Under the pieces are notes generated by a model that did no database searches, had not been told where the DNA came from, and saw nothing but the letters and a program-made list of their open reading frames with translations. Made by a program: the position numbers and the translations under genes. Shown here one piece after another: positions 1 through 29,006 of a stretch of 29,006 nt of DNA. Where the stretch lies: NCBI GenBank assembly GCA_900546915.1, contig UREY01000026.1, positions 1 to 29,006 on the forward strand, written 5' to 3'. The stretch's first letter is position 1, and the number at the start of each line of letters is the position of its first letter. The DNA is from an uncultured Eubacteriales bacterium (GTDB lineage Bacteria; Bacillota; Clostridia; Oscillospirales; Oscillospiraceae).

Positions 1-60
1 CATGCGCCGACGATACTTGCCGGGTGACTGGCCGGGAAAATAGGTAATGCCAACATCTTT

Positions 61-94
61 GAGAAGTCACTTCCTGTGACTTCTCTTTCTTTTT
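61..94 (+). terminator. Intrinsic terminator of a gene upstream of the window
   Basis: Perfect 10-bp stem GAGAAGTCAC (61-70) / GTGACTTCTC (76-85) with a 5-nt loop, followed by a T-rich tail (86-94). It must end a plus-strand transcript from the left of the window. Two frames are open from the left edge, stopping at 41-43 (TAG) and 45-47 (TAA). Either could be the last codons of that gene, and the sequence does not decide. Confidence 0.85.
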
Positions 95-140
95 GCACTT
101 TTTTCGTATGTTTGCCGACATTTTCTAACGGAGTATGAAG

Positions 141-2042
141 ATGAAAGAATTTCGTTTTGCCTTCCGACGTGGAAGCGCCTCTGCATTTCGGATTTTTACA
201 GCCGCAGCGTGTGCGCGGCGTCTGATTCTAAGCTGGCTCATAGCGGTGGCCGTACAGTATCTTTCTCTGCCCCGGCCCTTACGTTCCTTGACTGAGCTGG
301 ATGGTTTAGCGGCGCAGTCTTTTTTTCTGCTGTGTTTCATGACCCTTACCGCCTTTATTTTGTTTTCCCTGCTCGCGAAAAAGTTTTTAACACAGCGGAT
401 TGAGCGGTGGGGGATCTTTTTTGTTTTTGCCCTGCTGTCTTTGGCAGCGCTATGTTCTTCTTTTACAGTTCCTTATTTCGTCGGTTGCCTGCTGATTTTA
501 GCCATGTTGGGTGTTTATGCCGGTTTTGGGTGGAACGGAAGGAAAGAAAACGGTGAAGAACCTATACGCCCTCTGCAGAATTTCCGTCCCTATATAATTC
601 TGACAGGTTTTGCCCTCCTGTTCTTTGTTTTTGTCTCTGTGTGGACCGTCTGCCGGGTATTATCCTACAGCTGCCCTACGTTTGACTTTGGAATTTTTTC
701 TCAGATGTTTCATCAGATGAAGACGTCAGGGCTGCCTACTACAACGGTGGAGCGAGACGGACTTTTGTCGCATTTTTCCGTACATGTTTCGCCAATTTTT
801 TATTTGCTTCTTCCCTTTTACAGCCTGTATCCCAAGCCGGTGACCCTTCAGGTTCTCCAGGCTGCAGTTTTGGTATCCGCAGTGATCCCGCTTTGGAAGC
901 TTTGCCGCCGGCACGGGCTTTCTCCGGCTGTCTCTGTGCTGCTTTCTCTTTTGCTCCTTCTTTACCCGGCCTACTCCGGCGGCGCCAGTTATGATATTCA
1001 TGAGAATGCCTTTTTAACTCCCTTGCTGCTCTGGCTCTTTTATGGAATTGATTGTGAAAAAAGGTGGGTTGTGTTTTTATCCGGCGCGTTGACGCTTATG
1101 GTGAAAGAGGACGCGGCTGTGTACGTTGCGGTGGTTTCCCTTTGGCTGCTGCTGCGTTCTCTGCTCTATGGCGGCAAGAGAAACCGTTGGGGACTGATTA
1201 CCGGCAGTATTTTGTTGCTGTCCTCTTTGGTCTGGTTCTTTTTGGTGACGGCATATCTGGAGAACCGGGGCGACGGAGTGATGACTTACCGGTACCGGAA
1301 TTTTATGTTCTCGGACTCCGGTTCTTTGCTGTCTGTTGTTGCGGCCGTTTTGCTGTCTCCCATGAAAATGATCTATGAGTGCGTAGATGCGGAAAAGCTT
1401 TCTTTTCTGGCCTATACCATTTTGCCCCTGGCGGGGATGCCCTTTTTGACCCGCAGATATGAGCGGTTTGTGCTGCTCATTCCGTACATCCTTGTGAATT
1501 TGATGTCGGATTACCAGTATCAGCATGATATTTTCTTTCAATATACGTATGGATCCACAGCATGTCTATTTTATCTGACGCTTGTGAATCTGAAGGATTT
1601 TTTGGATGTATGGGAGAGAAAAAAAGCCGCAGTACGCTTTGCTCCGGTGTGCGCGGCGCTGTTGGTTTCATGTGCCTGCTTTGCCGTGACCGTTGTGCCA
1701 AAGGCTATTTGGTATCCGGAGAAATATCTCAGCGATCGGCGCTACTATTTGCAAGTGGAGCAATTCCTAGAACAAATTCCGGATGACGCATCTGTCGCTG
1801 CTACGACCTTTTATACGGTCCCGCTGTCACAGAGAGCCGTTCTGTACGATGTGAAATATGCCTCCCAGGAGCATCTGCTCAGTACGCAATATGTGGTACT
1901 GGGGGTTGGCAATGAGGGAAGCTATACGCCGTATGCCACCGATGGGCAGAATGGATACCGGAATCTGGTACGCCTTTTGGAGCAAAATGGGTACTCGCTT
2001 GTAGACCGGCTGGAAAATCGAATTGAGATTTACAAACGATAG
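141..2042 (+). CDS. DUF2079 family polytopic membrane protein
   Basis: A roughly 633-residue integral membrane protein with about a dozen hydrophobic segments. After a basic N-terminus and several membrane helices, the segment FDFGIFSQMFHQM, then LLSHFSVHVSPIFYLLLPFY and YDIHENAFLTPLLLWLFYGI, are the conserved hallmarks of the DUF2079 family. These are uncharacterised membrane proteins that resemble the GT-C fold of lipid-linked sugar transferases. The C-terminal ~120 residues look like a soluble extracytoplasmic domain (DDASVAATTFYTVPLSQR onward). I take ATG 141 rather than the ATG at 135, because GGAG at 130-133 is only one base from 135 but seven from 141. The gene stands alone between two terminators. 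Substrate unknown; a glycosyltransferase role is inference from fold similarity only. Thymine-rich codons give it a lower GC than most neighbours. Confidence 0.85.
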   Translation: MKEFRFAFRRGSASAFRIFTAAACARRLILSWLIAVAVQYLSLPRPLRSLTELDGLAAQSFFLLCFMTLTAFILFSLLAKKFLTQRIERWGIFFVFALLSLAALCSSFTVPYFVGCLLILAMLGVYAGFGWNGRKENGEEPIRPLQNFRPYIILTGFALLFFVFVSVWTVCRVLSYSCPTFDFGIFSQMFHQMKTSGLPTTTVERDGLLSHFSVHVSPIFYLLLPFYSLYPKPVTLQVLQAAVLVSAVIPLWKLCRRHGLSPAVSVLLSLLLLLYPAYSGGASYDIHENAFLTPLLLWLFYGIDCEKRWVVFLSGALTLMVKEDAAVYVAVVSLWLLLRSLLYGGKRNRWGLITGSILLLSSLVWFFLVTAYLENRGDGVMTYRYRNFMFSDSGSLLSVVAAVLLSPMKMIYECVDAEKLSFLAYTILPLAGMPFLTRRYERFVLLIPYILVNLMSDYQYQHDIFFQYTYGSTACLFYLTLVNLKDFLDVWERKKAAVRFAPVCAALLVSCACFAVTVVPKAIWYPEKYLSDRRYYLQVEQFLEQIPDDASVAATTFYTVPLSQRAVLYDVKYASQEHLLSTQYVVLGVGNEGSYTPYATDGQNGYRNLVRLLEQNGYSLVDRLENRIEIYKR

Positions 2043-2055
2043 AACATATTTGGGA

Positions 2056-2090
2056 CCAGTTGCCATCGCATGGCAACTGGTTTTTCTTTT
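2056..2090 (+). terminator. Intrinsic terminator of the DUF2079 gene
   Basis: Perfect 11-bp stem CCAGTTGCCAT (2056-2066) / ATGGCAACTGG (2070-2080), 3-nt loop, then TTTTTCTTTT. It starts 14 bases after the stop codon, so the membrane protein gene is monocistronic. Confidence 0.92.
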
Positions 2091-2336
2091 GTGCGCACCA
2101 TATTGTGCAAAATATGGAAAATATCGGAAAACCCTATGCTTTTTCTGACTCAATTGTTCGAGAATGTTTAAAAATAAGGAATTTTTCAATTTTTTCCCAA
2201 ATTTGAATTTGGAAAAAATTGGAATTTGCAGGAAAAATTTAAAAAAATCGTGAAATTTGACGTTTCCTAATGGGGAATTGCGCTGTAGTTTTATACTTTT
2301 TAGACAGAGGCCCATTTGGCTGGACAAATAATTTGG
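2091..2336. other. AT-rich non-coding stretch with a large dyad, upstream of the subtilase promoter
   Basis: No gene is seen here. The stretch is far more AT-rich than either neighbour and carries runs of A and T at roughly helical spacing (2165-2270), as in intrinsically curved DNA. Its clearest element is an inverted repeat at 2188-2220: left arm AATTTTTTCCCAAATT, right arm AATTTGGAAAAAATT, two-base centre and one unpaired C. It sits about 120 bp upstream of the subtilase -35 box. An UP-element or regulator-binding role is inference. Confidence 0.5.
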
Positions 2337-2365
2337 TTGACTTTTACTCCCAAAGGGTGTATAAA
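2337..2365 (+). promoter_or_regulatory. Sigma-A-type promoter of the subtilase gene
   Basis: TTGACT (2337-2342), 17-bp spacer, TATAAA (2360-2365). Transcription would start near 2372, giving a leader of about 88 nt before the ATG at 2460. Confidence 0.75.
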
Positions 2366-2459
2366 TATAGTGGCTCAATTTTATGGCTAATATCGTGCGT
2401 ATATATGCACGAATGGCCGGTGCCACGTGAAATTCCATATAAAGAAAGGAGAAAACAAG

Positions 2460-5400
2460 ATGAAACGCATGTGGAAAAAAAGTCTAGCTTTCCTTTTGGT
2501 TATGCTGCTGGTGGTCCAGCTGCTGCCGATGGGAGCGATGGCGGCTGAAGACCATGCTGCACCGTCCGGTGAGACAGTGTTGGTAGATGCCGCTGACGAA
2601 AATTCCCAGAAGTTGACGAACCCGCTAGACGGGGACGCCGATGTGCAGATTGCCCCGGATGAGGTGGTCACATTCCTGGTAGAATTGGAGGCGGAGCCTC
2701 TAATTGCCTACCTGCAAGAGGACACCGATGTCGCGACGGCGCTGGCATCCTCCAACCTGACTGCAAAGCAGGCAGTGAATGATGCCCAGGGACAGGCGCG
2801 CCGGGAAATGCAAGCCTTGGATGGCCTGGAAATTCTGGATACATACAGCTTGCTGCTGAATGGCTTTGCAGTTTCCGCGCCCTATGAGATGCGGGATACC
2901 CTTGCAGCGTTGCCGGGCGTCCGGGCGGTAGAGATTGCGCAGACGTATGAAGCGCCTGAGACGCAAGAGAATACGGTAGAGTCTGATTTCAGCTCTGTGG
3001 GAGATATTGTAAACGCTTCTTCCGAGTATACAGGCGCCGGTACCCTGATCGGTATTCTGGACACAGGCCTGGATATTGACCACGAGGCTTTTGCCGCCAG
3101 TCCGGAGACGGTAGCGGTGACAAAGCGGCAGGTGGAGCTGGCGCTGGAGAATTTGGGTTTCAATGCGCAAGGTAGCGTGGATGATCTTTACATCAGTGAA
3201 AAGATTCCGTTCCAGTATGACTATGCCGATCATGACACGGATGTCAATGACAGCCAGGGCCATGGAACCCACGTAGCCGGTATTGCCGCCGCCGACTGTG
3301 AGACGCTGACCGGCATAGCGCCCGACGCGCAGTTGGCTATTTTCAAGGTGTTTTCCGATGTGGAAAGCGGGACCGGAGACGAATGGATTCTCCCGGCTCT
3401 GGAGGATGCAGTGAAGCTGGGTGTAGACGTAATCAATATGAGTCTGGGCTCTGCCTGCGGTTTTTCCTCTGAGGGAGAAATTATGGACCGGGTGTACAAC
3501 CGGATTGAGGACGCTGGGATTTCTCTGATGGTCGCTGCCGGTAACGACTGGACCTCTACGGAAAATCATCCCTATGGCCAGAAGTCTTTGGTTTCCAACC
3601 CGGATAACGCCATGGTGGGCACGCCCTCTACTTTAGATGCGGCTCTTTCTGTGGCGTCGGTGGAAAACGTCCAGAAGTATGTGTCCTATTTCCAGGTGGG
3701 GGATCAGAAATTTGAGTATTCGGATTCCAACGAAGGGGATATGGCCTTTACCAGCCTGGATGGAACCTATGAATATGTGGTAATTCCCGGGTATGGTGCG
3801 GACAGCGACTATACCGGTCTGGATGTGACGGGTAAGATCGCGCTGGTCATGCGCGGCACGCTCTCCTTTACGGAGAAGGAAGCTGCCGCAGCAAAAGCAG
3901 GCGCTGCCGGTTTGGTCGTCTATGATAACGCGCCGGGCGCTCTGTCACGGATGCAGGTGGAAGGCCTGATTCCGTCCTGCTTCATCACCTTGGAAAACGG
4001 CGACGCGATGAAAGCGGCTCAGGAGAAGTCTCTCTCCATCTCCCCTTCCATGTCTGATTTCATGGAAAACGAAGAGGCCGGGCAGATCTCTTCCTTCTCT
4101 TCCTGGGGACCTGGGACCAGCCTGACCCTGAAGCCGGAGATCACGGCGCCGGGCGGCCACATTTATTCCTCTTTGCCTGGCGGCGTATATGGGGATATGA
4201 GCGGCACGTCAATGGCTTCCCCCCAAATGGCAGGTATTGCCGCCGGCTTACGGCAGTATTTAGACAGCTCGGAAGACTTTGCGGATTTGAGCGAGTACCG
4301 AAAAGGACAACTGGCCGATGCGCTGCTGATGAGTACAGCCGTGCCTTTGGAGGATCCCGACGGCGTTTTGTATAGCCCCAGAAGTCAGGGCGCCGGTCTG
4401 GTGAATATGAATGGCGCGATTCAGACCCGGGCGTATCTGACCAATGATGACGGCGATATTGCCAAGGGTGAACTGGGCAGCTCCGAAACGGGTCGCTTTA
4501 CCTATTCCTTCTATGTCCACAACTTCGGCAGTGAAACGCTTCACTATCAGCTCAATACTTCCATATTGGTGCCCGGCTTCTATTACGAGGATGGCGTGGC
4601 ATTCATGAGCGACCAGGACCGCCTTCTGACGGAGCAGGAGTACAAGTTGACCTACTCCGGAGATGTGGATGCGGATGGAAAGCTCACCGTAGAACCCGGC
4701 AGCCGGGCCAGCGTGACGGTGCAGGTTGACCTGACGCAGACAGGAATTTCCAATCTGCAGGTTTTCTCCAACGGTATTTACGTGGAAGGCTTTGTCAATC
4801 TGGAGGCTCTGGATGCGGGCAGCGTCAATTTGGGTGCGCCGTTTTTGGGCTTCTACGGCAACTGGTACCAGGCGCCCATCCTGGAGCCGACCGTGTATGA
4901 GGACGAGACCCCGCTTACGGGAGCCACTCAGCTCGGACTGTTCAGCTATCAGGATGGCTCGGGCTTCCTGCTTGGACAGAATATGGTGACCGGGGAATTT
5001 GAAGAAAAATACAATATGGTATCCAGCCGCCAATTCTGCCTTGATTACGGTGTATCCGCTCTGGTGTATCAGTTGCGTAATGCAAAAACCTTGCGCTTTA
5101 CCGTTACCAAGGACGACACCGGCGAGGTGTATTATTCCAATGTGCTGGAGAATGCAATCAAGTCTACCTGGTGGGCAGACTACGGTCTGTTCTACTACAA
5201 TTCCGATTACCGGATGTGGGATATGACCTGTGAGTATGAGGGCGGCCTCATCAGCAACGTACCGGACGGCGCTTATACGTATACCATCGAGGCCCTGGGC
5301 GAAGGCGCCTCTGAGGAGGACGTACAGTCGGTCTCCATTCCCCTGACGGTGGACAGCGAAGGCCCGGAATTGCTGAGCTACGAAGCAGTGGAGGAAAACG

Positions 5401-8400
5401 GCGTCCGTTATCTGGATGTGGAGCTTTCGGATAATTATTATCTCATGGGTGTGCAGCTTACCGATGAAAACGGAGAGCAGGCTCTGTCTGAGGCCACCTA
5501 TTTGGCCGGCGATCAACCCGGCGAGACGGCGAAGTTGCGGTTTGACCTTACGACGGCTCTGCAGATGGGCTATACGACGGCCCGGGTGTATATGCTGGAC
5601 TACGCGTTCAATGAGGTTTTCAGCGACGTGGTGAGTCTGTCCGTCGGCGGCTTCCAGCCGGAGAGCATTACCATTAGCCCCAGCCAGATGGTGACCTCTG
5701 TGGGCACGACCTGGCAGTTTACCGCCACCGTAGAACCGGCGGAATATTTGACTGAGGAGCAGAAGCAGGTAACTTGGTCCGTCAGCGACGAGAGCATCGC
5801 TTCTGTGACGGCAGACGGTATGGTTACAGGCCTGAAGGAAGGCGACGTGACCTTGACGGCGACGGCGTCCAACGGCGTCACGGGAAGCACCTGGCTGCAT
5901 TTCTATCAGCCGGAGGAGGCGGAGTACATCCAGATTCCGGATCAAACGGAGTACACCATTACGGAAAGCGGCCTGTATCAATTGCCCGACGCGCAGTCCG
6001 CTCAGTATATGCATATCACCATTGATCCGGCGGCAACGGAGGTTACGCTGAAGGGTAATCCGGACGTTACTTATCAGGATCTGAAGGTTCACTGCCCGGG
6101 AACGGTGCAGCTGACCCTGCAGGATGTGCACATTGCCCTGGAGCTGGAGAGCTATGAGCATGGTACGGACTGGAATTATTACGGCGCCATCAATTTCCAA
6201 GCTATGGACAACATTCTCATTGTAAACGGAGAGAATTCCATTACGCGCAATGCCATGAACGCGGGGAATGTTTCGGCCATCTGCGTCCGGGCCAAGAAAA
6301 CGGAGATCAATTCCAGCGTGGTGTTTAACGGAACGGGAACCATGACCATTGATACGGAAAATCCCACGGGTCTGGCCACCTGCTATGCAGCTGCCATCGG
6401 CGGACGGCAGGGCGAGCGCACCGGCGACATGACCTTCAATGGCGGCACCTGGATCATCCGCGACAACGGCTTCGGCGCGGGCATTGGCTCCGGCAGCAGC
6501 AGCGGAAGCCAATATGACACGACCCTCTATACCTCCAAGGTGACGATCAACAACGGCACCTTTGACCTGGAGACCAGCCATGCCGCAACGGAGGTTGGCG
6601 CCTGCATCGGTACCGGCACCAGCGGCTATAACGGCGTAGAAGTTGTCATCAATGGCGGCGATATTACGGCCACCGCCTGGTATGGCGGCGCGGCCATCGG
6701 CTCCGGCATGTATGGACACAGCAGCTCCCATGCCTATGGCTCTTCCGGCCAGCCCACCAATCCCACCACGGTTACCATCAACGGCGGCACGGTTCGGGCC
6801 TATACCAAATATCATGAGGATGCCTCTGCCAAATCTCCCGGCGCAGCCATTGGATCCGGCTATCGGGCCGGCACGTATGTACCGGTTGCCATACATGGCG
6901 GCTGGGTCTATGCGGAGACCAACACAGAATCTGCAGCCATCGGCAACGGCATGTCCGATCGCTTTGAGAATGCAAGCATTACCATCGATGGCGGAACTGT
7001 GACAGCAGTGACGACAGCTGAGGGTGCGGCCATTGGCGGAGGCGGCGGAACCACAGCTTCCACGGCGGCTGCGGCGGGCATTGTGACCATTGCCGGCGGC
7101 TCTGTGAAGGCGGTTTCCACCGGAACCGGCGATGCTGTGGGCAACGCAGCCGGCAGTCAGAGCACCGTGCATGTCTGGAACAACGAATCGCTGCAGGTTT
7201 ATGAGGTACCCATCCCCTCGGCCGGTTGCGACTACCTGTTGCTGGACGGTCTGATGCGGTTCTCCGGCGATCATACCGATGATGAGAACCACTACCTGTA
7301 CCTGCCGGAAGGAACGTACTACGCTTTGGTATCCGGCGGCACATACGCAAATAAGAGCTATGATATAACGGTGACCCGGGACGGCGTGACGGTTCGGGAG
7401 CATGGATATGTGGAAGAATACAGCATCACCATGAACCTGACGAACCTGACCTCCGATGCTCCGTCCTCTGTGCAGGAGGGTGCGGATCTGTCCCTGACGC
7501 TGACGCCGGAGAAGGGCTACGGCCTGCCTGAGGCGATCCAGGTTACCATGGGCGGCCAGATGCTGCTCTCCACGCAGTATGACTATGACAACGAAACCGG
7601 TCGGTTTACCCTGGAAAATGTGACCGGTGACGTGGTCCTGACGGCGGTTGCCGTGGAAGGCGTGCAGACCTTCTCCGTCACGTCGGAGCTGGTTCACATG
7701 ACCTATGAGGGACCGGATTACGTCTCTGCCGGAAAAACCGCTTCCGGAAAGCTGATTCCGGATGAGGGCTATGAGCTGCCGGAGACCATTTCGATTACTA
7801 TGAACGGCCAGGCGGTTCAGGATTATACCTATGACCGTGACTCCGGTGCGGTTGCAGTGCCGAATGTGACGGGCGATGTGGTCATTTCCGGAATGGCCCA
7901 GCTTGCCGGCGGCAGAAGCATTACGTATGTGGTGACACACCTGACCCATGACGGTGCGGCAGAGTATGTTTCCGGCAGTGATTTGGAAATTCAATTCACC
8001 CCGGAGGAGGGCTATGTCCTGCCTGAAACGGTATCCGTGACGGGGGACCAGGAAATCATTCGTTACACCTACAACCCGGACACCGGCCTGCTGACGATCT
8101 TGCACGCCACCGGAAACCTGACCATTACGGCAGAGGGCGTTTCGGAAACTGCGGAACCGGAACCCATTGACACGACGGTTCTGGAGGCTCTGCTGGAGAG
8201 CACCAAGGAGGCTTACGAGCATCCCGAGGACTACGAAGCAGGCGAGGCGTACGACAACTTCCGCGCGGCCTATACGGCAGCAGCGGAGGTTCTGGAAGCC
8301 CCCGAAACCCAGGAGCAGGTGGATGAGGCAGTTAAAAATCTGCGGGAGGCGTTTGAGGCGCTGACGAAAATCTCCTATGCCGTCATCACCCAGGATTTGA

Positions 8401-9161
8401 AGGGTGTGACGTCCGATGCGCCCAAGCAGGTGCAGGTGGGAAGCGATCTGACCGTTCAGTTGACCGCTGACTCCGGATACCTGCTGCCGGTCAGCGTCAC
8501 GCTGTCTCCGGCAGAGGCCTTCCAGGATGCCGCCTATGATGCAGACACCGGAATTCTCACGCTGCAGGGTGTGACGGGAGATCTGACCATTGCTGCAGAA
8601 GGCGTACCGTTTGCTTATGCGGATGTGGCGGAGACCCACTGGTTCTATGACGAGGTTGCCTATGTGACCCGTTGGGGACTCATGAACGGCATGGAGAACA
8701 ACCGGTTCTATCCCAATAACTCCATGAGTCGTGCCATGGTTGCAACTGTGTTGTACCGTATGGCGGGTTCGCCGGAGGTGACGGGCACGACGCCCTTTAC
8801 GGATGTCAAGGAAGATCGGTATTATTCCGACGCCGTCGTTTGGTGCTATCAGAACGGAATCACCATGGGCGTGACGGAGACCAGATTTGGGGTCGACAGC
8901 ACGGCCAGCCGCCAGCAGGTGGCTACGTTCCTGTACCGCCTTGCTGATTTTATGGGATACGACGTCTCGGAAACCGGTGATTTGTCCGGCTTTGCGGATT
9001 ACGAAACTGTGAATCCTTACGCACAGACGGCAGTCAGCTGGGCTGTAGGCACGGGCTTACTGAAGGGTTTGGAGAACAACAGACTCTATCCCCGGAAGGA
9101 CTGCACGCGCGCTCAGACGGCTACACTTCTGATGCGGTTCTGTGAAATGATTATGCCGTAA
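2460..9161 (+). CDS. Secreted, S-layer-anchored multidomain subtilisin-like serine protease (peptidase S8)
   Basis: A 2,233-residue exported protease. Start at ATG 2460, with AGGAG eight bases upstream; an in-frame GTG at 2427 has no ribosome site. Order: signal peptide (1-28, AMA|AE), I9-like propeptide (~60-165), S8 catalytic domain with Asp201 (GILDTG), His268 (GHGTHVAG), oxyanion Asn362 (AAGND) and Ser584 (GTSMAS), and a protease-associated insert (~410-525). Then come C5a-peptidase-like beta domains (~670-1060), a Big_2 Ig-like domain (~1068-1149), a glycine-rich beta-solenoid-like stretch repeating AAIGSG and TINGGTV (~1310-1565), four ~75-residue beta repeats (1656, 1737, 1821, 1973), a helical FIVAR-like module (~1905-1970) between repeats 3 and 4, and three SLH modules (2051-2233). 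All triad residues are present, so it should be active. SLH modules normally bind pyruvylated wall polymer. Substrate unknown; a lactocepin/C5a-type surface protease is the best comparison. Confidence 0.95.
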   Translation: MKRMWKKSLAFLLVMLLVVQLLPMGAMAAEDHAAPSGETVLVDAADENSQKLTNPLDGDADVQIAPDEVVTFLVELEAEPLIAYLQEDTDVATALASSNLTAKQAVNDAQGQARREMQALDGLEILDTYSLLLNGFAVSAPYEMRDTLAALPGVRAVEIAQTYEAPETQENTVESDFSSVGDIVNASSEYTGAGTLIGILDTGLDIDHEAFAASPETVAVTKRQVELALENLGFNAQGSVDDLYISEKIPFQYDYADHDTDVNDSQGHGTHVAGIAAADCETLTGIAPDAQLAIFKVFSDVESGTGDEWILPALEDAVKLGVDVINMSLGSACGFSSEGEIMDRVYNRIEDAGISLMVAAGNDWTSTENHPYGQKSLVSNPDNAMVGTPSTLDAALSVASVENVQKYVSYFQVGDQKFEYSDSNEGDMAFTSLDGTYEYVVIPGYGADSDYTGLDVTGKIALVMRGTLSFTEKEAAAAKAGAAGLVVYDNAPGALSRMQVEGLIPSCFITLENGDAMKAAQEKSLSISPSMSDFMENEEAGQISSFSSWGPGTSLTLKPEITAPGGHIYSSLPGGVYGDMSGTSMASPQMAGIAAGLRQYLDSSEDFADLSEYRKGQLADALLMSTAVPLEDPDGVLYSPRSQGAGLVNMNGAIQTRAYLTNDDGDIAKGELGSSETGRFTYSFYVHNFGSETLHYQLNTSILVPGFYYEDGVAFMSDQDRLLTEQEYKLTYSGDVDADGKLTVEPGSRASVTVQVDLTQTGISNLQVFSNGIYVEGFVNLEALDAGSVNLGAPFLGFYGNWYQAPILEPTVYEDETPLTGATQLGLFSYQDGSGFLLGQNMVTGEFEEKYNMVSSRQFCLDYGVSALVYQLRNAKTLRFTVTKDDTGEVYYSNVLENAIKSTWWADYGLFYYNSDYRMWDMTCEYEGGLISNVPDGAYTYTIEALGEGASEEDVQSVSIPLTVDSEGPELLSYEAVEENGVRYLDVELSDNYYLMGVQLTDENGEQALSEATYLAGDQPGETAKLRFDLTTALQMGYTTARVYMLDYAFNEVFSDVVSLSVGGFQPESITISPSQMVTSVGTTWQFTATVEPAEYLTEEQKQVTWSVSDESIASVTADGMVTGLKEGDVTLTATASNGVTGSTWLHFYQPEEAEYIQIPDQTEYTITESGLYQLPDAQSAQYMHITIDPAATEVTLKGNPDVTYQDLKVHCPGTVQLTLQDVHIALELESYEHGTDWNYYGAINFQAMDNILIVNGENSITRNAMNAGNVSAICVRAKKTEINSSVVFNGTGTMTIDTENPTGLATCYAAAIGGRQGERTGDMTFNGGTWIIRDNGFGAGIGSGSSSGSQYDTTLYTSKVTINNGTFDLETSHAATEVGACIGTGTSGYNGVEVVINGGDITATAWYGGAAIGSGMYGHSSSHAYGSSGQPTNPTTVTINGGTVRAYTKYHEDASAKSPGAAIGSGYRAGTYVPVAIHGGWVYAETNTESAAIGNGMSDRFENASITIDGGTVTAVTTAEGAAIGGGGGTTASTAAAAGIVTIAGGSVKAVSTGTGDAVGNAAGSQSTVHVWNNESLQVYEVPIPSAGCDYLLLDGLMRFSGDHTDDENHYLYLPEGTYYALVSGGTYANKSYDITVTRDGVTVREHGYVEEYSITMNLTNLTSDAPSSVQEGADLSLTLTPEKGYGLPEAIQVTMGGQMLLSTQYDYDNETGRFTLENVTGDVVLTAVAVEGVQTFSVTSELVHMTYEGPDYVSAGKTASGKLIPDEGYELPETISITMNGQAVQDYTYDRDSGAVAVPNVTGDVVISGMAQLAGGRSITYVVTHLTHDGAAEYVSGSDLEIQFTPEEGYVLPETVSVTGDQEIIRYTYNPDTGLLTILHATGNLTITAEGVSETAEPEPIDTTVLEALLESTKEAYEHPEDYEAGEAYDNFRAAYTAAAEVLEAPETQEQVDEAVKNLREAFEALTKISYAVITQDLKGVTSDAPKQVQVGSDLTVQLTADSGYLLPVSVTLSPAEAFQDAAYDADTGILTLQGVTGDLTIAAEGVPFAYADVAETHWFYDEVAYVTRWGLMNGMENNRFYPNNSMSRAMVATVLYRMAGSPEVTGTTPFTDVKEDRYYSDAVVWCYQNGITMGVTETRFGVDSTASRQQVATFLYRLADFMGYDVSETGDLSGFADYETVNPYAQTAVSWAVGTGLLKGLENNRLYPRKDCTRAQTATLLMRFCEMIMP

Positions 9162-9182
9162 CGGGACAAAGCTTGTTTGTAC

Positions 9183-9227
9183 GGGTTACCGCAAAATGAC
9201 TTCCATTTTGCGGTAACCCAATTTTTA
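9183..9227 (+). terminator. Intrinsic terminator of the subtilase gene
   Basis: Perfect 16-bp stem GGGTTACCGCAAAATG (9183-9198) / CATTTTGCGGTAACCC (9204-9219), loop ACTTC, followed by AATTTTTA. It lies 21 bases after the stop. Confidence 0.93.
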
Positions 9228-9270
9228 GGGCAAAATAAAAATTTTTCTGGAATTTTCGCTGGCAATGGAG

Positions 9271-9276
9271 TATAAT
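9271..9276 (+). promoter_or_regulatory. -10 box of the ArsR-like regulator gene
   Basis: Perfect TATAAT (9271-9276). No convincing -35 box is present at 16-18 bp spacing. The predicted transcription start (~9283) nearly coincides with the first in-frame ATG (9285), which argues for a downstream translation start. Confidence 0.5.
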
Positions 9277-9347
9277 AAAGAAAAATGTTGGAATTTTGCA
9301 GTGATATGAATACGCCGGTCCGGGAACCGGTCGATGGGAGTGATCGC

Positions 9348-10559
9348 TTGGACATCACGTTTATCACGAAACCGCAGGTTTTGGTGGAGGCGGTCGAACT
9401 AATTTGCCTTGCAATGCATCACGAGAGCTATGATGATCTGAAGCACAGGATTTTGCTGACCTACGGTGCGAAGTATGATGCCGAGCAGGAGCAGCTCTTT
9501 TCTGCCCGGCTGGACTTCCTGGAGCAGCTGCAGGAGCGGGCAGAGACCCTTTTGGATTTTCAAAATCCCCGCTTGCGTTACTTTTTTGAGCGCCATGCAA
9601 CCAGCGGATCCAGCTACTGCTGTCTGGCGACGGTTTTGATCACCAGCTTTCACGATGTAAAGGAAGATGATTTAGACCGCGCAGTCCGCGCCATGAAATT
9701 TCGCAAGCGGCTTCTGATTGGGCAGGGATTTGAAATTTCAGATATTTCATATAGCGGACTGTCCTTTTGCCGGTGCAGCGAGGGGCAGCCGCCGGCTTTG
9801 CATGAGCAGATCAACCGGCTGGATTGCTCTCCGGAGTTCAAATGGAAAATTATGACGGGACTCTGCGCCTATGACAGCCACCTGGAGGAGCTGTTGGCGC
9901 TGATGAAGCCGGTTTGTGATATGCTATCCCAGGAGCTGGAGAAGCTGGAACCTCTGTTGGAACCGGTGTATGCATATTGGCGCGCCAGCCTGGAACGGCA
10001 TACCCTGAAAGAGCTGCTGCAGCACATTGGCCCCGGCCAGGGGGAGGCCCAGGTGGACTGTGAGAAGCTCACGGTGCGCTTCTGGCGTACGGCGTGTAAC
10101 CGGATGTATCTGGGAGAAAACTGGACTGTGCCGGGAGAGGTCGTGGCATACATCGGCATCATTGTGGAGCTGGACGATGCCGCAGACGGCAGCCAGGTCA
10201 GCGATCAGGTGATCTGCTCCATGCTCCGTGTGATTGGCGACAACAGCAAATTTGCCATATTAAAGCTACTGCGGGCGGAACGCATGTACGGCCAGGAGAT
10301 TGGAGAGCGGCTGGGCTTGCATCACGGCACGGTATCCCGTCACCTGAATGCGCTGTATCACAGCGGTTTGGTCTCCATGGAGAAGGGAAACGGCAGAGTC
10401 TGCTACTACACCATCAACCGTAAGGGCATGCGACGGCTGTTGGAAGTGATGGCAAAGCTGTTTTTGGAGGAAACGCCGTCTTTGCCCGTTGAAACGCAGC
10501 CTGCGGAGGAGGAAACGCGTGGTCAGACCGGGGCCCAGGCGCTTGGAGAAGCCCATTGA
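9348..10559 (+). CDS. ArsR-type winged-helix transcriptional regulator with a large N-terminal domain
   Basis: About 403 residues. The C-terminal ~90 residues form a winged helix of ArsR type: FAILKLLRAERMYGQEIGERLG, then the recognition helix HHGTVSRHLNALYHSGLV and wing KGNGRVCYYTI. The ~300-residue N-terminal part is mostly helical and resembles the DUF5937-type domain of long ArsR proteins; its ligand is unknown. No ArsR metal-binding Cys cluster is visible. I prefer the TTG at 9348 (GGGAG seven bases upstream; product begins MDITFITKPQ). The in-frame ATGs at 9285 and 9306 lack ribosome sites, and 9285 falls on the expected transcription start. The gene stands alone between two hairpins, so no regulatory target is suggested by context. 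Function beyond DNA binding not assigned. Confidence 0.8.
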   Translation: MDITFITKPQVLVEAVELICLAMHHESYDDLKHRILLTYGAKYDAEQEQLFSARLDFLEQLQERAETLLDFQNPRLRYFFERHATSGSSYCCLATVLITSFHDVKEDDLDRAVRAMKFRKRLLIGQGFEISDISYSGLSFCRCSEGQPPALHEQINRLDCSPEFKWKIMTGLCAYDSHLEELLALMKPVCDMLSQELEKLEPLLEPVYAYWRASLERHTLKELLQHIGPGQGEAQVDCEKLTVRFWRTACNRMYLGENWTVPGEVVAYIGIIVELDDAADGSQVSDQVICSMLRVIGDNSKFAILKLLRAERMYGQEIGERLGLHHGTVSRHLNALYHSGLVSMEKGNGRVCYYTINRKGMRRLLEVMAKLFLEETPSLPVETQPAEEETRGQTGAQALGEAH

Positions 10560-10578
10560 TGCCGGTACCACAAAAAAT

Positions 10579-10620
10579 CAGGCAGGTCCCTTGCAATATT
10601 CCGTGCAGGGGACCTGCCTG
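10579..10620. terminator. Long hairpin after the ArsR-like gene
   Basis: 17-bp stem with one G-U pair: CAGGCAGGTCCCTTGCA (10579-10595) / TGCAGGGGACCTGCCTG (10604-10620), 8-nt loop. It follows the regulator's stop by 19 bases and presumably ends that transcript. The tail is poor on the plus strand (TGCTTTGA). On the minus strand the stem is followed by ATTTTTTG, so it would also stop antisense transcription. Confidence 0.7.
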
Positions 10621-10776
10621 TGCTTTGACGCCATAGATCAGCGCAAACGCACTTAGTGAACAGGAATAAAATAATAAAAGGCATGCTTGCGTCCTGAGCA
10701 TCATATTTTGCTAAATTTATAAATAAGATGTACTTAAGCCTTGTTCCGAGTAATTTTTTGCTTTTTTTCCGAACTG

Positions 10777-10785
10777 TTTGTCGAT
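10777..10785 (+). promoter_or_regulatory. Candidate Spo0A box upstream of the Spo0A_C-domain gene
   Basis: TTTGTCGAT matches the 0A box TTTGTCGAA at 8 of 9 positions. It lies 76 bp upstream of the start of a gene encoding a Spo0A DNA-binding domain. Several 8/9 matches are expected by chance in a window this size (others occur inside genes), so position is the main argument. Confidence 0.35.
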
Positions 10786-10860
10786 TTTCCTCATATTTGT
10801 GAAAAGTTTTGCAATATACGGTATTATAGTTTTGCAAAACTCTACAAATAAAGGAGATGC

Positions 10861-11196
10861 ATGGCTGTGGATAAGCTGGAAAAATTGATGTTTGAACTGG
10901 GGATCTATCAGTGCCAGGAGGGTTACGATTGTATTCTGGCTGCCATGGAGCTGGTAGTGGAGGATCCCAAACGGTTGAAACGCCTGACGAAAGTATTGTA
11001 CCCTCTCACGGCAGCCCGTTGTGACTGCGGCAGACCGAGTGTGGAGCGAAACATTCGAAGCTCCATTGCCAAGGGATGGGAGGCAAACCCCGAGGGCTTT
11101 TCTAAAATTGCCAGGCGTAAGCTGACGCAAGCGCCGACAACCGGGGATTTCCTTTGCATGCTGTATGAGTACCTGAAACAAATCAGAAACGGATGA
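10861..11196 (+). CDS. Stand-alone Spo0A C-terminal (DNA-binding) domain protein
   Basis: A 111-residue protein that aligns along its full length with the effector domain of the sporulation regulator Spo0A: helix ELGIYQCQEGYDCILAAM, then VVEDPKRLKRLTKVLYP, the recognition-helix region RPSVERNIRSSIAKGW, and the C-terminal NPEGFSKIARRKLTQAP...FLCMLYEYLK. In Spo0A these correspond to the LGIPAH.KGY, LYP and SRVERAIRHAIE.AW elements. The N-terminal phosphoacceptor receiver domain (~130 residues) is absent, so activity cannot be controlled by aspartate phosphorylation. The start ATG 10861 has AAGGAG seven bases upstream. It is preceded by ~240 bp of non-coding DNA with a possible weak promoter (TTGTGA 10797-10802, 19-bp spacer, TATTAT 10822-10827) and a near-consensus 0A box. 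Constitutive binding to, or competition for, Spo0A targets is inference. Confidence 0.85.
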   Translation: MAVDKLEKLMFELGIYQCQEGYDCILAAMELVVEDPKRLKRLTKVLYPLTAARCDCGRPSVERNIRSSIAKGWEANPEGFSKIARRKLTQAPTTGDFLCMLYEYLKQIRNG

Positions 11197-11241
11197 TCAC
11201 GCCTGCCCACCTCTGGTCAAAATGAAAGTGACCTCCTCTTC

Positions 11242-11270
11242 TTGACAGGAGCGCTGGAAATTGATATGCT
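11242..11270 (+). promoter_or_regulatory. Sigma-A promoter of the yibE/F-like gene
   Basis: TTGACA (11242-11247), 17-bp spacer, TATGCT (11265-11270); transcription start near 11277. The TTG of the -35 box is also the first in-frame start codon of the next gene, but it cannot be the translation start if this promoter is used. Confidence 0.75.
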
Positions 11271-11319
11271 ACATAGGATACGATGTGGCTTTCATGAAGA
11301 GATGAGGAGGATCACGGAA

Positions 11320-12495
11320 ATGAGACAGAGAAAAACGGGCGCCCCGGCTGCTTGGCTCCGGAAAAACCGGTTGGCCCTTTGGATTCTGCTTTTGGCGGCG
11401 GCTATATTTGCCGCCCTGTACGGCTATGCCCACAGTGGGACAGGGGAAGCGGGGGAAAAGGGAGACGAGTACGCCGAGTATGAGACCGGCAGGGTTTTAG
11501 AAATTCTGTCGGATAGCTGTGAACCTGATCCCAATGCAGACGGAGCTTACCGAGGCGACCAGAGCCTGCTGGTGGAGGTCACATCGGGCCAATACCGAGG
11601 GCAGACCCTTCTCACCACCAACGCCGTTGGCCCGCTCTATGGCGAACCAGCGGCGTTGGGAGACCGGGTGACGCTGATTATCTCGACCTTTGCCGACGGG
11701 AGTCACAACGCCACAATTTATGAGTATGACCGCAGTACGGCAATCTATTTGGTTCTGGCGGCTTTTCTTCTGGTGACGGTTCTGGTGGGTGGAAAAACCG
11801 GAGCAAAATCCATTTTGGGGTTGATTCTCACAGTGGCGGCGTTACTGACGCTTTTGATTCCGCTTCTGCTGAAGGGATGGCCCACGGTTTTGACGACATT
11901 CCTGCTGTGCTCCTACGTGGCGGTGGTCTGCTTTGTGATTTTAGGCGGCGTCAATCGGAAGATTCTCTGTGCCTGCCTGGGGACGGTAGCCGGTATGGCG
12001 CTGGCCATGCTGTTCGGGCTGGGCGCACAGGCGTTGGCTCACGTCGACGGCCTGCGCATTTCCGATGTGGAGCCCTTGCTGCAGCTGCGCCAGTCGGGAA
12101 CGCCCATCGGCTTGCGGGGACTCTTGGTTGCCGGAATCATCATCTCGGCTTTGGGCGCGGTGATGGATGTGGCGATGTCCATATCGTCTGCCCTGAGTGA
12201 GCTGAAGGCTGTGAATCCGGAGCTGACCCGGCGGGATTTGTGGAAATCCGGCAGGAACATTGGGCGGGATATGGTGGGTACCATGACCAACACGCTGATC
12301 CTGGCTTTTCTGGGAAGCGGTTTTACCCTGATCATTTACCTCTATAGCCTGGACCTGCCCTGGCACGAGCTGATGAGCTCCAGCTATTTGGCCTTGGAAG
12401 TCGTAAGCGGCGTGGCCAGTGCCATCGGCGTCATTTTGTCGGTGCCGGTGACAACGATATTTGGATCTGTACTATTTTCTCAAAAAACACATTGA
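11320..12495 (+). CDS. YibE/F family membrane protein
   Basis: About 391 residues. One N-terminal membrane helix (WILLLAAAIFAALYGYA) is followed by a ~90-residue extracytoplasmic region (YAEYETGRVLEILSD to NATIYEYDR) and then a block of about seven membrane helices. This is the layout of the YibE/F family, multi-pass proteins of unknown biochemical function. Family-typical segments include LVLAAFLLVTVLVGGKTG, GAVMDVAMSISSAL and NTLILAFLGSGF. Start at ATG 11320, with AGGAGG nine bases upstream and a TTGACA/TATGCT promoter ending ~50 bp before it; the upstream in-frame TTG (11242) lies in the -35 box. It converges with the minus-strand operon and shares a bidirectional hairpin with it. A transport role is often suggested but is not shown here. 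Confidence 0.85.
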   Translation: MRQRKTGAPAAWLRKNRLALWILLLAAAIFAALYGYAHSGTGEAGEKGDEYAEYETGRVLEILSDSCEPDPNADGAYRGDQSLLVEVTSGQYRGQTLLTTNAVGPLYGEPAALGDRVTLIISTFADGSHNATIYEYDRSTAIYLVLAAFLLVTVLVGGKTGAKSILGLILTVAALLTLLIPLLLKGWPTVLTTFLLCSYVAVVCFVILGGVNRKILCACLGTVAGMALAMLFGLGAQALAHVDGLRISDVEPLLQLRQSGTPIGLRGLLVAGIIISALGAVMDVAMSISSALSELKAVNPELTRRDLWKSGRNIGRDMVGTMTNTLILAFLGSGFTLIIYLYSLDLPWHELMSSSYLALEVVSGVASAIGVILSVPVTTIFGSVLFSQKTH

Positions 12496-12525
12496 AAATA
12501 ACGGAAATGCAACTATATAAAAGTA

Positions 12526-12568
12526 AAAGTGCTAGTCCATAGATTGAGAAGCTACAGACTAGCACTTT
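12526..12568. terminator. Shared hairpin between convergent genes
   Basis: Perfect 12-bp stem AAAGTGCTAGTC (12526-12537) / GACTAGCACTTT (12557-12568) with a 19-nt loop, 30 bases after the yibE/F stop and 18 bases beyond the stop of the convergent small gene. T-rich sequence follows on both strands in interrupted form, so it probably terminates both transcripts. Confidence 0.75.
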
Positions 12569-12586
12569 GCAATTAATAACTAATTT

Positions 12587-12811
12587 TTAACAATCTTCCC
12601 AATCGGTTAGCCAACGACTTTCAGTTACGGACCATTGACGTTTTTGTAACTTGCCGTTATAAACGCGATAGTACCATATCGTCTCTTCAGCACGTGTAGA
12701 ACTACTTTCTCGAATTGCTTCGACTTGTGTTGCTGCAGAAGAAGCAGCCACAGGGGAAAGCAACGAAATCACAAAGAGTAAGGAAAATAATGATACGACG
12801 ATTTTTTTCAA
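12587..12811 (-). CDS. Small secreted peptide of the BlaI/M56 operon
   Basis: A 74-residue protein with a clear Sec signal peptide (MKKIVVSLFSLLFVISLLSP, cleavage probably after SSA near 26). The mature peptide of ~48 residues ends in the aromatic-rich motif WYYRVYNGKLQKRQWS, followed by SRWLTDWEDC. I recognise this as a recurrent type of small exported Firmicutes peptide with a YNGKLQ-R-WS core and a TDW terminus, but I know of no function. Translation starts at TTG (12811-12809), 7 bases beyond the upstream stop. Its ribosome site (AAGGAGG, 12829-12823) lies in the last codons of the M56 protease gene, implying translational coupling. It is the last gene of the operon, ending at a hairpin. 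A single C-terminal Cys is the last residue. It could be a substrate, ligand or inhibitor of the neighbouring protease; that is inference. Confidence 0.75.
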   Translation of the reverse strand: MKKIVVSLFSLLFVISLLSPVAASSAATQVEAIRESSSTRAEETIWYYRVYNGKLQKRQWSVTESRWLTDWEDC

Positions 12812-12817
12812 AACTGC

Positions 12818-13951
12818 TCAATCCTCCTTAAACATAGGTAGAATTTTGGCGGGCATCTCATTTAAATCTTCTTTCTGCAGAACGTAGAACAGGTTGTTAT
12901 CAACCCAGAGTTCATAGGTGCCTTCATCAGTTTGAAGAATATATGCGTTTTCAGGAGTAATTTGGACGCAATCGGCGATTTCTTCTTCACGGGGATATCC
13001 GGCTGGTTGAAACAAGAAAAAATAAGATGACAAGAATAGGGCGATACAGCCCAATGCAATTGCTGTATGTGCCAAAGGTTGCTTGGGGCGGGGATTTTGG
13101 ATTGCTTCAAAGCGATTGCGCAAAAGAAGATCTGCTTGGGTGTACACCATATACGCATGCATACGAGATCGCTGTTTGCTTGACTGATCTTCTTTGAGTA
13201 GATTTATGTAGCTCAGAATGTGAAGAATCGAAAGTAAGTATACTTGCGTTTCGGCTTCCGAATAACCCTTTGTCACGAGGTAATCACAGCGAAATTCCAA
13301 GAGAGCACCCAGCTTTTTAGCAACCCGATGCATGTAAGGATTCCAGCAGCAGACAGCCTCCAGTAGCAAATACAGAAACTCAATCCAGATGTCGCCGTTC
13401 CGGATATGCTGGCGCTCGTGTTTGAGAATCCAAATCCATTCTTCGTGTGGTAAACTGATGTCGGGCAGATAGATTTTAGGCCTAAAAAGTCCAATGACGG
13501 CAGGTGTTCCCACCTGCGGTGAAACGATAATTTTTTTGGGTGAGATGTTGAGGGCAGAAGCAGCGCGTAAAACCTGATCATTCTGTACATGGATCCAACC
13601 GCTTCGGATCCGTTTGTCCCGAATTAAATAGGACGCCTCTCGAATCAGTACAGCGGCCCCTCCCCCTAGCCAAATCAAGACCACCAGGCCCCAGACGGGC
13701 ACGATCCTAAAAAGCTGAAAATTCAGGATCTGCTGTAGAAACCGCAGAATGTGGCGGGAATGGATTACCAGAAAGCAGGAGGAATCCAACGGGAAGAATA
13801 CCCGAATTCCCGCCAAAACTGCCAAGGCGCCCAGGAGGGCAGGGCTGTATCGCATTACAATTCTCTCGTGTGACTGGATTAGAGCAACCAGCACTAAGCC
13901 GATGTTAAACCAGACGACCGCGTTGAGAAATGAATATACGCTGAAACTCAT
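12818..13951 (-). CDS. BlaR1/MecR1-type M56 membrane metalloprotease lacking the beta-lactam sensor domain
   Basis: 377 residues. N-terminal membrane helices (~7-25, 35-52, 83-104) precede an M56 domain with the zinc motif HERQH (178-182) and a plausible third ligand Glu219 (ALLEFRCDYL), 37 residues on, as in BlaR1. A last membrane helix (ALGCIALFLSSYFFLF) leads to only ~65 extracytoplasmic residues ending near LYVDN-type beta segments. BlaR1/MecR1 are nearly 600 residues, with a penicillin-binding-like sensor of ~250; that domain is missing here, so beta-lactam sensing through it is not possible. The start ATG overlaps the stop of the BlaI gene (ATGA, 13948-13951), with GGAGGAAAG upstream. 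By family analogy it would cleave or trigger cleavage of the adjacent BlaI-type repressor on an envelope signal. The signal is unknown. GC is visibly lower than in flanking genes. Confidence 0.9.
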   Translation of the reverse strand: MSFSVYSFLNAVVWFNIGLVLVALIQSHERIVMRYSPALLGALAVLAGIRVFFPLDSSCFLVIHSRHILRFLQQILNFQLFRIVPVWGLVVLIWLGGGAAVLIREASYLIRDKRIRSGWIHVQNDQVLRAASALNISPKKIIVSPQVGTPAVIGLFRPKIYLPDISLPHEEWIWILKHERQHIRNGDIWIEFLYLLLEAVCCWNPYMHRVAKKLGALLEFRCDYLVTKGYSEAETQVYLLSILHILSYINLLKEDQSSKQRSRMHAYMVYTQADLLLRNRFEAIQNPRPKQPLAHTAIALGCIALFLSSYFFLFQPAGYPREEEIADCVQITPENAYILQTDEGTYELWVDNNLFYVLQKEDLNEMPAKILPMFKED

Positions 13952-14328
13952 TTATCGAGTTCTTTCCTCCGCGCTTGCAGCATTTCCTCCAACTCATCCA
14001 ACAATGCGGGGGTAACGCCTTCGCTGTTGACCAAACCGGCGAACAGCCGAGACAATTGGGCGCTGTCTTTCCGGTTGAACAGGTTGCCGGCAAAGTAGGC
14101 TTCCTCAGAAATGGCAGGGGTGAACACGCGACCGTATCCCTTGCCCCGGCGCACGAAGCCGGCTTCCTGAATGGCCTCCTTCTTCAGCATGCTGTTCAGC
14201 AGGATGTGGACAGAGCTGTCTTTCCAGGTTTTGTCCTGGGAACGGGCGATGATGTCCGCGCGGCACAAAGGCTCGTCTGCGGCCCACAGCACTTCCATGA
14301 TTTCTAATTCGCTTTTTGTCAGTCTCAT
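13948..14328 (-). CDS. BlaI/MecI/CopY family transcriptional repressor
   Basis: 126 residues. The N-terminal winged helix reads LTKSELEIMEVLWAADEPL, then DIIARSQDKTWKDSSVHILL with recognition helix, NSMLKKEAI and wing GKGYGRVFTPAIS, all typical of BlaI/MecI. The helical C-terminus (~75-126) is the dimerisation region where BlaI proteins are cleaved. It is the first gene of the operon, overlaps the M56 protease by 4 bases, and starts at ATG 14328 behind AAAAAAGGAGG. It probably autoregulates: the promoter just upstream overlaps an imperfect GTATAT/ATGTAAC-type dyad. Pairing with a protease that lacks a penicillin sensor suggests envelope-stress or peptide control rather than beta-lactam resistance. 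Confidence 0.92.
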   Translation of the reverse strand: MRLTKSELEIMEVLWAADEPLCRADIIARSQDKTWKDSSVHILLNSMLKKEAIQEAGFVRRGKGYGRVFTPAISEEAYFAGNLFNRKDSAQLSRLFAGLVNSEGVTPALLDELEEMLQARRKELDK

Positions 14329-14369
14329 CGTGACAAACCTCCTTTTTTAGGTAGAAACGTTACATTAAA

Positions 14370-14398
14370 AATATACCATGAGACAGCGGTGGTGTCAA
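14370..14398 (-). promoter_or_regulatory. Promoter of the blaI-M56-peptide operon
   Basis: On the minus strand: TTGACA (14398-14393), 17-bp spacer, TATATT (14375-14370); transcription start near 14363. An imperfect dyad, GGTATAT...ATGTAAC (about 14360-14377), overlaps the -10 box and is the best candidate BlaI operator. Confidence 0.8.
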
Positions 14399-14464
14399 GA
14401 GATAAAGCTAAAAGGGAGAAAAAATCTTGGCTGAGAATGGTACTTCGTGCTTTTCATAGCAAGA

Positions 14465-14473
14465 TTCGACAAA
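14465..14473 (-). promoter_or_regulatory. Exact Spo0A-box match
   Basis: The minus strand reads TTTGTCGAA, identical to the 0A box consensus. It lies between the end of the polyferredoxin gene and the blaI operon, about 67 bp upstream of the blaI -35 box. About 0.2 exact 9-mer matches would be expected by chance in both strands of this window at uniform base composition, so it is notable but not proof. Confidence 0.4.
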
Positions 14474-14519
14474 ATTTGCACGGGATAAAATTGGAGTGCT
14501 TGACTGTGTTTGACTTGCT

Positions 14520-15395
14520 TCATGTCTTCTTTTCATAAGAGTGCATGATGCCGCAGTGAATCGCTCCGGAGGGACAGGTATTTTGACATGCGCCGCAGCG
14601 AATGCACTCCGGATGATTGGGCGTTTGTACCGGGTTGAGATGCATGCCGCAAGCTTTCGCACAGGCGCCGCATTGGGTGCACTTTTCGCGGTCTACACGG
14701 AGCCGAAAAATTGAAATGGGATTGAAAAGCGAGTAAATGGCGCCCAACGGGCACAGATACTTGCAGAAGGGCCGGTAGATCCAGATAGAAAGGAGAACGG
14801 TACATCCCAAGATCACGCCCTTCCAGGCGTACAGCCAACCGATGGCGCTGCGCAACCCTTGGTTCAGAAGGACCAGAGGAATCCCGCCTTCCAGCATGCC
14901 GGCGGGACAAATCAGCTTACAAAACCAAGGTGTCCCTTGTCCCAGGATATCCACGAGAAATAGTGGCAGGAGAATAACGAAAATCAAAAGAATTCCGTAT
15001 TTTACCTTCCGTAAGAGCTTGTCTCCCCGAAAGGTTTTGCACTTCCGGGGAAATGGGATTTTATGAAGCAGGTCTTGAATCCATCCGAATGGGCAGAGGA
15101 AGCCGCACACAAACCGCCCGAGGAGGGCGCCGATCAACAGGAGAAAACCCACCACATAGTACGCAAATTGAAAATTCCGGCTGCTCAGCACGGCCTGCAG
15201 AGCGCCGATGGGACAAGACCCCAGGGCGCCGGGGCAGGAGTAGCAGTTTAACCCCGGGACACAGAGCTTCTTCCACGGCCCCTGGTATATTTTCCCATGT
15301 AAAAATCCGGCCAGATAACCGTTGGTCAGCAGGGCCCAAGCGGCTTGCATAACATGACGCGACCGGAATTTTTCTCGCTTTTTAACCAATTCCAA
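14520..15395 (-). CDS. NapH/MauN-like membrane polyferredoxin (4Fe-4S binding protein)
   Basis: 291 residues. Membrane helices near 18-32, 78-96, 131-150, 172-190 and 192-207 carry the NapH-type Cys motifs CGFLCPFGWIQDLL (97-110) and CKYLCPLGAIYSLF (211-224). Two classical 4Fe-4S motifs follow: CTQCGACAKAC (239-249) and CIRCGACQNTCPSGA (264-278). An N-terminal Cys group (C45, C51, C54, C61) may hold another cluster. Such proteins pass electrons between a membrane partner and an exported or membrane oxidoreductase. No catalytic partner is encoded in the window. The start is TTG: 15395, or TTG 15389, which sits at a better distance from GGAG. It overlaps the CD1871A-type gene, indicating coupling. 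Confidence 0.88.
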   Translation of the reverse strand: MELVKKREKFRSRHVMQAAWALLTNGYLAGFLHGKIYQGPWKKLCVPGLNCYSCPGALGSCPIGALQAVLSSRNFQFAYYVVGFLLLIGALLGRFVCGFLCPFGWIQDLLHKIPFPRKCKTFRGDKLLRKVKYGILLIFVILLPLFLVDILGQGTPWFCKLICPAGMLEGGIPLVLLNQGLRSAIGWLYAWKGVILGCTVLLSIWIYRPFCKYLCPLGAIYSLFNPISIFRLRVDREKCTQCGACAKACGMHLNPVQTPNHPECIRCGACQNTCPSGAIHCGIMHSYEKKT

Positions 15396-15531
15396 TACAC
15401 TCCAGACAAATTTTTACAGCTTTGGCAAAGACCACCGACATCTCGCCCCGCCATATGCCGAATGCCATCATACCGGCTCCTGCAGCCGCAATAAGCCATC
15501 CAATCCAGCGGGGAGCTTGCCGTTGTTTCAT
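15382..15531 (-). CDS. CD1871A-family CXXC-motif miniprotein
   Basis: 49 residues, beginning MKQRQAPRWIGWLIAAAGAG and ending AKAVKICLECIGIG. One N-terminal membrane helix is followed by MAFGIWRGEMSVVFAKAV and a CLEC (CXXC) motif five residues from the end. This matches the small CD1871A family, which in Clostridia is found beside membrane 4Fe-4S proteins, as here. ATG 15531 has AAAGGAG eight bases upstream. An overlapping ATG at 15538 in another frame has no usable spacing. The gene overlaps the start of the polyferredoxin gene by 14 bases. The pair is driven by the promoter at 15632-15660. A role in maturation of, or electron transfer with, the polyferredoxin is inferred from linkage only. 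Confidence 0.8.
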   Translation of the reverse strand: MKQRQAPRWIGWLIAAAGAGMMAFGIWRGEMSVVFAKAVKICLECIGIG

Positions 15532-15631
15532 AGCGCATACTCCTTTATAAACGGTCCTTACGTCCTGCCGCCGTGTGGTCGGCGGTGTGTTGTTTTACGG
15601 GGAAATTAGAAGATGATCACGATCTATGGTA

Positions 15632-15660
15632 ATTGTAGCATGGAGATTAAAAAAAGACAA
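15632..15660 (-). promoter_or_regulatory. Promoter of the CXXC miniprotein/polyferredoxin operon
   Basis: Minus strand: TTGTCT (15660-15655), 17-bp spacer, extended -10 TGC-TACAAT (TACAAT 15637-15632). Predicted leader about 95 nt. Confidence 0.72.
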
Positions 15661-15934
15661 GCAGGATATCCAATGTAGCGACGCCTGGACAGAGCGCCGG
15701 AGCTCCGGGGGCTTCGGCGTTGTAAGACGTGGCGGCTTGGCTACCTTGCTGGTCTTTTCCTGAGAGCGGTTTATGCATGGGAAGTACCGGCTGTACGCAC
15801 GAACCGGGTCATGAAAAGAATTTCATGACCCGGTTAGAGGTTTCGTTTCGGCGGGACTGAAATTTCTCCCGCATGCTACTTTTCCCGCACCTGTGATTAG
15901 TTAGGAAAGGCCTTCCCGCCCTGCCGACAGATTT
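15661..15934. other. Non-coding stretch between the rubrerythrin and CXXC genes
   Basis: No gene of credible length or ribosome site is seen in either strand. The stretch holds one strong hairpin (15802-15835, listed separately) and a weaker one, GCGGGA/TCCCGC (about 15852-15873). The remainder shows nothing I can name. Confidence 0.5.
15802..15835. terminator. Perfect 15-bp hairpin downstream of the rubrerythrin gene
   Basis: AACCGGGTCATGAAA (15802-15816) / TTTCATGACCCGGTT (15821-15835), loop AGAA. It lies 100 bases after the rubrerythrin stop (minus strand). There is no U-tract on either side, so termination would be weak or factor-assisted; it could equally protect the 3' end of the mRNA. 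Confidence 0.55.
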
Positions 15935-16528
15935 TTATGCAAAATACCGCTCCAGGAGGCCCTTCAGCGCCTTGCCGTGCCGGGCTTCGTCCCGGGCCAT
16001 CTCATGCACGGTGTCGTGAATGGCGTCCAGACCGTTCTTCTTGGCGCAGGCGGCCAGGTCGAACTTGCCCTGAGTAGCGCCGAATTCGCAGTCCACCCGC
16101 CAGGCCAGGTTGGCTTTGGTGGAGGCCTTCATGTTGGGCTCCAGGGTTTCGCCCAGCAGCTCGGCGAACTTGGCGGCATGCTCCGCTTCCTCGTAAGCGG
16201 CCTTTTCCCAGTACAGGCCGATTTCGGGGTAGCCTTCCCGGTGTGCAATCCGAGCCATGCACAGGTACATTCCTACCTCGCTGCACTCGCCGTTGAAATT
16301 GGCCTTCAGCTGCTCCAGGATGTAGGCCTTATCCTCGGCGCTGATGTCGGGGTTGTTGGCGACGGTCTTTTCATAGATCCCATACTCATGCTCGGCGGCC
16401 AACTTCATATCGCCGGTCTGTTCGATGAACTTGGAGCCGGGAACTTTGCAGACGGGGCATACAAAATCGGCGGGCATTTCCTCACCTTCGTAAACATAAC
16501 CGCAAACGGGGCAGACATACTTTTTCAT
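15935..16528 (-). CDS. rbr: Reverse-order rubrerythrin (N-terminal rubredoxin, C-terminal di-iron domain)
   Basis: 197 residues. The rubredoxin-type FeS4 domain comes first, with CPVCGY (Cys6, Cys9) and CPVCKV (Cys24, Cys27). The ferritin-like di-iron domain follows, with ligands suggested by NGECSEVG (Glu81/84), EEAEH (Glu114, His117) and RDEARH (Glu181, His184). Classical rubrerythrins have the rubredoxin at the C-terminus. The reverse order is known from Clostridium 'revRbr' proteins, which reduce hydrogen peroxide (and oxygen) using NADH-derived electrons. It starts at ATG 16528 behind TAGGAGGAAA and follows the PerR gene by 11 bases, so both share the promoter at 17031-17059. Clostridial reverse rubrerythrins are known PerR targets, which fits this pairing. 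Expected role: cytoplasmic peroxide detoxification in an anaerobe. Confidence 0.93.
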
Positions 16529-16539
16529 ACTGTTTCCTC

Positions 16540-16989
16540 CTAAATTGATAAATTGTATATTTGATCCTGCGTTTTTTCCGCAGAATGAACGGGGATCCTG
16601 TTTTGCGTGCAGGTATGGCAGAGACCTTCAAAAAGCAGGCTACAGCCGCTGACCTCTCCGGCCACGGCCTGGGCCGCCGCTTGGGACAGCTCGGAAGGGA
16701 GCTGCAGCTTGGGCAGGTCCATGACACAGCCGCACCGGGTGCAAATAAAGTGGGCATGGGGGGCGGTGTTGGCATCAAAGCGCTCCAAATTTTGCACAAC
16801 CCCGACGGAAACGATCCGGCCCTCCCGCTTAAACAGCGCCAGGTTCCGGTACACGGTGGCCAGAGAAAGATCCGGGATTTGAGGCTTCAGCTGGTTGTAA
16901 ACCCATTCCGCGCTGGGGTGTGTATCTGTGCTGCAAATGCAGGAAAAAATCGCTTCGCGTTTTTTGCTGTATTTTCTATTCGGCTCCAT
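16540..16989 (-). CDS. perR: PerR-type peroxide-sensing regulator (Fur family)
   Basis: 149 residues. A winged helix with [17 protein letters not shown] (Fur/PerR recognition helix) is followed by the dimerisation/metal domain. Structural zinc cysteines are CTRC (83, 86) and CHTC (124, 127). The regulatory site matches Bacillus PerR residue for residue: His24 (HPSAEW), Asp72 (ERFD), His78 and His80 (PHAHF), and Asp91 (VMDLP) where Fur proteins usually have Glu. Asp at that place favours PerR over Fur. The N-terminal helix is ~13 residues shorter than in B. subtilis PerR. ATG 16989 is preceded by AGGTGG. A TGATAAT-type box lies 15 bp upstream, so autoregulation of the perR-rbr operon is likely. 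Peroxide would oxidise the iron-binding histidines and release repression. Confidence 0.9.
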
Positions 16990-17004
16990 GACCCACCACC
17001 TTTT

Positions 17005-17019
17005 TGATAATAATTCTCA
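17005..17019. promoter_or_regulatory. Fur/PerR-type operator at the perR-rbr promoter
   Basis: TGATAATAATTCTCA is a 7-1-7 inverted repeat matching TGATAATNATTATCA at all but one position. It lies about 12 bp downstream of the -10 box, overlapping the early transcribed leader, where a bound repressor would block RNA polymerase. Confidence 0.75.
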
Positions 17020-17030
17020 TTTGCATATTT

Positions 17031-17059
17031 AGGATAACACAAAAAGTCCGATTTGTAAA
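17031..17059 (-). promoter_or_regulatory. Promoter of perR-rbr
   Basis: Minus strand: TTTACA (17059-17054), 17-bp spacer, TATCCT (17036-17031). The transcription start is expected near 17024, directly before the Fur-family box. Confidence 0.7.
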
Positions 17060-17182
17060 GGGGGCGTTCAAAAATTTTTGAAATTCTTTTTTTGACATGG
17101 GGATTTGCCGGTGTGCAGGGATGGATCATCCAGAAAAGGTAAAAAATATAACAGCGATTTCTGCAAAAACCAGGTTAACCAG

Positions 17183-17211
17183 TTGCAATCCCTAAAAATT
17201 TCCGGTATAAT
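17183..17211 (+). promoter_or_regulatory. Promoter of the minD-like gene
   Basis: TTGCAA (17183-17188), 17-bp spacer, TATAAT (17206-17211). The transcription start near 17218 leaves a leader of about 30 nt before GTG 17247. Confidence 0.78.
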
Positions 17212-17246
17212 GTGATTAATCAAATTGGCGCTTGGGGGTGCAGACT

Positions 17247-17987
17247 GTGGGCAAAGTAGTCGCCGTTCTGTCCGGCAAGGGCGGGACCGGGAAAACAACG
17301 GTTTGCGCGGGCCTGGCTGCGGGCCTGGCCGCTCAGGGCTGCCGGGTTTTATGTATCGATTTGGATGTGGGGCTTCGAAATTTGGACATTGCCCTGGGGC
17401 TGTCTCAGGTGCCGGCCTTGTCCTTCCAGGATGTGAGCGAGGAGGGGGCGGACCTGACGGCAGCCGCGCAGCATCCTGTGTATGAAACGCTTTTCTTTTT
17501 GACGGCGCCGGTGGGGCGAAGGCCGGAGGAACTGGACCGGGCGGCCTTTGACCGCATGATGGAAGCAGCCCGTCAGAGCTTTGACTTCTGCCTGCTGGAT
17601 GCACCGGCAGGCGTAGGCGCCGGCTTTCAGCTGGCTGCCCGGGCGGCCAGCCTGGAGGTTTTGGTGACGGGACCGGACCCCGGGGCGCTGCGGGACGGCG
17701 CCCGCACCGGGGAGATTCTGGAGCTGATGGGCAAGGAGGATGTGCGTCTGGTGGTGAACCGGGTCGACGCCAGACTGTATCGCTCCTTGCATTTGACGGT
17801 GGACGATGTGATGGATTGGGTGGGATATCCGCTGCTGGGGCTGGTGCCGGAGGACCGGAACGTCATGCTGGCGGCGGTACATGACCGGCCGGTGCTGCTT
17901 TATGCAAGGCGCTGCGCCGCGGCGAAGGCTTTCCGACGCATGGCAAAACGACTGCAGGGATTGCCGGTTCCCTTGGCCGGCATGTAA
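17247..17987 (+). CDS. minD: MinD/ParA-type P-loop ATPase (septum-site MinD homologue)
   Basis: About 246 residues. The deviant Walker A GKGGTGKTT (10-18) has both the signature lysine (Lys11) and the P-loop lysine (Lys16). It is followed by CIDLDVGLRNLDIALGL (switch I; MinD-like GLRNLD) and Walker B CLLDAPAGVG. The C-terminus carries a basic amphipathic stretch (AKAFRRMAKRLQGL) suited to membrane targeting, as in MinD. Start: GTG 17247 with GGGGG eight bases upstream; TTG 17232 is an in-frame alternative without a ribosome site. Neither MinC nor MinE is encoded nearby. In many Clostridia mgsA lies at the end of a min/rodA cluster, so the minD-mgsA pair here looks like a contracted version. 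Division-site placement is the expected role. FlhG-type function is less likely, as no flagellar genes are present. Confidence 0.82.
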   Translation: MGKVVAVLSGKGGTGKTTVCAGLAAGLAAQGCRVLCIDLDVGLRNLDIALGLSQVPALSFQDVSEEGADLTAAAQHPVYETLFFLTAPVGRRPEELDRAAFDRMMEAARQSFDFCLLDAPAGVGAGFQLAARAASLEVLVTGPDPGALRDGARTGEILELMGKEDVRLVVNRVDARLYRSLHLTVDDVMDWVGYPLLGLVPEDRNVMLAAVHDRPVLLYARRCAAAKAFRRMAKRLQGLPVPLAGM

Positions 17988-18033
17988 TTTTAGGACGGTA
18001 TGGATCAGAAGTTTGAGGGCATGGAGTGATAGA

Positions 18034-18453
18034 ATGAATATTGCATTTTTGGCGCATGACAAGCGAAAGGAATTGATGGTGCAATTCTGCACGGCGTATA
18101 AGAGTATTTTATCCAAGCATACGCTATATGCTACGGCAACAACCGGCCGCCTGGTGGCGGAGGCCACGGGCTTGCCGATTACCTTGCTGCTGTCCCACAA
18201 GCAGGGGGGACATCAGCAGGTGAATGCCCGCATTGCGTACAATGAGATTGATCTGGTGCTGCTGTTTACCAACCCCGACGCCATAGACCCGTGGGACGGC
18301 CAGCAGATGCTGGAGACGATTCGATTTTGTGATAAGCATAACGTACCTGTGGCAACCAATTTGGCCAGCGCGGAGATGCTGATTCTCGGCCTGCAGCGGG
18401 GCGATTTGGATTGGCGAGAAATGACGCGCTCTAAGAATACGCTGCGTATATGA
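18034..18453 (+). CDS. mgsA: Methylglyoxal synthase-like protein with altered active site
   Basis: 139 residues, full length for the MgsA fold. The phosphate-binding N-terminal half is intact: IAFLAHDKRKELMVQF, the TTG turn (ATATTGRL, 31-40) and the C-terminal half HNVPVATNLASAEMLI. The catalytic motif GGDQQ reads GGHQQ (His60 in place of the Asp that acts as base; Asp71 in E. coli). The SGP-type loop reads SHK. The DPL...PHEPDV segment holding the other catalytic Asp/His residues reads NPDAIDPWDGQQ with an extra residue. Conversion of dihydroxyacetone phosphate to methylglyoxal is therefore doubtful. ATG 18034 has GGAG eight bases upstream, and the gene follows minD by 46 bases in the same transcript. 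It may be a degenerate or repurposed MGS-domain protein. Confidence 0.85.
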   Translation: MNIAFLAHDKRKELMVQFCTAYKSILSKHTLYATATTGRLVAEATGLPITLLLSHKQGGHQQVNARIAYNEIDLVLLFTNPDAIDPWDGQQMLETIRFCDKHNVPVATNLASAEMLILGLQRGDLDWREMTRSKNTLRI

Positions 18454-18469
18454 GACGGACGGCAGTTTG

Positions 18470-18503
18470 GGCGCGTTGCAAAACCTCGGTTTTGCAACGC
18501 GCC
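18470..18503. terminator. Perfect 15-bp hairpin after mgsA
   Basis: GGCGCGTTGCAAAAC (18470-18484) / GTTTTGCAACGCGCC (18489-18503), loop CTCG, 16 bases after the mgsA stop. There is no U-tract on the plus strand, so it may attenuate rather than end transcription into hisS. No separate hisS promoter is evident in 18504-18600. Confidence 0.6.
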
Positions 18504-18606
18504 TGGTTGCTGCAAGACTGTCTGGATGTTTCTATGAGACGGAATGAAGCCCGGCTGGCTGCCCGGCTCCAGGTCCATATTTATTGCAATAGAAAGGAAC
18601 ATGGAG

Positions 18607-19965
18607 ATGGAAAGAATCAAACCCAGAACCTTGTCCGGGTTTATGGAGCTGTTACCGGCTCCGCAAATGCAGATGGAACGGATGCTGGAGACGCTCCGGC
18701 GGACCTACAGCCTCTATGGATTTACCCCCCTGGACACACCGGTCATTGAGTCTGCCGAGGTCCTTTTGGCCAAGGGAGGCGGGGAGACGGAAAAGCAAAT
18801 TTACCGCTTCACCAAGGGAGACGCGGATTTGGCGCTCCGCTTCGACCTGACGGTTCCCCTGGCCAAATATGTGGCGCTGCATGCCAACGAGCTGAGCTTC
18901 CCCTTCCGGCGCTATCAGATTGGGAAGGTCTACCGGGGAGAACGGGCGCAGCGAGGGCGGTTCCGGGAATTTTACCAGGCGGATATTGATATCATTGGAG
19001 ACGGCAAACTGGACGTTCTCAACGAAGCGGAGATTCCGGCGATTATTTATAAGACCTTCCGGTCTCTGGGCTTGACCCGGTTTCAGATTCGGGTGAATAA
19101 TCGAAAAATCTTAAACGGCTTTTACGCCATGCTGGGTTTGACGGAACAAGCCGGAGATATCATGCGGGCTGTGGATAAGCTGGATAAAATCGGACCGGAG
19201 AAGGTGGGAGCCATTCTTTTGGAGGATTGCGCCTTGGACCCGGAACAGGTGGAAAGCATTCTCGCCTTCATTGCAATTTCCGGGACCAATGGGGAGGTGC
19301 TGGAGGCCTTGTCCGGCTATGCAGGCCGCCATCCGCTTTTCGATCAGGGCTTGGAAGAGCTGCGAAGCGTAACGGCCTATCTGGGTCAGTTCGGCATTCC
19401 GGAGGAGAATTTTGCAGTGGATTTGACCATTGCCCGGGGCCTGGACTACTACACGGGGACGGTGTACGAGACCACGCTGCTGGATCATCCGGAAATCGGT
19501 TCGGTATGTTCCGGCGGGCGGTACGACAATCTGGCCGGGTATTATACCGACCGGCAGCTGCCTGGTGTGGGAATTTCCATTGGACTCACCCGGCTGTTTT
19601 ATGTTTTGGGAGAGCAGGGACTTTTGAATCCGGCCCTCCCCACGGCGCCTGCCGATGCGCTGGTTCTGCCCATGACGGCGGAGCCGGGGCCGGCCATTGC
19701 CGTGGCGACGTGCCTGCGGGAAGCGGGAATCCGCACGCAGATTTATATGGAGCAGAAGAAATTTAAGCAAAAGATGGGCTATGCAGACAAGCTGGGGATT
19801 CCATATGTCGTTCTTTTGGGAGAAGATGAGCTCCGGGAAGAAATGTGTTCGGTAAAGGACCTGGCAACAGGCGTCCAGGTTACGGTTTCCCCGGAAGAGG
19901 CTGCAAGGCGAATTGCAGAAGGCGTAGCGGAAAAAAACCGCGGCGCAATAATCCTGGAGAAATAG
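18607..19965 (+). CDS. hisS: Histidine--tRNA ligase
   Basis: About 452 residues, a class II aminoacyl-tRNA synthetase that charges tRNA-His. Motif 1 region LYGFTPLDTPVIE; motif 2 RYQIGKVYRGERAQRGRFREF; histidine-specific motif RGLDYYTGTVYET; motif 3 near GVGISIGLTRLFY. The C-terminal ~95 residues form the anticodon-binding alpha/beta domain (ADALVLPMTAEPG to RIAEGVAEK). That domain and the complete histidine motif distinguish it from HisZ, the ATP-phosphoribosyltransferase subunit. Start: ATG 18607 with AAAGGA eight bases upstream. ATG 18601 is in frame but only two bases from the ribosome site. No T-box leader is visible in the ~150 bp upstream. aspS, its usual neighbour in Firmicutes, is absent. 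Confidence 0.93.
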   Translation: MERIKPRTLSGFMELLPAPQMQMERMLETLRRTYSLYGFTPLDTPVIESAEVLLAKGGGETEKQIYRFTKGDADLALRFDLTVPLAKYVALHANELSFPFRRYQIGKVYRGERAQRGRFREFYQADIDIIGDGKLDVLNEAEIPAIIYKTFRSLGLTRFQIRVNNRKILNGFYAMLGLTEQAGDIMRAVDKLDKIGPEKVGAILLEDCALDPEQVESILAFIAISGTNGEVLEALSGYAGRHPLFDQGLEELRSVTAYLGQFGIPEENFAVDLTIARGLDYYTGTVYETTLLDHPEIGSVCSGGRYDNLAGYYTDRQLPGVGISIGLTRLFYVLGEQGLLNPALPTAPADALVLPMTAEPGPAIAVATCLREAGIRTQIYMEQKKFKQKMGYADKLGIPYVVLLGEDELREEMCSVKDLATGVQVTVSPEEAARRIAEGVAEKNRGAIILEK

Positions 19966-19985
19966 TCCTGTCTGGAGATTAAAAC

Positions 19986-20007
19986 GGGGGCCGCGTAAGC
20001 GGCCCCC
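19986..20007. terminator. Bidirectional terminator between hisS and the cysteine-rich gene
   Basis: Perfect 9-bp GC stem GGGGGCCGC (19986-19994) / GCGGCCCCC (19999-20007), loop GTAA. The minus strand continues GTTTTAATCT, a usable U-tract for the cysteine-rich gene ending at 20016; on the plus strand it follows hisS by 20 bases. Confidence 0.8.
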
Positions 20008-20015
20008 AAATATAC

Positions 20016-20156
20016 TTAGCAGCAACCGCAGTTGTTGTCGCAGCCACAGCCGCAACCGCCGTTGTTGGCCAGGGAAGTGCCGAAGCCGTTGCCGCACCCG
20101 CAGCACAGGAACAAGACGAGAAGGATGATCCACCAGCAGCTATTGTTGCAATTCAT
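20016..20156 (-). CDS. Cysteine-rich membrane miniprotein
   Basis: 46 residues: MNCNNSCWW, one hydrophobic helix (IILLVLFLCC), then a Gly/Asn/Cys-rich tail (CGCGNGFG, and CGCGCDNNCGCC at the C-terminus). Eleven cysteines occur in 46 residues. It resembles small Clostridia proteins that automated pipelines label 'chorion class high-cysteine protein', a name from low-complexity similarity only. ATG 20156 has GGAGG eight bases upstream, which favours it over an in-frame ATG further upstream, and a good terminator follows, so I regard it as real. The density of CGC and CC pairs suggests metal binding or disulfide cross-linking at the envelope. It lies 81 bases downstream of the deacetylase gene and may share its transcript. 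Confidence 0.72.
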   Translation of the reverse strand: MNCNNSCWWIILLVLFLCCGCGNGFGTSLANNGGCGCGCDNNCGCC

Positions 20157-20237
20157 AATGAGTACCTCCGCGAAATTTTTTCGGCGGCGTTTGCCGCTCA
20201 TTCCATGGTATTCCAGAGGCTCCATTGTGTGCGTGGC

Positions 20238-21011
20238 TCAGGCAAATAACGCATCCAGACTGTCGAAGCGGTAGCCCATGTCCTCCCATTTTGTCAGAAG
20301 CTCATCCAAAATAGCCGCATTGGTTTTGGAGGTGCTGTGTAGAAGGATCACCGCGCCGTTGTGAATCCTGGGAATGAGCTTGGCGAAGGCCTCCTCCCGG
20401 GTCGGCTGGCTGTCGTTGTTCCAGTCCACATAGGCCAGGGACCAGAATACGGTCTTGTAGCCCAGCTCTTGGGCCATGGACAGGTTTTCCTGACTGTAAA
20501 TCCCTTGGGGCGGCCGGTAATAGGGGGGCATTTCCTGGCCGGTGACGTCCCGGTACAGGTCCTCCACCTCTTTGAGCTCTTGGGCGAAGGTGGATTTGTC
20601 CCCAATTTTGGACATGTCGTAGTGGTGGGCGGTATGGTTGCCCACAATATGTCCTTCTTCGGCCATGCGCTTGACCAGCTCCGGATTGCGCTGGATGTAG
20701 CTGCCCACCAGAAAAAAGGCGGCGGGAACCTGGTGGGCCTTCAGAACGTCCAGGATCTGAGCGGTACAACCATTTTCGTAACCGGCGTCAAAGGTCAGAT
20801 ATAAAACCGGCTGCTGAGTATCCCCCAGAAAAGCGGCGTCATACTGGGCCAGCGCTTCCTGGGATGCGCTGCCCACCGGCGCCTGCCCTTGCGTCTGGAA
20901 GCTGAGTCCCCAAGAACCGGTCTCCACGGCGTTCGGGCGGAAGGCGGACACCAGGAGCACCACAGCCAGAGCAAGGGCGCAAAGACAAATGACAGAATCC
21001 CGTTTTCTCAT
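20238..21011 (-). CDS. PdaA-like polysaccharide (peptidoglycan) deacetylase, NodB domain
   Basis: 257 residues. An N-terminal signal anchor (ICLCALALAVVLLVSAF, 8-24) precedes a NodB-homology domain: motif 1 TFDAGYENG (Asp75; the second Asp of TFDDG is Ala here), metal-binding motif 2 NHTAHH (His126, His130), motif 3 RPPQG (166-170) and motif 5 LLHS (His225). TFD-GYENG and HIVGNHTAHH are characteristic of the PdaA group, which makes muramic delta-lactam in the spore cortex. A changed second motif-1 residue is also seen in PdaA proteins (TFDNGYENG). The only ribosome site before ATG 21011 is GGGGTGA, inside the 3' arm of a GC-rich hairpin. The gene follows the ligase-family gene by 46 bases. 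Sporulation use is inferred from subfamily. Confidence 0.88.
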   Translation of the reverse strand: MRKRDSVICLCALALAVVLLVSAFRPNAVETGSWGLSFQTQGQAPVGSASQEALAQYDAAFLGDTQQPVLYLTFDAGYENGCTAQILDVLKAHQVPAAFFLVGSYIQRNPELVKRMAEEGHIVGNHTAHHYDMSKIGDKSTFAQELKEVEDLYRDVTGQEMPPYYRPPQGIYSQENLSMAQELGYKTVFWSLAYVDWNNDSQPTREEAFAKLIPRIHNGAVILLHSTSKTNAAILDELLTKWEDMGYRFDSLDALFA

Positions 21012-21017
21012 AAAATC

Positions 21018-21050
21018 ACCCCGGTCAAGCCTATGCGGCCAGACCGGGGT
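21018..21050. promoter_or_regulatory. Hairpin enclosing the ribosome site of the pdaA-like gene
   Basis: In the minus-strand RNA, arm ACCCCGGTC (21050-21042) pairs with GACCGGGGT (21026-21018), with inner GGC/GCC pairs. The second arm contains the gene's Shine-Dalgarno-like GGGGTGA, six bases before ATG 21011. It could mask translation initiation, or act as a partial terminator followed by GATTTT. Confidence 0.5.
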
Positions 21051-21057
21051 ACATGTA

Positions 21058-22605
21058 TCATTGGGGCCGGATTTTTGCAGGACGCTGCCGGTTGGCGTAA
21101 GCCAGTGCCCCTAAAAACAGATAAAACAGGGGGCTGACCAAGCTTTGGCTGATACCGAATAGAGCGTGTATGGCGTAACCCAAAGCGGGCAGAAACAAAG
21201 GCAGCGTTCCGGGCCGCAGGTGTTTGGCAGCCGGTAGCAGGACCGAGGCCAGCAGCCCCACGTACAGGAGCATGCTGGGCAGCCCTGTATTGACCCACAG
21301 GTTCAGATATTCGCAGTGCGCGGCGTCTACGCTGGTCCGCCGGATCTGACCGGAGGGCAGCTCTCGCGTAAAAATTAGGCTGGAACGAAACTGGTAGGTA
21401 TCCGGTCCTCCGCCCAAAAGGGGCTGTTCCGCGCCCATGTGCAGGGCTTCCTGCCAAATGGCGATGCGGCTGGAGCCCAGGGTGGACGGCGGGTTGCCGT
21501 GCAGCAATTGAGACAGTCCTTGCAGGGTTGTGTGCGCCCCGTCATAGCGGTATAGCATGACCAGGACGGCCAGAGCCAGGATGACGTAGCACAGTACCAG
21601 GCTCCAAGCCGCTTTGGGATAGGCCTTTCCCGGAGGCAGGCGGCGCAAGACAACGGCTGCGGCCAGCCCAAGGCACGCGGCAGCCAGGAAAAGCCAGGAT
21701 TTCATTCCCCAGGACGGGAAAAAGGTGAGAACGCCGTCGGCATACTGGTAGCCGAGCACCGACTTTCCCAAGGCGCCCAGGGCCAGCAGAGCCCCAATTT
21801 CTCCCATACGGCGCAGACCCAGTCCCTTTGCCAGACAGACCGGCAGGCAGAGCGCCAGACACCCCAGAACGGCCACGGGACCGGCTGAAACCTCGCTGAG
21901 CAGCAGGGCAAACCAAGCTGCCCCGCCGGAGAGGAGGTACCAAAGCCGCGCCCGGCTTCCGGATACGGCGTAAGTACCCCAGAGATAGAGGCAAAGCATG
22001 GTCAGGCACGCGGAGAGCAAATCCGAGTTGCCGATGGTGCCCAGATATTCCCCGCTGTACCGGAGTCCCCGGTCATGAAACCCCAGGCCCTCCGGATACA
22101 GGCCCAGCGGATTATATCCGAAAAATTGAACCAGGACCAGTGCGCAGATCAGAAAAGCCGACAGGGCGGCCCCGATGGCGTGCGCGGGGCGCAGCTTACC
22201 CCATAGAGCCATGGAGGAGAACACGGCCAGGTACAAAAACAGAGTCAAAAAACCCTCGTGCCGCCGGTTTCCCAGCCAGACGACGCTTGGATAAGAGGAA
22301 GCGGCTGCGGAGAGGCAAAACAGGACCAGAAGGCCGGCTGCCAGGCAGAGGGGCAGGCGGTCCTGCACAGACCACCGGCCGAAATCCAGGCGTCCGGCGC
22401 GGCGTTGCAGCAGGACAAGGGGAACCAGACCCAGCAGGAACAGCCCGGTGGCGCCTACCCACAGGCGGTGCTTGGGCAGAACAATGCTGCTATAGCCGGT
22501 GGAGGGGACCCAAAGAATAAAAAAAGTAAGCAAAAAAAATCCGTACAATCCGGCCCATCCGGTTGGCGTCCAAAAAACCAAACGCTTACTGAGAGATTTC
22601 TTCAT
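21058..22605 (-). CDS. O-antigen ligase family (Wzy_C) membrane protein
   Basis: About 515 residues with roughly a dozen membrane helices. The conserved Wzy_C segment is visible in the second half: SSRIAIWQEALHM, QPLLGGGPDTYQFR in the large extracytoplasmic loop, and VDAAHCEYLNLWVNTGLPSMLLYV. The family ligates or polymerises undecaprenyl-linked glycans outside the membrane. In a monoderm this implies a wall polysaccharide, teichoic-type polymer or protein glycan. Start: ATG 22605 behind CAGGAAT, preferred over an in-frame ATG farther upstream that would overlap the alaX gene. The gene begins 13 bases after alaX and precedes the deacetylase, suggesting one transcript. Its substrate cannot be read from the sequence. 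No glycosyltransferase cluster is present. Confidence 0.87.
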   Translation of the reverse strand: MKKSLSKRLVFWTPTGWAGLYGFFLLTFFILWVPSTGYSSIVLPKHRLWVGATGLFLLGLVPLVLLQRRAGRLDFGRWSVQDRLPLCLAAGLLVLFCLSAAASSYPSVVWLGNRRHEGFLTLFLYLAVFSSMALWGKLRPAHAIGAALSAFLICALVLVQFFGYNPLGLYPEGLGFHDRGLRYSGEYLGTIGNSDLLSACLTMLCLYLWGTYAVSGSRARLWYLLSGGAAWFALLLSEVSAGPVAVLGCLALCLPVCLAKGLGLRRMGEIGALLALGALGKSVLGYQYADGVLTFFPSWGMKSWLFLAAACLGLAAAVVLRRLPPGKAYPKAAWSLVLCYVILALAVLVMLYRYDGAHTTLQGLSQLLHGNPPSTLGSSRIAIWQEALHMGAEQPLLGGGPDTYQFRSSLIFTRELPSGQIRRTSVDAAHCEYLNLWVNTGLPSMLLYVGLLASVLLPAAKHLRPGTLPLFLPALGYAIHALFGISQSLVSPLFYLFLGALAYANRQRPAKIRPQ

Positions 22606-22618
22606 AGGGATTCCTGCT

Positions 22619-23791
22619 TCATTCACCGAGGCTGTGAAAGAGATTGGCGTGGAAATAGGCTTCAATGTCCCTGCGGCTTGCAGGAAGGCTGCCTTGGACA
22701 AACTGGGCTTTGCCGCCGCCTCGGCCCTGAAGCGCGGCATGCATGGCCTGGATCAAGGGGCGGAGGTCGCCGGAGGGGGCGAACATGGCGTAGCGGTATC
22801 CGCTTCCATCTGCCCCGGAAAACACGCAGCAGCGGCCGCCGCAGGCGTTGCCGACGGCGTCGGCCATCCGGCGGACGCCGTCGGAGGAGAGATCCGGTTC
22901 AAAAAGAAGCACGTCTCCGGCGCCCTGGGCGGATGCGGCAGCGGCGGCAAATAAGCGGGCTTCCAGTCTGCCGGCACGGGCCCGGCATGTTTCCAGCTCC
23001 TGCGCCATACGTTGGGCGGCGGCTCCGGTTTCCAGAGGCTTGGCAGAAAAAGTCTGAGAAACCATGCGGTTTTGGTGGTAAATCTGGGACAGATAGGTCA
23101 GGGCCCGGCCTCCACAGACCATTTCCATCCGAACGCCCTGATGAAAACGGGCCCAGGACAGGAGCTTGAGGAGGCCGATTTCACCGGTTCTCTTCACGTG
23201 GGTGCCGCAACAAGCGCACAGGTCGTAGCCGGGAATTTCCACCAGACGCACCAGGCCCTCCAAGGGTCGCTTGCTGCGGTATGGGGAGTCGGCGAGGGCG
23301 TCGCCGCCGGCGCACCAGGTCCGTATGGGCAGATCCTGCCAAATGCCGTCGTTCACGGCGGCTTCCAGGCCGGGCAGGTCCTCTTGGGGAATTACGCCGT
23401 CGAAGTCTATGGTGACGGAGGCGGCTCCCATGTGAAATCCCACGTTATGAAAGCCGTAGCGGCGGTGAATCACACCGGAGAGCATATGCTCCCCGGAATG
23501 CTGCTGCATCAGGTCAAAGCGCCGGGGCCAGTCAATCTGCCCCTGCACCGCCTGCCCCGGGTTCAGGGGCCGGTCGCAGAAATGGACGACGGCGCCGTCT
23601 TGCTCCCGTACGGCCAGTACCTGCGCATCGGCCAGGGTTCCCAGATCCCAGGGCTGTCCGCCGCCTTCCGGATAAAAGGCCGTCTGATCCAAGCCAACGG
23701 CCCACAGGCCGTCCTGGGGTTGGCAGCTGATTACACGGGCGTGGAATTGATGGAGATGCGAGTCTTGATAATACAGTGCGTTTGGGTCCAT
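22619..23791 (-). CDS. alaX: AlaX-type alanyl-tRNA editing hydrolase with DHHA1 domain
   Basis: About 390 residues. The editing core resembles the C-terminal half of AlaRS: FYPEGGGQPWDLGTL, the zinc motif HSGEH (His98, His102) and its partner CxxxH (Cys194, His198 in CCGTH). A helical linker leads to a DHHA1-like domain ending GGKAQFVQGSL. Such AlaX-L proteins hydrolyse Ser-tRNA-Ala or Gly-tRNA-Ala in trans. No aminoacylation domain is present, so it is not AlaRS. Start: ATG 23791 with AAAAAGGAG eight bases upstream; an in-frame ATG at 23878 lies upstream of the predicted transcription start. It heads a minus-strand operon with the ligase-family and deacetylase genes and is divergent from the gntR-ABC operon. 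Confidence 0.9.
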   Translation of the reverse strand: MDPNALYYQDSHLHQFHARVISCQPQDGLWAVGLDQTAFYPEGGGQPWDLGTLADAQVLAVREQDGAVVHFCDRPLNPGQAVQGQIDWPRRFDLMQQHSGEHMLSGVIHRRYGFHNVGFHMGAASVTIDFDGVIPQEDLPGLEAAVNDGIWQDLPIRTWCAGGDALADSPYRSKRPLEGLVRLVEIPGYDLCACCGTHVKRTGEIGLLKLLSWARFHQGVRMEMVCGGRALTYLSQIYHQNRMVSQTFSAKPLETGAAAQRMAQELETCRARAGRLEARLFAAAAASAQGAGDVLLFEPDLSSDGVRRMADAVGNACGGRCCVFSGADGSGYRYAMFAPSGDLRPLIQAMHAALQGRGGGKAQFVQGSLPASRRDIEAYFHANLFHSLGE

Positions 23792-23849
23792 GAGGATGCT
23801 CCTTTTTGGCGGTATTGCAACAGAACAGGCTGCGCCCAAGATATGCTTC

Positions 23850-23878
23850 ATTATACCGGCAAAACAGGGAGGAAGCAA
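23850..23878 (-). promoter_or_regulatory. Promoter of alaX operon
   Basis: Minus strand: TTGCTT (23878-23873), 17-bp spacer, TATAAT (23855-23850). Transcription start near 23843, leader about 50 nt. Confidence 0.75.
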
Positions 23879-23926
23879 GACCTGTTTGAAAACCGGTACA
23901 ACTTGGGGGAAAACCCATACAGCGCC

Positions 23927-23955
23927 TTGACAAAACCGGACCGGCCTGCTACAAT
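23927..23955 (+). promoter_or_regulatory. Promoter of gntR-ABC operon
   Basis: TTGACA (23927-23932), 17-bp spacer, extended -10 TGC-TACAAT (TACAAT 23950-23955). Transcription start near 23962, inside the adjacent inverted repeat. Confidence 0.85.
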
Positions 23956-23958
23956 AGC

Positions 23959-23979
23959 TGTATTAATACGGGTAATACA
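23959..23979. promoter_or_regulatory. Candidate GntR/YtrA-type operator
   Basis: Inverted repeat TGTATTA (23959-23965), 7-bp spacer, TAATACA (23973-23979); an overlapping perfect palindrome, GTATTAATAC, lies within it. It spans the predicted transcription start of the gntR gene, the normal place for autorepression by YtrA-type regulators. Confidence 0.65.
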
Positions 23980-24004
23980 CATTGGAGAACTGGACGGTGA
24001 CATC

Positions 24005-24376
24005 ATGCAGTTGGATTACCGAAATACCCGGCCGATTTACATGCAAATTGTGGAGCAAATCCGGCAGAAAATCCTGGCCGGTGTTTTGGCGGAGGGAGAG
24101 CAGCTTCCATCGGTACGGGAGATGGCGATGGAGCTGGCAATCAATCCCAACACCATGCAGCGCGCCTACCGAGAGCTGGAGGTCCAGGGCTGGATTTATT
24201 CCGTCCCCGGTAAGGGGTCGTATGTCTGCGACATTGCCCGGGCGGGCGCGGCCCGCTGCAAGGAGCTGCTTGCGTCGCTGGACCGTTTGGTGGCGGAGCT
24301 GGTGTCTCTGGGCTATGACCGGGAGCAGGTGATCCGGTATTTGAACAGTCAGGAAGGAGGCGGCGGATGTGATTGA
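24005..24376 (+). CDS. YtrA-type GntR family transcriptional regulator
   Basis: 123 residues. An N-terminal GntR winged helix (PIYMQIVEQIRQKILAG, LPSVREMAMELAINPNTMQRAY, then the ELEVQGWIYSVPGKGSYV wing) is followed by a short helical tail of ~50 residues. This is the compact YtrA subfamily rather than FadR/HutC. YtrA regulators normally repress their own operon together with an ABC exporter, exactly the arrangement here. ATG 24005 has only a weak ribosome site (GGTGA). The end overlaps the GTG start of the ATPase gene by 8 bases. In Bacillus the ytr operon responds to cell-wall antibiotics that bind lipid II; the same signal here is inference. Confidence 0.92.
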   Translation: MQLDYRNTRPIYMQIVEQIRQKILAGVLAEGEQLPSVREMAMELAINPNTMQRAYRELEVQGWIYSVPGKGSYVCDIARAGAARCKELLASLDRLVAELVSLGYDREQVIRYLNSQEGGGGCD

Positions 24377-25262
24377 GGCAAAGCAGCTGATCAAGCAGTT
24401 TGGAAAATTGCGGGCGCTGGATGGACTGAGCATTCAGGTGCCGGAGGGCTCCATATACGGCCTCGTGGGGCCGAACGGAGCGGGGAAATCTACCCTTATT
24501 CGCTGTCTGACCGGGGTTTACCGGCCGGAGCAGGGAGCCGTTACCCTGGACGGCGAGCCGGTTTGGGAAAATCCTGGGGTAAAAAGGAAAATGGCCTGCA
24601 TCCCGGATGAAATATTTTATTTTCCTCAGGCCTCGATCGCCGGCATGGCGGACTTTTACGCGGGAATTTACCCCACCTTTGACCGGGAGCTCTTCCGGCG
24701 GCTGGGCCAGGTGTTTGAGCTGCCTAAGGGAAGTCCCATCCGCCGGTTTTCCAAGGGAATGCAAAAACAGGCGGCCTTTTGGCTGGCCATTTCCATCCGC
24801 CCGGAGGTTTTGATTTTGGATGAACCGGTGGACGGCCTGGATCCGGTGATGCGGCGGCAGGTTTGGCAATTGCTTTTGTCGGACGTATCTCAGAACGGCA
24901 CGACGGTTCTGGTATCCTCCCATAATCTGCGGGAGCTGGAGGATGTTTGCGACCGGGTGGGCATTGTGGATCACGGAAGAATGCTTTTAGAGCGAAGCCT
25001 GTCGGAGCTGCAGGAGAACATCGTCAAGGTGCAAATGGTACCGGCAGAGGGGAACGGACTTCCGGATGGCCTGAAGGTGGTACATCAAAGCCAGGCGGGA
25101 CGCTTGCTGACCTTGGTGGTGCGTGGCAGCGGGGAAGAGATCCGGGCGACCCTGGAAGCCGCGAGCCCGGTGTATTTTGATTTGCTCCCGTTGTCTCTGG
25201 AGGAGATTTTTATTTATGAGCTGGGAGGTGTCAGCCATGAAATCCGGCAGATCATTCTGTAG
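24369..25262 (+). CDS. ABC transporter ATP-binding protein (YtrB-like)
   Basis: 297 residues. Walker A GPNGAGKST (34-42), Walker B VLILDEP (147-153) with catalytic Glu152, D-loop GLD and H-loop His185 (SSHNL). The ABC signature is FSKGM (127-131) rather than LSGGQ, as is usual for YtrB/BcrA-like exporters. The residue at the usual Q-loop position is also unusual (CIPDEIFYF). The ~80-residue C-terminal extension is typical of this group. GTG start at 24369 with GGAGG upstream, translationally coupled to gntR. It overlaps the permease start (25237) by 26 bases. It should energise the permease encoded next, which is currently frameshifted, so its function in this genome is uncertain. Confidence 0.93.
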   Translation: MIEAKQLIKQFGKLRALDGLSIQVPEGSIYGLVGPNGAGKSTLIRCLTGVYRPEQGAVTLDGEPVWENPGVKRKMACIPDEIFYFPQASIAGMADFYAGIYPTFDRELFRRLGQVFELPKGSPIRRFSKGMQKQAAFWLAISIRPEVLILDEPVDGLDPVMRRQVWQLLLSDVSQNGTTVLVSSHNLRELEDVCDRVGIVDHGRMLLERSLSELQENIVKVQMVPAEGNGLPDGLKVVHQSQAGRLLTLVVRGSGEEIRATLEAASPVYFDLLPLSLEEIFIYELGGVSHEIRQIIL

Positions 25263-26965
25263 CATCCCCATTTTTCGCAAGAATTGCGCCAGATTTTGGC
25301 CGCTGTGCGGTGGATTTTTCCTACTTTTGACGGTTTATGTACTCCGGTTTGCCGACGGGGGGGCCGGGCATGACGTCTTCCCCGGCTGCGAATTTTCTGG
25401 ATTCTGTCAATGGAATGATGATAGCCTGGCTTCCCTTATACGGACTGATGTGCGGTGTGCTCTTTCTGGGATATCTCTTCCAGACGGGCAGCACCCAGGC
25501 ATACCACAGCATGCCGCTGAGACGGGGGACCCTGCTGGGTACGGCGATCCTCTCCGGTCTGGTGTTTTTGCTTGCGCCTCTGGCGTTGGCGGCAGCGCTG
25601 GCTTACCTGCTGATTCCGGGCTGTACCACAGAGCCCCTGGAGTGGGCGGCGGTTTTGGGCATCGTGTCTTTTTATGCGTTTGCTCTGAGTTGCCTGTCGG
25701 CGGTTTTAACCGGCACGCGTCCCGGAGCGGTGCTGGTCTTTGTGGTCTTTTTAATCGGCGCGCCCAGCCTGGAGGCCATGGGAAAGGCGGCTGTATTGCC
25801 CCTTCTGCGGGGCCTGGTATATCCCGGTACGGTGTTGCGGTGGCTCTGCCCACCCATCATGCTTTTGGAGCTGGCCGATGTGGTGGAGGGACATTTTGCC
25901 CTCCGCCTCTGGCCGTACCTAGCCGCCGTGGCCGGAGGGGCCTTGGCGTTGCTTGGCCTGGCGTGGTTTTTGTACCGCCGCCGGAAAAGTGAAGGAGCCG
26001 GGGATTTTGTAGCCGCCCGGTGGCTGCGGCCGGTCATACGGTATGGGCTTACATTTTTAGGCGGCCTTGGTCTGGGAGAGCTTCTTTCTCTGCTGTTAGG
26101 CGGGGAATGGAAGGGGGAGCTGGGCGCTACGATGGTGTTCCTTCTGACGGGCGTCCTGGTAGCGCGGCTGACGGCGGAAATGCTGCTGGCCCGGTCTGTC
26201 CGGGTATTTCAGGCCCGGCGGCTGGTCAGCTATGGGCTGTGCCTGGCGCTGACCGGCGGCGCGCTGCTGGCAGTGGACGGGGATATTCTGGGCCTGGAGA
26301 CCCGCATTCCGGCTCCGGAGCAGATCTCCCAGGCCACCTTGTCGGTCGGAGTGTACCCAACCGGCGCGCCGGTGTCGGATCCTGAGGAGCTGCGGGAGAT
26401 TACGGAGCTTCATCGGTTGGTGCTGGAGCACCAAAACGGACAGAAGGGGAAAACCTGCAGGGCGTATTTTTCTTACCGTCTGACCGGAGGAGAAACGATG
26501 ATTCGCCAGTACCGGCTCATTTTTTCGGGGCAGGAAATGGCCCAGGAAAACGGCTTGTACCGGAAGCTGTCGGAATTTTTCCACCGGCCCGAGCAAGTGT
26601 TAGCTGGTTTGGTGGGGCCGGATGCGACGCAGGAGGAGCTGAGGCAGCAGATTGTGAGCTGTGCGGTGTATGACGGAAGAGGTGAGCCGGTGGATCTCAC
26701 CGGTAACCTGGACTCCCTCCAGGCCAGAGAGCTTTGGGACCGGGCCTGGCAGGATATCTGCAACGGCGATCTGTATTTGGACGACGGCTACGGGATGGAC
26801 GGCTCCTTTGGTGCAATCACCCTGGAGTTTCAGCTGCAGGAGCGGGCGGGCGAAGTTGCGCCCCACGCGTCTATTTACCTGGAGCTGTTGTCCGACAGTC
26901 GGAATACGATGGAATATCTGACCGGATTGGCGCAACATGAAACGGCCGGCGCATCGGAAAGATGA
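25237..26965 (+). pseudogene. ABC-2 type permease of the gntR operon, frameshifted at a G7 run
   Basis: The reading frame opens at ATG 25237 (GGGAGGTG six bases upstream, within the end of the ATPase gene) with MKSGRSFCSIPIFRKNCARF and WPLCGGFFLLLTVYVLRFAD. This is the expected N-terminus and first membrane helix of such permeases. After the G7 run (25357-25363) this frame loses similarity, while the next frame continues as GPGMTSSPAANFLDSVNG and a normal permease: about eight further helices, then a ~210-residue extracytoplasmic domain (from ETRIPAPEQISQ) to the stop at 26965. Total length is 3n+1. Removing one G restores a continuous ~575-residue protein. The ATG at 25337 lacks a ribosome site and the first helix. 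It could be a mutation, a slippage-based on/off switch, programmed frameshifting or a sequencing error. Confidence 0.8.
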
Positions 26966-26992
26966 CGTCCGGCCGCAGGGAGGAAACGGATT

Positions 26993-27265
26993 ATGTATGT
27001 ATCAATTGGAGGAGATATGGCCATACGAACCAGCTCCTTAATTGGAATTTTTGATTTGGATCAAACGACGACTTCCCAAATCACCCGCCGGTTTTTGCAG
27101 CAGGCAGAGCGGGAGGGACAGGTGGTCAGTACGGCGGAGGATCTTCCCAAGACCTTCCTACTCACCAGCGAGTATGGACTGCCGCGGGTTTATCTCACGC
27201 AATGGAATGCGGCGACTCTGGAGAAACGGCTGGGCGTACGGGCCGGAGGTCCGGAAACCCGGTAG
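26993..27265 (+). CDS. remB: RemB-type DUF370 regulator
   Basis: 90 residues. MYVSIGGDMAIRTSSLIGIF, DLDQTTTSQITRRFLQQAE, DLPKTFLLT and VYLTQWNAATLEKR match the RemB/YaaB branch of DUF370. Related RemA binds DNA as a ring and activates biofilm-matrix genes in Bacillus; RemB has a lesser-known role in the same process. Start at ATG 26993 with GGAGG upstream. It follows the permease by 27 bases, so it may be cotranscribed with the gntR-ABC operon. The C-terminal GVRAGGPETR is a short extension beyond the conserved core. It converges with dapF, with no clear terminator in the 23-bp gap. Confidence 0.88.
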   Translation: MYVSIGGDMAIRTSSLIGIFDLDQTTTSQITRRFLQQAEREGQVVSTAEDLPKTFLLTSEYGLPRVYLTQWNAATLEKRLGVRAGGPETR

Positions 27266-27288
27266 AAACGCGGGAACGATTGGCAGGG

Positions 27289-28116
27289 TTATTCCGGCAG
27301 CACTTCGTCCGGAATGCTGCCCCGGCACACGAGAACGGCGGGGCCGGAGAGATAGAGTCCGGTGATCTCCTTGCCGGATAATTCGGCATCGACCAGAAGC
27401 TGTCCGCCCAGATTTTCCACCCGGATGTTTTTTCCGGAGACCTGGCCCTGGAGGGTCAAAAGGGCGGTCAGAGAGGCCGTGCCGGTGCCGCAGGCGTAAG
27501 TGAAGTCTTCCACGCCCCGTTCAAAGGTGCGGATGATCAAATGGTCCGGCTCTAAAATATCATATAAATTGGCGTTGGCGCCTTTTGGGTACGCGGGATC
27601 ATGGCGAAGGGCCATACCGATGGGGCGCAGTTCCTCCAAAGACTTCTCAGCCAGGCCGCAGACTGGAAAAACGGCGTGGGGCAGGCCGGGGGAGCCGAGT
27701 TCCACATACCCGGCCGGGCCCAGAGCGGTCATACGCCGGGGCTCCAAAATGGTGGGGCTGTTGAGCCGGACTCGGTAAAAGTCTTCTTTTAGCCGGGCGC
27801 CGACGACCAAGCCGGCGGTCGTTTCGATCCGCTGAACCGGACCGGCCAAACCTTGCTCATAGCCGTACCGGCAGATGCAGCGGGCGCCGTTGCCGCACAT
27901 TTCACCCACAGAGCCGTCGGAGTTGAAAAATCGCATTTTAAAGTCCCCGCCCTGCTCTGCAGGCTCCACAGCCATGAGGCCGTCTGCCCCAATGGAAAAC
28001 CGGCGGCGGCAGAGGGCCCGTGCCATACGCCCCAAGCGGTCCGGACCGGCTTCCAGGGACCGGTTGTCTATGATAATAAAGTCGTTGCCGGCTCCGTTCA
28101 TCTTCCAAAATTCCAT
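27289..28116 (-). CDS. dapF: Diaminopimelate epimerase
   Basis: 275 residues, normal length. Converts LL- to meso-diaminopimelate for lysine and peptidoglycan. Both catalytic cysteines are present in their motifs: Cys74 (GEMCGNGARC) and Cys209 (YACGTGTAS). N-terminal KMNGAGNDFIIIDNR and FNSDGS are the substrate-binding signatures. ATG 28116 is preferred (GGGAGG seven bases upstream) over in-frame ATG 28134, which has no ribosome site. It lies 98 bases downstream of bioY with an apparent promoter of its own in between, so it need not depend on bioY transcription. Confidence 0.95.
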   Translation of the reverse strand: MEFWKMNGAGNDFIIIDNRSLEAGPDRLGRMARALCRRRFSIGADGLMAVEPAEQGGDFKMRFFNSDGSVGEMCGNGARCICRYGYEQGLAGPVQRIETTAGLVVGARLKEDFYRVRLNSPTILEPRRMTALGPAGYVELGSPGLPHAVFPVCGLAEKSLEELRPIGMALRHDPAYPKGANANLYDILEPDHLIIRTFERGVEDFTYACGTGTASLTALLTLQGQVSGKNIRVENLGGQLLVDAELSGKEITGLYLSGPAVLVCRGSIPDEVLPE

Positions 28117-28137
28117 GGTAAGGCCTCCCAGCATACA

Positions 28138-28167
28138 AAAAAGATGGGGCTATTTTAGCATCTTTTT
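28138..28167 (-). terminator. Possible terminator after bioY, overlapping the dapF promoter
   Basis: Stem AAAAAGATG (28138-28146) / CATCTTTTT (28159-28167), read on the minus strand with a final TTTTTTG. It would end the bioY transcript. The loop contains the dapF -10 box (TAAAAT), so bioY readthrough and dapF initiation share this segment. Confidence 0.55.
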
Positions 28168-28180
28168 CCTGAGATGTATA
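28152..28180 (-). promoter_or_regulatory. Candidate dapF promoter
   Basis: Minus strand: TATACA (28180-28175, 4 of 6 to consensus), 17-bp spacer, extended -10 TGC-TAAAAT (28157-28152). Transcription start near 28145, leader about 28 nt. Confidence 0.5.
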
Positions 28181-28214
28181 GGGAAAAACCTGCGGAAAAG
28201 TGGGAAAAACCTGC
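28181..28214. repeat. Pair of 13-bp direct repeats upstream of dapF
   Basis: GGGAAAAACCTGC occurs perfectly at 28181-28193 and 28202-28214, 21 bp apart start to start (two helical turns), between the bioY stop and the dapF -35 box. The spacing and position suggest a regulator site. Confidence 0.7.
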
Positions 28215-28778
28215 TCACGGGACAAAGCGGGCTAAGCGTTGGGAGAGAATCCAGGCAATGCCCAATTTCACGGCGTCCGGCAGGAGAAAGGGGACGACGC
28301 ACTTGAGTAAAACCGCGCTCAAGGCGATCGGACCGGTTTGCCGCAAATAGACCAGCATAAACCAGGCGGTTCCTGCAGCGTAGCACAGGAGCAGTCCCGC
28401 CACCATGGCCAGCAGCCGGGTCCAGGCCCGTTGGCCAAGTGCAGAGGTCAAGGCCCAATATAAAAGGCCGGACAGCAGGAAACCGAAGATATATCCGCCG
28501 GTGGTGCCCAGCAGAACGCCGAATCCGCCGCGAAATCCGGCAAACACGGGAAGTCCCACAGCACCCAAAATCAGATACAGGGCCAGGGCGATGGTTCCGC
28601 GCTTTCCGCCCAAGAGACCCAGGGCGGCGAAGACCCCGAAGGTCTGAAGGGTAAAGGGCACCTCTCCCGGAATGGTCAGCCATGCGCTCACAGCCAAAAT
28701 GGCCGCAAACAAGCTGCACAGAGCCATGTCGCGCAGGGAAAAGCCGCGGCGTGTGTTGGTTGTATGGGTGTCAGTCAT
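28215..28778 (-). CDS. bioY: Biotin transporter BioY (ECF substrate-binding component)
   Basis: 187 residues with six hydrophobic segments. DMALCSLFAAILAVSAWLTI, then FTLQTFGVFAALGLLGG and KRGTIALALYLILGAVGLPV, plus GGFGVLLGTTGGYIFGFL, are the conserved BioY segments; the GG-P---GGYI region binds biotin. BioY can work alone at low capacity or with an EcfT/EcfAA' module, none of which is in the window. Start: ATG 28778 with GGAGG six bases upstream. The promoter carries a perfect 6-1-6 palindrome over its -10 box, consistent with repression by biotin status. The gene implies biotin uptake; no biotin synthesis genes are seen here. Confidence 0.95.
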   Translation of the reverse strand: MTDTHTTNTRRGFSLRDMALCSLFAAILAVSAWLTIPGEVPFTLQTFGVFAALGLLGGKRGTIALALYLILGAVGLPVFAGFRGGFGVLLGTTGGYIFGFLLSGLLYWALTSALGQRAWTRLLAMVAGLLLCYAAGTAWFMLVYLRQTGPIALSAVLLKCVVPFLLPDAVKLGIAWILSQRLARFVP

Positions 28779-28808
28779 TTCGAACCTCCAAATTTGTATG
28801 GTAGCTCC

Positions 28809-28837
28809 AGTATGCCATACTTACCACAAATTGTCAA
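28809..28837 (-). promoter_or_regulatory. bioY promoter with overlapping palindromic operator
   Basis: Minus strand: TTGACA (28837-28832), 17-bp spacer, CATACT (28814-28809). The perfect palindrome AGTATGCCATACT (28809-28821) covers the -10 box, flanked by GGTA/TACC half-sites (about 28796-28825). A BirA- or other biotin-repressor site is plausible, though it is not the textbook Firmicutes BirA box. Confidence 0.68.
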
Positions 28838-28959
28838 CTCAAAAATAAAAATGGGTTTACAATTGAGGCGCAACGCTTGCGCCGTCTCGAGAAGCCAGGT
28901 TTCCATGAAATCAGGAATTTGGCAGAGAAAAATGAGCAGGGAAACAGAGCTTGATATGC

Positions 28960-29006
28960 TCCCTTTATGAGAGACAGTGAAAAAACAAACTGTCATCATG
29001 AAGGGA
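28960..29006. repeat. Imperfect long inverted repeat at the right edge
   Basis: Left arm TCCCTTTATGAGAGACAGT (28960-28978) pairs with right arm ACTGTCATCATGAAGGGA (28989-29006) over most of its length, with a small internal mismatch and a 10-nt A-rich centre. The window ends inside it. It could be a terminator-like hairpin or the end of an insertion element; no transposase is visible. The adjoining 28838-28959 holds only a small GGCGCAA/TTGCGCC hairpin (28867-28883) and no gene I can support. Confidence 0.5.

What the first reader, a model, noticed from the sequence alone, without database searches (positions are those of the whole stretch)
25237..26965. ABC permease split by one extra base in a G7 homopolymer
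The N-terminus and first helix are in one frame from ATG 25237, with a strong ribosome site. The rest of the permease is in the next frame after GGGGGGG at 25357-25363. Deleting one G fuses them into a standard-length permease. All neighbouring genes are intact. A homopolymer inside an exporter of a YtrA-type operon could be a slippage-based on/off switch, a programmed +1 frameshift, a fixed loss of function or an assembly error.
Basis: seen in the sequence. Interest (0 to 1): 0.7.

Follow-up and report, generated by a model that had tools for sequence, protein, structure and literature searches.

The report
Transporter gene broken by one G
One membrane gene of an ordinary three-gene transporter operon from a gut-type bacterium carries one G too many, so it reads as two pieces, while a near-identical database copy is whole; this looks like a private mutation or a sequencing slip, not a genetic switch.

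Summary
G7 at 25357-25363 splits an ABC permease: the native start (ATG 25237) and first helix lie in one frame, the remainder in the next. It is the window's only G/C run of 7 or more. A whole protein, P0002 (582 aa), differing at one residue in the body, exists in public data. The four database clusters of this gene found to cross the tract all read in six-G phase, so among the sequences seen G7 is in this window alone. 71 of 71 distinct homologues examined are open from the ATG-25237-equivalent start to a stop, with no G/C run above 6. Nothing found supports a switch or programmed frameshift: no other tract length, no conserved tract, no significant RNA fold. Most likely it is a recent private +1 slippage mutation that inactivates the permease (about 0.5); an assembly error is next (0.34). 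Against error, 92 other homopolymers of 5 or more lie in 21 open ORFs of the window. For error, other records of this gene carry homopolymer breaks elsewhere. Reads over the tract would decide. Interest is low.

The parts
24005..24376 (+). GntR-family regulator (YtrA-type operon layout), first gene of the operon, open
   Evidence: 123 aa; Pfam GntR E 3.9e-17; NCBIfam hits all below their cut-offs (best 25 of 31 shown)
24369..25262 (+). ABC transporter ATPase, open; overlaps the permease start by 26 nt
25237..25992 (+). N-terminal piece of the permease from its native start: connecting helix and first membrane helix in frame up to the tract, off-frame after it
25357..25363 (+). G7 homopolymer at which the frame changes
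   Evidence: six-G phase implied by P0002, P0011, P0012 and P0013
25337..26965 (+). Rest of the permease (542-aa ORF in the next frame); no recognisable ribosome site before ATG 25337
26993..27265 (+). RemB-like small protein gene downstream, open; operon membership not tested
   Evidence: NCBIfam NF046065 score 49 against cut-off 40; Pfam RemA-like 26.3 against 26

Best explanation
A recent, private one-base gain in a G-run (six to seven, by replication slippage) in the sequenced strain or in the sub-population that was assembled. It puts the body of an ABC-2-type exporter permease out of frame, so the operon makes its regulator and ATPase but no working permease. Shown: one base more than the relatives' proteins imply, the loss of frame, the presence of the first helix in the homologues examined. 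Inferred: that the base is really in the DNA, that it arose by slippage, that it is recent, and that the permease is non-functional.
For: Whole near-identical protein P0002. Six-G phase in all four other clusters seen to cross the tract: P0002, P0011, P0012, P0013. 71 of 71 distinct homologues examined are open from start to stop, with no G/C run above 6. At protein level the window differs from P0002 only by this base and one residue, which suggests a recent event. The window's consensus looks good elsewhere: 92 homopolymers of 5 or more lie inside 21 open ORFs, 20 of them with Pfam matches. The change is a gain; in one long-read case study it was the deletion errors that went with homopolymers, while insertion errors were not tied to any particular homopolymer (PMC12007338, passages). 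The model of P0002 places the tract at a low-confidence loop (residues 50-52) right after helix 28-46, and the exporter folds listed align from residues 2-15 on, so a product begun after the tract would lack core fold.
Against: No reads, no second genome of the same species and no DNA behind P0002 were available. The broken run is the window's longest G/C run, where error is also most likely. Other clusters of this gene (P0012, P0014) carry homopolymer breaks at different places, as sequencing error would give. The 21 ORFs were listed because they are open, so that control is partly circular; the homologues were best matches, which favours whole genes.
Confidence: 0.5

Rival explanations
1. 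Assembly or consensus error: the real DNA has six Gs and the permease is whole.
For: The four other clusters of this gene seen to cross the tract are all in six-G phase. It is the longest G/C run of the window. P0014, on a 288,893-nt contig, implies two separate one-base losses in five-base runs within about 450 bases, and P0012 a two-base loss in a T5, so public records of this very gene do carry homopolymer breaks.
Against: 92 other homopolymers of 5 or more in 21 ORFs of the window are in frame, including six runs of 7 and one of 8, all A or T. The change is a gain, whereas deletions were the errors tied to homopolymers in one long-read case study (PMC12007338, passages).
Confidence: 0.34
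2. Phase-variable switch: slippage in the G-run turns the permease on and off in the population.
For: A seven-G run in M. tuberculosis glpK is described as a phase-variable site (PMC11898584, passages), so length 7 does not exclude it.
Against: No phase other than six in the four other clusters. Longest G/C run in 71 distinct homologues is 6, anywhere in the gene; within nt 60-240 of the gene only 1 of 73 loci, L039, has a run of 6. Five G/C runs of six lie in other ORFs of the window, all in frame. One library search for Oscillospiraceae, phase variation and homopolymer together found 0 papers.
Confidence: 0.1
3. Programmed +1 frameshift or transcript slippage at the G-run, or a second start (such as ATG 25370, six bases after the G-run), makes a useful protein from the split gene.
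For: The G-run ends six bases before ATG 25370 (sequence) and could act as a weak ribosome site; that pairing is inference.
Against: RNA fold around the tract is not significant (z -1.0; 31 of 200 shuffles fold at least as well). 0 of 71 distinct homologues examined are split. The near-identical relative is whole.
Confidence: 0.04

Closest known systems
Whole permease P0002 (same gene, near-identical)
   Same: Same protein over both pieces; one residue differs in the body, 534 of 535 identical
C. difficile ClnRAB and B. subtilis YtrGABCDEF operons
   Same: GntR regulator with ABC transporter genes; ClnRAB has the same gene order, and its regulator was placed in the YtrA subfamily by its authors (PMC6117091, passages; PMC12772383, abstract)
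   Different: Sequences were not compared here; inducer and function of this operon are unknown; the ytr operon has more genes
ABC-2-type exporters: mycobacterial efflux pump 8k1n and the membrane chains of NosDFY
   Different: 14-17% identity; the C-terminal part of the permease is not covered; best Foldseek E 3.6e-3; a shared fold shows no function
M. tuberculosis glpK seven-G phase-variable tract
   Same: A G7 in a coding gene whose length change breaks the frame (PMC11898584, passages)
   Different: There the indels recur across clinical isolates; here one sequence only

Membership tests
Phase-variable (contingency) homopolymer locus | Tract length differs between strains or cells, toggling the frame | tested here: inconclusive
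   Six-phase in 4 of 4 other clusters seen to cross the tract, seven in the window only; no reads, and cluster members beyond the representatives not seen
Phase-variable (contingency) homopolymer locus | Unusually long or conserved tract at the site | tested here: not met
   0 of 71 distinct homologues examined have a G/C run above 6 in the gene; runs of 7 or more expected per window by third-order simulation about 1.6
Programmed +1 frameshift | Split layout conserved in relatives | tested here: not met
   0 of 71 distinct homologues examined are split; P0002 is whole
Programmed +1 frameshift | Stimulating RNA structure | tested here: inconclusive
   z -1.0 for 25300-25420; pseudoknots not tested
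Frameshifted pseudogene | Intact homologue spanning both pieces in one frame | tested here: met
   P0002 and 71 of 71 distinct homologues examined
Frameshifted pseudogene | The break is present in the DNA of the organism | not testable with these tools
   No reads, and no genome held for the window
YtrA-type GntR and ABC operon | Short GntR regulator followed by ABC ATPase and permease | tested here: met
   GntR 123 aa and ABC_tran by Pfam, permease after them; same order in G515
YtrA-type GntR and ABC operon | Regulator belongs to the YtrA subfamily of GntR | not tested
   No YtrA subfamily model or reference sequence was compared
ABC-2-type exporter permease | ABC-2 membrane-domain fold | tested here: met

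The most novel reading that the evidence does not exclude
This exporter permease is repeatedly knocked out in nature by independent short-run indels: a gain in the G-run here, a two-base loss in a T5 in P0012, one-base losses in a G5 and a T5 in P0014. The gene would then be a target of recurrent, possibly reversible inactivation in this gut-type species, with regulator and ATPase kept.
Probability: 0.07. Interest if true: 0.45.

Novelty: new member of a known kind. Interest (0 to 1): 0.12.

Why it matters
As it stands it matters little: one broken copy of an uncharacterised exporter whose whole form exists. It is a fair example of how a single homopolymer base can be mistaken for a switch. 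It would matter if reads showed mixed tract lengths, or if several strains had independently broken this permease.

Tried and rejected
Own genome: none is held. Same-species DNA: in genome contigs 138 stretches matched a pattern of the permease but none was confirmed, and a profile search there gave 16 loci at 27-30% identity only; viral contigs gave none, plasmids no match. 106 of 136 genomes of G317's genus matched the ATPase-permease DNA, best 73% and over the ATPase alone. Genomes of the family beyond those drawn were not searched with DNA. So the tract could be compared at DNA level in no second strain.

Homologues that start at the 25337 frame: none among those examined. The stops reported by the genome search inside many homologues looked at first like recurrent readthrough; where the loci were examined (23 of 73 with a stop) they lie upstream of the native start, at residue 3 or 6 of P0002.

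What was dropped before the counts: of 82 loci held, 9 had no permease hit (fetched with HisS), 73 had one, 71 of those distinct. Loci fetched later (L083-L094) are not in that count; of these L093/L094 (G515) have an open permease frame, the others were not examined. The 73 are the tools' best matches, out of 281 matching of 400 family genomes, 76 of 101 and 46 of 61 (largely the same genomes), plus the named loci; bias towards whole genes is possible.

P0002's cluster stands for 131 members, but only the representative was seen; the window's own 542-aa ORF may be a member, so 131 is not counted as 131 whole copies. P0011 is an off-frame ORF call and is used only for tract phase; why its true frame was not called is unknown. 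A profile search of solved structures by sequence found none. Papers seen as search listings only: and the rest of 37; passages of PMC5084427 were not used.

Full report
What is there. At 24005-26965 on the + strand lies a three-gene operon: a GntR-family regulator, an ABC ATPase and a permease, followed by a RemB-like gene and, on the other strand, DapF and BioY genes. The permease is split. From ATG 25237 the frame codes a connecting helix and the first membrane helix, meets GGGGGGG at 25357-25363, and continues off-frame to 25992; the permease body is open in the next frame to 26965.

Relatives of the same gene. A protein search with the body found P0002, 582 aa, identical at 534 of 535 residues over the body and carrying both pieces in one frame, and P0003, a 40% identical protein. 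A search with the off-frame product found four more clusters. Mapped piece by piece on the window, P0012 and P0013 cross the tract in the same whole frame as P0002, and P0011, an ORF in another frame, also implies one base fewer than the window. So four of four other clusters of this gene that cross the tract are in six-G phase; P0014 does not reach it. P0012 is broken later, at the T5 at about 25748-25752 (two bases missing). P0014 is broken twice, at the G5 at about 25524-25528 and the T5 at about 25967-25971 (one base missing each), on a contig of 288,893 nt (places read). Two one-base losses within some 450 bases look like sequencing error in that record; this is inference.

Distant homologues. 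The window's species was not found in the collections searched. By its HisS the nearest of 400 family genomes drawn is unnamed G317 (84% identity); named loci with permease homologues are labelled Oscillospiraceae, Oscillibacter, Flavonifractor or Clostridiales. Permease homologues were found in 281 of 400 genomes of the family and 76 of 101 of G317's genus. Of the 82 loci held, 73 carry a permease, 71 distinct proteins: all 71 are open from the ATG-25237-equivalent start to a stop, 540-682 aa; all 71 have GGAGG within 20 nt upstream of that start; the longest G/C run in any of these genes is 6. This supports ATG 25237 as the native start, shows that the first helix belongs to the family, and gives no sign that the tract is a family feature. 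In G515 the same operon has GntR 60%, ATPase 73% and permease 31% identical, with an open permease frame: there the permease has changed much faster than its ATPase.

Mutation, error or switch. For a real mutation: within 24,070 bases of 21 other ORFs, 92 homopolymers of five or more are in frame (65 of five, 20 of six, six of seven, one of eight), so the assembly is not generally homopolymer-damaged, though these ORFs were chosen because open. Also the change is a gain, while in one long-read case study deletions were the errors that went with homopolymers and insertions were not tied to any particular homopolymer (PMC12007338, passages). For error: the run is the longest G/C run of the window, and other public records of this gene carry homopolymer breaks. 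For a switch: only the precedent that a G7 in M. tuberculosis glpK is phase-variable (PMC11898584, passages). Against a switch: one phase outside the window and no conserved tract. Against a programmed frameshift: no split homologue among 71, and no significant RNA fold.

Known context. GntR regulators with ABC transporters are known: ClnRAB of C. difficile, a regulator, ATPase and permease operon induced by LL-37 (PMC6117091, passages), and the B. subtilis ytr operon, induced by inhibitors of the lipid II cycle (PMC12772383, abstract). Similar layout does not show similar function, and no sequence comparison with them was made.

Verdict. Observation confirmed; a switch or programmed frameshift not supported; a private loss-of-function mutation or an assembly error, in that order, and reads over the tract would separate them.

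Noticed in passing
12818-14328 (-): BlaR1-like M56 peptidase gene next to a Penicillinase_R (BlaI-type) repressor gene, with a 4Fe-4S protein gene beyond.
   Followed up: no
10861-11196 (+): A 111-aa protein whose only Pfam match is the Spo0A C-terminal domain, positions 8-105; no room for a receiver domain.
   Followed up: no
2427-9161 (+): 2244-aa subtilase with PA, fn3-like, Big_2 and SLH domains; a 1459-aa open frame (4260-8639) lies antisense to it, probably a composition shadow.
   Followed up: no
25216-25262: The permease ribosome site lies within the last codons of the ATPase (ELGG), an overlap kept in the homologues examined; gene callers can pick a probably false upstream start there, as in P0002.
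   Followed up: partly
L093 (G515) versus window 24369-26965: ATPase 73% but permease 31% identical in the same operon: strong contrast in rate of change.
   Followed up: no
   Followed up: no
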